This document shows, in pieces, positions 1-64,000 of a stretch of 64,000 nucleotides of DNA. The notes beneath the pieces were generated by a model. It did no database searches. It was not told where the DNA came from and saw only the letters and a list, made by a program, of their open reading frames with translations. Position 1 is the first letter of the stretch. Each line of letters begins with the position of its first letter. The stretch is taken from the NCBI RefSeq assembly GCF_002215035.1, contig NZ_NKFP01000004.1, positions 621,726-685,725 on the forward strand, written 5' to 3'. The translations under genes were made by a program, and so were the position numbers. Origin of the DNA: Leptolyngbya ohadii IS1 (GTDB lineage: Bacteria; Cyanobacteriota; Cyanobacteriia; Elainellales; Elainellaceae).

Positions 1-274
1 ATTCGTTGTAAAACAGTCTGCTATTCAATGGTATCAATTCAGTGAAAGGCATCAATCTATTGGGATCTATCGCTTAATTTACTGGGCGGAAAAGATGCCC
101 ACCCCACAAGAAGTAAGTTTGATTCATAAGATCTGCTCAGCGTTGTTGAGTGATTTTCAGCAATCAGGTTTTCAGGCAGGCTTCAATATCCCTCAGCGTC
201 AGATACTCCCCCGGCTGAGCCGCACTGCGATTCTTAAGCACCTGCGTTGGTACACCCAAATCGCCCAAACTTGA
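1..274 (+). CDS. Possible 3' end of an unrecognised plus-strand gene (partial)
   Basis: Frame 2 is open from the window edge to a TGA at 272-274, giving about 90 visible residues with a protein-like composition (aromatic and amphipathic stretches such as WYQFSERHQSIGIYRL). I do not recognise a family. The last 110 bases run antisense through the 3' end of the CbbY-type gene, so either the two converge and overlap or the frame is open by chance. No start is visible because it lies outside the window. Confidence 0.3.
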   Translation, partial: FVVKQSAIQWYQFSERHQSIGIYRLIYWAEKMPTPQEVSLIHKICSALLSDFQQSGFQAGFNIPQRQILPRLSRTAILKHLRWYTQIAQT

Positions 275-931
275 AACCACCATAATCGCCTCGTGAAAAT
301 CCTCCTGCTGCGTGTAGCTGCTCACCGTCACCAGACAGCGAAATCCGGCACTCACCGCTGCCAGCATCCCATTCCGCGAATCCTCAATCACCAGCGTACT
401 TTCAGGTGAGAGATTCAACTCCTCCTTCGCCAGCAGATAAATATCTGGGGCAGGCTTTTTTCGCGGCACCATATCCCCGGCGTAAACCTTAAAATGCTGC
501 GCCATTTCCTTGCCCACCACAAACTCCAGCACCGATCGCACCGATTCCTCTGCCGAAGTGGAAGCCACGACTAATGTCCACCCTGCTTCGATCGCCTCTG
601 CTGTAATTCGTTTGATTCCCGGTCGGGGAGGCATTTTGCCGCTTTGTACCATTTCCTTATAAATGGCGGTTTTGCGCTTGTGCCATGCTGCGACTTGTTG
701 CCGCTGTTCCTCTGGATCGGTCGGGAGTCCTGCCTGCGCCACAAATTCCGGGGTCAGTAAACTCGCCATCCGTTCCTTGCCGCCGCCAATCAGCACTTTT
801 TCTGCATAGTCCACCTCCGACCACTGCACAGGCAACCCGTACTCGGCAAACATCTGATTAAACGCGGGCAAGTGCCCATCGCGCTCGGTGTCGGCTAACA
901 CCCCATCACAGTCAAAGACGATCGCACTCAT
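164..931 (-). CDS. cbbY: HAD-family phosphatase, CbbY type (probable xylulose-1,5-bisphosphate phosphatase)
   Basis: A 255-residue haloacid-dehalogenase phosphatase. Motif I is FDCDGVLADTERDGH with the nucleophile D7 and acid D9. The cap begins with the IGGGKERM signature near 49-55. Motif II Ser/Thr lies in VVASTSAEES (121-130), the motif III lysine in VPRKKPAPD (155-163) and motif IV in VIEDSRNG (181-188). The DTERDGH and GGGKERM pair is characteristic of the plant and cyanobacterial CbbY group, which removes the Rubisco inhibitor xylulose-1,5-bisphosphate; that specific substrate is inferred from family knowledge. The ATG start at 931 is the only one in front of motif I. It stands alone, with the GNAT gene upstream on the same strand. 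The 3' end overlaps a possible plus-strand frame. Confidence 0.8.
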   Translation of the reverse strand: MSAIVFDCDGVLADTERDGHLPAFNQMFAEYGLPVQWSEVDYAEKVLIGGGKERMASLLTPEFVAQAGLPTDPEEQRQQVAAWHKRKTAIYKEMVQSGKMPPRPGIKRITAEAIEAGWTLVVASTSAEESVRSVLEFVVGKEMAQHFKVYAGDMVPRKKPAPDIYLLAKEELNLSPESTLVIEDSRNGMLAAVSAGFRCLVTVSSYTQQEDFHEAIMVVSSLGDLGVPTQVLKNRSAAQPGEYLTLRDIEACLKT

Positions 932-1051
932 ATTCCTTTTTCTGTTGTTGCCTCTTGGCTGAAGTTTACAGGGAACTGATTGGCTTAAAATACCGCAAAT
1001 CCAAGCCCCTAATCTGCTGAACAGTCCGGTTGCCCAATGTATCTAGTCTCG

Positions 1052-1585
1052 TTAGGGCAGTAGCTCACATCGCATGATGACCCGATCGGAGAGGGGCAAG
1101 CCGGCTGTCATTTCTTGCAGTCTAATCTGCTGGAGTCCTGGCGTGAGGTCAGCTTCTTCAAGGATGTGAAATCCCAGTTTTGAGTAAAACGGAGCATTCC
1201 AGGCAATCTCTCGAAAGGTTGCAAGCGATACTGCTCCATAGCTCTGAAGCTGTGCCCAGGCACAAACCGCCTTGACCAGGGCAGAACCAATTCCTCGCTG
1301 TCCATGTTCGGGATGAACATCAATCTCCTGGAGGTAGAGGGTGTTATCAACTTCGCGGCTTACTGCAAATCCAACAACTGTGTTGGTTGTATCGACTGCA
1401 ACCCATACCTGCCCTGCCTGAAATCTTGCCTGAATAAAGTCGATCGACAGCGGCTCAGAATCCACCAGGAAGGCATAGGGCGTATTCAAAAATAGACGGT
1501 TGGCGGCTCGTTCAATTTCAGACAGCAAAGCTAATTCTTTTACATTGGCAAAACGGATGGTATAGCCAGATTCAAGCGTTCTCAT
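1052..1585 (-). CDS. GNAT-family N-acetyltransferase
   Basis: A 177-residue single-domain GNAT protein. The acetyl-CoA pyrophosphate loop is visible as HGQRGIGSAL (about residues 94-103), preceded by the beta-4 strand NTLYLQEIDVHPE. The C-terminal part AWNAPFYSKLGFHILEEA is the usual beta-5/alpha-4 'FY.k.GF' element. The acceptor substrate cannot be read from the sequence: members of this subgroup act on small amines, amino acids or peptides. The ATG at 1585 fits the domain start. It is about 120 bp upstream of cbbY on the same strand, with no obvious functional link. Confidence 0.8.
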   Translation of the reverse strand: MRTLESGYTIRFANVKELALLSEIERAANRLFLNTPYAFLVDSEPLSIDFIQARFQAGQVWVAVDTTNTVVGFAVSREVDNTLYLQEIDVHPEHGQRGIGSALVKAVCAWAQLQSYGAVSLATFREIAWNAPFYSKLGFHILEEADLTPGLQQIRLQEMTAGLPLSDRVIMRCELLP

Positions 1586-1897
1586 GGATCGCCAGCCACG
1601 GATAGAGATAACCGATCGAAAAGTTGGATTAAGTCTTCGCAGAATGCAGTGGAGCAGCCTTTGTTGACGCTGCCGGATATTTCCCTGAATATTTATCCCT
1701 GAACATTCTCTAATATTTTCTTAATTCCTTGCCAGACACTTCAGGCTGAATACTCCGGGCTGAATAAACGATCGCCGGAACAGAAGATTAATCTCCTCCA
1801 TCCCGGCAATTCTTGAGCCAATCGCCCTAACCCTGTCTAGAAATTAGGACGATCGCGCTATCTTCATAGCTGGCAAATGAACACCCGATTCCCCAAC
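1586..1897. other. Intergenic gap between the DUF4142 gene and the GNAT gene
   Basis: This 312-bp stretch has no credible coding frame. It contains short AT-rich near-repeats around 1680-1725 (variants of CTGAATATTTATCCCTGAA) but no clean hairpin followed by a T-run. It presumably holds the GNAT promoter. Nothing else is supported. Confidence 0.4.
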
Positions 1898-3046
1898 CTA
1901 CCGAACGAGCCGCTGGGCGCTGAACGTATTGCTCATTGCGTTCGCCATCTGGTAATGGTCTTGAACGTTGGGCAGCAGGGCAGAGGCATAAGCCTTCGCT
2001 TCAGGAGCCTGACCCTGAGCAATTTGGGTCTGGAACAGGGCAACCGTTCTCATGTGGGCAGACGCTTGAGCCTGCATGTATCCGCGATCGAACTCCTGCC
2101 CCGAAAGCTGGGACAAACGCTGGGAAATTGCCGCACTTAGGGGATCAACGCCGGTCGGCAGCTGAACACCATAGCGAGCTGCGATCGGCTGAAGCCGCTG
2201 ATTTGCCAGGGTGTGTTCCTGGATCATGCGCTCGGCATATTCCCGCACTTCTTCGTTGCTAGACTTTTGCAGGGCAAGCTGGGAAGTTGCAATCTCTGCG
2301 TTGTTGCTCTGTGCCGCCATGCGGATAAATTCCTGATCCAGAGCAGTGGGGGCTGCGCTCTGCGTGGTGCCGGAGGACGTGCGATTGATGCCCTGCTGGT
2401 TCATGGGCATATTCATGGTGCCCTGGTTCATCTGCATCGAGCCACTGTCCGGCTGCACATACAAGCCCGGATCGCTGCTGCGGTTAGCTCCCTCAACGGC
2501 AGGGCTACCAGAGGGCGTCTCGCTCGGACCCGGAACCGTCTCAAACCCGCTGGGGGTCTGGCTGATCCGCTGCGTCTCTTGCCGTTTACCTGCCTCTTCT
2601 ACCCGGTCTGTAACGCTGCGATCGAGCGATCGTGCGGGGTCAGCAAAGGAATTGGCACCAATTACCGCCGGAGAACCGGAAGGGCTTTCGCTCGGACCGG
2701 GAACGGTTGCGAAGGGCAGAGAACGCACTTGACGACCGGAGCGGGTTACTCGCGAGGAGTCCATCTCTACACTGTCAAAGGATTGCTGACGAGATGGGGA
2801 GGTGTTGTTGATGCCATTATCGATGCCGTTATCAGTGCCATTGCCTCTGCCCGGATCATCAATGCTCGAATTACCGGGAACGCTGGGGCTACCCGAAGGG
2901 CTTTCGCTGGGACCGATCGGATTCTGAAAAGGTTGCTCCGTGCCGTTTTGAGCCAGCACAGGCAAACTGACCGCAGAAGCCAGCGCCGCAGCACTCACCA
3001 CGCCCGCAAAACGCTTCACGAAAGCAATGCGATTAAATTCTTTCAT
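1898..3046 (-). CDS. Secreted DUF4142 (ferritin-like fold) protein with a Pro/Ser/Gly-rich linker
   Basis: A 382-residue protein. Residues 1 to about 33 form a signal peptide (basic start, hydrophobic core FAGVVSAAALASAVSLPVLA). Residues 35 to about 225 are low-complexity and contain three spaced copies of the motif GPSE(S/T)PSGSP, each followed by a Gly-Asn/Asp-Pro segment. The C-terminal 150 residues, from LDQEFIRMAAQSNNAEIATS onward, are a DUF4142 four-helix domain: heptad-like alanines, then EEVREYAERMIQEHTLAN. DUF4142 proteins are exported and often stress-related, but their activity is not established. It diverges from ftsH across 366 bp. The ATG at 3046 directly precedes the signal peptide. 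Confidence 0.85.
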   Translation of the reverse strand: MKEFNRIAFVKRFAGVVSAAALASAVSLPVLAQNGTEQPFQNPIGPSESPSGSPSVPGNSSIDDPGRGNGTDNGIDNGINNTSPSRQQSFDSVEMDSSRVTRSGRQVRSLPFATVPGPSESPSGSPAVIGANSFADPARSLDRSVTDRVEEAGKRQETQRISQTPSGFETVPGPSETPSGSPAVEGANRSSDPGLYVQPDSGSMQMNQGTMNMPMNQQGINRTSSGTTQSAAPTALDQEFIRMAAQSNNAEIATSQLALQKSSNEEVREYAERMIQEHTLANQRLQPIAARYGVQLPTGVDPLSAAISQRLSQLSGQEFDRGYMQAQASAHMRTVALFQTQIAQGQAPEAKAYASALLPNVQDHYQMANAMSNTFSAQRLVR

Positions 3047-3412
3047 TGTAATAAGCCTTGATTTCGAGGGAGGGATTACATTTCTGTTACACAGGGCAGT
3101 CTAGAAAGTTACCTAGGGCACAAACCTCTATCAAGGGAATTGGGAATGCGATCGCCCGCTCTATCTTCAGGACGAAAATGAATTCACCGCTCGCGAGCTG
3201 CGTTTATGCTGAGAAAAGCTCAACGGGGATCTGCCTGCCATCCCCCAAGACCAGTGGCAGAATAGGAATAGCAGAATGGGAATAAACGGACTGTTCAACC
3301 CACTTTCTGAGAATCCTGATAGGATTGAGTTACATTAATTAATATTAAGAGGTTAAATTTCCCCCTCGCACGGACAGCTTCTTGCACGGATATCTTAGGA
3401 GGAAGAACCCCG
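3047..3412. promoter_or_regulatory. Divergent promoter region between the DUF4142 gene and ftsH
   Basis: This 366-bp region separates two divergent genes and should contain both promoters. An AT-rich stretch (ATTAATTAATATTAAGAGG) lies about 70-80 bp before the ftsH start. I could not assign a convincing -35/-10 pair or operator. The ftsH ribosome binding site AGGAGG is at 3397-3402. Confidence 0.4.
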
Positions 3413-5254
3413 GTGAATAACAAACGGTGGAGAAATGCGGGGCTTTACGCACTTTTAATTATCGTTGTGCTGTTTTTAGCAACGACGTTGATTGAGCGGC
3501 AGCCCCAGACGGCAACAACCTGGAAATACAGCCAGTTCATCGATCGGGTGGATAGCGGTCAGGTTGAGAAAGTCATGATTAGTGCCGATCGCACAAAAGC
3601 CCTGGCACAGACGAGCGATGGTCAGCGGATTGCGGTAAACCTGCCCAACGACCCCGGCTTGCTGGACATTTTACAGACAAATGGCGTGGATATCGCCGTT
3701 TCCCGGCAGGCAGATGATAACATCCTGGCACGCGTTCTCAGTACGCTGCTGATTCCGTTCCTGCTGCTGGTGGTGCTGTTCTTTGTGCTGCGACGGGCGC
3801 AGAGTGGTCCGGGCAGCCAGGCAATGAACTTTGGCAAATCAAAAGCCAGAGTCCAGATGGAACCCCAAACCCAGGTTACGTTTAGCGACGTAGCAGGCAT
3901 TGAGCAGGCGAAGCTGGAACTGGCGGAGGTCGTAGACTTCCTGAAGAACGCCGATCGCTTTACGGCAGTCGGAGCCAAGATTCCCAAAGGCGTACTGCTA
4001 GTCGGTCCTCCCGGTACGGGTAAAACCCTGCTGGCAAAGGCGGTGGCAGGCGAAGCGGGCGTTCCCTTCTTCAGCATTTCGGGTTCGGAATTCGTGGAGA
4101 TGTTCGTGGGGGTTGGTGCGTCCCGGGTGCGCGACCTGTTCGAGCAGGCGAAAGCAAATGCGCCCTGTATTGTATTCATTGATGAAATCGACGCCGTGGG
4201 TCGTCAGCGTGGCGCGGGTCTGGGCGGCGGTAACGATGAGCGCGAACAAACCCTGAACCAGCTCCTCACCGAGATGGACGGCTTCGAGGGCAATACGGGC
4301 ATCATCATCATCGCGGCAACCAACCGTCCTGATGTACTGGATGCGGCGCTGCTGCGTCCTGGTCGCTTTGACCGTCAGGTAGTGGTTGATCGCCCCGACT
4401 ATGCTGGACGTTTGGAAGTTCTTAACGTTCACGCACGGGGTAAGACCCTCTCGAAGGATGTGGACCTGGAGAAGATTGCGCGACGCACGCCTGGTTTTAC
4501 GGGTGCGGATCTGGCAAACTTGCTGAATGAAGCAGCCATCCTCGCAGCACGACGTAACCTCACCGAAATTTCGATGGATGAAGTCAACGATGCGATCGAT
4601 CGCGTCCTGGCAGGTCCAGAGAAGAAGGATCGCGTCATGAGCGAGAAGCGCAAAACGCTGGTGGCATACCACGAAGCTGGACACGCTCTGGTGGGTGCCC
4701 TGATGCCGGATTATGACCCGGTACAGAAGATCAGCATTATTCCTCGCGGACGGGCAGGCGGTTTAACCTGGTTCACGCCCAGCGAAGACCGGATGGATTC
4801 GGGCTTATACTCCCGCTCCTACCTGCAAAACCAGATGGCAGTTGCCCTGGGCGGACGCATCGCTGAGGAACTGGTGTTCGGCGAAGAGGAAGTCACGACG
4901 GGAGCTTCTAATGACCTGCAACAGGTTGCCCGTGTTGCCCGTCAGATGGTGACTCGCTTCGGCATGAGCGATCGTCTGGGTCCGGTGGCGCTGGGTCGCT
5001 CTCAGGGTGGCATGTTCCTCGGACGCGACATCATGGCAGAGCGCGATTTCTCTGAAGAAACGGCAGCGGCGATCGATGACGAAGTGCGGAATCTGGTAGA
5101 CCAGGCATATCGTCGGGCGAAGCAAGTCCTGCAAGAAAACCGCGCCGTTCTGAACACGCTGTCAGAGATGCTGATCGAGCGGGAAACCGTAGACGCGGAA
5201 GAACTGCAAGAACTGCTGGCAACCAGCGATGTAAAAGTGGCAGCGATTCCTTAA
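3413..5254 (+). CDS. ftsH: ATP-dependent zinc metalloprotease FtsH (FtsH3-like)
   Basis: A 613-residue thylakoid/plasma-membrane AAA protease. Transmembrane segments lie at about 10-27 and 108-128, flanking an extracytoplasmic domain. Walker A is GPPGTGKT (198-205), Walker B is IVFIDEID, and the second region of homology starts [10 protein letters not shown] (301). The zinc site is HEAGH (420-424), with a third acidic ligand in TGASND (about 501). The whole N-terminus resembles the cyanobacterial FtsH3 subgroup as I remember it; FtsH3 forms hetero-oligomers with FtsH2 or FtsH1 for D1 quality control or iron-stress regulation. The start is GTG at 3413, fixed by AGGAGG at 3397-3402. A terminator follows at 5295. 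Its downstream neighbour is the integron integrase. Confidence 0.95.
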
Positions 5255-5294
5255 GGCGATCGGATTCCACGTTGTGAATTGAATAGTTTGAATT

Positions 5295-5323
5295 AGGGGG
5301 CGGTTTGACCGTCCTCTTTTTTG
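5295..5323 (+). terminator. Rho-independent terminator of ftsH
   Basis: AGGGGGCGGT and ACCGTCCTCT form a 10-bp stem (two G:U pairs) around a 3-base loop, followed by a run of six T. It lies 40 bp after the ftsH stop and just before the 3' end of the convergent integrase gene, so it insulates ftsH from the integron. Confidence 0.8.
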
Positions 5324-5355
5324 TTTGTGGAGGCGATTTTGATGGTCAGTCGAAT

Positions 5356-6321
5356 TCAGTCATCTAGGGGGCTGCGAACTCCTCTTCCACCTCGATTGAG
5401 GACATGAGTATAGATCATCGTCGTCTTGACATCTTTATGTCCAAGCAGTTCTTGCACAGTGCGAATGTCGTAGCCCGCTTCAAGCAAATGCGTTGCAAAA
5501 CAATGCCGAAAGGTATGACATCCCACTCGCTTTGTAATCCCCGTCGATTGCACTGCTCGCTTCAATGCTTTTTGCACACCGCTTTCATGCAAATGATATC
5601 GCCGCGTCAGCCCACTTCGAGGGTCGCGCGTTAGCCCGATTGCAGGAAACACAAACTGCCAAATCCATTCCCGGTCTGCATTGGGATACTTTCGTTCAAG
5701 CGCAAATGGTAGATGCACTGCACCATACCCCCGATCCAGATCTTGCTGATGGGCATATCGTACTCGCGCCAAATGAACTTGCAGTGGCTCTATTAAACTC
5801 GTGGGCAGCATCGTTACCCGACTTTCATACCCTTTCGGGTTTCGCACAATAATTTGGTGCTGAGCAAAATCTAAATCTTTGACACGCAGGTTTAATCCTT
5901 CATTAAGCCGTACACCACTACCGTATAACACTTGAATGATCAGTTTGGGCACTCCAGTCATCTGTTGGATAATTGAATGCACTTCTGCTTTGGTCAGCAC
6001 TGTCGGTAGCTGTCGCGGTTGTCTGGCTCGAACTGCATCGATCGACTCGTCTAACTCCTGTCGCAACACCTCACGATACAAAAACAGCAAAGCACTAAAC
6101 GCTTGGTTCTGCGTAGAGGCTGCCACTCGTTCCTGAACAGCTAGATGGGTCAAGAACGCTTCAATTTCGGCAGTTCCCATCTCTTTAGGGTGACGTTTGC
6201 TATGAAATAGAATAAACCGACGAATCCATTGCACATAGGTTTCTTCAGTCCGGTACGAATAATGCTTTACCCGAATCGCATCACGCACCTGGTCCAAAAG
6301 CTTTTTGGGCGGCATTTCCAT
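5356..6321 (-). CDS. intI: Integron integrase IntI (tyrosine recombinase)
   Basis: A 321-residue tyrosine recombinase. The N-terminal SAM-like domain contains [20 protein letters not shown] (20-39). The catalytic set is complete: R138 (GVRLNE), K163, H269 and R272 ([11 protein letters not shown]), H295 (LLGHKDV) and Y304 (MIYTHVL). Two features mark it as IntI rather than Xer or phage integrase: the extra segment between the second and third catalytic boxes (about 206-238, with [13 protein letters not shown]) and the C-terminal signature [16 protein letters not shown]. IntI binds attI and folded single-stranded attC sites to insert or excise cassettes. It faces away from the attI-like repeats and cassettes, the standard integron layout. 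The ATG at 6321 gives the normal family length. Confidence 0.95.
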
Positions 6322-6322
6322 A

Positions 6323-6639
6323 GCCTAAATTCTCATCGGTCAGTCTAATTGAGCTAAACCGGATTTTAGGCAGAATCGTGCGGTGCATTAACTAGAAGAA
6401 ATACGGAAATTTTCTGCCTAATTGCCCAATCTAGGGGTAATATGCCGAATAACAGTCTATCTAATATCCATAATTCCAGGATTAGGCGGAAGGTGTCAGT
6501 CTAATTTCCCTAATAAGCACATTATGCCGACTCCGAGCAGCCTAACTCGCCTCAGTAGGATATTAGGCAGACAGAGTTCGGTCTAACACCCCAGTAAAGG
6601 AAATTAGGCGGAAGCAGTCAGTCTAAATAATAGTTAGCT
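6323..6639. other. attI-like region with phased inverted repeats
   Basis: Directly upstream of intI lies a set of degenerate inverted repeats. The left half is TTAGGC(A/G)GA and the right half is CAGTCTAA, about 23 bp end to end. Left halves start at 6366, about 6440, 6482, 6522, 6563 and 6604; right halves are at 6341, 6453, 6497, 6538, 6579 and 6619. The inner four to five units repeat every 40-42 bp, close to four helical turns. A reverse copy (TCTGCCTAA, 6413-6421) also occurs. Several halves match the integron core consensus RYYYAAC/GTTRRRY (GCCTAAC, GTCTAAC). The series ends at GTTAGCT (6633-6639), the best candidate crossover point. Position and core matches argue for attI; the multiplicity is unusual. 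Confidence 0.65.
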
Positions 6640-6804
6640 TGCGAAAAAAGCAGTGAGTAGACCTCCTAAAATTACTTGCTGGTGCTGCAAGCTCATCAAG
6701 ATGGCATACAAATTAAGCTTTGAAGATACATCATGCAGTTAGCCTTAAAGAATTAACCATGCGGCTCACCTAAGTAGCTATGCTGTTCCTACCTGGTGAA
6801 CTTC

Positions 6805-7032
6805 TCACTTGCTGTACTTAAAGGTGTACTCCACTGCTGCAACAAGTTCTTCAAGAGAGCATTGCAAAATTTTGCATAGAGCTAAAGTTTGCTTAGGCGT
6901 CAACTTTGGCTCACTTCGTCCAGTCTCCCAATTGCTAACCGTCTGGTCAGTTACACAGACACAATCTGCTACTTGTTTTTGAGTAAGATTTCGGCTCTTT
7001 CGTATCTGTACTAATAAATTGTCATCTAACAT
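6805..7032 (-). CDS. XRE-family helix-turn-helix regulator
   Basis: A 75-residue protein that is almost entirely one XRE/Cro helix-turn-helix domain: RKSRNLTQKQVADCVCVTDQ (about 11-30) followed by TVSNWETGRSEPKLTPKQTL. It is divergent from the methyltransferase gene across 222 bp. By analogy with controller (C) proteins of restriction-modification systems it may set the timing of nuclease and methylase expression; that role is inferred from location and size only. The ATG at 7032 is the sole reasonable start. Nearby AT content is high, as in the rest of the cassette. Confidence 0.8.
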   Translation of the reverse strand: MLDDNLLVQIRKSRNLTQKQVADCVCVTDQTVSNWETGRSEPKLTPKQTLALCKILQCSLEELVAAVEYTFKYSK

Positions 7033-7254
7033 AGTTAATTACAAAACAATTTATACAAATGGATTTGACAAGCCGCGCAGAATGAGTTATTGTCGTTACT
7101 ACGCTCGGTCAACGTATGCTAATTCTACTTAAGGAAGAAAGCTAGTCTAAAGTAGCAATGCTACTTGAAACAAGTGGTTTTAGATTAATGATTTTTGAAG
7201 AATGGATGTAATCTGTAAACTTTTCTTCTCAAAAATCGGTTATCTGACTGAGAA

Positions 7255-8490
7255 ATGAATGATTGTTTAAACATGGCTGGAAAACTTACACTATTTTCTT
7301 TTTTTTCAGGCTCCGGTTTCCTGGATTTAGGGTTTGAGACGAATGGTTTTGAAGTTGCATATGTTAATGAAATTCATCGTCCTTTTCAAGATGCATATAA
7401 ATACTCACGGAATTTGCTTAACTTACCCCATGCTAAGTACGGTTATTATTCTGATGATGTTGCAAAACTTACAGATGATAATGCATGTCATAAGCTAGCA
7501 GAGTTAATTGCAGATGCGCGACTCACTTCAAAAGTGATTGGATTTATTGGTGGTCCACCGTGTCCAGATTTTTCTATTGGAGGCAGGAATAGAGGTAGAG
7601 ATGGTGATAATGGTAAACTCTCTGGTTCTTATATAGAATTAGTATGCCGTCTACAACCAGACTTCTTTCTTTTTGAAAATGTAAAAGGTTTATGGAAAAC
7701 ACAAAAACATAGAAGTTTTTACGAAGAGCTAAAAAGGAAAGTTCAAGATGCTGGATATATTACTTCTGAAAAGCTAATAAACTCAATTGAATATTCAGTT
7801 CCTCAAGATAGAGACAGAATAATTCTATTAGGATTTAATCTTTCGCTTTTTGGGAAAGATTTATCCGGGGAAAGAAGTATTTCAGAATTTGTACTACCTT
7901 GGAATTCGTATAAAAGATATATAAAAAAATCAGTCCTAAATATCGCTTGGCCTAAGACAGAACCTTTTCAAATTGATTCAGAGAAAAGAAAGCCAGACGA
8001 AGTCATTGAGGAATTAACTGTAGAACATTGGTTTAGAAGAAATGATGTTTATAACCATCCAAATGCTCAACACTTTTTTAAGCCGAGGGCTGGCTTAAAG
8101 AGATTCAATTCTATTGATGAAGGTGATGATTCTAAAAAATCGTTTAAGAGATTACACAGATGGCGTTATTCACCTACAGCTTGTTATGGTAATAACGAAG
8201 TTCATTTACACCCTTATAAAGCCAGGAGAATATCAGTCTCTGAAGCTTTATCCATACAATCCTTACCTGCTCTATATTCTTTGCCTCCTTATATGTCATT
8301 AACGGATATGTTTAAGACCATCGGAAATGGAGTGCCTTATCTGGTAGCCGTGGCACTCTCAAATTTAATAGCTGAGATTTTTGATGACGAAAAAATGACT
8401 GATTTTTTAGACTGGACTAATGAACTTAAAGAAAGCCACTTTGAAGCTGTTTCAAATCAACCAATTCAGTTAGGATTGAAATTCAGTTAG
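7255..8490 (+). CDS. DNA (cytosine-5-)-methyltransferase of a type II restriction-modification system
   Basis: A 411-residue C5-cytosine methylase. Motif I (AdoMet) is FSFFSGSGFLDLGF (14-27). Motif IV is GGPPCPDFS with catalytic C103. Motif VI is ENVKG (141-145), motif VIII is QDRDRII (184-190) and motif X is KTIGNGVPY near the C-terminus. The target-recognition region lies between motifs VIII and IX, so the sequence methylated cannot be read directly; the partner nuclease suggests a CCGG-containing site. The first ATG (7255) has little ribosome binding site; a second ATG at 7273 is also possible. It converges with the endonuclease gene, and its codon use is strongly AT-biased, which suggests recent acquisition. 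Confidence 0.92.
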   Translation: MNDCLNMAGKLTLFSFFSGSGFLDLGFETNGFEVAYVNEIHRPFQDAYKYSRNLLNLPHAKYGYYSDDVAKLTDDNACHKLAELIADARLTSKVIGFIGGPPCPDFSIGGRNRGRDGDNGKLSGSYIELVCRLQPDFFLFENVKGLWKTQKHRSFYEELKRKVQDAGYITSEKLINSIEYSVPQDRDRIILLGFNLSLFGKDLSGERSISEFVLPWNSYKRYIKKSVLNIAWPKTEPFQIDSEKRKPDEVIEELTVEHWFRRNDVYNHPNAQHFFKPRAGLKRFNSIDEGDDSKKSFKRLHRWRYSPTACYGNNEVHLHPYKARRISVSEALSIQSLPALYSLPPYMSLTDMFKTIGNGVPYLVAVALSNLIAEIFDDEKMTDFLDWTNELKESHFEAVSNQPIQLGLKFS

Positions 8491-8646
8491 GATTGAAATG
8501 GTGAAGATCAACATAAAGAGGCAGGGAACTTTGAATAATTCAACTTTATTGAGATTGTTGAACAAGGTTTCAAGGGTTTCAGATATTGAGCTTTGAGAAT
8601 ATGTCAATTTTTCGAGGTGCTCTACAAACGTTGAGTGCCATTAAAG

Positions 8647-9456
8647 TCAAAATTGCTTCCAAAATGTTTCGAGATCATCAATGGTTATAATTTGAGAGTC
8701 AGAGTCAATGATAGGACCTTCAATATTTGGAAGAGATGCTAATAGAGGAGCACTAAACACTTCTGAATCACTATCATTACTAGTTCCAATTGCATGGAAT
8801 TGTAATGGTTGGGATTCACTATGAATGTATTTACTTGCAAGTTTTGTTATGTTTGCTTCATAAAGTATTTGATATCTTCTATCTGGTCTGTTGCTTGTTT
8901 TGACTGATATAAATGAAATTACGTCTTCAGGCTCGCATCTGTTTATTAGCTTTTTATAAAGGTTTTTAAGTTCGTCAAATAAATCTCTTCCAAAAAGCTC
9001 TTGAGAATAAGGTATTGAAGTGGAAATAATACTTCTTCGAACAAGTACAAAGTCAGGAGTTGAACACCTCACTACAAGATCTCTTTGCTTTAAATCCTCA
9101 AGAAAATCCATAAAGCGCCTTCTGGCATTAGGCTTGTAAAGTTGCCAAAACTTTATCGAGTTCTCATTTCCCATCTTAACAATATAAAGATCTTCCCTCT
9201 GATTCAGGATAGAACAGTGAGCACTATACAAATAGCTAAATTCATTCCATTGCCCTTTACAGTTGTTAAGAGAACCGCCACTCGGCACTTTATTGTAGAA
9301 GCTGAGAGCCTCCTGAATCACCATTTGTCTGATCACTTCAGAAATCTGATCTAATGGAGTGTCATGTGGAATTAACGGATATATTGACAAAAAAGCTTCA
9401 TAAGCTCTGACATATACTTCACCGTTTTCCACTCTTAAATAATTAGGCGTTTGCAT
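8647..9456 (-). CDS. Type II restriction endonuclease, Cfr10I/Bse634I/NgoMIV-like
   Basis: A 269-270-residue PD-(D/E)XK nuclease. In 270-residue numbering, the acidic P135-D136 is followed by S185-V-K187 and E201. The K-x13-E spacing and the adjoining KTSNRPDRRYQ are the hallmark of the Cfr10I, NgoMIV, SsoII and EcoRII superfamily, in which the R-x-D-R element contacts a CCGG or CCNGG core. I therefore infer cleavage of a CCGG-core site; the flanking specificity is unknown. It converges with the methyltransferase, as in many type II systems. The ATG at 9456 is preferred over a GTG one codon upstream. The gene is AT-rich like its partner. Confidence 0.75.
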   Translation of the reverse strand: MQTPNYLRVENGEVYVRAYEAFLSIYPLIPHDTPLDQISEVIRQMVIQEALSFYNKVPSGGSLNNCKGQWNEFSYLYSAHCSILNQREDLYIVKMGNENSIKFWQLYKPNARRRFMDFLEDLKQRDLVVRCSTPDFVLVRRSIISTSIPYSQELFGRDLFDELKNLYKKLINRCEPEDVISFISVKTSNRPDRRYQILYEANITKLASKYIHSESQPLQFHAIGTSNDSDSEVFSAPLLASLPNIEGPIIDSDSQIITIDDLETFWKQF

Positions 9457-9659
9457 CACAGCATTTCACGTTAATAGTTTTCCAAGCTGTTTATACTCTG
9501 CTTTACGAGTGATATTGGCAATATTAGCCATCATCATTGAAATTACCCATTTGCCCCTCATTTTGAATCTTTTCATGTGTAAACTTTTCCGGCTTTGCAA
9601 CAAAACTTAATAATGGGTGGATTTACAGACGTTAACAATTTGGTTGACCAAGTATTCTT

Positions 9660-9698
9660 CCATAAGGTGCCACCTTATGGGTACCTCGATTAATCGAG
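9660..9698. repeat. Two consecutive palindromes before attC1
   Basis: CCATAAGGTG/CACCTTATGG around one base (9660-9680) is followed four bases later by the perfect palindrome CTCGATTAATCGAG (9685-9698). They lie between the endonuclease promoter side and attC1. No T-run follows, so they are not a simple terminator. A regulator-binding role is possible but not shown. Confidence 0.6.
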
Positions 9699-9730
9699 AT
9701 TTCTCTGGGAGTTATGTCGCATTACTCACA

Positions 9731-9817
9731 AGCTAACAACCCGGCTGGAGCGGACTGACGAGAGATCTCGGTACTGTTGCAAATGTTGTTTGCAGCCGCT
9801 CAGCCGGAACGTTAGAT
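9731..9817 (+). other. attC: attC recombination site 1
   Basis: The outer boxes are AGCTAAC (9731-9737) and GTTAGAT (9811-9817). The inner arms CCGGCTGGAGCGGACTG and CAGCCGCTCAGCCGG pair over about 15 bp with two unpaired (extrahelical) bases, G and A, on one side, and a three-base unpaired spacer (AAC opposite GTT) next to the core. These are the structural marks IntI uses to choose the strand. The length is 87 bp with a variable central hairpin region. Confidence 0.92.
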
Positions 9818-9924
9818 GGCTCAAGTTCTTGGTGGTGGCGGTGCATCAGTGCTACTTGTCAGCAGTTGAGGTTGCGTGGTTGAAGTAGTCTTTTGAGGCA
9901 ATAGTTTAAACGTCGATGAATAAT

Positions 9925-10266
9925 TTAGGGAGCATTGCTAATTTCTACAATCATTGCCCCTTGTCGTAGCTGTTCTAGTGCATCAGGTAGAGTTGCACTT
10001 AACAAATTTCGCAAGTTGCGATTAGTAACGTTGCCACAAGTTAACCACAAAATCTGAGGGGGTGTTCCTAAGCGACAAACCAAATCAATGAAATCACTGT
10101 CTTTGGTCATGATTACAGCATTCTCGGCTCGTGCTGCTTCAAAAATTTCGATGTCTTGAGCATCTCGTAAAGACAAGTCTCGTAAGGCAACAGCCTCTAA
10201 TCCAAAAGTTGCTGATAGCCAACTAGCAAGTGTTGGAGGCAGTTGAGCATCAATCCAAATTTTCAT
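9925..10266 (-). CDS. DUF5615 PIN-like toxin
   Basis: A 113-residue protein with the compact PIN-like fold of DUF5615: N-terminal KIWIDAQLPPTLASWL with the first acidic residue, the central pair ALRDLSLRDAQD, and the strand VIMTKDSDFIDL carrying the conserved D-S-D. Members are predicted ribonuclease toxins. The ATG overlaps the stop of the preceding DUF433 gene by 4 bp (ATGA), the usual antitoxin-toxin coupling. The pair sits alone in integron cassette 2 and reads against the attC direction, so it must bring its own promoter. Toxicity is inferred from the family. Confidence 0.85.
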   Translation of the reverse strand: MKIWIDAQLPPTLASWLSATFGLEAVALRDLSLRDAQDIEIFEAARAENAVIMTKDSDFIDLVCRLGTPPQILWLTCGNVTNRNLRNLLSATLPDALEQLRQGAMIVEISNAP

Positions 10267-10496
10267 GCCGTTAATCTGGGGAAATCAGTACGGCGGGCTG
10301 CAAAGAGTAAACAAGCTTGAATGTCTGCTAGTTCAAGATCAGGAAAGTCTTCCAAGATTTCAGTGACGCTAACGTTCTCAGCTAACATCTCCAAGACATC
10401 GGTAACACGAATTCTCATCCCTCTAATACAAGGACGACCACCGCACTGACCTGGTGTTTGAGTGATGCGATTAAGCAAGCTAACTGTTGAGTTCAT
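10263..10496 (-). CDS. DUF433 antitoxin
   Basis: A 77-residue DUF433 protein. The signature is TPGQCGGRPCIRGMRIRVTD (14-33), followed by the helical segment VLEMLAENVSVTEILEDFPD and the C-terminal LADIQACLLFAARR. It has a winged-helix-like DNA-binding fold and is normally the antitoxin/repressor of an adjacent DUF5615 toxin. It is the first gene of the two-gene operon and overlaps the toxin by 4 bp. Its ATG (10496) lies only about 60 bp from attC2, so the promoter must lie between the start codon and attC2, or inside attC2. Confidence 0.88.
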   Translation of the reverse strand: MNSTVSLLNRITQTPGQCGGRPCIRGMRIRVTDVLEMLAENVSVTEILEDFPDLELADIQACLLFAARRTDFPRLTA

Positions 10497-10554
10497 GAGC
10501 TGTTAGTGTACTGCGTATGATTCTATCTTATCGAGTAATCATGCCAGAGTTGCT

Positions 10555-10641
10555 ACCTAACAATTCGGGTGCAGCGGATTGACCGAAGCCGCTTGGGTAA
10601 GATGCAAAGATCATGGCAACCGCTCAACTGGAACGTTAGCT
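10555..10641 (+). other. attC: attC recombination site 2
   Basis: The outer boxes are ACCTAAC (10555-10561, matching RYYYAAC) and GTTAGCT (10635-10641). The arms GGGTGCAGCGGATTG and CAACCGCTCAACTGG pair, with G:U pairs, leaving two extrahelical bases (C and A) at the same places as in attC1. The length is again 87 bp. Confidence 0.9.
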
Positions 10642-10711
10642 GGCTTCGTTTCTGGTCATCTGTATAGAACGGTTATCTGATTGAGCCGCCTGCGCTAGTT
10701 CTTGCAGTTTT

Positions 10712-10730
10712 GGTATAACCAAGGTATAAC
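10712..10730. promoter_or_regulatory. Probable operator of the RHH/MazF module
   Basis: Two direct copies of GGTATAAC (10712-10719 and 10723-10730) spaced 11 bp apart lie 30 bp before the antitoxin start. The first is part of the palindrome GGTATAACC. Ribbon-helix-helix antitoxins commonly bind such repeats to repress their own operon; binding here is inferred. Confidence 0.5.
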
Positions 10731-10760
10731 TAAAGAGTAGGAATTACAGTTAAGGTCACT

Positions 10761-10997
10761 ATGAAAACTGCAATTTCCCTTCCAGATTCAGTTTTTGATG
10801 AGGCGGAAGCATTAGCTCAACAGTTGGGCTTGTCACGCAGCGAACTGTACACAAAAGCGTTGCAAGCGTATTTGAAAAAGCATAATCGTAATCAAATCTT
10901 GCACAAGCTGAACCAAGTCTACTCACAAGAGTCTTCTGAACTAGATCCTATGATGGCAAAAATGCAATTTTTGTCTCTCCCTCGTGAGGATTGGTAA
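10761..10997 (+). CDS. Ribbon-helix-helix antitoxin (MazE/CopG-like)
   Basis: A 78-residue protein. Residues 1-42 form a ribbon-helix-helix: strand MKTAISLPDSVFDEAE, helix ALAQQLGLSRSELYTKALQA. The C-terminal tail is probably the disordered, toxin-binding part (LNQVYSQESSELDPMM). It is followed at once by a MazF-family toxin through a TAATG stop-start overlap. It is the third integron cassette, in the same direction as its attC, as is standard. Repeats just upstream look like its operator. Confidence 0.85.
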   Translation: MKTAISLPDSVFDEAEALAQQLGLSRSELYTKALQAYLKKHNRNQILHKLNQVYSQESSELDPMMAKMQFLSLPREDW

Positions 10998-11335
10998 TGT
11001 ATCGGGGAGAAATTTGGTGGGCGAATTTACCTGATCCAGTAGGTTCAGGGCCTGGATATCGTCGTCCCGTTTTAGTCGTTCAAGATGATACTTTTAATCA
11101 AAGCCGTATCAGTACAGTTATTGTTGTCATTATCACCTCAAATATTCAGTTGGCAGAAGCCCCAGGCAATGTACTGTTACCGAAAGGAGCAACAGGCTTG
11201 TCTAGGGATTCAGTCGCTAATGTATCTCAAATTCTCACAGTCGATAAAACGTTCCTGGTTGAGTGTATTGGTTCCCTACCAAACAACTTGCGGGAGGAGA
11301 TAGATGATGGACTACGAACAATCTTGTATCTGTAG
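10997..11335 (+). CDS. MazF/PemK-family endoribonuclease toxin
   Basis: A 112-residue MazF-fold toxin. The N-terminal YRGEIWWANLPDPVGSGPGY and RRPVLVVQDD are the conserved MazF/PemK first strands with the catalytic arginine. The threonine-containing VIVVIITSN strand and GLSRDSVANVSQI (second catalytic region) follow. It cleaves mRNA at short sequence motifs. I prefer the ATG at 10997, which shares one base with the antitoxin stop, over a TTG six bases earlier. It is the last gene before the decayed attC-like element. Confidence 0.9.
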   Translation: MYRGEIWWANLPDPVGSGPGYRRPVLVVQDDTFNQSRISTVIVVIITSNIQLAEAPGNVLLPKGATGLSRDSVANVSQILTVDKTFLVECIGSLPNNLREEIDDGLRTILYL

Positions 11336-11342
11336 CAATGCC

Positions 11343-11429
11343 AGCTAACAAGTTGCTGCACCAGAACACTGCAAGCTGACCGGTTGAGTGTTCAAAGCTA
11401 TTTGCGTCCGGTGAACTTGGTCGTTACTC
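11343..11429 (+). other. Decayed attC-like site 3 (end of cassette array)
   Basis: This element begins with AGCTAAC (11343-11349), the same outer box as attC1. It continues with GTTGCTGCACC, an arm typical of attC sites, and later shows CCGGTGAACTTGG and CGTTACTC. CAAGTT/AACTTG and CACC/GGTG can pair, and an inner hairpin GAACACT/AGTGTTC is perfect. The 3' box GTTACTC no longer fits GTTRRRY. From box to box it is again 87 bp. I read it as a degenerate attC closing the array. Confidence 0.55.
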
Positions 11430-11565
11430 AATGCAAAATTTTCCTGTGTTTCTCAGGACATACTTGGGACATAAGTGATAAGTGGCTCACCCCTCCTCTC
11501 TGATTGGGAACAAAATCAGCGAAAATGACAGAAGCGATCTTTCTCATCTTGGCTGCCGCCCTGCT

Positions 11566-12870
11566 ATGACTTCCACCGTTACCCCCGATCTGACCACCCT
11601 CGCCCAGCAAACCCGCGCCGCTGCCCGTCAGCTGGCAATTCTCTCGCTGGAAGACCGCGATCGTGCCATTAAATCTATTGCCCAGGCACTCGAAGCGGCG
11701 AGTTCAGAAATTCTGGCGGCAAATCAGGCGGATTGTGAGGCAGCATTGGCAGAAGGGTTAGCCAGTTCTCTCTATGGTCGTTTGAAGCTGGATGCAACGA
11801 AGCTGAAAGGGGCGATCGACGGAGTGCGGGATGTGGGCAGGCTCCCTGATCCGATCGGTGCAGTGCAGATTCATCGGGAGTTAGACACAGACTTAGTTTT
11901 GAAGCGGATTGCCTGCCCGCTGGGAGTGGTTGGGGTCATTTTTGAGGCACGTCCCGATGCGGTGATGCAGATTGCTTCGCTGGCGGTGAAGTCGGGTAAT
12001 GGGGTAATCCTGAAGTGCGGCAAGGAGGCAGTCCGTTCCTGCGAGGCACTGGTGAAGGCGATCCAGTCTGGTCTATCTGCGGCAAATATTGATCCTGCCG
12101 TGGTGCGTTTGTTGACCACCCGCGAAGAAACCCTGGCACTGCTGCGGCTCGATTCCGAAGTCGATCTAATTATTCCTCGTGGCTCTAATGCCTTTGTGCG
12201 ATTTGTTCAGGAGAACACCCGCATTCCCGTACTGGGACACGCTGATGGGATTTGCCACCTCTACGTCGATCGCCATGCCGATATTTCTCAAGCCGTCGCA
12301 ATCACTGTAGATTCCAAAACCCAGTATCCTTCCGCCTGCAATACGATCGAAACCCTCCTGGTGCATGAATCGATCGCCTCAGAGTTTCTGCCCTTAGCGG
12401 CGGCGGCTCTGCGTGAAAAAGGGGTTGAACTGCGGGGAGACGATCGCACCCGTCAGATCATTGAAGCGGAACCTGTAACGGAATCGGATTGGTCAACAGA
12501 ATACAGCGATTTGATCCTGTCGGTTAAAGTCGTCAATTCCCTTCAGGATGCCGTAAACCACATCAACACCTACGGTTCCCGCCACACCGAGGCGATCGTC
12601 ACAACTGATCAGGCAACCGCCGCAGAATTTATGGCGCAGGTTGATGCCGCAGGGACATTTCACAACTGCTCAACCCGCTTTGCGGACGGTTTTCGCTATG
12701 GCTTCGGCGCAGAGGTCGGCATTAGCACCCAAAAACTGCCCCCGCGTGGACCTGTGGGACTGGAAGGACTGGTGACGTACAAATATCAGCTTGTCGGTCA
12801 GGGTCAAATCGTCGCTACCTACAGCGGCAAGGATGCTAAACCGTTTACCCATCGCGATCTGCCTCTCTAA
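11566..12870 (+). CDS. proA: Gamma-glutamyl phosphate reductase (glutamate-5-semialdehyde dehydrogenase)
   Basis: A 434-residue ProA, the second step of proline synthesis (NADPH reduction of glutamyl-5-phosphate). The Rossmann part carries [20 protein letters not shown], and the catalytic cysteine is C258 in YPSACNTIE. The substrate and cofactor segment [12 protein letters not shown] and the C-terminal [20 protein letters not shown] are also typical. The frame extends to an ATG at 11482, but those 28 residues look non-coding and are not part of the family; the ATG at 11566 gives the normal length. It is followed two bases later by folB. It is the first ordinary chromosomal gene after the integron. 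Confidence 0.93.
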
Positions 12871-12872
12871 AA

Positions 12873-13238
12873 ATGGATCGTCTCTACGTCAACAACATCC
12901 GCGCCTACGGCTATACGGGGGCATTATCAGAAGAACAGGTCTTAGGGCAATGGTTTTCTGTTGATCTGGTGCTGTCGCTGGATTTGTCTCCGGCGGGAAA
13001 AACCGATCGCCTGGGAGATACCTATAACTACGTGCAGGCAGTTGAAACGGTGCAGCAAATTATTCAGACCCGGAAGTTTGCCCTGATCGAAAAACTGGCA
13101 GAAACGATCGCCCAATCCCTCCTTGAGGCTGCTGGCATTCATCAGGTGCAGGTTCGTCTAACCAAATGTACGCCTCCGATTCCAAACTTTGACGGCACGA
13201 TTACGGTAGAGATCACGCGCCCGTGTAATCACGGTTAG
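12873..13238 (+). CDS. folB: Dihydroneopterin aldolase
   Basis: A 121-residue FolB, converting dihydroneopterin to 6-hydroxymethyl-dihydropterin plus glycolaldehyde in folate synthesis. Visible family elements are the start DRLYVNNIRAYGYTGALSEE with E21 at the pterin site, DTYNYVQAVETV, the anchoring LIEKLAE (71-77), and catalytic K98 in VRLTKCTPPIP. It begins two bases after the proA stop, so the two are almost certainly cotranscribed although their pathways differ; the linkage is a genomic convenience. Confidence 0.92.
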   Translation: MDRLYVNNIRAYGYTGALSEEQVLGQWFSVDLVLSLDLSPAGKTDRLGDTYNYVQAVETVQQIIQTRKFALIEKLAETIAQSLLEAAGIHQVQVRLTKCTPPIPNFDGTITVEITRPCNHG

Positions 13239-13348
13239 ATCTTTATTCCCTTTCGATTCAACTGATACGGTTCGGTAATTTTGTCCAGGCACCTCGCAGC
13301 GGGCAGCCGCCAGAATAGCCTCGTTAACATCAGGCATCTGCGCTGGAC

Positions 13349-14467
13349 ATGATTGCTACAGGACTCCGCAACGCTCCCGATACGACTTCCCCTCAAATTG
13401 TCAGCCTCAGCCCTGTTGATAACGCGATCGACGTTGATCCGGCAACTCATCTAACAGTGGAATTTAATGAGCCTGTCGTTCCGGGCATGGGCACAGTCCG
13501 GATTTACGACGCGGAAGGGGTAGAAGTCGAGGCGATCGATATTCAAACGCAGTTCAGTCAGTTTACCTTCAGCGGAGACGGGCGGCGCGTCACGATTAAT
13601 CCCTCGATCGATTTGCTGCCGGGAGATTACTCAATTCGCCTCACCACTGGACTTTTCAAAGACACTGCCAACAATCCCTCCGCATTAATGGCAGGTACTC
13701 GCGCCTGGAGTTTCAGCACGGGTGCTGCGGTTCTGCTCCCGCCCACAATGACTCCAGAAAGCGACTCTAATTTGACCGATGATTGGGACACTGGCTCCCC
13801 GATCGCCCTCTCTCTGTCAACTTCTGCTCCAGGGGAGGACGCACTTTTTGCCTCAACAGTCTTTGCTTCAACCGGACAAACCATCAATTTCTCAAAGGGC
13901 GAACCGGGCGCAACCTGGCGTGGCTCCAAGGGGATGGACTTGACTCGCGGCACCAGCGGTAATGATGTCTACAACCTTGCAGACGGCAACGATCGCAGCA
14001 ATGGCAGAGGCGGCAATGATCAGATCAACGGCGGCTCAGGAAACGATCGCCTCAGGGGAGGCAGCGGGGATGATGAGTTGAATGGTGCATCAGGCAACGA
14101 TTTTCTGGTGGGCGGAGAGGGCAACGATGTGCTGATTGGTGGCACAGGGAAGGATAGATTAATGGGCGGAAGCGGTCGCGATCGGTTTGTCTACGGTGAG
14201 GTTGCAGAAGGGGATGACAAAATTCGCGGCTTTAACCCGGCTCAGGACGTGTTGGATCTGCGGGACATCTTTACCCAACCGGGGTTTGGCAGCGATCGCA
14301 CTTCTGCCCCGTTGAGCCAGTTCATCCGTCTGGAGCGGATCGGGTCACATACCCAAATTCAGGTCGATCTGGACGGCAAGGGCGTGGCCACCACCTTTGT
14401 GGTTCTAGTAACGCTACAGGGAATTCAGTCTGACAGTATTACGGCTCGCAATTTTGTCATTGCCTGA
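13349..14467 (+). CDS. Bacterial Ig-like plus RTX calcium-binding repeat protein
   Basis: A 372-residue protein. Residues 13-125 form an SbsA/Big_5 Ig-like domain (PQIVSLSPVDNAIDVDPATH ... PGDYSIRLTTGLFKDTANN). After a linker, residues about 198-285 hold RTX nonapeptides ([40 protein letters not shown]), then the C-terminal domain common in cyanobacterial RTX proteins. There is no Sec signal peptide, so export by a type I system using a C-terminal signal is likely. Calcium-dependent folding outside the cell is the family expectation; the function is unknown. The 3' end is copied in shuffled pieces just downstream. Confidence 0.85.
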   Translation: MIATGLRNAPDTTSPQIVSLSPVDNAIDVDPATHLTVEFNEPVVPGMGTVRIYDAEGVEVEAIDIQTQFSQFTFSGDGRRVTINPSIDLLPGDYSIRLTTGLFKDTANNPSALMAGTRAWSFSTGAAVLLPPTMTPESDSNLTDDWDTGSPIALSLSTSAPGEDALFASTVFASTGQTINFSKGEPGATWRGSKGMDLTRGTSGNDVYNLADGNDRSNGRGGNDQINGGSGNDRLRGGSGDDELNGASGNDFLVGGEGNDVLIGGTGKDRLMGGSGRDRFVYGEVAEGDDKIRGFNPAQDVLDLRDIFTQPGFGSDRTSAPLSQFIRLERIGSHTQIQVDLDGKGVATTFVVLVTLQGIQSDSITARNFVIA

Positions 14468-14645
14468 GACAGCGATCGCCTGAGTGAATTCTGTTTGACC
14501 AAGCCGTTGAGCCAGTTCATCCGTCTGGAGCGGATCGGGTCACATACCCAAATTCAGGTCGATCTGGACGGCAAGGGCGTGGCCACCACCTTTAGTCAGG
14601 CTTGGTCAAACAGACTTCACTCAGGCGATCGCTGTCTCAGGCAAT
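14459..14645. repeat. 47-bp inverted repeat flanking a copied RTX segment
   Basis: 14459-14505, which spans the end of the RTX gene, recurs inverted at 14599-14645 with one mismatch. The interval contains a copy of 14309-14398. Transcribed, the arms would form a very long stem. Confidence 0.9.
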
Positions 14646-14811
14646 GACAAAATTCGCGGCTTTAACCCGGCTCAGGAAACGATCGCCTCAGGGGAGGCAG
14701 CGGGGATGATGAGTTGAATGGTGCATCAGGCAACGATTTTCTGGTGGGCGGAGAGGGCAACGATGTGCTGATTGGTGGCACAGGGAAGGATAGATTAATG
14801 GGCGGAAGCGG
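14504..14811 (+). repeat. Mosaic of near-identical copies of the RTX gene 3' region
   Basis: Three direct copies are fused. 14504-14593 equals 14309-14398. 14644-14677 equals 14214-14247. About 14671-14811 equals 14035-14175. A 47-bp inverted block lies between the first two. Joints fall at short identities such as CTCAGG and ATGACAA. The order is scrambled compared with the gene, and the copies contain stops, so they are not coding. Near-identity points to a recent event. Confidence 0.9.
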
Positions 14812-15079
14812 GCGGGAGCGGGTAGGCAGGGGAGCAATCTTGCTACGTTCTTAGCGGGGCTGCTGTAGGCATAGGATACGTTAGCAAGGCGTAGTGTGTA
14901 TGAATTACGGGAATGGGGAGATGAGCGGCGATCGGGGCGATTGGTTCAGGGGGGCATACAATGTGCTGGGTCAGGTTTTGGGAATTGCGTGAATTTTTTT
15001 GTAGAGAGGGTTGATTTTTTGGGAAAGTTTAGTACACTTGTATTAGTTCTATCGGTAGTTCTTGAGCTACTTCATTTTC
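14812..15079. other. Non-coding gap after the RTX mosaic, with a LexA-box-like site
   Basis: No credible gene. At 15031-15044, AGTACACTTGTATT matches the cyanobacterial LexA consensus (RGTACNNNDGTWCB) at all but one fixed base. It lies 35 bp before a small gene. Taken alone this is weak evidence for SOS control. Confidence 0.3.
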
Positions 15080-15313
15080 ATGATTCAGCAAACGCTTCAA
15101 CTATTCGATACCTTCCCTATTCTGGAAGTCCCCGAAGACCAGATTTGGGAACAATACCAGGAGGAGTATTCTGTCGCTAGCTCCCTACCGCAAGAAACCC
15201 TTCTCACAGAAACCCAGCAGCTTTTTCACTCAGACGGCTCCGAAGCGGAACTGGTTACCCTGATTCAGAAGGCGATCGACGTGATTCAGGATTTGTGCAA
15301 TCAGACCAACTAA
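15080..15313 (+). CDS. Small conserved-looking protein of unknown function
   Basis: A 77-residue acidic protein starting at the ATG of IQQTLQLFDTFPILEVPEDQ; a TTG six codons earlier is less likely. It is mostly helical with alternating acidic residues (PEDQIWEQYQEEYSVASSLP) and a C-terminal amphipathic helix LVTLIQKAIDVIQDLCNQ. I do not recognise a family. It converges with the 91-residue gene at 15332 with 18 bp between stops. A LexA-box-like sequence lies just upstream. Confidence 0.5.
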   Translation: MIQQTLQLFDTFPILEVPEDQIWEQYQEEYSVASSLPQETLLTETQQLFHSDGSEAELVTLIQKAIDVIQDLCNQTN

Positions 15314-15331
15314 CCTATCAGCTTTTAAGTT

Positions 15332-15607
15332 TTACGGCTCTTCCTTTGCCCCTGGTTCTGCTTTTTTTGCTTCCTCTTCCATCGCTTCCTGGAGGTAAAG
15401 CTGAGCCAGTCGATCGTAAATTCCGGCTCCAATGTACATGGGGTATTTGTGCGATCGGCTGTAGACCCAAACGACCTCATCCATCAAATAAATTCGCACG
15501 TCCTCCGTCAATTTTTTGCACTGCGGCATCAGGGACTTTGCCGTTTCCAGGGCATCCGTCCATCGCTCAAATTCCTGACTGTAGCGGGGAGTAACAACCT
15601 TAAACAT
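15332..15607 (-). CDS. Small conserved hypothetical protein
   Basis: A 91-residue soluble protein with a compact alpha/beta look: FKVVTPRYSQEFERWTDALE, then ALETAKSLMPQCKKLTEDVR, then YLMDEVVWVYSRSHKYPMYI. The C-terminal 15 residues are a charged tail (EEEAKKAEPGAKEEP). I recall similar short proteins only in cyanobacteria and can assign no function. The ATG at 15607 is the sole suitable start. Confidence 0.6.
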   Translation of the reverse strand: MFKVVTPRYSQEFERWTDALETAKSLMPQCKKLTEDVRIYLMDEVVWVYSRSHKYPMYIGAGIYDRLAQLYLQEAMEEEAKKAEPGAKEEP

Positions 15608-15723
15608 TGAATATTCTGTGTCTGCGATCGATCTCTATAGGCTGATCATAAATCGATCGACGGGACAAAAGACGAATCGCCTATCCCAACCCAATTTCCG
15701 CAACAACAAAAGCACCACACAAC

Positions 15724-15775
15724 AAAAGGCACGATCGCCCATCCTCAAAGGAACTAATGCGATCGCGCCTTTTTT
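15724..15775 (-). terminator. Long-stem terminator downstream of acnB
   Basis: AAAAGGCACGATCGC (15724-15738) and GCGATCGCGCCTTTT (15759-15773) form a 15-bp stem with one mismatch and a 20-base loop. A-rich and T-rich ends on both sides let it work in either direction. In minus orientation it ends transcription from acnB. Confidence 0.65.
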
Positions 15776-15809
15776 CCTATCAATCCACGAACCTCTAACC
15801 CTTGTCTAC

Positions 15810-15917
15810 TCTGGTGTCTAGGCTCAGCCTAGATACGGTCTCGGTGCGGCTCTGCCGCTTATCTTAGCCGGAGGCGGAGCCTCCCAATAGCATTCCAACG
15901 CGGAGCATTGGAACAAG
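15810..15917 (+). repeat. Dispersed hairpin repeat, copy 1
   Basis: A series of short palindromes: TAGGCTCAGCCTA, GCGGCTCTGCCGC, GGAGGCGGAGCCTCC, then CCAACGCGGAGCATTGG. The same order recurs at 31755 and 38833. The conserved stems with variable linkers suggest a REP- or MITE-like element. Confidence 0.85.
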
Positions 15918-15962
15918 GAGTAACGAGGGGTGCGAGGAGAGAATGATGGCAAACTATACCAC

Positions 15963-18572
15963 TTAGCCCGCCGCCGTGGGCATTCCCAGGATGTCCTCAA
16001 TTCGAGGCATTTCCTCCAGCGGAATCACCCGACCCTCATCCTCGAATCCAGCGATCTGGTCGAAGTTGAGGTAGCGATACAGGTCTGCCGCGAAGGGATC
16101 GAGTTTTTCGGTGACGATCGCCATATACTCTTCAACCGTAGGAATCCGACCCAGGAGGGCACAGACTGCCGCCAGTTCCGCTGAGCCGAGGTAGACTTTG
16201 GCATCCTTGCCCATGCGGTTGTTGAAGTTGCGCGTCGAAGTCGAGAAGACCGTTACGCCATCCTCTACCCGCGCCTGGTTGCCCATACAGAGAGAGCATC
16301 CGGGCATTTCGGTTCGGGCATTCACGGCATTGAAGATATCGTAAACGCCTTCTTCGCGGAGCTGCTTTTCGTCCATGCGGGTGGGCGGGGCGATCCAGAG
16401 GCGAACCTTGATTGCGGTTTCTCCTTCGAGGATCTTGGCGGCGGCGCGATAGTGACCGATGTTGGTCATGCAGGAGCCGATAAACACCTCATGGATCGGG
16501 TCGCCTGCACATTCAGACATCAGTTTAATGTTGTCCGGGTCGTTGGGAGCTGCGACGATCGGTTCCTTGATCTGATCCAGATCGACCTCGATCACATCGG
16601 CGTATTCGGCATCCTTATCGGCTTCCATCAGCGAGGGATTTGCCAGCCATTGTTCCATCTTCGCCACGCGCCGCAGAATCGTCCGGGCATCGCCATAGCC
16701 CCGTGCCGCCATGTTTTTCAGTAGGGCAACGTTCGATCGCAGATATTCCGCTACGGTCTCGGTGCTGAGGGCGATCGTGGAACCCGCACAGGATCGCTCT
16801 GCCGTCGCATCCGTTAACTCAAAAGCCTGCTCCAGTTTCAGATTGGGCAGTCCTTCCATTTCCATGATCCGCCCGGAGAAGACGTTCTTTTTGTTCTGCT
16901 TCTCGACGGTGAGTTTGCCTTCCTGGATTGCCACGTAGGGAATCGCGTTCACAATATCGCGCAGGGTGACTCCGGGCTGAAGTTGACCCTTGAACCGCAC
17001 CAGCACGGATTCCGGCATATCCAGAGGCATCGCGCCCAACGCCGCCGCAAACGCCACCAGCCCTGAACCTGCGGGGAAGGAAATCCCGAGCGGGAAACGA
17101 GTATGGGAGTCGCCGCCTGTCCCCACCGTATCGGGAAGCAGCATCCGGTTCAGCCAGGAGTGAATGATGCCATCGCCCGGACGCAGGGAAACGCCGCCCC
17201 GCTGGGTAATGAAGTCCGGCAGATCCTTGTGGGTCTTAATGTCTACGGGCTTGGGATAGGCTGCGGTGTGACAAAAGCTTTGCATCACCAGATCGGCGCT
17301 GAAGCCCAGACAAGCTAATTCTTTCAGCTCATCGCGGGTCATGGGTCCCGTAGTGTCCTGCGATCCCACGGTGGTCATGATCGGCTCACAGGAAGTTCCC
17401 GGACGCACACCCTCCAGACCGCAGGCTTTTCCGACCATCTTTTGTGCCAGGGTGTAGCCTTTACCCGTATCTTCCGGTTGGGCAGGACGAATAAACCGAT
17501 CGCTCACCGACAGCCCCAACGCCACCCGTGCCTTATCCGTCAGAGTCCGACCAATCAGCAGGGGAATCCGTCCGCCTGCCCGCACTTCGTCCAGAATCGT
17601 ATCCGGCTTGAGTTTGAAGGTGGAAATGACTTCGCCCAACTCGTTTTGAATTTCGCCTTTGTAGGGATAGATCGTGACCACATCCCCGGTCTCCATGCGG
17701 GACACATCGCACTCGATCGGCAGCGCACCGGAATCTTCAGCCGTATTGAAGAAAATCGGCGCAATCTTGCCACCCAGTACGTATCCGCCCGATCGCTTGT
17801 TCGGTACGAAGGGAATGTCCTGTCCGATGTGCCACAGCACGGAGTTGATGGCGGACTTACGAGAAGATCCGGTTCCTACCACGTCTCCCACATACGCTAC
17901 GGGATGACCTTTTTGTTTCAGTTGGGCGATCGTCTCCAGGCTTCCCGGTTGACGGGTTTCCAGCATTGCCAGGGCATGGAGCGGAATATCGGGACGGGTT
18001 GTAGCATGGGTCGCGGGAGACAGATCATCGGTATTCGTTTCGCCCGGAACCTTGAACACCGTCACCGTAATCGATTCTGCCAGTTCGGGACGGTTGGTAA
18101 ACCAGTCGGCATTTGCCCAGGAGTTCATCACCTGCTGAGCGTAGCTGTTGCCTTGTTCCGCAAGTTCCTGAACATCGTGAAACGCATCGTAAACCAGCAG
18201 GATTTTGCTTAAAGCGGCTGCCGCTGCACGGGCGATCGACTCATCTTCAACTTGCAGCAAATCGATCAGCGACTGGACGTTGTAACCGCCCATCATCGTG
18301 CCCAATAGCTCTACCGCATCCAGGGCAGACACCAGCGGACTGGAAATTTCGCCCTTCGCCACCCCCGTCAGAAAGCCTGCCTTCACATAAGCTGCCTGAT
18401 CCACCCCCGGCGGAACCCGATCGCGCAACAAGCTCAGCAAAAAGGCTTCCTCACCTGCCGGAGGATTTTTCAAAAGCTCACAAAGACCAGAGGTTTGTTC
18501 CGCATCTAGCGGCAGTGGCGGAATTCCTAACGCCGATCGCTCTGCAACTTGACTCCGATACGCTTCAAGCAT
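15963..18572 (-). CDS. acnB: Bifunctional aconitate hydratase 2 / 2-methylisocitrate dehydratase (AcnB)
   Basis: An 869-residue AcnB, the TCA-cycle aconitase of cyanobacteria, interconverting citrate and isocitrate in the cytosol. The HEAT-like N-terminal domain starts [20 protein letters not shown] and contains [18 protein letters not shown], as in E. coli AcnB. The [4Fe-4S] ligands are C701 ([11 protein letters not shown]), C759 and C762 (PGCSLCMGN). The frame extends 16 codons further upstream, but the ATG at 18572 matches the family start and has AGGAGAA about 10 bases before it. It is a single gene, with a terminator and a dispersed repeat downstream. Confidence 0.96.
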
Positions 18573-18754
18573 CGTCCTAACTTCTCCTGGCATTTTCCTG
18601 GGAAACTTTCCTGGCAGCAAAACTTTCGGTGACGTATATCACCTCTGAGTCTTCTATTGAAACATTTTTCGATCGATTCCGTGCCGTAGGCGCTCCGCAA
18701 ATTGTAAGGGCTTCTGGACAGTCGCAACTGTCTTACTGCTGATCTAAAAATCTC

Positions 18755-19249
18755 TTAACCCTTCGGATCGCAGCGAATTTCTACTAGAAAGCCATCCGGA
18801 TCGTAAAAGTAAATCCCCCTTCCCGTCGGGCGGCTTACAGGACCATGATCGATCACAATCTGGTTTTGCCGCAGCACTTCAACCGCATGGTCAAATAAGT
18901 CCGGATCAATATCAAAAGCCAGATGTCCGGCGCGGGTAAAGCATTTGCTGGGGTCAGGGTCGGGCGGTAGCAGATCGGGCTTCCAGAACAAATCGACGAT
19001 CGTGCCATCGGGCGTTTCAAAGTTCGCCGCTTCCCCTTTCTCAAACAGTTCCTTCAGCGTTTCCGGCACTTCCGATCCGGTCAGTTCCCGCAGTCCCAGC
19101 ACCTTGCCGTAAAAATGACGCGACGCAGCCATGTCTTTCACGTTCAGCGCAATATGATGGACTCGGCGCAGCATTCCGGATGTAAGGGCGTTGCGAAGCA
19201 GTTCCCCCTGAGGGGTAATTGATGCTTCTTGCTGAGGACTGGAAACCAT
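18755..19249 (-). CDS. VOC-family (glyoxalase/bleomycin-resistance fold) protein
   Basis: A 164-residue protein with one vicinal-oxygen-chelate domain: RRVHHIALNVKDMAASRHFY (about 28-47) gives the first metal His, AGHLAFDIDPD the second, and GIYFYDPDGFLVEIR the Glu ligand. Substrates of this broad family (lactoylglutathione, extradiol, fosfomycin-like) cannot be separated from the sequence. The first 25 residues lie outside the domain, so an ATG just before LRRVHH is an alternative start. It is upstream of acnB on the same strand with a 180-bp gap. Confidence 0.8.
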   Translation of the reverse strand: MVSSPQQEASITPQGELLRNALTSGMLRRVHHIALNVKDMAASRHFYGKVLGLRELTGSEVPETLKELFEKGEAANFETPDGTIVDLFWKPDLLPPDPDPSKCFTRAGHLAFDIDPDLFDHAVEVLRQNQIVIDHGPVSRPTGRGIYFYDPDGFLVEIRCDPKG

Positions 19250-19330
19250 AGGACAAGAGATTGGATATTGCTTATGAATTCAGGGTAGCTGCTAAAGTCT
19301 TCTGCTGAGTGATTTCATCCTGAAGGCACG

Positions 19331-19939
19331 CTACTGCCCAGCAGCAAAGATTTGGGCGGCAGTGAGGCTCAGGGCAGGAAATGAGTTCGATCGCACGAGT
19401 TCATCGCCTCGAACTAAACGCTTCTGGTAGCGATCGCCTTCTAACTCGCAAATCGTGAGGGTAGGCTGCTTAGGAGTTCCGATGTAGTCCCTGCCGCCCA
19501 GTCCTAAATAATCGACAATCCAATATTCGGGTACGCCGAACAGGGCATAATCTTCCGTTTTACGAGCGTAGTCGTTTTGCCAATTGCTGCTCACCACTTC
19601 AACGATCAGCTTAATCGAAGCTCCTCGACAAATCGTAGGTTCCTGCTGCCAAAGGGGTTCCTGTGCCAATTGAGTTTGGTCTAGCACAATCACATCAGGA
19701 CGGAAAGCAGTTTCAGTTGCTAATAATTTGACCAGACAGCGATGGGGAATGAGAAAAGGGACATTCTGTTGGTCAATTGCCACGTTCAGCTTGCGTCCAA
19801 TGAAAGCCGCGACCTGTTCATGAATGCCAGTTGGTTCCAAGTCGATTAGCTCTCCGTCAATCAGTTCGTACTGGGGGTTGTCGCCATAGTAATCAATAAA
19901 CTTACGAACATTGAGCAGTCGGGGCTGAAGTTGAACCAT
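19331..19939 (-). CDS. Uma2-family (DUF820) endonuclease-like protein
   Basis: A 202-residue protein of the Uma2 family, abundant in cyanobacteria, with a PD-(D/E)XK nuclease fold: YELIDGELIDLEPTG near 24-38, AFRPDVIVLD for the acidic residue, SIKLIVEVVSS for the E-x-V strand and YARKTEDYALFGVPEYWIVD for the lysine helix. Biological targets are unknown; some are linked to mobile DNA. It is about 80 bp from the VOC gene on the same strand. A second, divergent Uma2 gene is at 56261. Confidence 0.85.
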   Translation of the reverse strand: MVQLQPRLLNVRKFIDYYGDNPQYELIDGELIDLEPTGIHEQVAAFIGRKLNVAIDQQNVPFLIPHRCLVKLLATETAFRPDVIVLDQTQLAQEPLWQQEPTICRGASIKLIVEVVSSNWQNDYARKTEDYALFGVPEYWIVDYLGLGGRDYIGTPKQPTLTICELEGDRYQKRLVRGDELVRSNSFPALSLTAAQIFAAGQ

Positions 19940-19963
19940 TGGCTTGCCTGTCCAGAAGTGTTT

Positions 19964-20341
19964 TTACTGTGCTTCTAACTGTGAATGTAGCGCAATCCGA
20001 TTGCCCTCAGAATCCTCAAACTCCGCCACCCAGCCCTGCCCCCCGATCGACGTTTTGGGATACAGAATTTTGCCCCCAATCGCCTGAACTTGGGTCAGTG
20101 TCTCATCAATGCTGTCGGTACTGAAGTAAATCAGCGTTCCCTCAGTGCTGGGCACGTAACTTTCACCCTTTGCGAGCGCCCCACTAATTCCGGCTGCATT
20201 CTCATCAAAGGGAAACCATGCCATGTCATTTCCATCGATCGTGGTTCGCTCAAACTCGTAGCCAAGCACCTTCTCATAAAACTGAATGGCACGATCCAGG
20301 TCAACAACCGGAATTTCAAAGTAGCCAACGGGGTTCTTCAT
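19964..20341 (-). CDS. VOC-family protein
   Basis: A 125-residue single-domain VOC protein: VGYFEIPVVDLDRAIQFYEK (4-23), the central TLIYFSTDSIDETLTQVQAI, and GWVAEFEDSEGNRIALHSQ with the terminal Glu. It resembles the 'glyoxalase/extradiol dioxygenase-like' group found next to many regulators; the substrate is unknown. It is divergent from the high-light-inducible gene and shares its 146-bp upstream region, including the HLR1-like repeats. Confidence 0.82.
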   Translation of the reverse strand: MKNPVGYFEIPVVDLDRAIQFYEKVLGYEFERTTIDGNDMAWFPFDENAAGISGALAKGESYVPSTEGTLIYFSTDSIDETLTQVQAIGGKILYPKTSIGGQGWVAEFEDSEGNRIALHSQLEAQ

Positions 20342-20427
20342 CTCTATTTCCCTGTCCAGGATTTATAGAACGGTTTATAGTACAAATGATCTTAAAGCAA
20401 ATTCTTCTCTTGTAAATTAGAAGCATT

Positions 20428-20453
20428 GTTAAGATAGGTTAAGTTGTGTTAAG
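20428..20453 (+). promoter_or_regulatory. HLR1-like triple direct repeat upstream of the hli gene
   Basis: GTTAAG occurs three times at exact 10-bp steps (20428, 20438, 20448), 35-60 bp before the ATG of the high-light-inducible gene. The HLR1 motif bound by RpaB is two (G/T)TTACA(T/A)(T/A) units 10 bp apart, so spacing and context fit while the core is TTAAG rather than TTACA. Confidence 0.5.
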
Positions 20454-20487
20454 CTAATTGCAACATAATAAAACAAGGCAAATTCCT

Positions 20488-20697
20488 ATGACACGCGGAC
20501 AGGTGATTGAAGAAGGCGGACGCTCTAACGTTTATGCGATTGAACCCAAAATGTACGTCGATGATGTGCAGCGGTTTGGTTTTAACGAATACGCAGAGAA
20601 GCTCAACGGTCGTCTGGCAATGATCGGCTTTGTGTCGGCGATCGCAGTTGAGGCGTTAACCGGACATGGCGTTGTCACCTGGCTGACTCACCTGTAA
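20488..20697 (+). CDS. hli: High-light-inducible protein (HLIP/SCP, single-helix CAB family)
   Basis: A 69-residue one-helix thylakoid protein. The chlorophyll-binding helix is FNEYAEKLNGRLAMIGFVSA, with the conserved E-x-x-N-G-R-x-A-M-x-G-F. It binds chlorophyll and carotenoid and protects photosystem II assembly intermediates under high light. I start it at the ATG at 20488; a TTG ten codons earlier would place coding sequence against the upstream repeats. A hairpin terminator follows. The triple GTTAAG repeat suggests RpaB-type stress control. Confidence 0.92.
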   Translation: MTRGQVIEEGGRSNVYAIEPKMYVDDVQRFGFNEYAEKLNGRLAMIGFVSAIAVEALTGHGVVTWLTHL

Positions 20698-20744
20698 TTC
20701 CGATATAAAAAAACCAGCATCTCTAACAAGATTTCTAATCAAAA

Positions 20745-20782
20745 AGGGGCGAATGAAGTACTGCTTCAAATGCCCCTCTTTT
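20745..20782. terminator. Bidirectional terminator between hli and the 433-residue membrane protein gene
   Basis: AGGGGC and GCCCCT form an outer stem and TGAAG/CTTCA an inner stem. The structure is bordered by an A-run on the left and CTTTTC on the right, so it can terminate both convergent genes. Confidence 0.7.
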
Positions 20783-20828
20783 CATATTTGCTTTTATACC
20801 GTCATGTGGCGGACTTTTGGTGAAGTCG

Positions 20829-22130
20829 TTATACGCCTGCATCCAGTCTGCGCTGCCACTCCTCATCGATCTTGTCCGATCGCAGCAATTCCTGTTCGGT
20901 CAGATCAGTCTCGGTGGTGTAAGCGAGATCCTTTTCATCTACCACAGTGGTTGCGGCAAACTGTTGGGCGTAGAGTAGCTTTTGCTGGACTTCAGGATTG
21001 CTCTGGTTAAGGGCGATCGCCCGCTGCTGTCTTTGATCGTTGCGCGATTCGATCTTGCGGTTGCGAGACTGAATCCAGAAGTAGCGGATCAGCGGAATTG
21101 CCAGGAAGCCGACACCATACGCCAGCAAACCCCAGTAGATTCCTGCGACAAAAGCAACCAATCCGCCAAGCTGATAGGCGATCGTGCCATCTGCCAGAAG
21201 CGATCCCAGCACCAGAGCCAGCACGATATTCACGCCGCCCAGCCCTGCCGCCATAATGATCTGTCCGCTTGTGGCACGACTAAAGCGATAGGGAAGTTCC
21301 TTCAGGTAGGCGGCGATCGGATTCGGTTTTGCACTAAGCTGCCGCTGGTTTGCCGTCACCTGCAATTCCGAGAATTGATAGACTAACTGACCTTCGGGAC
21401 TTACTTCCGGTCGTCCGTTAAAGCGGCTCAGGACAGGCAGCATATAGTCTTCGTATTCCTGCTTGGAGGCACTGCCCAGATCGTCTAAGTAGGGCGCAAC
21501 CTGTTCCGCGATGACTGCACCGCCACTATTGCGAATCACAGTTCCGATCGTCTTCCAGCGTCGCTCCTCCAGATCCGCATTGGGATTGCCGTCGCCAAAT
21601 AGGAAGGAAAAAATCGCTTCCAGGAAATTCAGTTCCCGGTCTTCGCCCCGCTGCTTACGGTGATAGGCGCGATCGTCCCGATAATCCGGCGTGAAGATCC
21701 AAAAGATATCGCCAAACCAGACCGTCGGCATCCGGATTTCGCCGCCGTTAGAGTCACCATCACTGCGGCTATTGGCAGCAACCACGATCGCCAGAATCGC
21801 AATCGAAAGCAGGACGATCGACGCGATCAGGACAATCCCAAAGGAAATCCGAATCAGGTAAAACAGAATTTTCCAGACGCGATTCCACCATTCCTGAACC
21901 CGCAGCCGGAAATACTTGTTTCGCAGAACATCCCGGAAGTTGCGCTGAAACACATAGGCGATCTCACCCGACTCCGCCACCTGAAGATGTCCGCCCGCTT
22001 CCGATGCCAGTGCCAGCAGCTCTTTTTCTGCGACCCGCACCTCTAAGCCTGCCTGCGACGCAACATCTCCGATCGTCACGCGATAGCCCAGTTGCTCAAC
22101 CGCCCGCATAATGCTGGGATTTGGAGCCAT
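20829..22130 (-). CDS. Conserved cyanobacterial multi-pass membrane protein
   Basis: A 433-residue protein. The soluble N-terminus looks like a small winged-helix (ITIGDVASQAGLEVRVAEKE-like turn) followed by GGHLQVAESGEIAYVFQRNF. One or two TM helices lie at about 88-118 (FYLIRISFGIVLIASIVLLS). A loop carries FGDIFWIFTPDYRDD, and two more TM helices lie near 285-340 (VNIVLALVLGSLLADGTIAY). The C-terminus is charged. I recall orthologues in cyanobacteria and plastids but no established function. It converges with the hli gene. Confidence 0.7.
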   Translation of the reverse strand: MAPNPSIMRAVEQLGYRVTIGDVASQAGLEVRVAEKELLALASEAGGHLQVAESGEIAYVFQRNFRDVLRNKYFRLRVQEWWNRVWKILFYLIRISFGIVLIASIVLLSIAILAIVVAANSRSDGDSNGGEIRMPTVWFGDIFWIFTPDYRDDRAYHRKQRGEDRELNFLEAIFSFLFGDGNPNADLEERRWKTIGTVIRNSGGAVIAEQVAPYLDDLGSASKQEYEDYMLPVLSRFNGRPEVSPEGQLVYQFSELQVTANQRQLSAKPNPIAAYLKELPYRFSRATSGQIIMAAGLGGVNIVLALVLGSLLADGTIAYQLGGLVAFVAGIYWGLLAYGVGFLAIPLIRYFWIQSRNRKIESRNDQRQQRAIALNQSNPEVQQKLLYAQQFAATTVVDEKDLAYTTETDLTEQELLRSDKIDEEWQRRLDAGV

Positions 22131-22228
22131 ATCCCCTCCCCTCCTGGGACGTAGAAAGACACTCTTCCTACAGTATAGGAAGGCGATCGGGGGTAATGGG
22201 GGAGGGATTTCCCCTGCTGAAGTTACAG

Positions 22229-23440
22229 TTATCTGGAACCGCAGGTTGAGCCAGTGGGACGGGTGGCAAAGCGATCTTCAATCCACCCGACGGTTAGAAT
22301 TCCTGACTCATTCCTTGCATCATGCCCCACCCCCGGCAACCGCGTAAATTGAACATTTTCACCCGCCGCACAGCGCCGTTTCACCTCCGCCTGATTTAAC
22401 TCGATTGGGATCAGGGTATCTGCCGTCCCGTGGGTAATCAGGAGCGGCACATCAATGCGTCCACGCGGCTGATTTTCATTGATAATGGTGCGCCACGGCT
22501 CGGTCGCCAGCAAGTCAGTCTGAAGGTACTCTGAGGGTGTGAGCAGTTTCCCGATCGTCAGAAACGCAGCGGGGGTCGAAACACAGGTTGTTGCCATGCG
22601 ATCGAACTGGGTACGCTGTTCTGGCTTGATAATCTGGCTCAGATTGGCAGTTGGGTAATGGTGGCTCCAGGCATAAAGAGCTGCTCCGATAAAAACACCG
22701 CCTCCCTGATCGTTCATCTTGGCTTGAATGATCCCTGCCAGATCGATCGCAGGTGCAGCAGCAGCAACGCCAACCAGCTTTAGTTCTGGGGCATACTGTG
22801 CCGAAGATTGACCCGCCCATAGTGCCGCCTGTCCACCTTGAGACGCACCCCAAACCACAAAGCGATCGCCTGCATTCACTTCTAACTGACGAGCTGCCCG
22901 CACCGAATCGAGGATGGCATGAGCCGATACATTGCCAACTAAATAAGGGTGAACGCCGGGGGTTCCCAGTCCTGGATAATCGGTTGCCACCACCACAAAT
23001 CCCTGCTGAACCATCAAATCGACGACGGGAGTTTGTTTGTAAGGGTCTGCGGTATGGCTAACGCCGCATTGGGGGAGAACCCCAACCGTACCATGTGCCC
23101 AGGCGATGACCGGACGCGGAGTAGTGCTCGGAGATTCAGGGGCAACGATCGTTCCTGTCACGGCGATCGGCTCTCCGTTCATCCCCGTTGAAAGATACAT
23201 AATTCGCCAGGCGACTGCCCCTTTGGGAAGATTTTCAGGCAGAGGCTCTTTGCGAATAATTGTCCCTGGCGTGGCAGAGGGAAGCGGCTGGGGAGGTGTA
23301 TAGAAAGCAGAAGGTGGAATGGGAGTCGCTGCCTGTTGAAATCGCCAGAGCAAAGCTGCACCTGCGGCAATTACCAAAGCACAGGCGATTAGGAGGAAAC
23401 GAACCCACAGCTTTCTTCGTCGTGCAGTGACCCTTCCCAT
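22229..23440 (-). CDS. Secretory-lipase-like alpha/beta hydrolase
   Basis: About 403 residues. An N-terminal hydrophobic anchor or signal (VRFLLIACALVIAAGAALLW) is followed by an alpha/beta-hydrolase fold. The oxyanion region is PVIAWAHGTVGVLPQCGVSH, the nucleophile elbow is WGASQGGQAALW, and the acid and His lie in LLITHGTADTLIPIEL and LPGVGHDARN. The group resembles fungal-type secretory lipases (LIP). It probably acts in the periplasm on lipids or esters; the substrate is unknown. The frame continues to a TTG at 23479, but the ATG at 23440 is a better start. It is about 60 bp downstream of gatA on the same strand. Confidence 0.78.
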   Translation of the reverse strand: MGRVTARRRKLWVRFLLIACALVIAAGAALLWRFQQAATPIPPSAFYTPPQPLPSATPGTIIRKEPLPENLPKGAVAWRIMYLSTGMNGEPIAVTGTIVAPESPSTTPRPVIAWAHGTVGVLPQCGVSHTADPYKQTPVVDLMVQQGFVVVATDYPGLGTPGVHPYLVGNVSAHAILDSVRAARQLEVNAGDRFVVWGASQGGQAALWAGQSSAQYAPELKLVGVAAAAPAIDLAGIIQAKMNDQGGGVFIGAALYAWSHHYPTANLSQIIKPEQRTQFDRMATTCVSTPAAFLTIGKLLTPSEYLQTDLLATEPWRTIINENQPRGRIDVPLLITHGTADTLIPIELNQAEVKRRCAAGENVQFTRLPGVGHDARNESGILTVGWIEDRFATRPTGSTCGSR

Positions 23441-23501
23441 GCCAATGGATCTCAATCCACTTTTCAATCCACGTTTCAAGCAACCTTAATTAAGCAGCCT
23501 T

Positions 23502-24947
23502 CTATAGCTGGGGCGATCGCAGGTGCCAATCCGTTACCTGCTCATAGGCATAAGCCGCTTGCAGAATCGTTTCCTCTTGCAGCACGTTGCCAATCATCTG
23601 TAAGCCGATCGGTAGTCCCTGACCGTCGAAGCCGCAGGGCAAACTCAGGGCAGGCAGTCCCGCGAGGTTCACCGGAATCGTCATCAGGTCAAGCAGATAC
23701 ATACTGAGGGGATCGGCGCTCTTTTCCCCGGCTTTAATAGCGGTAATCGGAGACGTGGGGCACACCAGCACATCCACCTGTTCAAAGGCTCGCTCGAAGT
23801 CCTGCTTAATCAGCGTTCGCACCTTCTGCGCCTTCAGGTAATAGGCATCGTAGTAGCCAGCGGAAAGGGCATACGTCCCGATCATGATCCGGCGTTTCAC
23901 CTCTGCACCAAAGCCCTGGGCACGGGTCTGGGTGTACATCGTCATCAGGTTGTCCGGATGGTCGGTGCGGTAGCCGTATTTCACCCCGTCGTACCGTGCC
24001 AAATTCGCCGAAGCCTCCGAAGGCGCAATGATATAGTACGTCGGCAAGCCATAGCGGAACTGCGGACAGGAGATTTCCTTCACCTCTGCCCCTAGAGACT
24101 TCAGTTGCTCCACTGCCTGATTCACCGCATCGCCCACCACGGGATCAAGCCCCTCGCCAAAGGTCTCTTTGATGATGCCAATCCGGAATTTGCGATCGGT
24201 CTTCAAATTCGCCGCGTAGTCCGGCACAGGTACATTCAAGCTAGTGGAATCCTTCGGATCGTATCCCGCAATCTCCTTCAGCAGAATCGCCGCATCCTCA
24301 ACCGATCGCCCAAAGGGACCAATTTGATCCAGCGACGACGCATAAGCCACCAGCCCAAAGCGGGAAACTCTTCCGTAGGTCGGCTTCATCCCTACCACGC
24401 CACAGAACGACGCAGGCTGACGAATCGATCCCCCCGTATCCGAACCGAGGGACACCACGCATTCCTCTGCTGCCACTGCCGCCGCCGAACCGCCCGATGA
24501 GCCGCCCGGAACCCGCTCCAGATCCCAGGGATTTGCCGTGATCTGATAGGCAGAACTTTCCGTCGAGCTGCCCATCGCAAACTCGTCCATATTGGTTTTG
24601 CCCACCATCACCGCCCCCGCTTCGTTCAGCTTTTGGGTGACAGCAGATTCGTAGGGCGGCACAAAGTTTTCCAGAATTTTGGAACCGCAGGTCGTGGGAA
24701 TGCCCTTCGTACAGAGGTTGTCCTTAATGCCAATCGGAATCCCCGCCAGCAAACCAATCTCTTCGCCAGCAGCAATTTTGGCATCCACCTGCTTTGCCTG
24801 CTCCAGTGCCCGATCGCCCGTGACGCTCAAAAAGCTATGCAGCTTCGGTTCCAACGCCTGGATGCGATCGAGTGCTGCCTGCGCCAGTTCAACCGCAGAA
24901 CGTTCTTTTTTAACGAGCTGGTCGTGCAACTCACGAATGGATGCCAT
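23502..24947 (-). CDS. gatA: Aspartyl/glutamyl-tRNA(Asn/Gln) amidotransferase subunit A
   Basis: A 481-residue amidase that releases ammonia from glutamine for GatB, converting Glu-tRNA(Gln) to Gln-tRNA(Gln) in an organism without a full set of direct synthetases. The amidase Ser-cisSer-Lys triad is K75 (GIKDN), S150 (GGSSGGS) and S174 (DTGGSIRQP), with the 75- and 24-residue spacings of known GatA. The frame extends 26 codons upstream, but the ATG at 24947 ([20 protein letters not shown]) matches the family start. gatB and gatC are not in the window. Confidence 0.96.
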
Positions 24948-25319
24948 GAAATGCCCTCGAATATCAGCCGATACAAAACTTCCAAAACACCACTTTATCG
25001 TCAAATGGAGGGCTGTTGCATTCAATCTTGTTAGGAACTCCGCCTAATCCAAGCAACCGATCCCACCAGTTTTTGCTAAAACATTCTCCAGAAAGATACG
25101 ATCGCCTCAGCACCCATCCTGCAAAGGAGCCAACAAAACAAAACTTTTGCTCCGTGATGTACTTCCCGAATTTATGCGTTACGCCGCGCTAACCCATCCT
25201 ACGCCCATAAAAAACTGATGAGGACGTGAGCAAGATGCTCACACTATCTCTCTCCCCTGCCCCCTGCTCCCCTGCTCCCCCGCTCTCCCACCCCTCCACT
25301 CATCCACCCATCCACTCAT
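24948..25319. other. Divergent gap with a pyrimidine-rich tract
   Basis: This region lies between gatA and a plus-strand hydrolase. A perfect 7-bp hairpin GTGAGCA/TGCTCAC lies at 25226-25242, and 25243-25318 is almost purely C and T (CTCCCCTGCTCCCCCGCTC). A related tract lies at 56953-56996. No gene is seen. Confidence 0.5.
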
Positions 25320-26180
25320 ATGCCCCGCCAACCCTTCCCTCTCTCCATCACCCTGCAAGGACAAGGATTTCCGATTCTTTGCCTGCACGGTCATCCGGGA
25401 TCGGGAGCCTGTATGTCTGTGTTTACCAAATATCTATCGCAGCAATACTGGACGATCGCCCCAGACCTGCGTGGCTACGGCAACAGCAAAACCCGCAAAT
25501 CCTTTGAGATGACCGACCACCTACTGGATTTGGAAATGCTGCTCGATCGCCTGCAAATCGATCGCTTTCTCGTCTTGGGCTGGTCGCTGGGGGGAATTTT
25601 GGCAATGGAATTAGCTCTGAAGTTTCCAGAGCGGGTCAGCGGCTTAATTCTGGTGGGAACGGCGGCAAATCCCTGGAGCAATCATCCCTCTGTTACTTGG
25701 CAGGATAATCTGTACACCGGGATTGCATCGATTCTGAATAAGCTCAATCCGGGCTGGCAGTGGAATATTGACACCTTTGGTAAACGATCGCTCTATCGCT
25801 ACCTGATCCAGCAGCACACGACCGTTGCCTATCAATATCTGGCGGACGAAGCCTTTCCCGCCTATCTGAAAACCTCCCGCGTTGCCAATCATGCTCTGAA
25901 TCAAGCACTGCGGAAACGCTACAACCGTCTGGAAGAACTGCACCAAATTCAGTGTCCGACCCTCATGATGGCAGGAGAAGCCGATCGCCACATCACCATG
26001 CAGTCTAGCCTGGAAACTGCGGCAAAACTCCCGGACTGCAAAGTGTACTGCTACCCCGAAACGGCGCATCTGTTTCCCTGGGAAATTCCGGGGCAGGTGA
26101 TTGCCGATATCGATCGCTGGCTACTTCAAAATCCGGGAGCCGTAAATTCGCCCGTATCAGAGGCTTATCGAGAATCGTAG
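25320..26180 (+). CDS. Alpha/beta-hydrolase (BioH/haloperoxidase-like)
   Basis: A 286-residue cytosolic hydrolase. The oxyanion loop is CLHGHPGSG (21-29), and DLRGYGNSKTRK follows at 49-60. The nucleophile is S89 in GWSLGG. The acid lies in MMAGEADRHITMQ and the histidine in PETAHLFPWE. The fold is clear, but esterase, perhydrolase or C-C hydrolase activity cannot be told apart. The start is an ATG inside a pyrimidine-rich leader without a good ribosome binding site. It converges with the DUF1816 gene with 7 bp between stops. Confidence 0.85.
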   Translation: MPRQPFPLSITLQGQGFPILCLHGHPGSGACMSVFTKYLSQQYWTIAPDLRGYGNSKTRKSFEMTDHLLDLEMLLDRLQIDRFLVLGWSLGGILAMELALKFPERVSGLILVGTAANPWSNHPSVTWQDNLYTGIASILNKLNPGWQWNIDTFGKRSLYRYLIQQHTTVAYQYLADEAFPAYLKTSRVANHALNQALRKRYNRLEELHQIQCPTLMMAGEADRHITMQSSLETAAKLPDCKVYCYPETAHLFPWEIPGQVIADIDRWLLQNPGAVNSPVSEAYRES

Positions 26181-26187
26181 GTCAAGA

Positions 26188-26472
26188 CTAGAGGGAGCTG
26201 GTCATCACCGGAAAGAGGTTTTTCCAGGGCTTCATTTCTTTCTCCTCGTCGAACACGGTCAGCTTCGCGGGTTTGCAGCGTTTGACCACTGCCCGGATGC
26301 CGATCGCCCCTTCCTGCTGTAAGTCTTGAATGTAGCCAGGTTCAGCAATTTTGGCATCTTTGGCGGTGGCAAAAGGACCAAAGTAGTACGTGCATTTGGG
26401 CGTTTCTGTGACGACTTCAACCCACCAGGCTAAACCCAGTACCTCAAGTACATTAACCAGAAATTCGTTCAT
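26188..26472 (-). CDS. DUF1816 protein
   Basis: A 94-residue cyanobacterial protein of DUF1816: VLGLAWWVEVVTETPKCTYY (13-32), FGPFATAKDAKIAEPGYIQD, and a basic IRAVVKRCKPAKLT. It may bind a phycobilisome or linker partner, since short DUF1816 segments resemble CpcD-like domains; that is inference. The ATG at 26472 is clear. Confidence 0.82.
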   Translation of the reverse strand: MNEFLVNVLEVLGLAWWVEVVTETPKCTYYFGPFATAKDAKIAEPGYIQDLQQEGAIGIRAVVKRCKPAKLTVFDEEKEMKPWKNLFPVMTSSL

Positions 26473-26673
26473 AAGCTCCTACTTATGTTCCCGACTATAG
26501 GTTCCCAACTGATTGTTCTCAACCTGTCTTGCCAACGATTCAAACAGTTTCCACACGGTTCCCAATCGAATATTCTCAACCATATCCTCAGGAATTGAGA
26601 ACCGTATAGAGTGACCTTTTGAGTCTTGACAGTTGTTTCAAGTCTTCCCTTCTTGTTTTATACTGCCTCGTCT

Positions 26674-29046
26674 CTATCTTTGCAAAGTTCCTTTTGAGAG
26701 ACTCTTCAGGTCTAGCATCTGCGATCGGCGCTGGCGAAACAGTTCATACATTACCATTCCGGCGGCAACGGAGGCATTCAGGCTAGGAGTTGTGCCCTGA
26801 AGCGGAATCCCGACCAGTTCATCGCAGCAGCGCTGGGTGAGTAAGCTCAAGCCGTCGCCCTCTGCGCCAATCACCAGTACGGTCGCCCCGCTAAACTTGA
26901 CAGAATCCACAGGCTGAGCCGCATCGGAAGCCGTGCCGTAAATCCAGAATCCAGCATCTTTAAGCTGTTCCAGCGCCCGACTCAGGTTTGTCACCCGCGC
27001 CACGGGGAGGAATTCTAGCGCCCCCGCCGCCACTTTTGCCACGGTTGAAGTCACGCCCACTGCCCGACGTTGCGGGATCACAAGTCCCTGTGCGCCCAGA
27101 GCCTCCGCCGTCCGAATAATCGCGCCCAGATTGTGGGGATCGGTGATCCCATCGGCAGCAATCAAAACGGGCTGATCGGAAGCGGCTTTGGCACGATCGA
27201 TCAAATCCTGCAAATCTAGATAGTTGTAGGACGCAACCTGAGCCGCAATCCCCTGGTGGGTTGCCCCATCTGTAATCTGATCCAGGCGACGATAATCTAC
27301 TTCGTCAATCACTGTGCCGTTGGCTTTTGCCTCCAGAATCAGCGAGTGGTAGCGGGGATCGTACCGCAGGCGATCGGTAATCCAGAGTCGATTCAAAGGA
27401 CGCTGACTTTCCAGAGCCGCAAGGACACTGTGACGACCATAGATCAGGTCAGGATTGGTTGCCGTATCGCTGATCACGGGTCTAGAGGGAACCGGCGGAA
27501 TTCGCTTCTGGTTAAAGTGCCCCGATCGATTGTCGTCTCTGGCTCTCACCGGATGTCTGAACGAGGGTTCTACCGTTCTGATTTCATCTTCCAGAGATTC
27601 GTCTTCGTCGTCCTCGTCAATGTAATCGGCTACGTCTGCTTCTTCCAGGCTTTCGATCGCGTCATCCGCAAATTCGTCATCCTGAAGATCCTCAGACTCG
27701 TTCTTATCCAGTTCGGGATCGTTCAAATCATCTTCGGCGGAAAACTCATCCTCACTGGAGAAATCATCTTCGGCAGAAAACTCATCTTCGATCGATCGAT
27801 CGTCTTCAGCGGAGAACTCATCCTCAAACTCATCCTCAAACTCATCCTCATTGAAGCGCTCGTCAGATAGCTCGTCCTCAATCGGTGCTACGTCAACGTC
27901 AGAATCAACGTCGAGACGGTCATGATCAAAGCGATCAGCATCATCTGCTGAATCAGCTAGATCAGATGTTGGATCAAAAGATGAGTCAGTAAATTGCGCT
28001 TCCTCCGAGGGGCGATCGTTAAACGGGCTGTGCCGTCTGATCGGTGCAACCTCAAAACCGTTAGTCAACTCACGAGAGTAATCCACCTCTTCGTAGGAGA
28101 AGAGTGCTTCGGGCGCAGGCTTACCCTTTTTGTTTTCGTACTGTTTACTCTCAAACTTCTTGTCATGCTTGGCGATGGGCTTGCCTACGGGTGCATAACG
28201 ATCGCCATTTCCCTTACCGTAGGACGGTTTGCCGCCGCTCTTACCGCCTTTGCGATCATTGCCCGTCCGATATTCCGACCGATAGCCCGTCCGGTCATCC
28301 GACTGTTCCCGATAGGGTTTCCCAGGACGATCGCTGCGGCTGTCGTAACGATTGCCCGAACGATTATCCGAACGGCTGTCGTAACGATTGCCCGAGCGAT
28401 TATCATCCCGATTGCGATCGCGGTAAGGCTTATCTCCATAGCGATCTGAGGAGCGATCCGAATAGGAATCTGACCCCTGCTCGTAGCGGGAATTCGGGCG
28501 GGAATTCGATCGTCTGTCAGATTGACGGTCGTACTGGTTACTCCGCGAGGGCTGATCCCCATAGTCCCGATAGGGTCGATCTCCGCGCCGTTCTGAGCGA
28601 TCTCCGTAGGGTTTGTCGCTGCGGCTGTCGGGTCGATCGCGGTAGGGTCTGTCGGATCGATCGCGATACTGATTGTCTCGATACTGACCATCCCGATTCT
28701 GGCTATCCCGATACTGCCCGTCTCGATACTGGCTACCCCGATACTGATTATCGCGATATTCTCCATCCCGATGGGATTTGGAGCCATTTCCCCGGTAGGA
28801 GCGATCGCCCCGCTCATCGGAGAAGCGACGAGAATCCGGTCTGCCGCCAGGAGCATCGGAGAAGGATTTGCCGCGAGGGTTGTCTTGATAGGGTTTAGCG
28901 TAGGGTTTTGATGATTTAGCGCGTTTGTCCTTGGGTTTGCCCTGGGAATTTCCCTGATAGCCTCCCTGGGAGTATTTGTCCTGTCGCGGAGCGCGATCGG
29001 AGCGAGAGTCTGGGCGAGAGTCGCGGGTGGGTCGTTTGGCAGGCAT
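26674..29046 (-). CDS. rlmB: TrmH-family rRNA 2'-O-methyltransferase (RlmB type) with a long disordered N-terminus
   Basis: 790 residues. The last 260 are a complete SpoU/TrmH (SPOUT) methyltransferase: substrate-binding [20 protein letters not shown], motif 1 [20 protein letters not shown], motif 2 [11 protein letters not shown] and motif 3 [19 protein letters not shown], which form the knotted AdoMet site. E. coli RlmB methylates G2251 of 23S rRNA. The first 310 residues are basic and full of YRD, RPYRD and SRSD repeats. Residues about 345-500 are very acidic ([17 protein letters not shown]). Such a charge-split tail suggests RNA binding or condensate behaviour. It follows mrnC on the same strand, the order also seen in Firmicutes. 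Confidence 0.9.
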
Positions 29047-29360
29047 GGCAGTCCCTTTCCTAAAGGTGAGCGATGGTCAGCGTGGAGTAAAGGTGAAAAC
29101 GTAAAAAATTGGAGTCAAAAATCGTTCTGTTAATTCGCCAGGGGGATCGGGAGTCTTTGCTGGACTCGATTGACATCAGTTAGCAGGACGAAAGCAAGAC
29201 GAAGCAAGTTACATGAATCGTGGCAAAAACGTGGGTCGAGGTTAACAGGAGAGTACGAAATGGGGCAAAGCCTATGAAAAGCGCAGCAGCAATAGAAGTT
29301 CTGCCATAACCCAGGCATGAACTCAGTTTGGGAAAACCCAATTCAAAATCGGACTAAAAT
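29047..29360. other. Gap between rlmB and mrnC
   Basis: 314 bp without a credible coding frame. It may hold an rlmB promoter or leader. I see no clean hairpin or repeat. Confidence 0.35.
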
Positions 29361-29786
29361 CTACGGCTCAGTGGATGGCTGTTGCAGCATCGGTTGAAGG
29401 TAGGCAAAAAGCTGAGCCAGACGGGGAGGATCGGTCACATAGAGGTATCCTAAAAGCGTTTCTAAACTGGTTGCCTGCTGATAAATTTCGGGAGCGAGTC
29501 GTTTGGGAATTCGATGGGCTGCATTCCGACCGCGCCGAACCATATCCTGCTCTGTCTGCGTCAGGTAGGGCTGAAGCATTTGCAGATAATTTGCCTGCGC
29601 CTCTGCTCGGACTTGAGCAACTACTTCTTTATGATACGACTGCAACCGCTGGGGCGGCATTAAGTAATAGGTACGAATATAAAGCTCGTAAACCGCATCT
29701 CCCAGATAGGCTAAAGCCGCAGGCGAAAGACGCTGCACCTGCTGGCATTCCAGTGATTTAACGTTAGATAAGGACAAAAACCCCAT
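29361..29786 (-). CDS. mrnC: Mini-ribonuclease III
   Basis: A 141-residue MrnC, an RNase III catalytic domain without the dsRNA-binding domain, which matures 23S rRNA ends. The signature is LSPAALAYLGDAVYELYIRT, with the metal-binding D in the YLGDAV motif. RRGRNAAHRIPKRLAPEIYQ and ATSLETLLGYLYVTD supply the second acidic cluster. The frame extends to a TTG at 29867; I prefer the ATG at 29786 because it gives the normal family length, although neither has a good ribosome binding site. It is upstream of rlmB, another 23S rRNA enzyme. Confidence 0.88.
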   Translation of the reverse strand: MGFLSLSNVKSLECQQVQRLSPAALAYLGDAVYELYIRTYYLMPPQRLQSYHKEVVAQVRAEAQANYLQMLQPYLTQTEQDMVRRGRNAAHRIPKRLAPEIYQQATSLETLLGYLYVTDPPRLAQLFAYLQPMLQQPSTEP

Positions 29787-29888
29787 GAACAGTCGATCGC
29801 TGTCAACCCCACCGCCTACCGAAGGATTTTCTCCAGTACTTCTATCCTCTTCCAACTCCACGGGCAACCTGCCTTGCTTTATGCTGCT

Positions 29889-30263
29889 TTAGCGTTTTTC
29901 TAAATTCACGATCGCAGCGTCCAGGGAGGGCTGTAGGGAAAGGATTTGTCCCAGACAAGCTGAGGTAATGACTCGTGTGATGTGCGGACTACCCACAACC
30001 TGGAGTGTGCCGCCACACTGTTGAATTTTTTGACCTAGGTCAACCAGTGCGCTCAATGCCGAGTAATCGATCTGCTCAACGCAGGTTAGATCAAGCACAC
30101 AATTCTTAGACTCTTCTTCGGAACCTCCTATATATTGCTCCAGCACCGTGTGGAAGGTTGGCAGCGAAAAAAGATCAAGAATCCCACTCAGGCAAAAAAC
30201 CCGGCAACTTTGCCGGACTTTGCGATCGATCTTCAGTGGTGAAACTGCGCTAAAGCTTGACAC
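29889..30263 (-). CDS. STAS-domain anti-sigma-factor antagonist, second of a tandem pair
   Basis: A 124-residue STAS protein (SpoIIAA/RsbV fold): SCRVFCLSGILDLFSLPTFH, the strand NCVLDLTCVEQIDYSALSAL and GGTLQVVGSPHITRVITSAC. The phosphorylated serine sits in DYSALSAL, where the usual DSSGLGAL has diverged but the second serine is kept. It starts with GTG sharing one base with the stop of the upstream STAS gene (TAGTG), so translation is coupled. It would bind an anti-sigma or switch kinase; no such kinase gene is in this window. The two proteins look like a duplication. Confidence 0.85.
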   Translation of the reverse strand: MSSFSAVSPLKIDRKVRQSCRVFCLSGILDLFSLPTFHTVLEQYIGGSEEESKNCVLDLTCVEQIDYSALSALVDLGQKIQQCGGTLQVVGSPHITRVITSACLGQILSLQPSLDAAIVNLEKR

Positions 30264-30631
30264 TAGCTCTTTTTCAAATTTTCGAGCGCAATATCGACAG
30301 AGGGCTGAAGGGAGAGAAACTGTTCTAGACGAACTAGTTTGACAGTCTGCGTAACGCGAGGGTTGGTTACGATCTGGAGTGTGCCTCCATTGTTCTGCAC
30401 TTTCTTGACAAGTTGGACTAGTGCTCCCAGTCCTGAACTATCGATAAAGTCGATCTGGGAAAGATCGAGGACAAAGTTACGGGGACTTTCCTCTACATAC
30501 TTTTCTAGCACCTTGCGGAAGGTTGGCTCGGAAAAAGCATCCAGCAAACCAGCAAGGCGAAAAAGTTGGCAGTTGTCCCTAACTTCGCGGGTGCCTCGGA
30601 GACTAACGGTTAGGGTAAGTGCGTCAGGAAT
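30263..30631 (-). CDS. STAS-domain anti-sigma-factor antagonist, first of a tandem pair (probable ATT start)
   Basis: About 122 residues: LTLTVSLRGTREVRDNCQLF, LAGLLDAFSEPTFRKVLEKY, LDLSQIDFIDSSGLGALVQL with the phosphorylatable serine, and GGTLQIVTNPRVTQTVKLV. The homologous reading extends 28 codons before the first TTG (30547) with no ATG or GTG. A perfect AGGAGG (30642-30637) stands five bases before an in-frame ATT at 30631, which I propose as the start. It is coupled to the second STAS gene. Its partner kinase or anti-sigma is not in the window. Confidence 0.75.
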   Translation of the reverse strand: MPDALTLTVSLRGTREVRDNCQLFRLAGLLDAFSEPTFRKVLEKYVEESPRNFVLDLSQIDFIDSSGLGALVQLVKKVQNNGGTLQIVTNPRVTQTVKLVRLEQFLSLQPSVDIALENLKKS

Positions 30632-30875
30632 AGCAGCCTCCTCAGTCAGTGTATACTTAGCGACAAAATTTGAACAATCCGAACGTTAAGTATAAGCCAA
30701 GTGGAGGAAATCAGCAACTCCACAAGAGCAATTCTTAATGGGGTTATGGAACAAACAAATGAATAATTTTGCTTGGGCTATTTGCTTGGGCTGTTCGTTC
30801 AATCTATTTGTTCAACCTGTTCGTTCAGACTAGTAGTATAGCGAATCCCATCTACATTGCTATACGGGAAACAGG

Positions 30876-31607
30876 CTAATCCCCCTGAGGAAATTCCTGC
30901 CAGAGGGAGGTCGTTTGTCGCAGGCTGGCATGGGTACCGTTGCCCAGAATCAGGTGATCCAGTAGCGGAATGCCGAGAAGCTGCCCTGCCTGAAGCAACT
31001 GTCGTGTCAGATGCATGTCTTCCGGACTGGGCTGCACGTTTCCCGACGGATGGTTGTGGGCAACGATCGCTCGAATTGCGCCCTGCCGAATAATCTCCCG
31101 AAAGATATCGCGGGGGTGTGCCAGCGTTTCGGTCGCCGTACCAATGCTAATAATCCGAGTTCCCAGCAGTCGATGCTTCACGTCGAGCAGCAGAATCGCA
31201 AATCGTTCCTGTGCCTGCCACATCAGGTCATGGCTTAGCACTGCCGCCGCCACTGCCGGATCATCAATTATCGTGCCTTCGGGCGGACGGGCGGTAAGAA
31301 CCCGCTTGCCTAGCTCGATCGCCGCCAAAATACTGGTTGCCTTCGCTGGTCCCACGCCTGGAATATCGGTGAGTTCTTTAATGGAAACATCCCGCAATAG
31401 GGCGATCGGGTCTCGCTGATCCTCACCCAATTTCTGCAAAATGTACTGTCCCAGCCCCACTGCCGACAGTTTACCTGGACCTTGCCCCGTGCCCAGTAAA
31501 ATCGCCAGCAGTTCCGCCGTGGCTAAACTCTTTGCGCCATAGGTCATCAGTCGCTCTCGCGGTCGTTCGGTGAGCGGCATATCTGTGACGCGCAGGCTGT
31601 AGGTCAT
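30876..31607 (-). CDS. radC: RadC/JAB1-family protein (JAMM metalloprotease fold)
   Basis: A 243-residue RadC. N-terminal helix-hairpin-helix-like segment: [20 protein letters not shown] and [19 protein letters not shown]. The C-terminal JAMM core has [20 protein letters not shown], giving the H-x-H...D zinc ligands, with an upstream Glu in the [11 protein letters not shown] region. Despite the name, a DNA-repair role is not proven. The frame continues 33 codons upstream, but the ATG at 31607 ([15 protein letters not shown]) fits homologues. It is a lone gene. Confidence 0.9.
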
Positions 31608-31954
31608 GGTCGTTCTTTCTGATGCACCCCTACAGCTAGTTATCCCGGAATGGCTGAATTTATATTGCGGAATTTGTGGATTTTGCGGCGATCGGATTTT
31701 TCTCAATCCTGGAGCATCGACATCGACTAGAGACTCTGGTAACTCTTGTGTAATTCTGGTGTCTAGGCTCAGCCTAGATACGGCTCGAACGCGGCTCTGC
31801 CGCTAATTCATTGGATCTGGAGGCAGAGCCTCTCAAAGAAATTCCAACGCAGAGCATTGGAACAAGAAGAAACAAGAAGAACTGTAGTCCTGTAAGTCAG
31901 TTTGAGAATAGCCCTTGCAAAATCTATCCGTCCGATCGTCAATCAACAACGTTA
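31608..31954. other. Gap upstream of radC containing a dispersed repeat
   Basis: 347 bp, non-coding. It contains copy 2 of the hairpin repeat (31755-31866). I see no terminator or gene. Confidence 0.45.
31755..31866 (+). repeat. Dispersed hairpin repeat, copy 2
   Basis: It has the same order of palindromes as at 15810: TAGGCTCAGCCTA, GCGGCTCTGCCGC, GGAGGCAGAGCCTC and CCAACGCAGAGCATTGG, ending AACAAG. The linkers differ from copy 1 while the stems are kept. Confidence 0.85.
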
Positions 31955-33286
31955 TTAATTCTTAGCTTTTGCGGAAACCTCACTCAGCTTTCTCTGCGCC
32001 TTTCCCAGAAGATCCTGTGCTTCGGTGTAAACAGTGGTTCCCTGGTTTACCTGCTTGAGGGTGCTAATGATCTGTTGCAGCTCAGCACTGACTCGTCTGG
32101 GATCAGAGACTCCACTGGCAAGGAGCTTGTTAGCTAAGTCTTTTGCTTGCTGGAGTGCCCTAACCGAATTAGCTTCCTGGATGCGGCGAAGCCCAATTTG
32201 CTTCAGGTTAGTCTGATACTCCGCCATCTTTTTCTGCGCCTGCCGATAGCCCACCGGATCGTCATCCGATACTTTCCTCAGCCGATCGATCGCTTCCTGC
32301 CACAAAGACTCCACCTGCTGCCATTCTTCGACGGGATGGGGCGGATTCTGGCTTGCCTCGGCTGCTCTTTGGGCAAACTCCGCTGCGGCAAAAATCTCAG
32401 ATTGACTCTCGATCGTGCTGGACTGTCCTACAACGGAAAGCAAATCTTCCTGTGCTGTGTCGAACTTTTGCTGTGCCAGTCTACCTGCCAGGGTTTCGGG
32501 TGGGATCTGGGACAGTTGTTGGATGGCGTTTTGCCATTGAGCGATCGCCGTTTCGCGGGCTAGTAGGGTTTGGGCAGTGGCGTACTGCTGTTTGGCGGCG
32601 GCAATACGTTTCTCGGCTTCCAGCAGCGTCGTTTCAGCGTTTTTCTCCTGGAAGATCTTTGCCTGGAGTCGTCCCACTTCCGATCGCGCCATGTTGAATC
32701 CGGTGGGGGAATAGGCTAATCGATACCAGCCACCAATCCCTGCTACGTCCTGCCACTCGCTTTCAATCCAGATAGGTAGCCCGTTGAGGTTTTTGTTTGC
32801 CTGCTCCAGCTTTTCCTCGCCCCGGCGCAGGTCGGCAAGGGAGGTTGCCCCATCGATAAGCTGTCTTGCCTGTTCGATCTGATTGATTGCGCCTTTGTAC
32901 TGATTATCAAACCGGATGTAGCTGGGCAGCAGCAAAAGGGGAGCTTCGTCTGCGATCGGCTCACGGATGGGGGGATAGGGCAAATTGACGAGCCACAACA
33001 AACCGATCGGGACACCTGCCAGGGCAGGGATCGCAAGAACATAGGCGGGCAGACGGAAGGGTTTACGGCTCGGTGGATTCTGCTTCCGCTGTTCTCCTTT
33101 GAGCTGTTCGGCTTTTGCCTTCCTTTCCGCTTCCATTTCTTGTTCTAGCTCTGCTAGCGTTTTTGTCTTTTTGCCGGAAGGTGGTGCGGTCGAGGAAGTA
33201 GACGCGGAAGCAGTCGAGGAAGCAGGTTGGCTGGACGGAGGAGATTGCCTTCCTTTGCCAAAGCGCAAATTTTTCAGCAGGTTCAT
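31955..33286 (-). CDS. Membrane-anchored coiled-coil protein of unknown function
   Basis: 443 residues. Residues 1-42 are Ser/Pro/Thr-rich. A charged coiled coil follows (LAELEQEMEAERKAKAEQLK), then one TM helix at about 81-101 (YVLAIPALAGVPIGLLWLVN). The rest, some 340 residues, is helical and rich in Gln, Ala and Glu, with repeated TPR-like or coiled-coil segments (EAEKRIAAAKQQYATAQTLL). The topology suggests a cytoplasmic head and a long extracytoplasmic helical part. I do not recognise a family; a cell-envelope scaffold role is only a guess. The ATG at 33286 is clear. Confidence 0.6.
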   Translation of the reverse strand: MNLLKNLRFGKGRQSPPSSQPASSTASASTSSTAPPSGKKTKTLAELEQEMEAERKAKAEQLKGEQRKQNPPSRKPFRLPAYVLAIPALAGVPIGLLWLVNLPYPPIREPIADEAPLLLLPSYIRFDNQYKGAINQIEQARQLIDGATSLADLRRGEEKLEQANKNLNGLPIWIESEWQDVAGIGGWYRLAYSPTGFNMARSEVGRLQAKIFQEKNAETTLLEAEKRIAAAKQQYATAQTLLARETAIAQWQNAIQQLSQIPPETLAGRLAQQKFDTAQEDLLSVVGQSSTIESQSEIFAAAEFAQRAAEASQNPPHPVEEWQQVESLWQEAIDRLRKVSDDDPVGYRQAQKKMAEYQTNLKQIGLRRIQEANSVRALQQAKDLANKLLASGVSDPRRVSAELQQIISTLKQVNQGTTVYTEAQDLLGKAQRKLSEVSAKAKN

Positions 33287-33676
33287 TTTCTCAGCAGATG
33301 GGATAACGCAGGAAAGGAAACATTACGGCTAGATTTCCCCTGACTTAAACAGAAATTGCGGATGCTGTTTCTTAACGATCAGTCAGCACCGCCTATCTAC
33401 AGATCCACACTGGTATTCTTTTATTCCTGAAGCGACGTAGATCTTCTGACTTTTTGCTCGTAGATTTCGGGGCGCAACTGCTGCAATTGGCGGCTGCGAT
33501 CGGTCGTTTCTCTCAATGCTGCAATATTCCGGAGGGCGGTCGAACATCCGGAGAAAGCAGAGGAATTTTGATTTGCTTAAATCACCTAAATTGGCGTTAA
33601 GCCTTCCGTAGGGGCAGCTCGCAAACCACCCTTACGGAAAGCCATTGGACAAAGAATCAATCTTTGTGGGATGGAA
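33287..33676. other. Gap between pyk and the coiled-coil gene
   Basis: 390 bp without a gene. It contains an 11-bp stem hairpin at 33604-33639 that shares its core with 35700-35731. It probably includes the promoter of the coiled-coil gene. Confidence 0.4.
33604..33639. repeat. Short hairpin repeat (GTAGGGGC type), copy 1
   Basis: TTCCGTAGGGG and CCCTTACGGAA form a 10-of-11-bp stem just after the pyk stop. The core CCGTAGGGGCAGYTCGC recurs at 35700, so pyk is bracketed by two copies. Confidence 0.6.
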
Positions 33677-35464
33677 TTAGACCAGCATTGCCGTATCGGT
33701 CTGCGCCAGATTCATGATCCCGGAGTAGACCAAGCCCCGCTGCAAGTCGAGGGTGAGAATTGCACCGTCCCGGATAACTTCCGTTGCGTTCTTGACACCG
33801 ACAATCACAGGGATACCAAGTCGCAAACCGATTACCGCCGCATGGCTAGTCAGACTGTCTTCTTCAGTGACAATCCCCGATGCTTTGCGGATTGCCTCGA
33901 CGTGATCAGCGTTGGTCTTAGGAACGACCAGAATTTCGCCTGCGTTAAAGCTGCTCAGTTCACGACTGCTGTGGGCAACTCTGGCACGACCGCTCACCGA
34001 TCCTTGCCCGATGCCAACTCCTTTGCCCAGCACTGCCGTCACTACATCGACTTTGATTAGGTCTGTGGAACCCGCTACACCCTGCAAAGTACCTGCCGTC
34101 ATCACAACCAAATCGCCTTCCCGCAGCAGATTCTTTTCCTGAGCAACATTCAGTGCTGCCTGGAAGGTTTGTCCCGTCGAAGGCAGATCCAGCACCAGCA
34201 GCGGACGAACTCCCCATACCAACTGAAGCTGCCGGGCGACATCTACATGGGGCGTAACTGCCAGAATGGGCTTATTGGGGCGAAATTTGGAAACGTTCCG
34301 GGCAGTAGCTCCTGTCTTCGTCAGGGTCATGATTGCGGCTGCCTGAAGCTGCTCGGCAATTCGTCCCACTGCCTGACTGATCGCGTTGGGAATCGATCGC
34401 CCTGCCATAATGTCAAAGCCGCGATTGGGGGACTGGTCGCGCTCAATCCGGGTGGCGATTCTTGCCATTGTTTCGACTGCCATCACCGGATACTTGCCGA
34501 CTGCCGTTTCATTAGAAAGCATCACTGCATCGGTGCCGTCCAGGATGGCGTTTGCCACGTCAGAAATTTCGGCGCGGGTCGGACGCGGATTGTTCACCAT
34601 GCTGTCGAGCATCTGCGTCGCCGTGATCACCGGGATGCCCAGACGATTTGAAGTCGCAATCAGCCGCTTTTGCAGCAGGGGCACTTCTTCCGCAGGCAGT
34701 TCTACGCCCAGATCACCTCTTGCCACCATCACGCCGTCGCACAGCGACAGGACTGCTTCCATCTGCTCGATCGCCTCATGCTTCTCAATCTTGGCAATCA
34801 CAGGCACATTTTTACCCGCACTGGCAATCAGCTCTTTGATCTCCAGCACGTCCTGCGGATTCCGTACAAAGCTAAGGGCAACCCAATCAACGCCCTGATC
34901 CAGCCCGAACATCAAATCTTCCCTATCCTTATCTGTCATGGCGCGGATGGACAGATACACACCGGGAAAATTTACGCCTTTGCTATTGGAGAGCGGTCCA
35001 CCTACCACCACGCGACAGTGAAGTTCCTTGTTGACGCGATCGATCTTTTCGACCCGCATTTCTACTCGCCCATCATCGAGCAGGATGGTTGCACCTTCGG
35101 GTACTTCGTCTGCCAGTGGTTCGTAGGTAACAGAGCTAATTTCCTGAGTTCCCGGAACTTTGCGGCTGGTGAGAATAAACGGATCGCCCTTTTCCAGCGT
35201 AATTGAGCCGTTTTCAAACTTGCCCAGACGAATCTTCGGTCCCTGAAGGTCTTGAAGAATGCCCACGGGCTGATTTAGCTCAAACGAGATCTGCCGGATC
35301 AGGCGGATACTGCGCTGGTGATCCTCATGGGTGCCGTGGGAAAAGTTGAGTCTGAGGGTGGTTGCTCCCGCCTTAATCAATTCGCGTAACACTTCTGGGG
35401 TACTGGTGGCAGGGCCGATCGTTGCCACAATTTTGGTGCGGTGGAGCGAATGTTGTGGTTGCAT
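33677..35464 (-). CDS. pyk: Pyruvate kinase with C-terminal PEP-utiliser domain
   Basis: A 595-residue glycolytic enzyme converting PEP and ADP to pyruvate and ATP. The TIM barrel starts TKIVATIGPATSTPEVLREL and carries the catalytic lysine in KNVPVIAKIEKHEAIEQ and the signature region VMVARGDLGVELPAEEVPLL. An allosteric domain follows (about 360-475). The last 110 residues are an extra PEP-utilising swivelling domain (SGRARVAHSS ... ASGIVTEEDSLTSHAAVIG), as in Bacillus and many cyanobacterial Pyk. It has a single ATG start. Confidence 0.95.
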   Translation of the reverse strand: MQPQHSLHRTKIVATIGPATSTPEVLRELIKAGATTLRLNFSHGTHEDHQRSIRLIRQISFELNQPVGILQDLQGPKIRLGKFENGSITLEKGDPFILTSRKVPGTQEISSVTYEPLADEVPEGATILLDDGRVEMRVEKIDRVNKELHCRVVVGGPLSNSKGVNFPGVYLSIRAMTDKDREDLMFGLDQGVDWVALSFVRNPQDVLEIKELIASAGKNVPVIAKIEKHEAIEQMEAVLSLCDGVMVARGDLGVELPAEEVPLLQKRLIATSNRLGIPVITATQMLDSMVNNPRPTRAEISDVANAILDGTDAVMLSNETAVGKYPVMAVETMARIATRIERDQSPNRGFDIMAGRSIPNAISQAVGRIAEQLQAAAIMTLTKTGATARNVSKFRPNKPILAVTPHVDVARQLQLVWGVRPLLVLDLPSTGQTFQAALNVAQEKNLLREGDLVVMTAGTLQGVAGSTDLIKVDVVTAVLGKGVGIGQGSVSGRARVAHSSRELSSFNAGEILVVPKTNADHVEAIRKASGIVTEEDSLTSHAAVIGLRLGIPVIVGVKNATEVIRDGAILTLDLQRGLVYSGIMNLAQTDTAMLV

Positions 35465-35699
35465 GAACGTTGCAGGTAGTTAGGCGATGAGAATAAGGCT
35501 TGATTAAAAGCAGGAACACCCCTCCATAAAGGGGCAAAAGGGATACTATCACGTTTGGGTAATGCGTTAACAGCAGTCTACCTGGTTCGCAGCAGCAAGC
35601 AGCACAAATTTGAGGAAATCCTTGGATTTGAGAACGTCCTCATCTTTGGCGATCGAATTCCGCTTTTAGAGTTTCATTTTCCTGGAAGCCGTTGAATAC

Positions 35700-35731
35700 T
35701 CCGTAGGGGCAGTTCGCCAACCGCCCTTACC
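35700..35731. repeat. Short hairpin repeat (GTAGGGGC type), copy 2
   Basis: CCGTAGGGGCAGTTCGCCAA followed by CCGCCCTTACC closely matches the element at 33604. It lies between pyk and the COP23 gene. Confidence 0.55.
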
Positions 35732-35762
35732 TGAATGTCTAGGAAATTGATGTGTTTATGAA

Positions 35763-36485
35763 TTAGCGCAGCCGAGTTCCCGTGCCACCATCTGCTGGAT
35801 CGAGGAAGGGGCGTAGATTGATCCCACTGCTGCTGCTGCGGCTTCCCGTGAGCGGAGACAAATCTACCCCGATCGCCTGTCCAATCTGATTCAGCAGCGA
35901 TCCCGTTCCGTCGCCTCTAAAAGTTGAAACGGCAGATGTGTTCTGTCCGCTATCGGCAGTGGTGAGATTGGCAAAGACGCGATCGCGGGTCAGGATGGGA
36001 TCTTGCCCTTCAGGAACGGTTAGCACAATGCGACATCCTGGGACTTGCTCTGTTGTAACGCAAACCGTGTTGTAGCCGTTCTCGACAGCCGTTTGTAGCT
36101 CTAGCAGACCATCGGGACGGTAAAACTCTAGACGACGGCTAATTTCTGCACAGCGACGATCGGCACTCCAACCACCCCCCATCTGTCCTGGTGCTGCCCA
36201 GGAATACGTCTTCCCAGGCTGGCTTTGCGGGTTGTACATAACAGTGTACTGTCCGTTCATGACCTGACAGGTAAAGCGGGCATCGGTAGGAGCCGAAGTC
36301 GGTGCTGGACTGGGGGGAGCAGTTTGAATCTGTGCCATCAGGGAGCGATCGAGCGGGGAATTTTGAGCAATAGGGGATTGAGCCTGGGCGGGCGCGGCAA
36401 CTTGACCCAGAAAAGCAGCGATCGTACTCAGGCAGGCGATTGGCATCAGAGAGTGACGCTTCGGGCTAAACCAAACTCCGGTCAT
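35763..36485 (-). CDS. Secreted COP23-domain protein
   Basis: About 240 residues. The signal peptide contains LMPIACLSTIAAFLGQVAAP and ends at AQA. The COP23 domain runs from ARFTCQVMNGQYTVMYNPQS through WSADRRCAEISRRLEFY to CVTTEQVPGCRIVLTVPEGQ, with two cysteine pairs probably disulfide-linked. COP23 was named for a circadian oscillating membrane-associated protein in Cyanothece-type cells; its function is unknown. The ATG at 36485 has GAGGAG six bases upstream, so I prefer it to a GTG eleven codons earlier. Confidence 0.82.
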   Translation of the reverse strand: MTGVWFSPKRHSLMPIACLSTIAAFLGQVAAPAQAQSPIAQNSPLDRSLMAQIQTAPPSPAPTSAPTDARFTCQVMNGQYTVMYNPQSQPGKTYSWAAPGQMGGGWSADRRCAEISRRLEFYRPDGLLELQTAVENGYNTVCVTTEQVPGCRIVLTVPEGQDPILTRDRVFANLTTADSGQNTSAVSTFRGDGTGSLLNQIGQAIGVDLSPLTGSRSSSSGINLRPFLDPADGGTGTRLR

Positions 36486-36765
36486 AGAAAACTCCTCTTT
36501 CGCTTGTGTCTCTTTCACTTGTGTCGGGTGATCGTTCCTTACGGGATCGAAATTCGATCGCGAACCATGCGACAGGATGCTTTTCCTGATTAGGCTTGGA
36601 AAGAACTGCCAGTTGTTCCATTTCAGTGGCTTTCTACGGCAGCTTTTCGACGAATGCAGTCAATCTGCGTCGCTGAGGTTCATGAGATCTAGCTGCATAA
36701 ATGCGACGTATTTTTTCTGCTAAGAGTGCCCGAAATGAGGGAAAAAACAAACTTTACACTGAAAG

Positions 36766-37968
36766 CTAGATCGAAAAACCCATGTCTTGCAATCCGCGTC
36801 GGAGTCGATCGGCTTCTGAGGGGTTGTGCTGCTGATGCAGATCGATCGCCTGACGGAATGCCGCTAAACTCTCACCGACCCGACCTAATTTCAGCCAGAC
36901 CACGCCTAGATTCTGGTATGCCTCTGCGTAGTTGGGCTGAAGCTGGATTGCCTGCTGATAGTGCTCGATCGCCTCCAGAAATTGCCCCATCGCTTTGCTG
37001 GTCATCCCTAGATTAAAGTGAGCGATCGCGATCTGGGGATCAAAGCAAATCACCGTTTCAAAGCAGATTTTTGCCTCCTGGAGTTTGCCCTGTGCTAGAA
37101 GCAAACTGCCCAGATTATTGTGTGCGCCCAACTTCAGGCGATCGAGGATGGGCTGCTGGAGGGCGGCGCGGTAGTGCGATTCGGCAAGGGAGGGATTTTG
37201 CAATCGGCTGTTTAATCGACTATAGGCAATGCCCAGATGATAGTGCAGCTCGTAAAGTACCGCCGGATTATCCTGGGCGTTCTGGAGTCCTCGCAGGAGC
37301 AGCGCCAATTCCTGATCCCCGTTCCCCATTTGCCCGTAGAGTGCCCCCAGTTTGGCGCAGACGTAGGGATCGGTGGGATGATTTGCCAGAAAGCCTTCCA
37401 TCGTTTGTCTTGCCTTCTGGAGCTTATCCCGACTTGCGATCGTCCCTGGTTCGTAGCCGTAGTGCAGAATCGCCACTTCCGGAAGGTTTATCACCTGCCA
37501 CTGAGGTTCCCTTTGCAGCAGTGCCGCCACACTGTCATCCACCATCGCATGATAAGGACGACTGAAATACACTTCTGGATGACGACGAAACAGACGAGAC
37601 ACCAGCGAATAGGGTGACTGAGCTGCACCAATTTCCTGCCGAATTAAATTAATCACGATCGCCTGGGGCTGCTCGATCGCCTTTTTCAAAGCGGGAATAA
37701 TCAGCGGATTCAGTGCCTCATCGGCATCCAGAACCAGCACCCAATCACCCGTAACGTACTTCATTGCCTGATTGCGGGCATCGGCAAAGGAATGATTCCA
37801 GGAAAAGTGCTGTACCTCCGCCCCAAAGGACTGGGCGATCGCCACCGTGTCATCCGTTGATCCCGTATCCAGGATGACCATCTGATCGACTACGCCCTGC
37901 ACACTTTGAAGGCATTGCGATAAATTCGCGGCTTCGTTCTTGACGATCGCGCACAACGAAAGGCTCAT
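36766..37968 (-). CDS. Family 2 glycosyltransferase with C-terminal TPR repeats
   Basis: 400 residues. A GT2 domain occupies about 1-230: SLSLCAIVKNEAANLSQCLQ, nucleotide-binding DTGSTDD (34-40) and metal-binding DADEA (81-85). From about 240 on there are tetratricopeptide repeats (KLGALYGQMGNGDQELALLL, NLGMTSKAMGQFLEAIEHYQ, NLGVVWLKLGRVGESLAAFR). This is the common cyanobacterial 'GT2 plus TPR' design, thought to glycosylate proteins or cell-surface polymers. It is 21 bp downstream of thyX on the same strand, so possibly cotranscribed. Confidence 0.9.
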   Translation of the reverse strand: MSLSLCAIVKNEAANLSQCLQSVQGVVDQMVILDTGSTDDTVAIAQSFGAEVQHFSWNHSFADARNQAMKYVTGDWVLVLDADEALNPLIIPALKKAIEQPQAIVINLIRQEIGAAQSPYSLVSRLFRRHPEVYFSRPYHAMVDDSVAALLQREPQWQVINLPEVAILHYGYEPGTIASRDKLQKARQTMEGFLANHPTDPYVCAKLGALYGQMGNGDQELALLLRGLQNAQDNPAVLYELHYHLGIAYSRLNSRLQNPSLAESHYRAALQQPILDRLKLGAHNNLGSLLLAQGKLQEAKICFETVICFDPQIAIAHFNLGMTSKAMGQFLEAIEHYQQAIQLQPNYAEAYQNLGVVWLKLGRVGESLAAFRQAIDLHQQHNPSEADRLRRGLQDMGFSI

Positions 37969-37989
37969 AGGGGCTAATGCGGGAAAGCG

Positions 37990-38715
37990 TTATGGAGCAA
38001 GACGGGCTTTCTTCGCTCGGTTAGATTCATACCAGTCTGCAATGGTGGGAACCCAGCCCTGAAACTGTTTCCAGATCAGTTCGCAGAGCTGCTGTGCCTC
38101 TAGCTGCGCGTCTGCTTTCCAGCGCAAATCTAACAGGTGCATCAGCGATCGGACGTTGGCGGACATGACCCAATGCTGGCGGACATCAAAGGGAATGAGT
38201 CCCCTCGCGTGTTCCTCGGAAAAGCCCTGACTGATTCGCTCCTGATACCGCTTACAGCCCTCCAGACACCAGGCAAGATCCTCCTGCCGCAGTTCTTCGG
38301 TGTAGTCGTAGCGTTTACCCTGGCGATCGGTATAGGAGCCGATCGGACGCAGGTAGAAGACTTCTTCGATGTCGCGCTTGCCTGCCGCTACGTCAATAAT
38401 TCGTGATCCTGTGTACCGAAAAGATTGGACATCAAACGAGATGCCGACGCGATGAGTCCGAATCTGCTGCATAGTCGAGTGAGGAAAATAGCCGCAGTTC
38501 AGCACAATTTGCGGATGTTCCAGCGGTCCATAGTGTCCTCGGTTGCCGGACAACAGGTTGCGAACGACTAATTCGCCTGCTTTGGCTTCGTCGGGAAAGC
38601 GATCGCGCTCCTCCCATACAAATGCCTCTGCGTAGTCCTGGTGCATGGCAGCATAAATGACCTGCTGCGGGTTTGGGGTAAGGGAAAGGGCTTCGACAGA
38701 AAAGTAGCGATCCAT
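37990..38715 (-). CDS. thyX: FAD-dependent thymidylate synthase
   Basis: A 241-residue ThyX, making dTMP from dUMP with FAD and methylene-tetrahydrofolate. The ThyX motif is visible as IRTHRVGISFDVQSFRYTGS (85-104), a cyanobacterial version with R86, H88, R89, S98 and R100. HYGPLEHPQIVLNCGYFPHS and the C-terminal MHLLDLRWKADAQLEAQQLC complete the fold. It has a single ATG start and is upstream of the GT2-TPR gene. A dispersed repeat lies upstream. Confidence 0.93.
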   Translation of the reverse strand: MDRYFSVEALSLTPNPQQVIYAAMHQDYAEAFVWEERDRFPDEAKAGELVVRNLLSGNRGHYGPLEHPQIVLNCGYFPHSTMQQIRTHRVGISFDVQSFRYTGSRIIDVAAGKRDIEEVFYLRPIGSYTDRQGKRYDYTEELRQEDLAWCLEGCKRYQERISQGFSEEHARGLIPFDVRQHWVMSANVRSLMHLLDLRWKADAQLEAQQLCELIWKQFQGWVPTIADWYESNRAKKARLAP

Positions 38716-38832
38716 AGGTCAAGGGCAAAAAGAGAACAGGTTTTTTAGGATAACCGCAACCCTGATTTCTGGAGAATTGATTTGAGAAGATGTCTATCGG
38801 ATTCCGAGTCGCTCCCTAGTCCCCCGCACAAA

Positions 38833-38943
38833 TCTAGTTTCTAGGCTCAGCCTGGATACTTCCAGATCCGGCGGCTCTGCCGCTAACTCGGATTTGGAGG
38901 CAGAGCCTCCTTATTGCATTCCAACGCAGAGCATTGGAACAAG
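38833..38943 (+). repeat. Dispersed hairpin repeat, copy 3
   Basis: It has the same series: TAGGCTCAGCCTGG, GGCGGCTCTGCCGC, GGAGGCAGAGCCTCC and CCAACGCAGAGCATTGG, ending AACAAG. The linker between stems 2 and 3 can form a further partial hairpin (CCAGATCCG/CGGATTTGG). Confidence 0.85.
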
Positions 38944-39009
38944 AGGGAAAGGTTCTTGTGTTTCCGAAAAGCCTCAAAGTACAACTAACTGCAACTGCGC
39001 GAAGAATTC

Positions 39010-39819
39010 CTATTCCTCCCACTCAACGGGTGCCTTGATCCGGGTCGTCATTTGAACTTCGGGCTGAGGACTGGCAGATAGGGCAGGAGCCCGGTTGTCT
39101 AGCTTATCTAAACTTTCCAGCAGAGCACGACAAACGATCGCATCGGTTTCGCGATTGAGCATGAGGCGGAAACTCTCCGCCAGTTCTGGGGACGTAAGCA
39201 GCACAGCGGATGGGTTTTGAGTCACTGCATGGGTCAGTTGCCGGACTGCCAGCAAACGCTTGAGGGGGTCAGTATCGGCTAAATCTGTAAGCCAGGAAGA
39301 TTCGATTGGAGGTGCGATCGTAGAGTTACCCTGGGAATTGTTTTGAGTTTGTCGCCAAACCAGCCATCCCAGCAGCCCCAATCCTGTCAAAATTCCAGCC
39401 CCCTCAACCAAAAGTCCGATCGCCAACCAGGACGATTCCAGTTCCCGCCAGATTGCCAGCGTCAGGTAGCTAATGCCCATCACCAGTAGACTGCTCGCCA
39501 CCGTGAGGACAAAGGAACGATCGATCGACTGCCACCACTGCTGACAGGTTGCCCACAGTCGTTTTCCCTGTCCCTGCTGAAGCACATAGCCGATCGCCAG
39601 CGTTAATAGCCCCAGCCCTAGCGAAATGACCAGCTGCCAGTTCCACAGCAGCAGCACCAGCAACAGCGCTCCTCCCACCAGCCACCGTCTTGAGACAGCC
39701 GCGTAACGTAGAATCGGCTGAATCGAGGGGACTTCCAGCCATTGCCAGACAAAACGGCGAAATGACTGGTGAAACTGGCTGAGCGGAGATCGGGAACGAG
39801 AGGTAGATAGGTGTGCCAC
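39010..39819 (-). CDS. Membrane protein with an armadillo/HEAT-like C-terminus
   Basis: A 269-residue cyanobacterial protein. There are four TM segments between about 47 and 155 (LVGGALLLVLLLWNWQLVIS, LGLGLLTLAIGYVLQ, LTVASSLLVMGISYLTLAIW, GILTGLGLLGWLVW). A soluble helical domain follows (DPLKRLLAVRQLTHAVTQNP ... ETDAIVCRALLESLDKL) that looks like one or two HEAT repeats. It ends in a conserved-looking PVEWEE tail. The start is GTG at 39819. The function is unknown. Confidence 0.6.
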   Translation of the reverse strand: MAHLSTSRSRSPLSQFHQSFRRFVWQWLEVPSIQPILRYAAVSRRWLVGGALLLVLLLWNWQLVISLGLGLLTLAIGYVLQQGQGKRLWATCQQWWQSIDRSFVLTVASSLLVMGISYLTLAIWRELESSWLAIGLLVEGAGILTGLGLLGWLVWRQTQNNSQGNSTIAPPIESSWLTDLADTDPLKRLLAVRQLTHAVTQNPSAVLLTSPELAESFRLMLNRETDAIVCRALLESLDKLDNRAPALSASPQPEVQMTTRIKAPVEWEE

Positions 39820-40049
39820 AGGACTAGGAAAAAACCACAGATAGGGACAGAACGATGAAAATGGACTGAAGCCAGCAGACGGGTGAAGATTAACCAGGAT
39901 AGACCCAGGGAATAGATTTTGGAAAAATCAGACTTTACCGGATTGGCGCTCAAGAGCAGGATAGATGCGGTAAATACACCGTCCAGAGTCTAGCGCTTCC
40001 GGAGCCGGATCTCCAGTCTATCGTTTCAAAACATAAGAAAATTTGGGGA

Positions 40050-40562
40050 ATGCCCGTGTCTACCTATGATGCAATTTATGCGATCGTGCGTCAGATCCCC
40101 TTCGGCAAGGTTGCCACCTACGGACAGGTTGCAGAATTGGCGAATCTTCCACGCCAGGCGCGGCTGGTGGGCTATGCCCTCTATCGGGTCGATATGCAGA
40201 TGGATGATATTCCCTGGCATCGGGTGATCAACGCTAAAGGAGAAGTCTCAGAATCGCCCTTTCGTCACGGAACAGACTACCTGCAACGATCGCTGCTGGA
40301 GCAGGAGGGCATTGTGTTTAACAAACAGGGCAAGGTCAACCTGCGGCAATATCGCTGGCAGCCAGAACCTGATCTTTCCTCCAGTGCCTCCTCCAGTGCC
40401 TCCTCCAGTGCCTCCTATCGAGAGGTTCTTTCCGAAGCCGTTGCCGATTCCGAAGACCAGGATTCAGACGAACGGGACTCAGGAACTTCCCCCGGCGCAA
40501 CATTTCGCACCAGTCGAGGCAAAGTGGCTGATTCCGCTCCACCCGGCATCAAACTTGCCTGA
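40050..40562 (+). CDS. Alkyltransferase-like protein (MGMT family without the acceptor cysteine)
   Basis: 170 residues. Residues 1-108 form the MGMT C-terminal domain: YAIVRQIPFGKVATYGQVAE, LPRQARLVGYALYR with the flipping arginine region, and the active-site motif as P55-W56-H57-R58. Tryptophan replaces the acceptor cysteine of PCHR, the defining trait of alkyltransferase-like (ATL) proteins, which bind O6-alkylguanine and hand it to nucleotide excision repair. Residues 110-170 are a disordered Ser/Ala- and Asp/Glu-rich tail that includes three copies of a serine-serine-alanine-serine unit. The last 148 bases overlap the 3' end of the convergent cyclase gene. Confidence 0.88.
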   Translation: MPVSTYDAIYAIVRQIPFGKVATYGQVAELANLPRQARLVGYALYRVDMQMDDIPWHRVINAKGEVSESPFRHGTDYLQRSLLEQEGIVFNKQGKVNLRQYRWQPEPDLSSSASSSASSSASYREVLSEAVADSEDQDSDERDSGTSPGATFRTSRGKVADSAPPGIKLA

Positions 40563-42709
40563 TAAAAGGCATAGCAGTTTTTGCCCCGCTGCTTGGCGCG
40601 ATACATGGCAGCATCCGCTTGCTGAAGCAGAGCAGACGGGGTTTGACCATCGATCGGGTATAGGCTAATCCCGACGCTCGTCGAAATTGAAAGCAGTTCT
40701 CCTTCCAGGGCAATCTTCTGGGACAGGGCAAGCAGAATCTTATTGGTCACGCGCATAACGTCTGGAATACTGGGAATCCCCGGCAGCACTACGACAAACT
40801 CATCGCCCCCCAATCGAGCCACCGTATCGCTGCTTCGCAGACAGCCCAGAAGCCGCTGTGCCACCGTCCGCAGCAGCAGATCGCCAATGTGATGTCCGTA
40901 GGTATCGTTAATTTCCTTGAAGCCATCCAGATCGAGGAACAGCACGGCTACCATTTGCGCCTCATTTGCCCAGGCGAGGGACTGGCTCAGACGCTCATGC
41001 AGCAGCTTGCGGTTCGGAAGTCCGGTCAGCAGATCGTAAAACGCGAGCCGAGTCAGGTTATCCTTCGCCTGCCGCAGTTCCTCGTTCGATTGCACCAGTT
41101 CCGCTGCTGTGCGTCGCAGTTCCTCTTCCACCTGCTTGCGGCGTGTGATATCGCGAATGACCCCCACCAGAAATACATTTCCTGCTGCGTCCCGGTGCAG
41201 CGATCGCTTAGTCGCAATGAGATAGGTGACTCCCTTCGCATTGGTAAATTCCTCCTCCGTTTCCTGCTGGGTGCCGCTACGGAACGTAGATTCGTCCTGT
41301 TCCCAGAAGCGATTGGCTTCCTGTGCCGGGAAAAAGTCAAAGTCCGTTCTCTCCAGCAGTACCTCCAGCGGATAGCCAATGAATTGACAGAATGCCTGGT
41401 TAAGCACAATCCAACGATGGGACTGATCCTTGACAAAGACCGGATCGGGAATGGTGTTGATGATGGAATTCAGGAATTCCTTGGATTTCTTTAACTCTCC
41501 TTCCTGGCGGGCAATCTGTCCCATAATTGCGATCGCCGCAGTAAGCACGGCAAGCAGAGGCGGCACCAGCGGCAACCACCAGCCCAGCAAAAACGCTAGA
41601 TAGCAAACGAACATCAGTCCCAAGCTGGCAAGTAAAATCCGAACTGCCGATCGCTCTAGCGGACGTCCCCACCAGCACAGCGCTGCCCCGACCCAGCACC
41701 AGAAGAAAATCCAGATCAGCTTGAATGGTTCAGACGGCACACTCACGATCGGACGCTGATCTAGCACGGCACCGAGAATCTGACTGGTGAACTGTGCCTG
41801 TAGCTCGACGCCGCTAACAGGTCGCGAGTTGCTCCCCAATCCACCGCTATAGGAGGTGTAAAAGAAATCGCGCAGGCTATCGGCAGTCGAGCCAATCAGC
41901 ACAATGCGGTCGCGCATCATCGTCGGATCGACCTTGCCGGACAGCACATCCGAAATCGAAACCGACTGAAACTGGACAGCAGGACTGCGGGGATTCGACA
42001 GGATTTGGTAGCCGCCCATATCGGCTCGGATATAGCCTCCGGCATTAGAACGCAGCGGCAGCAGTTTGACGGAACCAATTTCTACCTGCGCCCCCCGTGC
42101 CCGTAAGCTAATTGACTCTGGTTCCAGATACTTTAAAGCCAGCTTCAGGGCAAAACTGCGGTGGGGCTCCTGCCCCTGCTGAAGAAACAGCAGCGATCGA
42201 CGTACGACATTATCTGCATCGACCACGACGTTATTAAAGCCCACCTGCTCCTGGCGATCGAGAACCTTGGGTGGGGCGACTGCGGGACTCTCATCATCCG
42301 CCAGTTTTTCGGTACCAATAAGATTAGGGGTACTGGCAAAAACTTGCTCCAGTTCTACCTGCCCCTCTCCGACAGGCAGATCCCGATACAGCGATAACCC
42401 AATGGCTCGCGGCTCGTAGGTCTGCACTTTTTGAATCAGCTGTGCAATGGTGCGATCGGGAATGGGCCAGGCTTGCAGCTTGCGAATGTCCGGGTCGCTG
42501 ATCGTGACCAGAACGATGCGGGGGTCGATCGCCTCATTCGGACGCAGGCGAAACATCTGGTCAAGCATGGCAAGCTCAGCAGACTGAAGCAAGCCGCCCC
42601 AACGCAGCAGCATAATGCTAATGGAGATCACAAGGCTCACTTTCCAGAGCGAACGATGCTCTCGCTTGCGAAATACTCGCAGCCAATCGAATTTACCGAA
42701 CTGCCTCAT
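40415..42709 (-). CDS. CHASE2-PAS-GGDEF diguanylate cyclase
   Basis: 764 residues. An N-terminal TM helix (about 25-43) is followed by a CHASE2 sensor (about 45-330, IDPRIVLVTISDPDIRKLQA). Three TM helices follow (about 333-395), then a PAS domain with a PAC tail (about 405-525) and a GGDEF domain. The GGDEF motif starts at residue 634, and the product-inhibition site R-x-x-D is R625-D628 at the proper distance. It should make c-di-GMP in response to an external signal. The C-terminal 45 residues are Ser/Glu-rich and overlap the ATL gene. Confidence 0.93.
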   Translation of the reverse strand: MRQFGKFDWLRVFRKREHRSLWKVSLVISISIMLLRWGGLLQSAELAMLDQMFRLRPNEAIDPRIVLVTISDPDIRKLQAWPIPDRTIAQLIQKVQTYEPRAIGLSLYRDLPVGEGQVELEQVFASTPNLIGTEKLADDESPAVAPPKVLDRQEQVGFNNVVVDADNVVRRSLLFLQQGQEPHRSFALKLALKYLEPESISLRARGAQVEIGSVKLLPLRSNAGGYIRADMGGYQILSNPRSPAVQFQSVSISDVLSGKVDPTMMRDRIVLIGSTADSLRDFFYTSYSGGLGSNSRPVSGVELQAQFTSQILGAVLDQRPIVSVPSEPFKLIWIFFWCWVGAALCWWGRPLERSAVRILLASLGLMFVCYLAFLLGWWLPLVPPLLAVLTAAIAIMGQIARQEGELKKSKEFLNSIINTIPDPVFVKDQSHRWIVLNQAFCQFIGYPLEVLLERTDFDFFPAQEANRFWEQDESTFRSGTQQETEEEFTNAKGVTYLIATKRSLHRDAAGNVFLVGVIRDITRRKQVEEELRRTAAELVQSNEELRQAKDNLTRLAFYDLLTGLPNRKLLHERLSQSLAWANEAQMVAVLFLDLDGFKEINDTYGHHIGDLLLRTVAQRLLGCLRSSDTVARLGGDEFVVVLPGIPSIPDVMRVTNKILLALSQKIALEGELLSISTSVGISLYPIDGQTPSALLQQADAAMYRAKQRGKNCYAFYQASLMPGGAESATLPRLVRNVAPGEVPESRSSESWSSESATASERTSR

Positions 42710-43403
42710 AAACCTGGGGGGTGGGTGGTACTGCGCCTAGCTACCATTCATAGAATGCCCCTTGATCGACAGACGATCGCATAAAAGGGCTATGTATGGG
42801 GAAGTCGGGGACAAATGATAAAAGTTTCGTAAAAATTCTTTTTACAGGATAAAACTTAACCGATCGATGATGAGGGGTCGCGGTCAGGAGAGCGGTCTTG
42901 GAGTTCTAGATGCTTTGTCTGCATTGAGGCAATTGCCCGATCGCATAACAGAATTTGAGAGATCATCAGCAATTTGGTACTCTTTGTTAAGGTTTATGAT
43001 CAACTGTTTGAAAAAATGTCCTTTTTTGTTAGCGGTTTCACCTGGCAGTTACACGGACAAACAACCTGTAAGTCAAGCAGGCTGGCGTCTGTAGCGCCTT
43101 GGCAGTCTATGCCTAAAAGCGGTTGCCTGGAATTTGAAGGCAAACCTAAGCTAGCCACTACAGCTCAATCTGTCATTCAGTTGCTCAGTCCTATTGTCTG
43201 AATCCAGTTGCCCAATCCTGTTTTCCGAGCTTACAGTTCGACTACAGGACTGGAACTAGCAAATTTCATCTGAGTGTTAAGCATGATTGCTTAGTCCACT
43301 GCTTAACAAAGTGCTTAACACGATGCTTAACAAAACTGTTTAAGCTGCCATTGTTCAAGTTGCCCCTGTAGTATTCGTTTATTGCGTCTAGGTAGGTACC
43401 TTC
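42710..43403. other. Long non-coding region upstream of glgB
   Basis: 694 bp without a credible gene. It holds repeated TGCTTAACA elements (43275-43332) close to glgB and probably both divergent promoters. Short CAGTTGCYCA-like sequences recur around 43175-43215. Confidence 0.45.
43275..43332 (+). promoter_or_regulatory. Repeated TGCTTAACA elements upstream of glgB
   Basis: TGCTTAACA starts at 43300, 43312 and 43324, an exact 12-bp step. A perfect reverse copy (TGTTAAGCA) lies at 43275-43283, and partial copies flank the set. The CTTAAC core resembles Pho-type response-regulator boxes, but the spacing differs. It lies about 70-130 bp before the glgB start. Confidence 0.45.
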
Positions 43404-45704
43404 ATGTCCATGACCGTTGCACCAGAGCAGATCGAACGGATTGTTTGGAACCAGCACCATGACCCGTTTGAAGTCCTGGGACCCCACCAGCTTCATCAAA
43501 ACGGTAAATCCGTTTGGGCAGTAAGGGCATACCTGCCCCATGCGACGGCTGCTTGGGTGGTTCATCCGGACGAGCGTAAAGAATACCCGATGCACTCCGT
43601 TCACAATCCCCATTTCTTTGAGTGTGTGCTGGAAGTCGATGAGCTGAAAAACTATCAGCTTCGCATTCAAGAGGAAGGTCACGAGCGGGTGATTTACGAC
43701 CCCTACGCCTTTCGATCGCCCCTGCTGACAGATTTTGATATTCACCTGTTTGCCGAGGGCAACCATCACCGGATTTACGAGAAGCTGGGCGCACACCTCA
43801 CCGAAATTGATGGCGTTAGGGGCGTTTACTTTGCCGTCTGGGCACCGAATGCCAGAAATGTTTCCGTGCTGGGGGACTTCAACCAGTGGGATGGACGGCA
43901 GCATCAGATGCGCGTTCGGGGTAATGGCGTGTGGGAACTGTTTATCCCAGATATTGGGATCGGCACTTCTTACAAGTACGAGATTAAGAACCACGCCGGA
44001 CATATCTACGAAAAATCCGATCCCTACGGCTATCAGCAGGAAATTCGTCCTAAGACTGCCTCGATCGTCACCGATCTCTCGACCTACGAATGGCAGGACG
44101 GCGATTGGATGGAGCAGCGTCGCCACACCGAACCCCTGACCCAGCCTGTTTCGGTTTACGAGGTGCATCTGGGTTCCTGGCTGCATGGCTCTGCGGCTGA
44201 ACCTGCCCACGATGAGCAGGGCAATGTGATTCCGCCTGTGATTGTGGCAGATCTGAAGCCGGGGGCGCGTTTTCTCACTTACCGGGAATTGGCAGACCGT
44301 CTGATTCCCTACGTGAAGGAATTGGGCTATACCCATGTGGAGCTACTGCCGATCGCAGAACACCCGTTCGATGGTTCCTGGGGCTATCAGGTCACGGGCT
44401 ACTATGCAGTGACATCGCGCTACGGTACACCGCAGGACTTCATGTACTTTGTGGATCAGTGCCACCTGAACGGCATTGGTGTGATTGTGGACTGGGTTCC
44501 CGGTCACTTCCCAAAAGATGGGCACGGGCTGGCATTTTTCGACGGCACCCATCTCTACGAGTACGCTGACCCGCGCAAGGGCGAACACCTGGAATGGGGG
44601 ACGCTGGTCTTCGACTATGGACGCAACGAGGTGCGGAACTTCCTGGTTGCCAATGCCCTGTTCTGGTTCGACAAGTTCCACATTGATGGGGTGCGGGTAG
44701 ATGCGGTGGCTTCGATGCTGTATCTGGACTATCAGCGTCCGACCGGAACCTGGGTGACAAACCAGTACGGCGGCAGGGAAAACATTGAGGCGGCGGATTT
44801 CCTGCGGCAGATGAACCATCTCGTGTTCAGCTATTTCCCTGGGACGCTGACGATCGCGGAAGAATCTACGGCTTGGCCGATGGTGTCCTGGCCCACCTAC
44901 GTCGGGGGCTTAGGGTTCAACCTCAAGTGGAATATGGGCTGGATGCACGACATGCTGGACTACTTCCACATGGACCCCTGGTTCCGCCAGTTCCACCAGA
45001 ACAACGTCACCTTTAGCATCTGGTACGCCTTCAGCGAGAACTTCATGCTGGCGCTGTCCCATGACGAGGTGGTTCACGGCAAGAGTCCGATGATCGGCAA
45101 AATGCCGGGGGATGAATGGCAGAAATTTGCTAACTTGCGCTGCCTTTACACCTATATGTTCACCCACCCCGGCAAGAAGACGCTCTTTATGAGCAACGAG
45201 TTCGGGCAGTGGAGCGAGTGGAACGTCTGGGGCGATCTGGAATGGCATCTGCTCCAGTTTGAGCCGCACCAGAAGCTGAAGTACTTTATGAGTCGGCTGA
45301 ATGAGCTTTATAGGAGCGAACCCGCCCTGTATCAGGTTGATTTTGGTCAGGAGGGCTTTGAGTGGATCGATTGCAGCGATAACCGCCACAGCGTTGTTTC
45401 CTTTATTCGTCGAGGCAAAGATCCGGACGAGTTTGTGATTACCGTCTGCAACTTCACACCCCAGCCCCACTCCCACTATCGGGTTGGCGTACCGGAAATG
45501 GGCTTCTATACGGAATTGTTCAACAGCGATTCTCGCGAGTACGGCGGCAGCAACATGGGCAACCTGGGCGGGAAATGGGCAGAGGAATGGTCATTCCACA
45601 ATCGCCCCTACTCGATCGACCTCTGTTTGCCTCCGCTGGGTGTGCTGGTGCTGAAGCTCGATCGCCAGAAGACCCAGGAAGCGCAGCAGGCAGAAAAGAC
45701 CTGA
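43404..45704 (+). CDS. glgB: 1,4-alpha-glucan branching enzyme
   Basis: A 766-residue glycogen branching enzyme (GH13). The N-terminal CBM48 region lies at about 115-205 (VYFAVWAPNARNVSVLGDFN). The catalytic (beta/alpha)8 barrel has nucleophile region DGVRVDAVASMLYLDY, the acid/base in LTIAEESTAWP and the transition-state stabiliser in LSHDEVVHGKSPM. The C-terminal beta domain ends SIDLCLPPLGVLVLKLD. It introduces alpha-1,6 branches in glycogen in the cytosol. The ATG at 43404 fits homologues. A repeat-rich leader lies upstream. Confidence 0.96.
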   Translation: MSMTVAPEQIERIVWNQHHDPFEVLGPHQLHQNGKSVWAVRAYLPHATAAWVVHPDERKEYPMHSVHNPHFFECVLEVDELKNYQLRIQEEGHERVIYDPYAFRSPLLTDFDIHLFAEGNHHRIYEKLGAHLTEIDGVRGVYFAVWAPNARNVSVLGDFNQWDGRQHQMRVRGNGVWELFIPDIGIGTSYKYEIKNHAGHIYEKSDPYGYQQEIRPKTASIVTDLSTYEWQDGDWMEQRRHTEPLTQPVSVYEVHLGSWLHGSAAEPAHDEQGNVIPPVIVADLKPGARFLTYRELADRLIPYVKELGYTHVELLPIAEHPFDGSWGYQVTGYYAVTSRYGTPQDFMYFVDQCHLNGIGVIVDWVPGHFPKDGHGLAFFDGTHLYEYADPRKGEHLEWGTLVFDYGRNEVRNFLVANALFWFDKFHIDGVRVDAVASMLYLDYQRPTGTWVTNQYGGRENIEAADFLRQMNHLVFSYFPGTLTIAEESTAWPMVSWPTYVGGLGFNLKWNMGWMHDMLDYFHMDPWFRQFHQNNVTFSIWYAFSENFMLALSHDEVVHGKSPMIGKMPGDEWQKFANLRCLYTYMFTHPGKKTLFMSNEFGQWSEWNVWGDLEWHLLQFEPHQKLKYFMSRLNELYRSEPALYQVDFGQEGFEWIDCSDNRHSVVSFIRRGKDPDEFVITVCNFTPQPHSHYRVGVPEMGFYTELFNSDSREYGGSNMGNLGGKWAEEWSFHNRPYSIDLCLPPLGVLVLKLDRQKTQEAQQAEKT

Positions 45705-45816
45705 AGCAGAGCAGGGAACCGAAGTCCGACGTGAGACGACAAAGATTGGATAGCCAAGAATTGTCTCCTTCGGGCTTCACCGCTAGGATAAGAAACAGTG
45801 TCAGGAGTTGAACGGT

Positions 45817-46311
45817 ATGTGGATTGCTGCGATCGTCTGCTTTTTTGCCGCCTTTGTGCTGGCAAGCCTGGTGGAATACTGGGTTCACCGCAAGATGCAC
45901 GATGACCCCCAATCGAAACTGGGAGCGCGTCACCTGGATCATCACAAAAAGAACGACGGGCAGGGCGTGTTCTGGGAATTTCTGGACTATCTGAAGGGCA
46001 GTTTTTTCCTGATGCTTCCCATGTTCCTGGTGTCCTGGCAGATGGGACTAGGCTGGACGCTGGGCGGCATCTTCTTTGCGATCTTTTCTGCCTACGCCCA
46101 TCAGCTTCAGCACGAAGACCCGACGAAGTGCTTCTGGATGAAGATGCCTGTCCACTATGTCCACCACAAGTACGGCATGTGGCATCACAATTTTGGGTTA
46201 GCAGTAGACTGGTGGGATCACGTTTTTGGCACTTACAAGGCAATGGACTGGCTGGATGAGCAGGAGCTAAGCCGTCCGCCCCGGAACTATCTGCAACTGC
46301 GCTGGTGGTAA
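45817..46311 (+). CDS. Sterol desaturase / fatty-acid hydroxylase superfamily protein
   Basis: A 164-residue membrane di-iron protein. The histidine clusters are HRKMH, HLDHH, HQLQH, HYVHH and HH before NFG, the pattern of the fatty-acid hydroxylase/carotenoid-hydroxylase superfamily. TM stretches are AAIVCFFAAFVLASLVEYWV and FFLMLPMFLVSWQMGLGWTL. It may hydroxylate a lipid or carotenoid; the substrate is not decided by the sequence. I start at the ATG at 45817 (AGGAG about 9 bases upstream) rather than the TTG at 45808. It is a short distance after glgB, on the same strand. Confidence 0.85.
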   Translation: MWIAAIVCFFAAFVLASLVEYWVHRKMHDDPQSKLGARHLDHHKKNDGQGVFWEFLDYLKGSFFLMLPMFLVSWQMGLGWTLGGIFFAIFSAYAHQLQHEDPTKCFWMKMPVHYVHHKYGMWHHNFGLAVDWWDHVFGTYKAMDWLDEQELSRPPRNYLQLRWW

Positions 46312-46498
46312 AAATTTCCGCGCCAGGGGTTAACCGGGTTCAAATTATTCGATCGGTTGGACAGCCTTCCAGCTTATGGAATCGCTGTCTAATTTTTTGT
46401 GTCATTCGGCGATCGGTAGGCGATCAGATAGAATCGTCTTGTTTATAACGATGCGCGCTTCACAATTAGAAAATTCCCTTAGAAAATTCGCTAATTCA

Positions 46499-46822
46499 AT
46501 GATTAATCAAGATGTTAAGGTTATCCAGCCGAACGGAATTCTGGATGCGACCCAAGCCGATCACCTGAAGGATGAGGTCAATCACTGCTTGAGCGCAGGT
46601 GCAGGATGCATTTTGATCGATTTTCAGGATGTGACGTTCATGGATAGCTCTGGTCTAGCCGCGCTAATCTCGGCAGTGCGTCTGGTGCGCGATCAGGGCA
46701 AAAAACTCTGTCTTTGCTCGGTCAATCAGCAAATCAAAATGCTGCTCGAATTAACCAGTGTCGATCAAATCTTCCAGGTCTTTGGGAATCAGGAAGAGTT
46801 CTATGCCCAAGCCGCAGACTAG
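46499..46822 (+). CDS. STAS-domain anti-sigma-factor antagonist
   Basis: About 107 residues in one STAS domain: VKVIQPNGILDATQADHLKD, ILIDFQDVTFMDSSGLAAL with the phosphorylatable serine, and GKKLCLCSVNQQIKMLLELT. The frame is open to an ATG at 46376, but the family begins close to the ATG at 46499; a third choice is 46451. It converges with a receiver-PP2C phosphatase gene, 3 bp between stops. Such phosphatases dephosphorylate STAS proteins, so the pair may be partners. Confidence 0.8.
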   Translation: MINQDVKVIQPNGILDATQADHLKDEVNHCLSAGAGCILIDFQDVTFMDSSGLAALISAVRLVRDQGKKLCLCSVNQQIKMLLELTSVDQIFQVFGNQEEFYAQAAD

Positions 46823-46825
46823 TTT

Positions 46826-47944
46826 CTATTTAAAATTGGCGCGCACCAGTGCCAGATCATCACTCAAAGAACGATCCTCAAACTGCGCGAACAGGCGATC
46901 GAGCAGCTGATCGAGATCAGTTTGTGGCTGCGCTTCAGCCAGGAGCCGAATGAAATCTTCCAGTCCCCAGGCAAGGCTGGCGTGCTGCACATCGTAGGCA
47001 CCGTCGCTGTAGAGATAGAGGGTACTGTGGGCAGGAACCGTCGTGGTACTACAGTAGACTTCCAGTTCCTCGACCATGCCGATCGGAAAGTTGGGCGTTC
47101 GCAACAGTTGAGGCGCTTCGGAGGTTTGGGTCAGCAGAACAGCGGGCGGGTGTCCAGCGCTGGCATAGGTCAATTGTCGGGAGTGAGGCTGATACACGCC
47201 ATACCAGATGGTAAAGAATTTTTGGTTCTGGCTGTCCATCTGAAAGGACTGATTCAGGGCAGTCAAAACGGCATCGGGCTGGCGAAAATCGACCTCTGGA
47301 AGGGATTGCGATCGCAGTCGGTTCAGCAGAATGACCGACGGCAACGCTGCGCCCAGTCCATGACCAGAGACATCCAGCAAATACAGCACCAGATGATTCG
47401 CATCCAGCCAGAAATAATCGAAACAGTCGCCGCCCAGCTGACTGGAGGGAATAAACCGCGCTTCTACAGCCACCTCGCCCTGCATCGGGACGGGTAAGAG
47501 CGATCGCACGTATGCCGCTGCTTCGCTGAGTTCGTCTTCAAGCCGCTGTTTTTGCAGCCGTAGATCCTGATTGAGCTGATGCAGCCGCAGACCCGCCCCC
47601 ACTCTGGCTTTTAACTCGCCTAAATCGACAGGCTTCGATAGAAAATCGTCTGCTCCATTGTTGAGTCCATCAATCCGATCCTGAATCGCCATACGCGCCG
47701 TTAAGAGAATAAAAAACGTGGTGTTCAGGCGAGGCTCAGATTTAAGCTGTCGGCAAACTTCCAGACCGTCAATCCCTGGCATATTCCAGTCGCAGATGAT
47801 CAGCGCAGGCTGAAGCTGTTTTGCCTGCTCAAGTCCCTCCCTTCCGCCCGACGCAGTCATAACTTCATGCCCATCTCGTCGTAGCACTTTTTCAACGGTC
47901 AGGCAGATCAGGGGGTCATCATCAATTACAAGAATCTTAGCCAT
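46826..47944 (-). CDS. Response regulator with PP2C (RsbU/SpoIIE) phosphatase output
   Basis: 372 residues. A receiver domain at 1-120 has the acidic pocket VIDDDP, phospho-acceptor D52 (IICDWNMPG) and K104 (FLSKPVD). A coiled linker follows (about 120-145). The SpoIIE-type PP2C domain (about 160-370) has metal-binding LGGDCFDYFWLD, LLDVSGHGLGAALPSV and SDGAYDVQHA. It should dephosphorylate a STAS anti-sigma antagonist when its receiver is phosphorylated. It is downstream of the receiver-Hpt gene on the same strand, 37 bp apart, and convergent with a STAS gene. Confidence 0.93.
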   Translation of the reverse strand: MAKILVIDDDPLICLTVEKVLRRDGHEVMTASGGREGLEQAKQLQPALIICDWNMPGIDGLEVCRQLKSEPRLNTTFFILLTARMAIQDRIDGLNNGADDFLSKPVDLGELKARVGAGLRLHQLNQDLRLQKQRLEDELSEAAAYVRSLLPVPMQGEVAVEARFIPSSQLGGDCFDYFWLDANHLVLYLLDVSGHGLGAALPSVILLNRLRSQSLPEVDFRQPDAVLTALNQSFQMDSQNQKFFTIWYGVYQPHSRQLTYASAGHPPAVLLTQTSEAPQLLRTPNFPIGMVEELEVYCSTTTVPAHSTLYLYSDGAYDVQHASLAWGLEDFIRLLAEAQPQTDLDQLLDRLFAQFEDRSLSDDLALVRANFK

Positions 47945-47981
47945 GAAATCGATCGCGCAGAGAACAAGCCCGGAGGGTCGT

Positions 47982-48860
47982 TTATGGGTGACGATCCACT
48001 GGCGGCATTTCTAAAATAGCCTGAGCCACATACCCTTGAATATGACGCAGTGACGCTTCGATAGTTGCTAGCAAAGACTCAGCAGATTGGGCAGCCGATA
48101 AATCAGCGGATTGCAATTTTTGCTGATGCGCCTGTTGTTCTAATGCTGCCGCCGCCCACCGAATTAATTTTGCGCCAATATTTGCACTCGCCCCATGCAG
48201 ATGATGAGCTGCCTGTTCCGCGACGCTGTTGTTTTTTTGCGCGATCGCCTGCCGCAAAATGAACAAATGCTCACGGCTGTCCTGAAGGAAGATTTGCAGC
48301 AGTTCCAGTTCAAACTCGGCACAGTTATCTGAAAGCTGGTGCAGGTAGTGCAGATCCAGGTATGCCGCTAACGGCAAAGACTCCAGGGAGAGACCGGACT
48401 GGGGGATGGGGCTAAAGACGCTTGATTGAACTGTCTCGATCGCCTCCGCCTTTTGTATCCACCGTGCTAAAACCACCTCCAGCCTTTCCCGCTGAATGGG
48501 TTTCTGGATGTAGTCATTCATGCCTGCGGCGATCGCCCGTTCCTGATCCTCCGGCAAATCGCTGGCGGTCATGGCAATAATAGTTGCTGAGGGATGAATA
48601 GACTGGGTGAAAGACTGGGCGAAGTCGGAATGGAGCATCTGTTCCTGCTGCCGAATCGCAAGCGTTGCCTCAAAACCGTCTATTCCGGGAAGCTGGCAGT
48701 CCATCAAAATCACATCGTACTGCTGACGCTTAACTGCTTCTACCGCAGACTCCCCATCTCCGACCGTTTCCACCTGATAGCCCAGAGTTGCGAGCTGTTT
48801 GCAGATAATTTTTTGGTTGGTGAGATTATCCTCGACCAGAAGAATAAATTTCGGCATCAT
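47982..48860 (-). CDS. Receiver-Hpt phosphorelay protein
   Basis: 292 residues. The receiver domain has LLVEDNLTNQ, acceptor D54 (VILMDCQLPG) and K120 (YIQKPI). After a linker, an Hpt four-helix domain (about 165-285) carries the phospho-histidine H219 in AAHHLHGASANIGAKLI. It lacks a kinase domain, so it must take phosphate from a hybrid histidine kinase elsewhere. It lies four bases after the 52-residue membrane protein gene and 37 bp before the receiver-PP2C gene, forming a probable operon. Confidence 0.9.
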   Translation of the reverse strand: MMPKFILLVEDNLTNQKIICKQLATLGYQVETVGDGESAVEAVKRQQYDVILMDCQLPGIDGFEATLAIRQQEQMLHSDFAQSFTQSIHPSATIIAMTASDLPEDQERAIAAGMNDYIQKPIQRERLEVVLARWIQKAEAIETVQSSVFSPIPQSGLSLESLPLAAYLDLHYLHQLSDNCAEFELELLQIFLQDSREHLFILRQAIAQKNNSVAEQAAHHLHGASANIGAKLIRWAAAALEQQAHQQKLQSADLSAAQSAESLLATIEASLRHIQGYVAQAILEMPPVDRHP

Positions 48861-48864
48861 GCCC

Positions 48865-49023
48865 TTACCCTTCCAGTAACCAGGCGGTGAGCAGCAGCCC
48901 GATTGTCACACTGAACCAGAACGGCAGATGCAGCGTGAACAAAACCTGAACCGGAGCCAGGAGTCCCTGCTGGGTCAGGAAAACTGCCACCAGCATCGCG
49001 ATTCCTAATAAAACGATTGGCAT
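48865..49023 (-). CDS. 52-residue two-helix membrane protein
   Basis: An ORF too short for usual length cut-offs: ATG at 49023, stop at 48865. The product has two hydrophobic helices (VLLGIAMLVAVFLTQQGLL and FWFSVTIGLLLTAWLL) joined by a short LAPVQVLFTLHLP segment. AAGGGTAG precedes the start. Its stop lies only four bases before the receiver-Hpt start. No family is recognised. Confidence 0.6.
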   Translation of the reverse strand: MPIVLLGIAMLVAVFLTQQGLLAPVQVLFTLHLPFWFSVTIGLLLTAWLLEG

Positions 49024-49041
49024 CGCAGCTACCCTTCATTC

Positions 49042-49230
49042 CTATCCTTCATATTCTGTGTCGATTGCAATTTCCAGCGTGTCTTCATCGATCGTGATAT
49101 ACAGGATGTTCGGACGGCAGCACACCTGGCAATCCTCCACGTAGGACTGGGTAGACCCGCCGCTGAAATCGATAAAGGTCAGGTTTGGCTCTCCGCAGTA
49201 GGCACAGATGTATTCTGCGGTATTTTGCAT
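49042..49230 (-). CDS. CPXCG-motif cysteine-rich protein
   Basis: A 62-residue zinc-ribbon-like protein: YICAYCGEPN (8-17) and YVEDCQVCCRPNILY give two C-x2-C pairs, followed by an acidic strand tail. It belongs to the small CPXCG family, found alone in many bacteria; its function is unknown. The start is certain because AGGAGG stands four bases before the ATG at 49230. The gene begins inside the 3' end of the methyltransferase gene, overlapping it by 52 bases in another frame. Confidence 0.85.
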   Translation of the reverse strand: MQNTAEYICAYCGEPNLTFIDFSGGSTQSYVEDCQVCCRPNILYITIDEDTLEIAIDTEYEG

Positions 49231-49868
49231 TCGTCCTCCTGGTTTATCTTAAATGCCTGAATTCGCTGTAGGCTGCCTCCTGCCAGCAGGGTTTGCCGAG
49301 AATTCACAAAGCCCGCCGCTGCTAATTCCTGGGTTAAATCGGTGTTGAGCAGTTGCCATGCCGTTTCCGTCTCAAATAGCCAGAAAAAACCATAAAGTCC
49401 CGGTGTAAAAATCGGATTGGTGGGCTGATGGAAGTCAATTAGCGTAAAAACGCCCCCGGGCTTGAGGACGCGATTCACTTCCCGCAGAATTTGGCGGCGC
49501 TGCTCCGGCTTCATTTCGTGTAGGGCTGCGCTCGTATGCACCAGGTCAAACTGATTAGCATCAAAGGGCATCGCTTCTGCCCATCCTTCCACAAATTCCG
49601 CCCGGGGCACATTTTTTTGCGATCGCCGGATCGATAGAGGAGACGCATCCAGACCTGTCACATGGTTTGATCTCTGGACAAGATAGCGAGTTGCCTGCCC
49701 GCTGCCGCAGCACAGATCGAGAATCCGCATTTCGGGATCGATCGTCAGCCCTTCTAGCGCCAACTGCCGAAATCGTGCCTCGCCGCCCACGGTCAACGCC
49801 GCCAGACTGCTGATGACGTCGTAAAGCCACTGATAGCGGTAGCTTAAATCACGAAGAATGGTTGCCAC
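49179..49868 (-). CDS. Class I SAM-dependent methyltransferase
   Basis: 229 residues, one Rossmann methyltransferase domain. Motif I is RILDLCCGSGQATRYLV (about 48-64), motif II VTGLDAS, the post-I region FDLVHTSAALHEMKPEQR, and LREVNRVLKPGGVFTLIDFH. It is of the UbiE/Methyltransf_11 type; the substrate is unknown, possibly a lipid or quinone. The start is GTG at 49868. The C-terminal 18 residues, beyond the fold, overlap the CPXCG gene by 52 bases. Confidence 0.85.
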   Translation of the reverse strand: MATILRDLSYRYQWLYDVISSLAALTVGGEARFRQLALEGLTIDPEMRILDLCCGSGQATRYLVQRSNHVTGLDASPLSIRRSQKNVPRAEFVEGWAEAMPFDANQFDLVHTSAALHEMKPEQRRQILREVNRVLKPGGVFTLIDFHQPTNPIFTPGLYGFFWLFETETAWQLLNTDLTQELAAAGFVNSRQTLLAGGSLQRIQAFKINQEDECKIPQNTSVPTAESQT

Positions 49869-49897
49869 GATCGTCCAACTTACGCCCAGCTTAAATT

Positions 49898-51160
49898 TTA
49901 TTCTTCTATTCTCCCCTGCTGAGCAGGTATTTTGCGTCGTTCTAGGGCAGATTGAACCGCTTGCTGCTGATCGCGACGGGTAATCCAGCGGTGGTAGGTA
50001 CGGGTATGAATCGCCACCGAGTGTCCCATCATGCGGGCGGCGACTGTATCGGGAATACCAAAGTGAATCGTGCGGACTGCCCAGGCGTGGCGCAAATCGT
50101 AGGGCGAAAAGGGAATCTGGTAGCGGCGAAACTGGGTTGCCACTTGCTGACCAATCCGCTGAAGGGTGGTCTGATTCAGATCGAGATTCAGGGATGGAAG
50201 CTGAATTTCATGTAGGTTGAAGCGATCGACCCACTCCGGGTAGAAGGGCCAGACCTGATGGCTTCCCGTTTTGGTGGTGGGCAGCACTTCGATCACCGCT
50301 TCTGCTTCTTGCTGGATCAGTGCCGCATAGTCGCAGAAAAAGACCTCGTGGTTACGCAGCCCGTAGGTTGCCATAATGCCGTAGACAAACCGCCACGCCG
50401 GATTTGGGATTGCCTCAAACCCCGCAATAATCTCCTCGTCGGAGGGCAAGCGGCGCATCTGGGTTTTGCTGGGGCTATAGGTTCCCGCCAAGGTTTTCAG
50501 GTCGATCGACAGCTCTAGGTCGAGGAATTCTGCCAGGGCATTAAACGCGGTACAGCAAACCTGCCGACTGCGCGAATCCGCCGGAATCTCTTGAATGGTT
50601 CTGTAGATGGCTTCGGCGATCGTGAACTGGGAATGGTTCTGTGCCGTGGCTTCTAGCTTTCGCAGATAGGGCGCATAGGTCTTTTCCCAGGTGGTTCGCA
50701 CCGATCCTGGATTGCCTGCCTTTGCCAGATGCTCTAGGAAATGTCGCTCAAATGCCTTCAGCTTTTCGGAGAGATCCATCTGATTGAGCCGTTTCCCCCC
50801 TGCGACAGGCAAAAATTGCCGCCAGTCAAAGTTATTCTGAATTAGCTGAGCTGCAATGATTTTGACCTGCTGTTCTGCCTGCTTCAGTCCCGATGGGGTG
50901 GCAGGAAGGTCGAGCGGAACTCGCTGTTGATAGGGTCGAAGCCGATCGCTTCCCGGACGGGGGGGCAGGGTTCCTCGTAAACAAAGCTTTGTGCCGCGCC
51001 GCTCAATCTGGAGCCGCATCTGAGCCGCCTTGAGTCGCTGGTTGGTCTGGGCAATGCGAGAGTCGATCGCCTCAAGCGCAGCGTCGGTTTCCTTGCCGCC
51101 GTCCTTGCCGCGAGATTGCTCAGTTTCTTGCTGGAATGCGTTTAGTGACGAATCCGACAT
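49898..51160 (-). CDS. Cyanobacterial tyrosine recombinase (site-specific integrase)
   Basis: 420 residues. A coiled-coil N-terminus (about 20-55) is followed by a SAM-like DNA-binding region (about 130-215) and a catalytic domain. Catalytic residues are R in TYGLRNHEVF, K in VLPTTKTGSHQV, H/R in PYDLRHAWAVR (Tyr in place of the usual first His), GHS in MMGHSVAI and Y in RTYHRW. No attachment site, excisionase or phage gene surrounds it, so it may be a chromosomal housekeeping recombinase. It is unrelated to the IntI gene at 5356 beyond the superfamily. Confidence 0.85.
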   Translation of the reverse strand: MSDSSLNAFQQETEQSRGKDGGKETDAALEAIDSRIAQTNQRLKAAQMRLQIERRGTKLCLRGTLPPRPGSDRLRPYQQRVPLDLPATPSGLKQAEQQVKIIAAQLIQNNFDWRQFLPVAGGKRLNQMDLSEKLKAFERHFLEHLAKAGNPGSVRTTWEKTYAPYLRKLEATAQNHSQFTIAEAIYRTIQEIPADSRSRQVCCTAFNALAEFLDLELSIDLKTLAGTYSPSKTQMRRLPSDEEIIAGFEAIPNPAWRFVYGIMATYGLRNHEVFFCDYAALIQQEAEAVIEVLPTTKTGSHQVWPFYPEWVDRFNLHEIQLPSLNLDLNQTTLQRIGQQVATQFRRYQIPFSPYDLRHAWAVRTIHFGIPDTVAARMMGHSVAIHTRTYHRWITRRDQQQAVQSALERRKIPAQQGRIEE

Positions 51161-51333
51161 CTTTTGTTAGGTTGCAGATAAGCCGTAACTCTTTTTTAAT
51201 AAAGTGGAAGCTTAGAATACACTAGATAAAAAGGGAGCGTCCGCTACACCTGGATTTCAGGAAAGCGACGCAAATTAGAAAAATTTATTGTTAAAATTAG
51301 CAACAAATATTAAGGAAAGGACAAGTGGCAGTT

Positions 51334-52497
51334 ATGGGTCGTGTTGGCGTTCTACTACTCAATCTGGGCGGACCGGATCAGCTAGAGGATGTCCGTCCCT
51401 TCCTGTTTAACCTGTTTTCCGATCCAGAGATCATTCGTCTGCCCTTTCCCTGGCTGCAAAAACCGCTGGCATGGCTAATTTCTTCCAGTCGTGCGAAAAA
51501 ATCTCAAGAAAACTATAAGGAAATTGGGGGCGGTTCTCCCCTGCGTCGCATCACCGAAGAACAGGCAGAGGCTCTACAGGATGTCCTGAAGCAGCGAGGA
51601 CAGGATGCCCAAATTTACATTGGAATGCGCTACTGGCACCCCTTTACTGAGGAAGCCGTTGCCCGGATCAAGCGAGATGGAATCGATCGCCTCGTCATTC
51701 TGCCCCTCTACCCACAATTTTCCATCAGCACTAGCGGATCGAGCTTCCGTTTGCTGGAGCAGCTTTGGAAAGAAGACCCGTCCCTGAGTCAGATCGACTA
51801 CACGGTTATCCCCTCTTGGTATAAGCGCCCCGGCTACCTCAAGGCAATGGCAGACCTGATCGCCAAGGAACTGGATCAGCTTGAGCATCCCGACCAGGGA
51901 CATATCTTCTTCAGTGCCCACGGGGTTCCGGTGAGCTACGTTGAAGAGGCAGGCGACCCCTACCAGCAGGAAATTGAGGAATGCGTTGAGCTAATCATGC
52001 GGACGCTGAATCGCCCCAATCCCCATACGCTGGCATATCAGAGTCGGGTGGGTCCGGTGGAATGGCTTAAGCCCTATACGGAAGAGGCGATCGAGGATCT
52101 GGCAAAGCAGGACGTTGAAACCCTGGTGGTTGTGCCAATCAGCTTTGTCTCGGAACACATTGAAACCCTGCAAGAAATTGATATTGAGTATCGCGAAGTT
52201 GCAGAGGAAGCCGGAATCGAGCATTTCCATCGCGTCCCTGCCCTGAATACCCATCCCGTCTTTATTGATGACCTCGCGGATCTGGTGATTGCTTCTATGA
52301 ATTCGCCCAGTCTAAAGCTGGCGGAAGTCACCCAGATGAAGAAGAAGGTGAAGATGTACCCGCAGGAACGCTGGGAGTGGGGTATGACGACGACTGCTGA
52401 AGTGTGGAACGGCAGAATTGCAATGCTGGGATTTCTGGCGCTGCTGATTGAATTAATTAGCGGTCATGGTCCTTTGCATTTTGTGGGCTTGCTGTAG
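51334..52497 (+). CDS. hemH: Ferrochelatase with C-terminal CAB segment
   Basis: 387 residues. The ferrochelatase core inserts Fe2+ into protoporphyrin [22 protein letters not shown] at the start, [11 protein letters not shown], and the His/Glu active-site part [19 protein letters not shown]. Residues about 350-385 form a single-helix chlorophyll a/b-binding motif ([20 protein letters not shown]), as in other cyanobacterial and plastid FeCh2 enzymes, thought to link heme output to chlorophyll. I use the ATG at 51334, which gives the same start as known homologues; a GTG at 51325 is closer to the AAGGAAAGG ribosome binding site. Confidence 0.95.
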
Positions 52498-52582
52498 GTT
52501 CCTCCTGTCACATTTGTTCACTCCAGAAACAGAACCAGCCTGCACAATAAAAGACAGCATCCCTGTCGCTGGAGACGATCCC

Positions 52583-54040
52583 TTGTCGAACTTCGTTACT
52601 CAGGCTCAGCCGCCGCTGGAGTTTCTGCCGCCGCAGTACGATCCCCTGGTGCGCCAAATTACTGATCTGGCTGCGCCCTTCTGGACACGCTGGCGGGAGC
52701 AGGTTGTAGACATCGAAGCCGATCGGGTCGAGACGCTGGTGAAGCTCTACGAAGAATTTCAGGCGGGCAAGGTGCGCTTTATGATGGCGTTCCGGCATCC
52801 CAGCTCCAACGATCCGCTCTGTATGCTGCATCTGGTATCGCGATCGGTGCCTCAGACGGCAAAGGCAATGGGCGTTCGGCTTCAACGTCCGGTTCACTCC
52901 CACTTTATCTACGATCGCGGTATTCCTATCTGGGCAGGTTCGCTGGTGTCCTGGCTGTATCCGCGTTTGGGCGGTACTTCAATTCGGCGCGGCAAAATTG
53001 ATTTGCCCGGACTGCGAGCCGCTCGTCAGCTCTTTGCGGAAGGACGGTTTCCGATCGCTGCTGCCCCAGAGGGAGCCACCAACGGACACAACGAAATTGT
53101 TAGCCCGATCGAACCCGGTGTGGCGCAGTTTGGCTTCTGGTGCGCGGAAGATTTGCAGAAAGCCGGACGATCGGAGCAGGTGGTGATTTTGCCAATCGGC
53201 ATCCAGTACCACTACGTCGCGGAACCCTGGGAGGCGATCGATCGCCTAATGACGGAACTGGAGGCGGACTGCGGACTTTCGGGTGAAGTGGATGCCCAGA
53301 TTATTACCCTTCCCGATCCATCGGGACTGACTCCGGCGCAGGAGCGGCTGTATCGCAGACTGGTACGGCTAGGAGAACATCTGCTGACGCTGATGGAGCA
53401 GTTTTATACCAAGTTTTACCATCGCGAACTGAAAGCACCCACCACGCTAGAGTCTGCGACTGGCATAATTCCCGCCCTTAGCCTCCACGAAGCAAGCGAC
53501 CCGGCAAATACCCGCCTGGCGATGCGGCTGCAAACCCTGCTGAATACTGCCCTATCTGTGGCTGAGGAATTCTTTAAGGTCGCTCCGAAAGGGACGCTGA
53601 CCGATCGCTGTCGTCGATTGGAACAGGCGGGCTGGGACTGGATCTATCGGGAAGATATCAAAGGCGTTGAACAGCTTCCTCCGGTGGAACGGGGATTAGC
53701 CGATCGCGTTGCGGAGGAGTCCGACCTGCGGCTGTGGCATATGCGTCTAGTGGAAACCTTTGTCAGTGTGACGGGTCGCTATGTAATCGAAAAACCGACT
53801 GCCGAACGCTTTGCCGAAATGCTGCTGCTGGTCTGGGATACGGTGGAGCGTCTGAAAGGAAATATCCCGTTCCCACGTCCTCATCTGGGCAAACAAAAAG
53901 CTTTTGTCACGGTCGGCGATCCGATTTCGGTCAGCGATCGATGGTCTAACTATCAAACCAATCGCCGTTTAGCCGTGAGTACCCTGACGCAGGACATCCA
54001 GGATGCGCTGGAAAAAATGATTGTTCATGAGAATGTCTGA
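52583..54040 (+). CDS. 1-acyl-sn-glycerol-3-phosphate acyltransferase-like protein
   Basis: About 485 residues. A PlsC-type acyltransferase domain occupies about 40-240: the H-x4-D catalytic motif in MMAFRHPSSNDPL, the glycerophosphate-binding GGTSIRRGKID and the FPIAAAPEGATNGHNE block. A helical C-terminal half of about 240 residues is specific to cyanobacterial homologues. It probably acylates a lysophospholipid at the membrane. The open frame starts inside hemH, but no ATG fits. The TTG at 52583 has GGAG eight bases upstream and begins SNFVTQAQPPLEFLPPQYDP, as homologues do. Confidence 0.82.
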   Translation: MSNFVTQAQPPLEFLPPQYDPLVRQITDLAAPFWTRWREQVVDIEADRVETLVKLYEEFQAGKVRFMMAFRHPSSNDPLCMLHLVSRSVPQTAKAMGVRLQRPVHSHFIYDRGIPIWAGSLVSWLYPRLGGTSIRRGKIDLPGLRAARQLFAEGRFPIAAAPEGATNGHNEIVSPIEPGVAQFGFWCAEDLQKAGRSEQVVILPIGIQYHYVAEPWEAIDRLMTELEADCGLSGEVDAQIITLPDPSGLTPAQERLYRRLVRLGEHLLTLMEQFYTKFYHRELKAPTTLESATGIIPALSLHEASDPANTRLAMRLQTLLNTALSVAEEFFKVAPKGTLTDRCRRLEQAGWDWIYREDIKGVEQLPPVERGLADRVAEESDLRLWHMRLVETFVSVTGRYVIEKPTAERFAEMLLLVWDTVERLKGNIPFPRPHLGKQKAFVTVGDPISVSDRWSNYQTNRRLAVSTLTQDIQDALEKMIVHENV

Positions 54041-54120
54041 ATCAGCTTCCTTAACATTTCTCAACTTTTCTTCCGAACATTTTTTAGACTAAGAGAGTAG
54101 AGTCACGTTCATTGCCCCCG

Positions 54121-54762
54121 ATGCTGCACCCCACCCAACGTACCAAGCTGGATGAGACGGACGATCGCGAGTTTTATAGCGTCCCCCGCTTTGTCACCCA
54201 CGTCGATGAGAATTTTATCCAGCAGCTCACCGAGCTGTACCGGGAACGGCTGAAGCCTGACACGCGCATCTTTGACATGATGAGTAGCTGGGTGTCTCAC
54301 CTGCCGGACGAAATAGAATTTGCCCACGTCGAAGGACACGGACTCAACGGCGAGGAGCTTGCCCGCAACCCGCGTCTGGATCACTACTTCGTCCAGAACC
54401 TCAACGAAAATCAGCTTTTCCCCCTCCCCGACCAGTCCTTCGATGCCGTGCTGAATACGGTCTCGGTACAGTATCTCCAGCGTCCCGAAGCCGTCTTTGC
54501 CGAAATTTATCGCGTTCTGAAACCGGGTGGTATTGCCATCATCAGCTTCTCCAACCGGATGTTCTATCAAAAGGCAATTCAGGCATGGCGTGACGGTTCG
54601 GAGGACGATCGCGTCGAGCTGGTCAAAAGCTACTTCAAAGCCATTCCTGGCTTCAGCGAACCCGAAGTAGTCGCTCGTCAGGGTAGCGTCCCCAGCTTCC
54701 TGCAAATGCTTGGCATTCCCGGCACCGACCCCTTTTACGCCGTCATCGCCTCCCGCCAATAG
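54121..54762 (+). CDS. SAM-dependent methyltransferase
   Basis: 213 residues. It is a degenerate Rossmann methyltransferase: RIFDMMSSWVSHLPDEIEFA replaces the usual glycine-rich motif I, followed by VEGHGLNGEELARNPRLDHY, SFDAVLNTVSVQYLQRPEAV and YRVLKPGGIAIISFSNRMFY. The absence of G-x-G-x-G in motif I is notable, but the remaining blocks are typical of a Methyltransf_11 group found in cyanobacteria and plants. The ATG at 54121 is preferred to a TTG three codons earlier. It is 40 bp before the MFS gene on the same strand. Confidence 0.8.
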   Translation: MLHPTQRTKLDETDDREFYSVPRFVTHVDENFIQQLTELYRERLKPDTRIFDMMSSWVSHLPDEIEFAHVEGHGLNGEELARNPRLDHYFVQNLNENQLFPLPDQSFDAVLNTVSVQYLQRPEAVFAEIYRVLKPGGIAIISFSNRMFYQKAIQAWRDGSEDDRVELVKSYFKAIPGFSEPEVVARQGSVPSFLQMLGIPGTDPFYAVIASRQ

Positions 54763-54801
54763 AATCACCTACACTGGCAAAGGACACTCACCCGATGCCT
54801 C

Positions 54802-56073
54802 ATGACCTCACTCGCCCGTAAACTCCAAGCCCAGCTTCCCAAACTCGATCGCGCTGTCTGGATTTTGATGCTGGGACGGCTCCTATCTCAGATGGGAACA
54901 GGGTTTGTGCTGTTTTACGCAGCGGTCTTTTTTGTGAACGAGGTCGGTCTATCAGCGACGGCAGTGGGAATTGGCATCGGCAGCGAATCAATTTCTGGTG
55001 TGGTTGGACGAGTCATGGGTGGGTTAATGTCCGATTCTCCGAAATGGGGACGGCGCAAGACCCTGCTATTTTCGGCAGTCTTTTCCTCGATCGCCGATAT
55101 CATGCTGGCGGTCAGCTATAACTTTCCGACCTTTCTGGCAGCGAATCTGCTCATGGGTCTGGGGGTGGGGCTGTATTGGCCCGCAATGGAGTCGGCGGTG
55201 GCGGACTTAACGACGATCGATCAGCGAAACGAGGCTTATGCGTTAACCCGCCTTTCGGACAATTTAGGCTTGGCGTTGGGCGTGGTGTTTGGTGGACTGC
55301 TGATTGGCGCAACGGGGGCATTCCGGCTGCTGTTCTGGATCGACGGCATCTCGTTTGTGGTGTTCTCTGGCATTATCTACGTTGCCATTCAAGAAACCCT
55401 GAAGGTCGATCGCACCACTCGCCAGGGTAGACGCGGCTGGGCAACGGCGCTGCGGGATTATCCGCTCTGGATCTATGTGGCAGTTAATATTCTGTTCACT
55501 ACCTACCTGTCGCTGATGAATACGGCTCTGCCGCTCTACCTGACTAACTTTGCAAACTTTGGACGATCGGCGGGTCAGGCATCGGGCGAGGCAAATTTCA
55601 CGGCTCTGAGTCTGCTGTTTGCCTGGTATATCGTGCTAGCGGCACTGTTTCAGCTTCCGATCGCTCGCTGGCTCAATCGCTTTACCCGTCCCCAAGCGCT
55701 TATCGGCTCGGCAATCTGCTGGGCGATCGGCTTTCTGCTGGTGTGGTTTACCGGCAGTCTACCGGGCGGAACGTCACTCTGGGCAGGATTAAGCGTTGCG
55801 GTAATGGCACTGGCAACGATCGCCTATACGCCTTCTGCTTCGGCACTGGTAGCCAATATGGCTCCGGACTCCATGCGAGGCGTTTATTTATCGATTAATT
55901 CGCTCTGCTGGGCGGTGGGTTATTTTATTGGCCCCACGGTGGGCGGCTGGGCAATGGGACAGTCCTACGAGGTTGCCCATCACTTCTGGCTGGTGGGGAT
56001 TGGGAGCGTAGGGGTGGCGATCGTCATTCTGCTGTATCTCGATCGATTGCTCAAAAATCGAGTGTGGCACTAA
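54802..56073 (+). CDS. MFS transporter
   Basis: 423 residues with about 12 TM helices. The loop 2-3 motif is GGLMSDSPKWGRRKTLLFSA, the major-facilitator signature A, and the helix 4 region is NLLMGLGVGLYWPAMESAVA. A central loop carries basic residues (KVDRTTRQGRRGW). The profile is that of drug/sugar:H+ antiporters (DHA1-like), but the substrate is unknown. The ATG at 54802 opens a basic N-terminus (TSLARKLQAQLPKLDRAVW). It may be cotranscribed with the methyltransferase upstream. Confidence 0.88.
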   Translation: MTSLARKLQAQLPKLDRAVWILMLGRLLSQMGTGFVLFYAAVFFVNEVGLSATAVGIGIGSESISGVVGRVMGGLMSDSPKWGRRKTLLFSAVFSSIADIMLAVSYNFPTFLAANLLMGLGVGLYWPAMESAVADLTTIDQRNEAYALTRLSDNLGLALGVVFGGLLIGATGAFRLLFWIDGISFVVFSGIIYVAIQETLKVDRTTRQGRRGWATALRDYPLWIYVAVNILFTTYLSLMNTALPLYLTNFANFGRSAGQASGEANFTALSLLFAWYIVLAALFQLPIARWLNRFTRPQALIGSAICWAIGFLLVWFTGSLPGGTSLWAGLSVAVMALATIAYTPSASALVANMAPDSMRGVYLSINSLCWAVGYFIGPTVGGWAMGQSYEVAHHFWLVGIGSVGVAIVILLYLDRLLKNRVWH

Positions 56074-56260
56074 AACCGGGATGTGCAAGGAAGCCGTAGT
56101 CTTAGTGCTTCGGGATTGAGATGCGCTGGTGAATTGAGAAAGCATCGGCTGAATTAAGAGTCCGATCTCTGGAATTCTCAAAAATGCTGAAGCTGAGGAG
56201 TTATGGCAGGATGAGAAGAAAAGCCGATTACTCGATTGAACTTGTGGAAAGGAGACTGGC

Positions 56261-56911
56261 ATGGGTGTTCAAATTCCACTTCAGAAGATTGACGTTCCAC
56301 CCGGACAGCAAATTTTGCTGCATAAGGTTAGCTGGGAAGAGTTTGAAGCCATCGTGCAGGAATTGAACGATCGCCCCTCCCTGAGGCTTGCCTATTGTGA
56401 TGGAATGCTCGAAATCATGACCCCCTTGCCTGAACACGAGTACTTTAAGGAGACGATTGGGGATGCCATTAAAGACATGGCAGAAGCGCTAGAACTCGAT
56501 TATGAAAGCTATGGCTCTACCACCTGGCGACAGCAAGCGAAACAGGCAGGCATAGAAGCAGACAACTGTTTTTACTTTCAGAATGAGGCGATCGTCCGGG
56601 GCAGAATTGACCTTGATCTGGCACAAGATCCACCCCCCGACCTGGCTTTAGAAATTGATGTCACAAGCAAATCTCTAGCGCGGTTTCCGATCTACCTGCG
56701 GCTAGGTATTCCTGAACTATGGTGCTATGACACGGGAAAGCTGACGATTTATCGGCTTCAGGATCAGCAGTACCTTGAAGTTCAGCACAGCAGCATCTTC
56801 CCTCAACTGAACATTCAAGCATTACCGCAGATCATTGAGGAAAATCGCGCTCTGGGACGACTGGCACTGCGGCGATCCATCCGAGCCTGGGTCGGGAAAC
56901 AAATGGTGTAG
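56261..56911 (+). CDS. Uma2-family (DUF820) endonuclease-like protein
   Basis: 216 residues. Uma2 fold: VSWEEFEAIVQELNDRPSLR, AYCDGMLEIMTPLPEHE, GRIDLDLAQDPPPDLALEID for the catalytic Asp and Glu, and FPIYLRLGIPELWCYD for the lysine-bearing helix (here lysine-poor). The tail LRRSIRAWVGKQMV is typical. The ATG at 56261 has AAGGAG nine bases upstream. It is distinct from the shorter Uma2 gene at 19331, and the function is unknown. Confidence 0.85.
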   Translation: MGVQIPLQKIDVPPGQQILLHKVSWEEFEAIVQELNDRPSLRLAYCDGMLEIMTPLPEHEYFKETIGDAIKDMAEALELDYESYGSTTWRQQAKQAGIEADNCFYFQNEAIVRGRIDLDLAQDPPPDLALEIDVTSKSLARFPIYLRLGIPELWCYDTGKLTIYRLQDQQYLEVQHSSIFPQLNIQALPQIIEENRALGRLALRRSIRAWVGKQMV

Positions 56912-56988
56912 AAAGATGCGGAGAAGGCGTTCAGAAAAGTCGATCGCACTACCCCTCCATTCCTCTACTCATCCACCCATCCACCCCT
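56912..56988. other. Pyrimidine-rich spacer
   Basis: The stretch around 56953-56996 (CCATTCCTCTACTCATCCAC and CCATCCACCCCTCTACC) resembles 25290-25318 in composition and in the phrase CTCATCCACCCATCCAC. It lies between convergent genes. Confidence 0.4.
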
Positions 56989-57465
56989 CTACCGCCGCCA
57001 AGAACTCGCCCGCTTCTCCTTGCGATCATCCCCATCCCTATCCTTCTTCCCAAACTCCCGCTTGCCAAACTCCTTCTTCCCAAATTCTTTCTTCCCAAAC
57101 CGACTCAGCGACTCCTCCGGTTCCTTCTCGACGTTCCATTCCTCTTCGCTGATCCAGCTTGAAACCGATCGCAGCACCGTTGGCACCTCCGTACCGTGGG
57201 GAAATTCCAGAATGGTTTCGCTTAAGCCCAGGTAGCCCGACTCGCTGAAGGAGAGGAGCATTCGCTGTACGGCAAACCAGACTTCTGCCTCGTATTCCCA
57301 GTTGCTGCCGAAGGGACATCTGCCCGCGATCGACTTTAGCGCCCAGAAATAGCTGTTTCGCACCACCGAGCCAGTCTTTTTATATTGGGGCAGGTCGTCC
57401 TGGTGAATCAGTAACACTTCGTTGTCAATTTTTGCTCTCACGCGCTCAACCCCTGGATGTGACAT
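56989..57465 (-). CDS. Conserved cyanobacterial hypothetical protein with a repeat tail
   Basis: 158 residues. The first 115 form a globular, probably alpha/beta domain (VRAKIDNEVLLIHQDDLPQY, NSYFWALKSIAGRCPFGSNW, YEAEVWFAVQRMLLSFSES). The tail repeats FGKKE units (four copies) and ends DRDGDDRKEKRASSWRR, strongly basic and acidic. I recall similar proteins only in cyanobacteria; the function is unknown. It is divergent from the GT-C gene, with a 54-bp spacer. Confidence 0.65.
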   Translation of the reverse strand: MSHPGVERVRAKIDNEVLLIHQDDLPQYKKTGSVVRNSYFWALKSIAGRCPFGSNWEYEAEVWFAVQRMLLSFSESGYLGLSETILEFPHGTEVPTVLRSVSSWISEEEWNVEKEPEESLSRFGKKEFGKKEFGKREFGKKDRDGDDRKEKRASSWRR

Positions 57466-57519
57466 AGAATGAGAGCTTTCATGCTAACAATTGCAAGGTG
57501 TTACTAGAGGGGGGAGGGG

Positions 57520-59334
57520 TTGAAACGTCGTTCGCTTCCAAATTCGCTTCAGGCGTGGCTGCGGTGGCTGCTAATTGGCGCACTGGTTCTCGGAATTGGC
57601 TTTCGATTTTTGAACCTCGATCGCAAGATTCTCTGGCACGATGAAGTTTATACCTCCATGCGGGCATCGGGCTACACGCGCTACGAGATCGACAACAGCA
57701 TCTTTCGCGATCGATTTATTCCCGCTCGCAATTTGCAGTGGTATCAGCAGCCGAAGCTGAACAGCACTTTTGCTGACACGATTTATTCTTTGGCGATCGA
57801 AGACCCGCAGCACCCCCCGTTTTACTTTGTGGCGGCTCGCTTCTGGATGATGCGATTCGGTAATGCGATCGGAACGACCCGACTATTACCTGTGCTCTTG
57901 AGTTTGCCTGCCCTGTTCTTCATGTACAAACTGGCGATCGAGCTATTTGGCTCCCGTCTTACGGCGGGAATCGCAGCGGCGCTGCTAGCAATGTCTCCGT
58001 TTGATATTCTGTTTGCCCAGACGAATCGGCAGTACAGCTTGCTCACCACGATGGTGATTGGCAGTAGTTGGCTGCTGCTGCGGGCAATGCGGCTTCCCTC
58101 CTGGTGGAACTGGGGACTGTATATGATGAGCCTGGCGATCGGGCTGTACACCCATCCGTTCTTTGCCTTCACGATCGTTGCTCACGGAATTTATGTGCTG
58201 GTGATTGGCAAACCCGTTGAGGAAACGCCAGTTCAGGAAACGCGATTGTTGCCGAGTGCTGTGTCTCCTGCTCCTCCAAAAACCCAAGAAAACCCTGCCG
58301 TTACAGAGGACTTTAACCCCGCTAATGCGATCGTCCACCGCGCTCCAGAGGTGAATTTACCCCAGGAAAAACTTACCCTGCGTCGCATAATTTGGCGGAA
58401 TCTGCAAACCTACACGCAGTTTGGCATGGCAGTTCTGGAGGCGCTGCTGCTCTTTAGTCCCTGGATTGCAGTGATGTACTTCAACCGCGATCGGGCACTG
58501 GCGACGACCAACTGGACTCAGGCTCCGACAGACTACCTTTACCTTCTGAAGCTGTGGCTGCTCAGCTTTACTTCCCTGTTTGTTGATCTGGACTTTGGCT
58601 TTAATAATCCCATTACCTATCTGGTGAGAATTCCGTTTCTGCTGCTAGCTGTGGCGGGGATGGTGCTGCTCTGGCGTACCACGAAGCGTAAAACTTGGCT
58701 GTTTGTGCTGCTCAATTTTGCGGTGCCGTTTCTGCTGCTGGTTGGGGCTGATCTGGCACTGGGCGGAAAGCGATCGGCGGTGAGCCGCTATCTCATCTCG
58801 TCCTATCCGGCAATTCAGCTTGCGGTCGCCTACTGGTTTGGGGTCACGCTGGGTCAATCCCTTCTGTGGCAGAACACGATCGAACAGATTCGACAAATTC
58901 CGCGTCGGTGGCAGAAATTTCTTACCCGGCGATCGGTCTGGTTTGGTGTTTTGATCGGCGTATTGACCGCCAGTTTTATTTCTTGTAGCGTCAGCGCAAT
59001 GGCGGAGACTTGGTGGAGTAAGGATTTGAGCTACCTGAATGCCAGGGTTGCTCAGATCATCAATCGCGAAGCAGAAACCAGCAATCCGGTCATTGTGAGC
59101 GACATCGGCGACGACTATACCAACACGGGCGATCTGATTTCGCTGAGCTTCCGTCTGGCAGACAACGTGCGCTACTACACCGTCAGCGATACGCCGAACC
59201 TGGAACCGATCGCACCCGAACCTAACGTGATTCTGTTTCGTCCATCCCAAAAAATACGGGCAGCGATCGAGCAACAGGGCTGGGCATTGCAGCCTTTCTT
59301 CCAGGACGGCAAACTCTGGCAGCTTAAGCGATAG
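57520..59334 (+). CDS. GT-C family membrane glycosyltransferase (ArnT/PMT-like)
   Basis: 604 residues with about 11-12 TM helices. The N-terminal TM is followed by LDRKILWHDEVYTSMRASGY, whose D-E is the catalytic acidic pair of the GT39/GT83 'PMT_2' group. HPPFYFVAARFWMMRFGNAI gives the next conserved block. A long soluble loop (about 225-295) interrupts the helices. It probably transfers a sugar from a polyprenyl-phosphate donor to lipid or protein. The start is TTG at 57520 with GGGAGGGG directly upstream. Confidence 0.85.
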   Translation: MKRRSLPNSLQAWLRWLLIGALVLGIGFRFLNLDRKILWHDEVYTSMRASGYTRYEIDNSIFRDRFIPARNLQWYQQPKLNSTFADTIYSLAIEDPQHPPFYFVAARFWMMRFGNAIGTTRLLPVLLSLPALFFMYKLAIELFGSRLTAGIAAALLAMSPFDILFAQTNRQYSLLTTMVIGSSWLLLRAMRLPSWWNWGLYMMSLAIGLYTHPFFAFTIVAHGIYVLVIGKPVEETPVQETRLLPSAVSPAPPKTQENPAVTEDFNPANAIVHRAPEVNLPQEKLTLRRIIWRNLQTYTQFGMAVLEALLLFSPWIAVMYFNRDRALATTNWTQAPTDYLYLLKLWLLSFTSLFVDLDFGFNNPITYLVRIPFLLLAVAGMVLLWRTTKRKTWLFVLLNFAVPFLLLVGADLALGGKRSAVSRYLISSYPAIQLAVAYWFGVTLGQSLLWQNTIEQIRQIPRRWQKFLTRRSVWFGVLIGVLTASFISCSVSAMAETWWSKDLSYLNARVAQIINREAETSNPVIVSDIGDDYTNTGDLISLSFRLADNVRYYTVSDTPNLEPIAPEPNVILFRPSQKIRAAIEQQGWALQPFFQDGKLWQLKR

Positions 59335-59358
59335 CGGATTTTATGGATCAATTTATGT

Positions 59359-59853
59359 ATGACTCGATCTACTGATCAATCCGATCAATTGATGGAATCC
59401 GTTCAGCTTGCCCTCACTAATGAAGACATTCAGGCTTGCTTTCCTGTAATGGTGCAACTGCGTCCGCATTTAATCACTGAAAAATCAGCAACCGCCGAAA
59501 CCGCTGACCCAGAGAAAATTTTTATCGATCGCATCCGGCGACAGATGAATCAGGGCTACCAGTTAGCGTTTATTGCTGCCGCAGATCGGGTCGTTGCTGT
59601 TGCCGGATTTCGCATTTTGGAAAACCTGGCGTGGGGAAAATTTTTGTACGTGGATGATCTGGTGACGGATACCAGCGATCGATCACGAGGGTACGGTCAG
59701 CTTCTCTTGGAGTGGCTGGTGGAATATGGGCGATCGCACCACTGCAAACAGTTCCATTTAGATTCGGGCGTGCAGCGATATGAGGCACATCGGTTCTATT
59801 TTCGGCAGCGGCTCAGCATTACCAGCTATCACTTCGCCCTCTCACTCCGATGA
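59359..59853 (+). CDS. GNAT-family N-acetyltransferase
   Basis: 164 residues. GNAT core: QLALTNEDIQACFPVMVQLR, VVAVAGFRILENLAWGKFLY, VDDLVTDTSDRSRGYGQLLL with the acetyl-CoA loop R-x-x-G-x-G/A as RSRGYGQ, and FHLDSGVQRYEAHRFYFRQR. It resembles the PhnO/AAC-like group; the substrate is unknown. The ATG at 59359 follows the GT-C gene by 24 bp, so cotranscription is possible. Confidence 0.85.
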   Translation: MTRSTDQSDQLMESVQLALTNEDIQACFPVMVQLRPHLITEKSATAETADPEKIFIDRIRRQMNQGYQLAFIAAADRVVAVAGFRILENLAWGKFLYVDDLVTDTSDRSRGYGQLLLEWLVEYGRSHHCKQFHLDSGVQRYEAHRFYFRQRLSITSYHFALSLR

Positions 59854-60035
59854 ATGCCCAAAAATAAGTCCCCGAATAAGAATCGTTACCAATTGACGAG
59901 ATTCGGCATTCCCTACCCAATCATCGACAATCAATCGCACTACACTAGATCAGGAATTACCGATCGTGATCATTCGATCGAAAGAGTTCTGCATCTCCAT
60001 TTGCATCTGAATTTCTCTCATTCGTTTTCTTCATC

Positions 60036-60428
60036 ATGTACATTGCTCCCATTCCGGCAGACGATTTAACAGCCCTCGATAATAAACTTTCTAACCGCTA
60101 CATCGAACTCGATCCGGCTGGATATTTCATCATCTATGTCGATCGCGAGGCTGGCTTAATCTGTGCCAAGCACTACACCAACACCATCAACGACAAAGGC
60201 TTAGCCTGCGACCCCGAAACGGGTAAACCCCTGCCCTGCAACGTCAAAGTCGAGCGTACCCACACGGTTGTATATACGGGCAGAACGGCAAAGGAACTCT
60301 GCATCAAAATCTTTGAAGAAACCAAGCCTGCCCCCCTCACCTACCTGGATCACGCCGCCTATTTGGGACGGGAATTCGTCCGGGCAGAAATGGCGTTGCT
60401 GAGCGGACAGGACTACGTTCAGGATTAA
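60036..60428 (+). CDS. DUF4346 protein
   Basis: 130 residues of DUF4346: LDNKLSNRYIELDPAGYFII, the Cys- and Lys-containing AGLICAKHYTNTINDKGLAC, VERTHTVVYTGRTAKELCIK and DHAAYLGREFVRAEMALLSG. The family occurs alone in cyanobacteria and fused to pterin-synthase-like domains elsewhere, hinting at a one-carbon or pterin role; this is indirect. The ATG at 60036 is clear. It is followed 85 bp later by a 2TM-domain gene. Confidence 0.85.
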   Translation: MYIAPIPADDLTALDNKLSNRYIELDPAGYFIIYVDREAGLICAKHYTNTINDKGLACDPETGKPLPCNVKVERTHTVVYTGRTAKELCIKIFEETKPAPLTYLDHAAYLGREFVRAEMALLSGQDYVQD

Positions 60429-60513
60429 AGCGCCAGGATTAGATGGTTCAGGATTAGATTGTTTAGGATTGATGTAGAGATAATCTTTCGTCATTTTCTC
60501 AGGACAAACCGCT

Positions 60514-60996
60514 ATGCCCAGCCCAACGCCTAGCCCACGCTATAGCCCGGAAGACGCGCAGCAAATTCTGCATCTGGCGATCGCTCGTCAGGTTGAAGCC
60601 GAGGAAGTCACGCGCGACCAACTGCTTGAAATTGCGGCGGAGCTGAATATTTCGCCCGCAGAACTGGCAATGGCAGAACGGGAATGGGTAGCTCAGCGGG
60701 GAGAGGCGGTCGATCGGGCAGCCTTCGATCGACATCGGCAGCAGCGGTTTCGCCATCGTTTTGGGCAATTTTCTATTGTCAGCGCCTTTCTGTTGGGGCT
60801 TGATTTTCTCACAGGCGGCGGGATAGGCTGGTCGCTTTACTTTCTATTTCCCTGGGCGTTGGGCGTTTCCCTCGACGGATGGAAAACTTTTCAGCTTCAG
60901 GGGGAATCCTACGAAGGAGCGTTCAAACGGTGGCAGCAGCGGCGCAGAATTAAAACCTCTGTCACTCGACTGCTCGATCGCTGGCTAAGCGCTTAA
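60514..60996 (+). CDS. 2TM-domain membrane protein
   Basis: 160 residues. A soluble helical N-terminus (YSPEDAQQILHLAIARQVEA, about 10-75) resembles a small SHOCT-like or DUF1707-like module. The 2TM domain follows at 80-140 (HRQQRFRHRFGQFSIVSAFL and IGWSLYFLFPWALGVSLDGW). The C-terminus is basic. The function is unknown. The ATG at 60514. Confidence 0.75.
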   Translation: MPSPTPSPRYSPEDAQQILHLAIARQVEAEEVTRDQLLEIAAELNISPAELAMAEREWVAQRGEAVDRAAFDRHRQQRFRHRFGQFSIVSAFLLGLDFLTGGGIGWSLYFLFPWALGVSLDGWKTFQLQGESYEGAFKRWQQRRRIKTSVTRLLDRWLSA

Positions 60997-61029
60997 CGCT
61001 AACCCTTCGCTTAAGCAACCCCTCTTGTT

Positions 61030-61350
61030 GTGCAGCAGCCCCCCTTGTCGGCTAATTCATCTGCTAAACGTCGCTGTGTGCTGATCTGCCAGCATCGTTC
61101 TTGTATGCGTCAGGGTGCGGCTGCCGTATTGTCAGCATTCCAGGCGGCGGTTCCGCAGGGGGTACTCGCCGTTGCAAGTGACTGTATGGGACAATGTGCC
61201 TCCGGTCCTACCGTGCGAGTTATGCCGGAGGGCGACTGGTACTGCCGCATTCAGGAAGCGGACGTAGAAACGATCGTCACAGAACATTTAGAAAGCGATC
61301 GGGCAGTAAGACGTCTGCTGCACCCCCGCTTTCACCCAATAGAAGATTAG
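61030..61350 (+). CDS. Thioredoxin-fold [2Fe-2S] ferredoxin-like protein
   Basis: 106 residues. Cluster cysteines are visible as VLICQHRSCMRQGAAAVL (C20, C25) and SDCMGQCASGPTVRVMP (C52, C56), the pattern of the thioredoxin-like 2Fe-2S ferredoxins related to NuoE and HoxE. GDWYCRIQEADVETIVTEHL closes the fold. It probably carries electrons in the cytosol; its partner is unknown. The start is GTG at 61030 without a strong ribosome binding site. It is 33 bp after the 2TM gene. Confidence 0.85.
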   Translation: MQQPPLSANSSAKRRCVLICQHRSCMRQGAAAVLSAFQAAVPQGVLAVASDCMGQCASGPTVRVMPEGDWYCRIQEADVETIVTEHLESDRAVRRLLHPRFHPIED

Positions 61351-61437
61351 ATTTACTAGATTTCTCGAATTCCCTAATCGAATTGCCTGATTGAATTTTC
61401 CAATCAACTTCTAATCAAATTTTCTAATCGAATTCCC

Positions 61438-61755
61438 TCAATCCTCAATTTCGAGTTGCGCCACCGTTACCGCACCCAGCGCAAAAGCTGCCACTAGCGG
61501 CATCGGACACTGAAGCCAGTAGCTCACCACCGAAGCAACGATCGTGGCACCCACAGCAATTGAACACCAGCGACGCTCATCGGGGCTAAAGCCATACTGC
61601 TGCTTCACAATTCGCAGGACTTGATTGGGAATTGGCATCGGCATCACAGCAAACGGCGGAAACGCCCAGTATTCCTCGCGGTTGACCACAAATAGATCAG
61701 TCCAGCCATTTTCTTTGCACCAGTTTTCGATCCAGTTGTAGCAGTAGTGCCGCAT
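61438..61755 (-). CDS. Small membrane protein, conserved in cyanobacteria
   Basis: 105 residues. The soluble N-terminus RHYCYNWIENWCKENGWTDL and NREEYWAFPPFAVMPMPIPN is followed by two TM helices (WCSIAVGATIVASVVSYWL and MPLVAAFALGAVTVAQLEI). I recall short cyanobacterial proteins with this 'cooked' aromatic start but no function. It converges with the ferredoxin-like gene across a repetitive AT-rich 87-bp spacer. Confidence 0.65.
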   Translation of the reverse strand: MRHYCYNWIENWCKENGWTDLFVVNREEYWAFPPFAVMPMPIPNQVLRIVKQQYGFSPDERRWCSIAVGATIVASVVSYWLQCPMPLVAAFALGAVTVAQLEIED

Positions 61756-62061
61756 AACGATGGTAAGAAATTCTTGTAAAGGAGCAGGGACACCGAACGG
61801 TAATACTGACAGTAAACCCGCGAACTGAAACTTACGGATGGGACTTACGAATTAAACTGGTAAGCTAAACAGTCAGTCGTTGGTGAGAATGTGTCAGTTT
61901 CTATTAAGGAAATAAGTCTTATTTATGCAGGCTAACAGAGTCCACCGGAAAGCGGCACATCATGGCAACTAAAGTTTACTTAGCTGTCAGCAGCAGCCTT
62001 AATTAATCAACAGAACTTAATCACCCCTGCCGATCGCCCCTTAGCTGCCCCTTAAACTTCT
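61756..62061. other. Gap between two membrane-protein genes
   Basis: 306 bp, divergent. No coding frame, hairpin or repeat stood out. It presumably contains both promoters. Confidence 0.3.
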
Positions 62062-62505
62062 ATGAAGCCATCTTTTCCAAAACTAAAGCAAATCAACTTC
62101 AAGCAAATCAACTTCAAGCAATTAAACCTGAAGCAAAACCTCAAGCCCTACCTGCCGCGAAACCCCGTACTGCGAGATCTGATCGTTTGCCTGATAATCT
62201 GGCTGGGTTTGGAGCTGGTTTGTACTGCGATCGCCAGTGCGCTCAACGTTTCTCCGGTTGAAATTAGGCCGCAGCAGTTGCTTGCCCTCAGCGTTCTTTT
62301 AGGAATTGGCGGAGCCTGTTTTATGGCAGCTAGTACCCAAATGACCCTCGCCCGTACTGTTCCTGGCATTTCCCGGAAACGGAAGCGCATCCTGGGGCTA
62401 ATGTCGCAGGTGTTGAGCTGGTTGGGGTTGGTGGGTATTGGCTTTCCCCTGCTCAGCCTGAGTTTTTGGCTGGCGCTCTGGGTTATGTCTCCGCTTCGAG
62501 CTTAG
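62062..62505 (+). CDS. Three-helix membrane protein of unknown function
   Basis: 147 residues. The first 30 are a basic tandem repeat (LKQINFKQINFKQLNLKQ), encoded by a near-perfect 15-bp DNA repeat. Hydrophobic helices follow at about 40-60 (DLIVCLIIWLGLELVCTAIA), 72-90 (LLALSVLLGIGGACFMAAS) and 108-140 (LMSQVLSWLGLVGIGFPLLS). I do not recognise it. Confidence 0.6.
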   Translation: MKPSFPKLKQINFKQINFKQLNLKQNLKPYLPRNPVLRDLIVCLIIWLGLELVCTAIASALNVSPVEIRPQQLLALSVLLGIGGACFMAASTQMTLARTVPGISRKRKRILGLMSQVLSWLGLVGIGFPLLSLSFWLALWVMSPLRA

Positions 62506-62652
62506 CTTTTTATTTAAGATCAGCAAGATTACGGCTCCCTCCAGAATTAGGAAACCAGGCGCTTGGAACCGGGGACATTGAGCAATGGATCGATGTACAC
62601 CGGATTCAGGTACACCAAGATCATGGCAGAGGAGATGGCATCAAGACATCCC

Positions 62653-63579
62653 CTAGACTACTGGCAGAACCATTCCTTCACGGGCGAACTTGACCTGCGG
62701 AAATTTTGCCTGGGTTTGTGCCTCAATCCGCTCCAAAATCACGTCGTCGTAGGCAGGATCGTAGTGAAACAGGACAATTTGCTTAACCTGGGCGGCGGTT
62801 GCTGCTTCAATCCCGGCACTCCATAGCGCGACTTGCCGCTGGATCATCTCATCCAGGGAATCATCGATACCGGACGACACACTCACCCCTGAGTCGGTAC
62901 TGGACACATCCAGAATCAGCAATTCCGCGCCCTGTGCTAAATAGCAGAGTTTCTGCCCAACCTGTTCGCCGCTGGGTTCAATATCTGTGGCGTAAACAAT
63001 GGCATGTCCTTTCCAGCTAATGCGATAGCCCAACGCACTGGTCAAACGGTTGAGAAACAGCGGTTCAACTTCAACTTCATCTTCGATCGCAATTTTTTGA
63101 CCAGAGGCGATGTCGTGAAATCGCAGCTCCGATCGCATCATCTGGAGCGGCACGGGGAAATTGGGACGCAGCATTTGATCGTAGAGTCGCTGCTTTATCG
63201 AAGCGCCATTTTGGGCGATCGCGCCATAGATTTCAAAACAGTTGCCTTCCTGGTAGGCAGGCTGAAAAAAGGGAAATCCCTGAATTCGATCCCAGTGGGT
63301 ATGGGTAAAAAATAGATGTGCCTGGGTAGGCATTTCCTGAAGCAGCTGCTTGCCCAACACCCGCAGCCCAGTCCCTCCATCAAAAATCAGCCGTTGCTGA
63401 CCAGCTTGCAGTTCCACACAGGGAGTATTTCCGCCATATTGAACCATGTCGTTGCCGGGAGTTGGCACTTCGCCCCGCACCCCCCAAAAGCGGACCGTCA
63501 ATCCATCGGCACTGCTGAACGGTTGCTCGCTGGAAAGCGGTAGTGACGTGCGACGAGCAGACGGATCAACGACTGACAT
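62653..63579 (-). CDS. MBL-fold metallo-hydrolase
   Basis: 308 residues. Beta-lactamase fold of the PhnP/RNase Z-like group: LTVRFWGVRGEVPTPGNDMV, QYGGNTPCVELQAG, metal motif H93-T-H95-W-D97-R98, then GHAIVYATDIEP with the bridging Asp and QIVLFHYDPAYDD with the last His. The standard motif is H-x-H-x-D-H; here Arg stands in the last place, so the second metal site may be altered. The substrate is unknown. The ATG at 63579. Confidence 0.85.
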   Translation of the reverse strand: MSVVDPSARRTSLPLSSEQPFSSADGLTVRFWGVRGEVPTPGNDMVQYGGNTPCVELQAGQQRLIFDGGTGLRVLGKQLLQEMPTQAHLFFTHTHWDRIQGFPFFQPAYQEGNCFEIYGAIAQNGASIKQRLYDQMLRPNFPVPLQMMRSELRFHDIASGQKIAIEDEVEVEPLFLNRLTSALGYRISWKGHAIVYATDIEPSGEQVGQKLCYLAQGAELLILDVSSTDSGVSVSSGIDDSLDEMIQRQVALWSAGIEAATAAQVKQIVLFHYDPAYDDVILERIEAQTQAKFPQVKFAREGMVLPVV

Positions 63580-63935
63580 GGAATACTCGGTAATTGCGTG
63601 AGCAGAGTTTCAATCCCAGATCTTCAAATCCCAGACTTGTGCAGCTGGACATTTAGCTGGTAAAGCAAACCGCAATCAAGTGACTGCTTTTCTGAGAGTA
63701 TGCCCCCGATCGCGCTAAATGCCACACTAGCATAGGCAGGCGGCTAAAGTTAGCGTTGGATTAGTTTAATGAATGAGCTAATCCTTTAAGAATAACCTTA
63801 CTGAATCCAAAATGTCTCAGTCGCCCCTCGCTGCCCGCTCTACTCAAGCAGAAACAGTGAAGGGCGACCCGGTTGATGTCAGTTTTTGAACGTTTTTTGA
63901 ACAGCAGCAGGATTTGATAGGCTAACCTACCCAGC
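63580..63935. other. Gap before the last partial gene
   Basis: 356 bp. No gene is visible. It holds the 5' region of the MBL-fold gene and the 3' flank of the partial gene at the edge. I see no clear terminator. Confidence 0.3.
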
Positions 63936-64000
63936 CTACTTCGCCGCCTGAATGCACTTTTCTACGAGCGGCATGACCTGATCTACATCTTTCCAGCCCA
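63936..64000 (-). CDS. C-terminal end of an unidentified gene (partial)
   Basis: Reading in from the right edge on the minus strand, the frame codes for a C-terminus with a helical look (KDVDQVMPLVEKCIQAAK) and stops at TAG (63938-63936). About 20 residues are too few to assign a family. Confidence 0.5.
   Translation of the reverse strand, partial: GWKDVDQVMPLVEKCIQAAK

Follow-up and report, generated by a model that had tools for sequence, protein, structure and literature searches.

The attI site of an integron of Leptolyngbya ohadii IS1 consists of one recombination core preceded by an array of about seven units of L-box-like half-sites. This array likely loads integrase molecules for synapsis and for insertion at the terminal core, with a probable dampening effect on the integrase gene (intI). 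All positions refer to the window, which is the whole stretch of 64,000 nucleotides analysed.

The attI site and its cassettes

The interval beside intI is the attI of a genuine chromosomal integron, as a preliminary description of this DNA had claimed. This is based on an adjoining intI that exceeds the TIGR02249 cut-off, a core resembling that of attI1, and attC-bearing cassettes that follow the core on the same strand. The features are as follows:

5356-6321, minus strand: intI, integron integrase of 321 amino acids (TIGR02249, 462.8 bits; cut-off 265)
6320-6464, plus strand: degenerate stretch of the array next to intI, some three to four units, with half-sites at 6320, 6340, 6366, 6413, 6440 and 6456 (half-site scan, unit HMM, direct repeats)
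6482-6504, plus strand: unit dyad TTAGGCGGAAGGTGTCAGTCTAA (half-site scan, unit HMM, direct repeats)
6522-6545, plus strand: unit dyad TTATGCCGACTCCGAGCAGCCTAA (half-site scan, unit HMM, direct repeats)
6563-6586, plus strand: unit dyad TTAGGCAGACAGAGTTCGGTCTAA (half-site scan, unit HMM, direct repeats)
6604-6626, plus strand: terminal unit TTAGGCGGAAGCAGTCAGTCTAA, whose right half doubles as the core L box (half-site scan, unit HMM, direct repeats)
6621-6639, plus strand: attI core with L box GTCTAA, 6-bp spacer and R box GTTAGCT (conserved CTAA-N5..7-GTT ending the arrays)
6634-9811, plus strand: cassette 1, bounded by the attI core and attC1
6805-7032, minus strand: XRE regulator of cassette 1 (Pfam/NCBIfam)
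7255-8490, plus strand: m5C methyltransferase of cassette 1 (Pfam/NCBIfam)
8647-9459, minus strand: Cfr10I/Bse634I-type endonuclease of cassette 1 (Pfam/NCBIfam)
9731-9817, plus strand: attC1, R'' AGCTAAC and R' GTTAGAT (82.7 bits, training-set member)
9812-10635, plus strand: cassette 2, a toxin-antitoxin-like DUF433/DUF5615 pair
10555-10641, plus strand: attC2, R'' ACCTAAC and R' GTTAGCT (74.5 bits, training-set member)
10636-11423, plus strand: cassette 3, a small ORF and a PemK/MazF-like toxin, forming a toxin-antitoxin-like pair
11343-11429, plus strand: attC3, R'' AGCTAAC and a degenerate R' GTTACTC, where the cassette array ends (62.5 bits, training-set member)

The core (GTCTAA-N6-GTTAGCT) joins a GTTRRRY R box to an inverted L box, which is the arrangement of the attI1 core. 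It is the single terminal core that ends the array, and the cassette junction lies at its G^TT (6633/6634). The attC sites were detected with a covariance model (R2) built from 16 sites, which replaced an unspecific simple scan. The R'' of attC1 is complementary to the core GTTAGCT, and the R'' of both attC1 and attC3 fit the GTTAGCT starts of their own cassettes, while that of attC2 has one mismatch. This is the pattern expected of captured cassettes. From the three conventional attC sites downstream it follows that one restriction-modification cassette and two toxin-antitoxin-like cassettes sit at the terminal core and nowhere else. Cassette 1 (3.2 kb) looks like a seemingly complete restriction-modification system held in one cassette; a cytosine methyltransferase gene likewise adjoins attI in a plasmid integron of Kovacikia (L179).

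The window carries the sole full-length intI of the genome. A broken N-terminal intI fragment was also found on another contig (G000:C6:3427747-3427974). An attC match (3423966) lies about 3.7 kb from this fragment, which is probably what is left of a second integron that has decayed.

The repeat array and its conservation

Half-sites were sought with TTAGGCNGA in both orientations, a match requiring at least 6 of 8 positions, and the chance level was set by 2000 dinucleotide-preserving shuffles of window positions 6322-6642. The array was found to hold 15 half-sites (shuffles: mean 3.6, maximum 12), four half-site dyads of 23-24 bp (mean 0.025, maximum 2), and seven pairs of like half-sites at 40/41 bp (mean 0.04, maximum 2). 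The repeats reported earlier are thus real, all three counts lying above the maximum of the shuffles. Four dyads are clear and take the form TTAGGC...GYCTAA, with left-half starts 40, 41, and 41 bp apart. Nearer to intI are three to four degenerate copies (about 6320-6348, 6366-6391, 6401-6421, and 6440-6464). In total the array comprises about seven 40-41-bp units with some 15 half-sites over roughly 300 bp, and the intI start (6321) directly adjoins it. The core-like heptamers mentioned in the preliminary description were also located: two fit RYYYAAC (GCCTAAC, 6540-6546; GTCTAAC, 6581-6587) and one fits GTTRRRY (GTTAGCT, 6633-6639).

An alignment with related cyanobacterial integrons had been suggested as a check, and the layout was found to recur there. 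The comparison set comprised 80 related intI loci and the window, giving 81 upstream regions, which were analyzed with an iteratively built unit HMM. This model found 189 units upstream of 65 of the 81 intI genes, and the same regions, when reversed, yielded none; the other 16 loci showed no unit under this model, and in some of them the contig ends nearby. A repeat-array attI is therefore common to many cyanobacterial integrons. The layout is also present on a Kovacikia minuta plasmid, and some records that carry the label Chloroflexi or Anaerolineae (L103, L111, and L112) likewise have units next to a related integrase. No units were found beside eight more distant integrases from viral contigs (37-59% identical). 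A class 1 plasmid picked as a control (L180) has a rearranged attI1 region.

The spacing of the units is constant. Gaps of 40 or 41 bp occur in 79 cases across the 81 loci, doubled values marking a missed unit, and the mean unit length is 40.34 bp (sd 0.82, n=153, intI-linked and solo arrays pooled). At 10.5 bp per turn this corresponds to 3.84 helical turns. Of the helical phasing proposed earlier, the regular spacing is upheld, but an arrangement strictly on one face of the DNA is not implied.

One group of integrons (L054, L055, L124, L128, and L179) has a conserved palindrome of the AAATGTAC-N13-GTACATTT type in the left flank of the array, on the side of intI, which is a possible intI operator.

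Arrays distant from an intact intI

Further arrays were found in the same genome on other contigs or far from intI. About a dozen array-like loci are present, and relatives contain up to tens per genome. Those of L. ohadii are:

C6:3071097-3071212, 3080870-3081024, 4001713-4001876 and 4042027-4042110: best solo arrays
1722836, 2105752, 4060906 and elsewhere: weaker solo arrays

The array model (R1) was trained on a set that includes some of these solo arrays; a model built without them recovers the same arrays. The attC model gave 14 matches in this genome (E up to 1), three of them in the window, and for most of the others an array is found on the same strand within a few kb upstream. Direction was then compared in ten relatives, with 58 core-including arrays set against the 150 best attC matches. 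At least 35 of the 58 arrays are followed within 8 kb by an attC on the same strand, where 0.7 would be expected from attC density. With the same 150 best matches, the control directions gave one array (downstream, opposite strand), four (upstream, same strand), and one (upstream, opposite strand). Arrays therefore mark clusters of captured genes even where no integrase adjoins them. In the preliminary description, copies away from intI genes were to count against an attI. Such copies do exist, but cassettes with attC sites follow them, and this speaks for an attI instead.

Several solo arrays abut intI fragments, covering codons 1-45 and 223-320 (G016, contig C85), 2-85 (G023, C75), and 116-236 (G001, C93), and further fragments abut arrays in G012, G053, and G057. 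Based on these remnants, some solo arrays are integrons with a decayed intI, as has been proposed for CALINs (PMC9024848). In L. ohadii, a tblastn search found no intI remnant alongside the solo arrays. Moreover, they were not seen to be decayed relative to the window array: a model trained solely on intI-linked arrays from other genomes gave them 53.0, 46.9, and 42.1 bits, compared with 50.4 bits for the window array. In G053, a single-contig genome without an intact intI, arrays score 61.9, 54.6, and 49.1 bits.

In genome G023, eight arrays were inspected closely and found to share a unit of about 720 bp, bounded on the left by a small ORF's stop codon and on the right by the attI core. The cassettes beyond the core differ among the eight copies. 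Since one copy retains 75 intI codons and the other seven retain none, an intI-less form of this platform appears to have multiplied within the genome. All 18 arrays listed for G023 belong to a dispersed platform with an ORF of 68 amino acids, which lies 340-680 bp to the left of each array. This ORF matches no family in Pfam or NCBIfam and is present in 21 of 98 genomes, with as many as 58 copies per genome. In other genomes it also occurs where no array was detected, and in G009 it adjoins an intact intI. Its loci include:

L221-L228: copies in genome G023
L119:8485-8703 and L028:2774-2977: further copies

A segment of about 300 bp is conserved between this ORF and the array (L221:4263-4560 and relatives, alignment A3). 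It has no Rfam match, and a branched fold with a terminal stem GCTTAAGGCG/CGCCTTAAGC is predicted for it; just 9 of the 64 pairs in this fold show double-sided changes in the alignment.

It is conceivable, if somewhat doubtful, that many integrase-less attI platforms have multiplied around cyanobacterial chromosomes and are served in trans by one or a few IntI proteins. The platform would here consist of array and core, and in some genomes of the dispersed unit with the 68-amino-acid ORF and the structured segment. If this were true, such platforms would make up a distributed integron instead of a single array.

Proposed function of the array

The half-sites have the look of protein sites on double-stranded DNA and are most easily explained as repeats of the integrase L box. 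The terminal half-site of the array is itself the core L box. No covariation between paired half-sites or spacer arms beyond that of random pairings was found, which favors double-stranded sites over hairpins. Half-site matching was 0.664 within a unit, 0.683 between adjacent units, and 0.660 for other combinations, and spacer arms matched at 0.608 compared with 0.605 for random pairings. We infer that IntI is the protein on these half-sites. It is the simplest candidate because they resemble the L box that IntI must bind, and because there is a precedent in IntI1. IntI1 binds four sites in attI1, including the direct repeats DR1 and DR2 ahead of the core, and all four are required for efficient attI x attC recombination (PMC3518468; PMC12901181; PMC8946536). 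The loading of several integrases, one of the roles raised in the preliminary description, thus most simply accounts for the match between the half-sites and the core L box.

On this basis, each 40-41-bp unit would offer two inverted L-box-like half-sites ahead of the single recombination core. Several integrase molecules loaded beside the core would raise the local integrase concentration, resembling the loading on DR1 and DR2 of attI1 but on a larger scale. The array-bound integrase may then aid synapsis with incoming folded attC sites and steer insertion to the terminal G^TT. It would probably also lower transcription of intI, since the array begins beside the intI start codon. The chief point against a role for IntI only is that arrays persist without an intact intI. 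Good arrays in such genomes are unexpected if IntI is the sole selective agent, unless the loss was recent.

This persistence ahead of cassette genes, together with the position of the array next to the intI start, would also suit a mainly operator function, in which another DNA-binding protein, or IntI purely as a repressor, occupies the array and the core recombines alone. Such a function is unlikely, as the core terminates the array and its L box is matched by the half-sites. Moreover, no enrichment of -35 boxes was seen at promoter distance from the leftmost unit (2.72 against 2.71 matches). A cassette promoter (Pc) in the leftmost unit, with TATACT as its -10 box, was considered and rejected: it is striking in L121, L153, and L219, but -35 matches overall stay at background.

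The geometry of the units bears on whether the inner ones serve as alternative entry points for cassettes, which had been another suggestion of the preliminary description. Between units, CTAA is followed by 17 bp (89 cases) or 18 bp (30 cases) and then TTAG, and this interval carries a conserved CCC...GGG. In the core, the distance from CTAA to TTAG is 6-7 bp, about one helical turn shorter. Some units elsewhere do carry GTTRRRY-like boxes, with a G before TT in about 35% of units, but at the loci examined cassettes occur only after the terminal core, the widest gap within an array is about 150 bp, and the four clear window units all lack a preceding G. Alternative entry is accordingly very improbable. 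An argument that inner units lack the crossover G was dropped, because it fits the clear window units but not the 35% of units in general.

Recognition of the array by structure, as DNA hairpins (attC-like) or as RNA (a riboswitch-like leader), is just as hard to credit. Imperfect dyads do occur within the units, and palindromic spacers are seen in a few cases (for example L056 and L078), but neither half-sites nor spacer arms covary as a fold would require, and the array has no Rfam match; the hairpin or RNA reading was rejected on these grounds. The units were also rejected as attC sites, as conventional attCs were found that are 87 bp long and different, and the units show no pair covariation. 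Least probable of all is a dispersed, selfish family of repeats with no part in integron function: the number of array-like loci would suit it, but placement is strict, beside intI or its remnants and with the core end towards cassettes that carry attC in matching orientation.

Comparison with known integron systems

Outside class 1 integrons, attI sites are described as poorly known, and IntegronFinder misses them (PMC9024848). In the open-access literature, to which the search was confined, neither an attI with a long tandem array nor a cyanobacterial attI was found described. A conserved and searchable attI signature makes the 5' end of integrase-less cassette clusters findable and helps to separate decayed integrons from other attC clusters. 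It also allows one to ask whether a single integrase serves several attI sites. Moreover, an attI with an array, if bound by integrase as proposed, offers a natural case for the number of integrase-bound sites that an attI needs.

The closest described site is attI1 of class 1 integrons with its DR1 and DR2. Both share a single L/R core containing GTTRRRY, with comparable spacing of CTAA..GTT, and both have additional sites upstream of the core, which are bound by integrase in attI1 and are L-box-like, putative integrase sites here. However, attI1 carries its two direct repeats in some 65 bp, a layout that the window array does not show; it has about seven 40-41-bp units, each an inverted pair of half-sites. 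The attIA of Vibrio cholerae is likewise chromosomal with a single insertion point but, unlike the window attI, has no repeated additional sites (PMC8946536). Sequences of attI away from their own intI are also known from Delta-attI-type cassettes of class 1 and 2 integrons. There a fragment of attI takes the place of attC at the 3' end of the cassette (PMC12901181), whereas here a full array lies 5' of the cassettes. Finally, CALINs likewise hold attC-bearing cassettes without an intact integrase, as found behind the solo arrays. They are defined by attC alone, whereas in the clusters described here a recognizable attI array persists at the 5' end.
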